A DNA stretch of 5,338 bases from a bacterium (GTDB lineage Bacteria; AUK180): the NCBI GenBank assembly GCA_030622125.1, contig JAUXGM010000143.1, forward strand, positions 1 through 5,338. Reading direction: 5' to 3'. Shown here in pieces: positions 1-5,338 of this stretch; the stretch's first letter is position 1; the number at the start of each line of letters is the position of its first letter. The position numbers were made by a program, and so were the translations under genes. The notes below the pieces were generated by a model. That model was not told where the DNA came from. It was given only the letters and a program-made list of their open reading frames with translations, and did no database searches.

Positions 1-128
1 AAATAAATTAGATTGTTTTACTTATTCCCTTATTGTCTTATTTTCTTATTACCTTCTTCTCTGTTGCTCTGCGTGCTCTGTGGTTATTATATTTCTTATT
101 TCGCAAAAAACTATATTAAATTAAACTA
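1..128. other. AT-rich noncoding leader with periodic pyrimidine-rich repeat
   Basis: I see no credible gene between the left edge and the mtnP promoter. Positions 21-84 follow an 8-bp period: CTTATT recurs at 21, 29, 37 and 45, then decays in the same register to CTTCTT (53), CTGTTG (61) and CTGCGT (69). A further CTTATT lies at 95-100, out of register. Positions 59-83 can also be read as three CTCTG-led units. From 101 to 128 the sequence is plain AT-rich DNA. The promoter of the gene ending upstream, if any, is outside the window. Confidence 0.6.
21..84. repeat. degenerate octamer tandem array (CTTATTNN)
   Basis: Four perfect CTTATT hexamers occur exactly 8 bp apart (21-26, 29-34, 37-42, 45-50), each followed by two variable bases. 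Three degenerate in-register units follow, ending in a G-richer CTCTG-type segment at 59-83. The periodicity is directly visible. From general knowledge, short phrases of the CTCTG(C/T)G type recur between genes in many unrelated bacterial genomes, but no function is established that I can name. Copy number elsewhere in this genome cannot be seen. Confidence 0.6.
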
Positions 129-156
129 TTGAAAAAAAACTTAATTATGATATAAT
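129..156 (+). promoter_or_regulatory. sigma70-type promoter of mtnP with extended -10
   Basis: TTGAAA (129-134) is followed after 16 bp by a perfect TATAAT (151-156). The -10 is preceded by TG plus one base (148-150), giving an extended -10 element. The predicted start of transcription is near 163, so the untranslated leader would be only about 20 nt and begin just before the ribosome binding site AGGAG at 171-175. No operator-like palindrome or riboswitch-sized leader is present, so expression is probably constitutive. Confidence 0.75.
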
Positions 157-181
157 AAAATAAATAAAATAGGAGTTTGTT

Positions 182-1048
182 ATGAAAAAAGCACAGATAG
201 GAATTATTGGCGGAAGCGGACTTGGAAACCTTCCCGGAATGGAAAATATTGAAAAGGTAAATATTGATACGCCTTATGGCAAGCCTTCTGCACCTATAAT
301 AATTGGAGATATTCAGGGAAAAACAATCGCTTTTTTGCCCAGACATGGAAATGGACATACAATACTACCGACAGAGATCAATGTTAGAGCAAATATATGG
401 GCATTGAAATTACTTGGTGTGAAAAAGTTAATATCCGTATCGGCAGTCGGCTCAATGAAAGAAGAGATACCACCGAGAGATGTTGTCATACCGGATCAGA
501 TATTTGATAGAACAAAATCTCGGGTAAATACCTTATTCGGCAGGGGGATTGTTGTTCATATTCCTTTTGCAGAGCCATTTTGTCCGAAAATGAGAAGGCT
601 TGCAGGGGATGTCTGCGATGAACTCAATATCAAACATCACAAAAAAGGGACTTATGTTTGTATTGAAGGACCTCAATTTTCCACAAAGGCGGAATCAAGG
701 ATCTATAGGCAGTTGGGCGTTGACATCATTGGTATGACTGCAATTCCGGAAGCGAAATTAGCTCGTGAAGCAGAGATGTGTTATGTTACAATTGCATTAT
801 CAACCGACTACGATGTATGGAAGGAAGGTGAAGAGGTCTCTGTTGAAAAGGTACTTGAAAATATGAGAGTAAATATTATAAGTGCAAAAAAAATTGTAAG
901 TGCAATGGTGGAAAAGATAGATGTAAATGAAGATTGTAGTTGTCATCATACATTATCAGGGTCGGTTCAAACTTCCTCTGAAAAAATAGACTGGAACAAT
1001 CCTGAAATAAAGAGAAGATATAAAATATTCTTTCCTGATAAATACTAA
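182..1048 (+). CDS. mtnP: S-methyl-5'-thioadenosine phosphorylase
   Basis: This cytosolic enzyme should cleave 5'-methylthioadenosine (a by-product of polyamine and other SAM-using pathways) with phosphate to give adenine and 5-methylthioribose-1-phosphate. The 288-residue length is normal for the PNP/MTAP (phosphorylase family 2) fold. Visible motifs are GGSGLG at 10-15, the phosphate-site RHGNGH at 54-59, SVSAVGS at 85-91, EGPQFST at 162-168, GMT at 184-186, and STDYD at 207-211. The two Asp of STDYD (D209, D211) match those that recognise the 6-amino group in adenine-specific MTAP; guanosine/inosine-specific PNPs have Asn in this region. That favours MTAP over PNP. A C-S-C motif at 252-254 matches the C-terminal CXC of thermophilic/archaeal-type MTAPs. 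AGGAG lies 6 nt before the ATG, confirming the start. The gene has its own promoter and seems monocistronic, or it reads through a short repeat into the next gene. An adenosine or inosine phosphorylase side activity cannot be excluded. Confidence 0.93.
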   Translation: MKKAQIGIIGGSGLGNLPGMENIEKVNIDTPYGKPSAPIIIGDIQGKTIAFLPRHGNGHTILPTEINVRANIWALKLLGVKKLISVSAVGSMKEEIPPRDVVIPDQIFDRTKSRVNTLFGRGIVVHIPFAEPFCPKMRRLAGDVCDELNIKHHKKGTYVCIEGPQFSTKAESRIYRQLGVDIIGMTAIPEAKLAREAEMCYVTIALSTDYDVWKEGEEVSVEKVLENMRVNIISAKKIVSAMVEKIDVNEDCSCHHTLSGSVQTSSEKIDWNNPEIKRRYKIFFPDKY

Positions 1049-1053
1049 AAATC

Positions 1054-1088
1054 AAGTTAAAAGTCGAAGGTCGAAAGTTGAAAGTCTA
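1054..1088. repeat. five-unit heptamer tandem array (AAGTYGA-like)
   Basis: Five heptamers follow one another without a gap: AAGTTAA (1054), AAGTCGA (1061), AGGTCGA (1068), AAGTTGA (1075) and AAGTCTA (1082). Consensus is A-R-G-T-Y-G-A with one or two changes per unit. It begins 5 bp after the mtnP stop codon and ends just before the start region of the next gene, filling almost the whole intergenic gap. Phrases of this kind (runs of AAAGTCGAAAG) are familiar from intergenic DNA of several bacterial groups; I know no proven function. Confidence 0.75.
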
Positions 1089-1105
1089 AAATGGAATAAA
1101 TTTAT

Positions 1106-1690
1106 TTGGTTATTAATTTTGTAGATGATTTAATTCGCCTTGAACTACCGATAACATTTATTGATTTCAAGGAAAAATTATCGGGTTTCAAGAAATATTT
1201 TATTGAAGAATATGAAAAGAAAGTTCTTTACTACCTTTCAAAAGATGATATTAAACAACTTGTTTATACTACGGAAAAGATAAATTTTGCAGTTGAAAAT
1301 ATCAAGATCATTGAAGATAAGATAAGATTTGTTTTGAGAAAATTCAAAAAAAAATTCTTGAACTTAGAACCTGATTTTGTTATCTTTTTTGGCTTTTTTT
1401 CGCCCGATGGATTTGTTATAAAAATTAAAAATAACTGGTATCCTACAATCTGTCTTGATCGTTTTTTTGATCTAAGAAATATTGAAATGATCGCTTCACA
1501 TGAACTGGGACATTATATCTTAAAAAATATAAATTTTAAATATAGACCTGAAAAAGAAGAGATATTTGCAAATTATCTTTCCACCATAATTCTTGAAAAA
1601 GATACAAATACTGTTTTTTCAAACGGAAAGCCGATAGAAACAATAAATAATGAAGATAAGAAAAAAATCAATAGTTTTTTGAACCTATAA
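1106..1690 (+). CDS. putative HExxH zinc metallopeptidase, family unclear
   Basis: A 194-residue protein whose one clear signature is HELGH at 132-136 in the context IASHELGHYIL, the usual zincin helix: two His as zinc ligands and Glu as the general base. A Glu-rich helix 15-20 residues later (EEIFANYLS, 151-159) could supply a third ligand, E152 or E151, as in gluzincins and ImmA/IrrE-type (M78) peptidases. The N-terminal 85 residues look helical and charged; a hydrophobic strand (FVIFFGFFSPDGF, 91-103) precedes the motif, a layout also seen in DUF2268-like proteins. There is no signal peptide or membrane segment, so it is probably cytosolic. The only usable start in this frame is TTG at 1106, with no good Shine-Dalgarno site; an in-frame ATG at 1091 is followed two codons later by TAA. 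The coding part is otherwise open and in typical codon use. The protease fold is likely; the substrate and exact family are unknown. There is no neighbouring XRE-type regulator, as ImmA would have. Confidence 0.7.
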   Translation: MVINFVDDLIRLELPITFIDFKEKLSGFKKYFIEEYEKKVLYYLSKDDIKQLVYTTEKINFAVENIKIIEDKIRFVLRKFKKKFLNLEPDFVIFFGFFSPDGFVIKIKNNWYPTICLDRFFDLRNIEMIASHELGHYILKNINFKYRPEKEEIFANYLSTIILEKDTNTVFSNGKPIETINNEDKKKINSFLNL

Positions 1691-1727
1691 CTATAAAATC
1701 AATAAATTTTCCGGTTGGTGAATTAAA

Positions 1728-2024
1728 TTATATTTCTTCCACTACCTTTAAAAATTTCTTATAAGGAATTGCCGGCCAGGTTTCTGCTTGTTCGGCACCC
1801 AATGCTCGACTTATCATAGAGACCTTTGCTACAACTTCCTCGTTTGGTGCTTCATAAATATCAAGAAAATCATAAGGACCCAGAAGGGCATAATGTCCAA
1901 TGAATTTAACCTTGGGACATTTTTCCTTTACCATTTTCATCCATTGCTTGCCGATCCCTGCTCTCTGTTTGATCTTTTTGGAAATTTCCGGTGATAACTT
2001 TGTCAAAAGTAAATAAGTTGCCAT
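1728..2024 (-). CDS. GYD-domain protein
   Basis: A 98-residue protein that is nearly all GYD domain, a small ferredoxin-like alpha/beta fold related to dimeric alpha-beta barrel proteins. It opens with the typical MATYLLLTKLS strand, followed by a helix (13-35), a strand with the family signature GPYDFLDIYEAP (49-60) and a helix starting NEEVV (61-65). The family's biochemical role is not established. The start was chosen at 2024 because AGGAGG (complement of 2031-2036) lies 6 nt upstream and the domain begins exactly there. A longer reading from an ATG at 2063 adds 13 polar, basic residues (MRNEPKYKKRRFD), overlaps the methyltransferase stop as ATGA, and has an AAGGA-type site; it is possible but less convincing. 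It is the second gene of a leftward pair with the methyltransferase, 35 nt apart, so the two are probably co-transcribed. Confidence 0.85.
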   Translation of the reverse strand: MATYLLLTKLSPEISKKIKQRAGIGKQWMKMVKEKCPKVKFIGHYALLGPYDFLDIYEAPNEEVVAKVSMISRALGAEQAETWPAIPYKKFLKVVEEI

Positions 2025-2030
2025 GTCAAA

Positions 2031-2036
2031 CCTCCT
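2031..2036 (-). promoter_or_regulatory. ribosome binding site deciding the GYD gene start
   Basis: Read on the minus strand, this is a full AGGAGG preceded by a run of A and followed by 6 nt to the ATG at 2024. It is the strongest Shine-Dalgarno site in the window and supports the 98-residue form over the 111-residue form. Confidence 0.8.
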
Positions 2037-2059
2037 TTTTTTATATTTAGGTTCATTTC

Positions 2060-2674
2060 TCACTTCCTTGAGTAGATTGTAAAATGTTGTTCCGGCAGAA
2101 AATCAAATTCCTTTTCCAATAAATACCCCGCTTTTTCCATTTCTTTTATAATAATTTCTTTGGAAACATTATGTCCGAATATTCTATGAAAAGTGAAAGA
2201 TTTACCTTTTTTATATTCTATAATAATGATCTTGCCATCCGGTTTTATAAAATTTTTTAAATTTCTAAAATACTTTACCCTATTTGGTATATGATGGGTA
2301 ACATTACGCATAAATATAAAATCTAAACTTTTTTCAGGTAGACCCTGCACTACGGATTTACAGTCGTGGTTTTCTATAGTGCATGGTAAATCTAATCTAT
2401 CTTCTGATACAAGCGTTGGCTTAATATTATTTAATCCTTTTTCTTTGGCATTATTTTTAATAAATTCTAAAAATTTTGATTTCGTATCTACCGGATAAAC
2501 CTTCCCTTTTTCACCTACTATTACAGCAAATCTTAGAGAGAAATAACCTCCCCCAGAACCAATATCAGCAACATTTTGCCCTTCTTTTAAATTTATAGCT
2601 TCTATAATTTGATCCGATTTGTTTTTTGGATCAGAGGCTTTCTTATTAAACATTTTTGCTAAACGATTTTTCAT
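2060..2674 (-). CDS. class I SAM-dependent methyltransferase
   Basis: A 204-residue Rossmann-fold methyltransferase that should transfer a methyl group from S-adenosylmethionine to an unidentified acceptor in the cytosol. Motif I is VADIGSGGGYFS (35-46); D63 in VYPVDTKSKFL is the likely ribose-binding acidic residue after strand 2; motif IV is LDFIFMRNVTHHI (117-129); the post-motif strand is IKPDGKIIIIEYK (143-155). The C-terminus reads FLPEQHFTIYSRK, like the LP-x-Q-x-F ending of a UbiE-like (Methyltransf_11/25) subgroup. Between strands 3 and 4 is a somewhat long, Cys-containing segment (C98, C105). The sequence does not tell small-molecule, lipid or metal substrates apart. There is no clear Shine-Dalgarno site before the ATG at 2674; an internal ATG at residue 8 has none either. 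It is the first gene of a leftward pair with the GYD protein and is divergent from the exported protein gene. Confidence 0.88.
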   Translation of the reverse strand: MKNRLAKMFNKKASDPKNKSDQIIEAINLKEGQNVADIGSGGGYFSLRFAVIVGEKGKVYPVDTKSKFLEFIKNNAKEKGLNNIKPTLVSEDRLDLPCTIENHDCKSVVQGLPEKSLDFIFMRNVTHHIPNRVKYFRNLKNFIKPDGKIIIIEYKKGKSFTFHRIFGHNVSKEIIIKEMEKAGYLLEKEFDFLPEQHFTIYSRK

Positions 2675-2698
2675 TTGTTTGATTTTATCATTTTAGGC

Positions 2699-2704
2699 AT
2701 TATA
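2699..2704 (-). promoter_or_regulatory. possible -10 of the methyltransferase-GYD unit
   Basis: The minus strand reads TATAAT here, 24 nt upstream of the ATG at 2674, which would give a leader of about 18 nt. The expected -35 position (about 2722-2727) reads AAGTCA, a poor match, so only the -10 hexamer supports this call. It sits within the divergent intergenic region, about 20 bp from the rightward -35 element. Confidence 0.4.
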
Positions 2705-2714
2705 AATCAAATTT

Positions 2715-2748
2715 TTTTACTTGACTTTTTAAAAAAAAAGAAGTAAAA
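2715..2748. repeat. imperfect inverted repeat overlapping a promoter
   Basis: The left arm TTTTACTTGACTTTTT (2715-2730) pairs with the right arm AAAAAGAAGTAAAA (2735-2748) across a 4-nt loop (2731-2734). All 14 right-arm bases pair, with a 2-nt GA bulge (2723-2724) in the left arm. It covers both the -35 and -10 elements of the rightward promoter. It is very AT-rich, so part of the match may be compositional. It could be an operator for a dimeric regulator or simply promoter sequence with A/T tracts. Confidence 0.5.
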
Positions 2749-2749
2749 T
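2721..2749 (+). promoter_or_regulatory. sigma70-type promoter of the exported-protein operon
   Basis: TTGACT (2721-2726) and TAAAAT (2744-2749) are separated by an ideal 17 bp, and the spacer is an A/T tract. Transcription should begin near 2756, only a few bases before the GGAGG ribosome binding site at 2763-2767, so the leader is very short. It would drive the exported protein gene and probably the DUF62 gene behind it. Confidence 0.7.
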
Positions 2750-2762
2750 AAATTAATTATTT

Positions 2763-2767
2763 GGAGG
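2763..2767 (+). promoter_or_regulatory. ribosome binding site fixing the start at 2773
   Basis: GGAGG sits 5 nt upstream of the ATG at 2773. An upstream in-frame TTG at 2761 overlaps this site and would put the Shine-Dalgarno sequence inside the gene, so it is not the start. Confidence 0.75.
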
Positions 2768-2772
2768 TAGTT

Positions 2773-4155
2773 ATGAAAAAGTATTTTTTCTTTGTTCTGT
2801 TTTTTAGTGCGATCTTGATATTTGCATCAGAAATTGATAAAAAAAATGATGTGAATCGTGAGAAAAAATTTGAGGATGTTCGTGTTACCGAAATTAATTT
2901 TGCGGGAGGAGATACTGTCAAGATCGAAGGTTTTGAGAGCCCAATCTATTTAAAAGGCAATATGAAATATTCTACTATTGATAAATTTACTTTTAATGGT
3001 GAAATAAAATTCAATGTTGATAGAAGCGGCAGATTTCCACTTAATAAACTTCTTGAAATGATAGTAAAATCCAAAGATAAGTTAAGTTCTTTATCCGATA
3101 TTACCTTGAAGATAAAAAATTCCGAACCGATAACAATAACAGTAAAGGATAAAAAATACAGTCCAAAAAAGGAAAAAGAATTTCTTGTTTATACACTACT
3201 TTCTAAGGATACCTTTGAAAATGATATTTATTTTAATGTTCTTGCTCCGCAGGAAATAAGTATCCAAACGATAACTTTTGATTGGAGCAAGGATATTGAG
3301 TTAAAGCCATCCGAAAAAACCATTGATTTTAAACCTCCGGCAATTGATTTTAAAGATGAAGAAAAATTTATTGAACTTACTGTTTTTTTTGGTAAGGAGA
3401 AAAATATCAAGGATGTAGGGGTATTGGATACAAATTTTACAAAAGAAGAAGAAATTGCTTTTGTAAATGCAATAAAAAAGGGAACAGTTTCAGAAAATGT
3501 TAAAGCAGACAAAAAAAATATTCTTGCTTTCAGATACAGTAATAAAATAGCAAATGAAAAAAGGAAAGCAGAAAAATTATCTAAGAAAAAAGAGGGTACA
3601 ACGATTACAATTGGGGGGGAGAGTATAAAAGTTGAATCAATAAAAAAAGGCGGTAAGAACCCGGGACCTGAGATAGAGGGATTGGACCTTGATAAGATGA
3701 AGACAACGGATCTTATCCATCTCCTTATTGATTCCCCGATTGATGTTACAAACGATAATATTATTGTGCATAAACTTGTAGACAGGGGAAAGAAGGTTAT
3801 ACCGGAGCTTATCAAAGTTACGAATATAAAGACCTTTAAAGGAAGAGGTTATTCTGCATGGGCGCTTGCATTTGTTATTAGAGTAAATGGTGATGTTAAA
3901 GGTGATCAGGGAACGATCCAATTATGTAAACTCTTAAAGGATAGAAACCGTTATGTTAAAATGCTTTCTGCTTCCGGACTTAACGGTATAAACGACAAAA
4001 GAACGATCTATCCTCTGATAAAAAATTATAAATCCTCTATTGGAAATTTTAAAATAACACTTAAAACATTGACGGATAAATGGTTCAAAAGTAAGAGAGA
4101 AGCAAAGAAATGGTGGAAGAAAAATAAGGACAAATACCCCGCACAGTTTAAATAG
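2773..4155 (+). CDS. exported protein of unknown family with HEAT-like C-terminus
   Basis: I do not recognise this 460-residue protein. It starts with a clear signal peptide: MKK, a hydrophobic run YFFFVLFFSAILIFA (4-18), then a likely signal peptidase I site around ASE (18-20), followed by a charged segment. There is no lipobox Cys. Residues about 35-210 look rich in beta strands (for example ITLKIKNSEPITITV) and contain a short repeated IDFK phrase (184-187, 191-194). Residues 255-300 form a basic, low-complexity linker. Residues 303-460 look helical and HEAT/armadillo-like: GKKVIPELIKV (339-349) and YVKMLSASGLNGINDKRTI (394-412). The tail carries WFKSKREAKKWWKKNK (437-452), a Trp/Lys-rich ending. 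It is probably periplasmic or secreted, perhaps a binding or scaffold protein. ATG 2773 is preferred over TTG 2761 because GGAGG (2763-2767) lies 5 nt before it and the signal peptide begins there. The DUF62 gene follows after 16 nt. Confidence 0.8.
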   Translation: MKKYFFFVLFFSAILIFASEIDKKNDVNREKKFEDVRVTEINFAGGDTVKIEGFESPIYLKGNMKYSTIDKFTFNGEIKFNVDRSGRFPLNKLLEMIVKSKDKLSSLSDITLKIKNSEPITITVKDKKYSPKKEKEFLVYTLLSKDTFENDIYFNVLAPQEISIQTITFDWSKDIELKPSEKTIDFKPPAIDFKDEEKFIELTVFFGKEKNIKDVGVLDTNFTKEEEIAFVNAIKKGTVSENVKADKKNILAFRYSNKIANEKRKAEKLSKKKEGTTITIGGESIKVESIKKGGKNPGPEIEGLDLDKMKTTDLIHLLIDSPIDVTNDNIIVHKLVDRGKKVIPELIKVTNIKTFKGRGYSAWALAFVIRVNGDVKGDQGTIQLCKLLKDRNRYVKMLSASGLNGINDKRTIYPLIKNYKSSIGNFKITLKTLTDKWFKSKREAKKWWKKNKDKYPAQFK

Positions 4156-4171
4156 CCTGTTTAATTTTTCT

Positions 4172-4849
4172 ATGAAATCACCATTTCTAATTGTTTTTTT
4201 AACGGATTTTGGAAATAAAGACGGATATGTTGGTATGTTAAAAGGAAGTATTTTAAAATATACAACTGATGTCGGATTTATTGATCTATCAAATGAGATA
4301 AATTCGTTTGACATAGAAAGCGGTAAATTTATTCTTTATAATTCATATAAGCATTTTCCAAATGGAACGATCTTTTTTTGTGTTATTGATCCGGGTGTTG
4401 GAACAGAAAGGGATATTATATTTGTAAAATCAGATGGTTATTATTTTCTTTCTCCTGATAACGGATTATTAGATTGGGCATGTTCAGAGCAAGAAAGTTC
4501 CTTTTATAAATTGAAAAGTGATTTAATATCAACATTTCAAGCAAGGGATGTTATGACACCGTTTTTAGGAAATTTTCTATTAAAGAAGATAAAACCAAAA
4601 TTTGAAAAAAGAATATTTAAGGGACCAAAAATCATAGATAATATCAATGATGTAAGGAATTTCAAGATCATTCATATAGATAAATTTGAAAATCAGATCA
4701 CTAACATCAAAAATGAGGTCAATCTGATATCACTTGAATATAAAGGGAAAAAATATTATCCGATCATTTCATACAGTGAAAAAACTGAAAAAAATAGATT
4801 GATACAGGGATCAAGCGGGTTTTGGGAACTTGCCGGTCCCTTATTTTAG
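4172..4849 (+). CDS. DUF62/SAM hydroxide adenosyltransferase homologue, altered active site
   Basis: Members of this family hydrolyse S-adenosylmethionine to adenosine and L-methionine; they are relatives of the bacterial fluorinase and chlorinase. Family motifs seen: LTDFGNKDGYVG (10-21), DPGVGTER (73-80), SPDNG (94-98), a TFHGRD-equivalent reading TFQARD (121-126), the C-domain HIDKFENQITNI (168-179, usually DRFGNLITN) and GSSGFWELA (213-221). D73 and R80 fit the Asp and Arg of the known Asp-Arg-His triad, but the His position is Q123. At 225 residues it is shorter than the usual 255-280 or so; it ends just after the GSSGFWELA strand, where homologues continue through a Gly/Ala-rich tail. 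Whether it is still a hydrolase is therefore open: it may bind SAM without hydrolysis, or use water differently. There is no Shine-Dalgarno site before the ATG, but the N-terminal strand begins at once, so the start is firm. It lies 16 nt behind the exported-protein gene (probable operon) and overlaps the convergent TPR-like gene by 9 bp. Confidence 0.88.
   Translation: MKSPFLIVFLTDFGNKDGYVGMLKGSILKYTTDVGFIDLSNEINSFDIESGKFILYNSYKHFPNGTIFFCVIDPGVGTERDIIFVKSDGYYFLSPDNGLLDWACSEQESSFYKLKSDLISTFQARDVMTPFLGNFLLKKIKPKFEKRIFKGPKIIDNINDVRNFKIIHIDKFENQITNIKNEVNLISLEYKGKKYYPIISYSEKTEKNRLIQGSSGFWELAGPLF
4824..4847 (+). terminator. weak candidate intrinsic terminator inside the DUF62 gene end
   Basis: GGGAAC (4824-4829) pairs with GGTCCC (4835-4840) with one A-G mismatch and a 5-nt loop, followed directly by TTATTTT (4841-4847). 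A GC-rich stem then a U-rich run stands out in this AT-rich window. It lies within the last DUF62 codons, as expected if two convergent genes overlap and leave no intergenic space. The stem is short and imperfect, so the call is tentative. Confidence 0.3.
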
Positions 4850-5338
4850 GAGTTTTATGCGTTCCTTGATTTTGATACCATCGGATTCCTGTGAATTTTT
4901 AATGTAAAGGGACAATGCTTTTTTTCTGTCACGCACAGAATCGGTGATCAAATACCGTTCGTAGTATATCTCTGCAAGTTCCTGTGTTCGAATAAATTTC
5001 TTTTCCATCTCATCAAGCTTAAGGAGTTGTTCTTTCTTACTTCCGAATGCCTTTAAATATTTTACCTCGGAAATTCCGGTGCGGTAGATATGGGTTGGGG
5101 AATTAATCTTATGTGAAAGCCGAATAGCTATATCGAGTGATATCTTTGCTTTTTTCTTCTCACCAATGGTTGAGTAGAGTCGGACAAGTTCATTTTGAAA
5201 AACAGATACATACGGGATCAGTTTATGTCTGTTTGAAATAGCGATTGCTTCAAGCAGCATTTTTTCTGCTTTATCATATCTTTTAAGCCAATTGAGAAAA
5301 ATACCGTAATAACCCGTTATATGTGCTATGGAACGATC
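4841..5338 (-). CDS. TPR-like repeat protein, C-terminal part (cut by window edge)
   Basis: The frame stays open to the right edge, so the 165 residues seen are the C-terminal part of a larger protein; the ATG at 5260 is internal, because the 26 codons upstream continue the same repeat pattern. In visible numbering, helical-hairpin repeats occur at about 9-37 (GYYGIFLNWLKRYDKAEKML then EAIAISN), 44-76 (ELVRLYSTIGEKKKAKISLD with AIRLSHK) and 120-150 (AEIYYERYLITDSVRDRKKA). The W/Y-x-x-A and K-K-A spacings are typical of TPR. TPR arrays mediate protein-protein binding. This tail could belong to a kinase, cyclase, ATPase regulator or stand-alone TPR protein; the missing N-terminus would decide. 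The tail is Lys-rich (IKIKERIKLLK). Its stop codon lies inside the end of the DUF62 gene. Confidence 0.75.
   Translation of the reverse strand, partial: DRSIAHITGYYGIFLNWLKRYDKAEKMLLEAIAISNRHKLIPYVSVFQNELVRLYSTIGEKKKAKISLDIAIRLSHKINSPTHIYRTGISEVKYLKAFGSKKEQLLKLDEMEKKFIRTQELAEIYYERYLITDSVRDRKKALSLYIKNSQESDGIKIKERIKLLK

Follow-up and report, generated by a model that had tools for sequence, protein, structure and literature searches.

In the DUF62 protein PH0463, residues D68-R75-H127 form a triad that may activate water (PMC4859513), and a review describes this His-Arg-Asp triad as strictly conserved in DUF62 proteins, where it activates water (PMC10491745). The physiological job of these proteins is itself disputed, (R,S)-SAM hydrolysis having been doubted (PMC12120602). 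A DUF62-family gene in the 5,338-nt stretch of bacterial DNA analysed here (contig JAUXGM010000143.1, GTDB lineage AUK180; the whole stretch is hereafter called the window) encodes Gln in place of the triad His, and raises the question of what such a family member has become: a hydrolase still, a protein turned to another use, a decaying copy, a halogenase, or a product of faulty sequencing.

The gene is the last complete forward gene of the window and the single DUF62 gene of a 2.08-Mb, 96% complete genome; its features are collected in Table 1. The original prediction correctly assigned the protein to DUF62, the N-terminal domain of the family scoring above its curated Pfam cut-off. Translation and alignment with PH0463 also agree with its reading of TFQARD in place of TFHGRD: HMMER alignments to 1wu8 set D73, R80 and Q123 opposite D68, R75 and H127, so that the D-R-H triad of the canonical SAM hydroxide adenosyltransferase is incomplete, with Asp and Arg present and His exchanged. 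The motif had been placed at 4532-4552; its start is right, its end one codon too far, since 4552 belongs to V127. The (R)-SAM hydrolase models of NCBIfam, which are equivalogs with narrow cut-offs, score the protein at 87.5 bits (NF058624, cut-off 350) and 82.4 bits (NF053629, cut-off 470). A histidine elsewhere in the protein might have filled the vacant site, as the same prediction recognised. The protein has just two, H61 and H168, in columns where 8 and 57, respectively, of the 178 members have His; since neither column is one of conserved His, no other His visibly occupies the active site.

Table 1. Features of the DUF62-family gene, in window coordinates.
Feature	Position	Strand	Remarks
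DUF62-family gene	4172-4849	+	225 aa and TAG stop; start 16 nt past the preceding same-strand ORF
SAM_HAT_N domain	4190-4564	+	residues 7-131; 140.4 bits, Pfam cut-off 26.3; E=4.6e-41
Asp73 codon (GAT)	4388-4390	+	triad Asp (PH0463 D68), kept
Arg80 codon (AGG)	4409-4411	+	triad Arg (PH0463 R75), kept
TFQARD motif	4532-4549	+	residues 121-126; stands where TFHGRD is expected
Gln123 codon (CAA)	4538-4540	+	triad His position (PH0463 H127)
Ala124 codon (GCA)	4541-4543	+	Gly position of TFHGRD
SAM_HAT_C domain, truncated	4664-4834	+	residues 165-221; profile positions 2-65 of 84; 18.6 bits, cut-off 25.5
Protein end	4829-4849	+	6 residues past conserved Glu219; last loop and strand of the family missing

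How unusual the exchange is was judged from 154 distinct DUF62 proteins of some 390 diverse genomes. Four divergent proteins (L003, L134, L156 and L162), unalignable at the motif, were excluded from the counts. Of the remaining 150, 137 carry His and 13 another residue: 5 Asp, 4 Gln, 3 Glu and 1 Arg. Some 9% of the members sampled are therefore without the His, nearly all of them retaining Asp and Arg, and the equivalents of Asp73 and Arg80 are present in 28/28 alignable Gln, Glu or Asp variants. A maximum-likelihood tree of 174 proteins, built with the two motif columns omitted, calls for at least 12 changes between His and non-His states, and well-supported branches force 5 of these; this set was enriched around three variants and its 12 changes are not a frequency, for which 13/150 is the fairer figure, itself drawn from a genome sample rather than the whole family. 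Replacement of the triad His has recurred many times in bacteria; the residue is not strictly conserved. We found no report of this recurrence in the papers searched, mostly outside subscription journals.

The original prediction matched the Gln-Ala pair to neither class, hydrolase or fluorinase; in the survey the exchange is not exceptional, with Gln, Glu or Asp standing for His in a number of unrelated lineages. TFQARD itself recurs in a full-length protein of an unrelated genome (G316), TFEARD in nine of the species read in family f98, TFQGRD in genomes G266 and G152, and TFDGRD in family f68. Within the small phylum of G316 alone, the orthologues switch among QA (1), QG (4, one of them QGK) and HG (4), the HG or QG proteins being 50-58% identical to the TFQARD query. 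L056 (QG) and L053 (HG) are 62-63% identical to each other. The window genome and those labelled G003, G316, G102, G369, G152 and G266 each have a single DUF62 match. The window protein is a variant of a known family, one of the recurring cases in which a residue held to be strictly conserved was lost. Such natural variants, close HG/QG pairs included, allow the role of the His to be tested directly, and with it the physiological job of DUF62.

Three further observations concern the same site. Relatives of the G102 protein (L177, L178 and L179) carry TFEAYG or TFEGYG with Asp-Arg kept, possibly a stepwise change of the active site within one family. Family f196 (L047, L184 and L186) shows the reverse loss: in TFHARD the His is kept, and the column of the triad Arg holds Ala or Glu. 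PDB entry 22uy is titled as the R89A mutant of MJ1651; in the aligned chain, Gln occupies the place of the triad Arg.

The nearest relative found for the window protein came from our sample of its phylum, seven genomes of which five are in its family: the only orthologue found in that family, from G003, is 50% identical and has TFEARD, Glu-Ala at the same two positions. A clade strictly of Gln-Ala proteins, which the original prediction proposed looking for, did not appear in the sample. Homologues from two genomes of the same class (G005 and G006) are 37-40% identical, have SFHGRD and are full length. The f98 TFEARD proteins (G102, G369 and further species) and the G316 TFQARD protein resemble that of the window in their Gln/Glu-Ala pair, in Asp-Arg and in being single copies; unlike the window clade, they have a full-length C-terminal domain, and they lie apart from it in the tree.

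Variants appear to be of two kinds. L050 and L056, both TFQGRD, depart from 41 near-invariant positions of the family solely at the His, and a plain His to Gln exchange therefore looks tolerated without other change to the active site. The Gln/Glu-Ala clades look to have diverged further. The median number of deviations among these positions is 1, compared with 11 in the window protein, 8 in its G003 orthologue and 10 in the two f98 proteins of the set; measured from root to tip, the window and f98 clades rank with the longest paths of the tree, and the stem of the former is 0.72 long, where the median inner branch is 0.12.

The more distinctive feature of the window protein, and one that went unmentioned in the original prediction, is not the replaced His but the loss of its C-terminus, which it has in common with the G003 protein. 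Beyond the last conserved Glu the former has the residues listed in Table 1 and the latter 4, whereas all other complete members among the 154 proteins have at least 23 (median 26); one further short row, L112, is a match at a contig edge. The SAM_HAT_C match breaks off at the same profile position in both, against positions 77-84 in the other members tested; the G003 protein, at 28.7 bits, still passes the cut-off that the window protein does not reach, and other homologues score 58-76 bits. The segment missing after Glu219 reads IAvnqGsAaerLGlkvGdkVev in the family consensus. No frameshifted remnant of it was found downstream of the stop in any of three frames, in either the window genome or G003.

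What this loss might mean can be gauged from the fluorinase FlA, in which Ser269 and Arg270 grip the carboxylate of methionine, and Arg277 and Ala279, just past the corresponding strand, contact adenine (PMC1282579). S214 corresponds to FlA Ser269; counting by sequence spacing from this shared Ser, the adenine contacts map onto G222 and L224, within the last four residues of the window protein, and in the G003 protein fall at its end and past it. By this mapping the Ser on the methionine side survives, and what has been lost, the loop and last strand, would lie on the side of adenine. An AlphaFold2 model built from 69 family rows (mean pLDDT 91.9; an alignment of two rows gave 41.5) predicts a DUF62 fold that is intact except for the last strand. 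It matches DUF62 hydrolases over nearly its full length (VIA-align, Z 19.6-21.6, 204-220 aligned residues), the best being 2zbv (Z 21.6), 1wu8 (Z 20.9) and 2wr8 (Z 20.6). Chlorinases and fluorinases follow at Z 18-19.4, and no unrelated fold exceeds 7.1. Having been built with the family alignment, the model is biased towards the family fold. The short-tailed clade would represent a natural minimal version of that fold.

With the (R)-SAM hydrolases PH0463, MJ1651 and StDUF62 (PF01887 and PF20257) the window protein has in common its N-terminal domain and overall fold, the Asp and Arg of the triad, and Asp12, Asn174 and Ser214 as equivalents of SAM contacts. It differs from them in His to Gln and the following Gly to Ala, in the early end of its C-terminal domain, and in H41N and G173E, both among its deviations at near-invariant positions. 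The window and G003 proteins both retain D12, D73, R80, D170, F172, N174, S214 and E219, and D16, N215 and S269 of FlA, at positions equivalent to kept residues, contact SAM (PMC1282579, PMC4859513, PMC3999930). The reading that we prefer, and hold with belief and doubt in about equal measure, is of a diverged DUF62 protein that binds SAM or an adenosyl compound and may still hydrolyse it by way of Asp73-Arg80, with Gln123 in the place of the His. Because the SAM-contacting residues and the Asp-Arg pair are retained, SAM or a related adenosyl compound is most likely still bound, and the pair would still handle the ligand or position water; Gln123 would take the hydrogen-bonding place of the His beside that water. 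Because Gln, Glu, Asp or Ala stands there in lineages that keep the Asp-Arg pair, the His may be a helper that hydrogen-bonds water, not an indispensable base. In the two-genome clade, loss of the loop and strand beside adenine probably changes affinity, rate or ligand preference. Against this reading count the changes at 11/41 near-invariant positions and the missing adenine-side segment.

The same changes could have accompanied a change of use, and after the loss of its His and C-terminus the protein might bind SAM, SAH, adenosine or another nucleoside unsplit, or another ligand altogether. We regard this as possible, and clearly less probable than the preferred reading. His, Gly124, H41, G173 and the last 20 or so residues have been lost jointly; both the short and the Glu-Ala clades evolve faster; in f98 the motif drifts on to TFEGYG/TFEAYG; and DUF62 is dispensed with in 3/5 genomes of the family, though MTAP (S-methyl-5'-thioadenosine phosphorylase) is present in all. 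It has to contend with the retained SAM-contacting and Asp-Arg residues, and with QG variants that otherwise look canonical. The long paths and the long stem of the short clade fit altered function no less well than retained catalysis. A broader version, in which the His-less lineages, the short-tailed clade above all, are distinct adenosyl binders without water-based hydrolysis that arose several times independently from a hydrolase fold, we consider rather unlikely; if it were true, such proteins would be sensors, scavengers or enzymes with another nucleophile.

A copy degrading on its way to loss would also account for an accumulation of changes at near-invariant positions, which in the window protein exceeds that of every protein aligned at the motif except L163. 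The gene is present in the window genome and G003 and missing from the other three genomes of the family; because MTAP is found in all five (the other four copies being 70-79% identical to that of the window), these gaps argue for true absences. The reading frame, on the other hand, is intact, and the truncation and Ala124 common to both proteins are most simply older than their split. In the aligned codons of the window and G003 genes, 35/41 comparable fourfold sites differ, which is near saturation, and the share of differences is 42% at codon position 1, 34% at position 2 and 71% at position 3. Since the fourfold divergence is high for an amino-acid identity of 50%, the protein is under purifying selection and is not the product of a decaying frame; that identity is below the 70% of MTAP and not far out of line with it. 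Decay of the window gene is unlikely, and the argument against it in the original prediction, drawn from the intact frame and other motifs, gains from the shared features of G003. Overall, what that prediction observed holds, and its interpretation is supported in part.

The fluorinase FlA and chlorinase SalL also lack the hydrolysis His, and have in common with the window protein their fold and the SAM-binding Asp, Asn and Ser positions. A SAM-dependent halogenase with a halide as nucleophile, its anion sitting in principle near Ala124, is nevertheless very improbable. The window protein keeps the triad Asp-Arg, and halogenases are without the triad (PMC10491745); the position two before D73 is the hydrolase-like Val71, not Thr or Tyr (mapping from PMC2515338), and at the halide site Val71 and Ala124 replace Thr80/Ser158 of FlA and Tyr70/Gly131 of SalL. 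The fluorinase model TIGR04507, whose cut-off is 400 bits, scores the protein at 24.6, and no halometabolite genes were recognised within the window. With its triad His gone and halide-site residues missing, the protein bears the signature of neither hydrolases nor halogenases, as had been noted. Sequencing or assembly error, conceivable in one contig of a 192-contig assembly, is refuted by the independent G003 orthologue, which has not His-Gly but Glu-Ala and the truncation too, and error would have needed two separate nucleotide changes in adjacent codons as well as a truncation, so that we give it practically no credence.

Searches beyond the family sample yielded little: a single-protein query of genome contigs found just two relatives, IMG/VR none, and plasmid and phage records weak matches only, at 40% identity or less. 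The neighbourhoods of the variants hold mostly housekeeping genes and no shared partner gene was found among them, and for this reason gene context gave no function. The ORF immediately upstream (2761-4155, +) encodes a 464-aa secreted-looking protein that matches no family; partial relatives occur in G005, G002, G001 and G004 and none in G003, which rules it out as a conserved partner of DUF62. The MTAP gene (TIGR01694, 317.9 bits, exceeding the cut-off) lies at 182-1048 (+), some 3.1 kb upstream of the DUF62 gene, and is not tied to it, being present in all five family members. Between them, at 1106-1690 (+), a 194-aa ORF with no Pfam or NCBIfam match carries an HELGH motif (SHELGHYIL) and is a candidate zinc peptidase.
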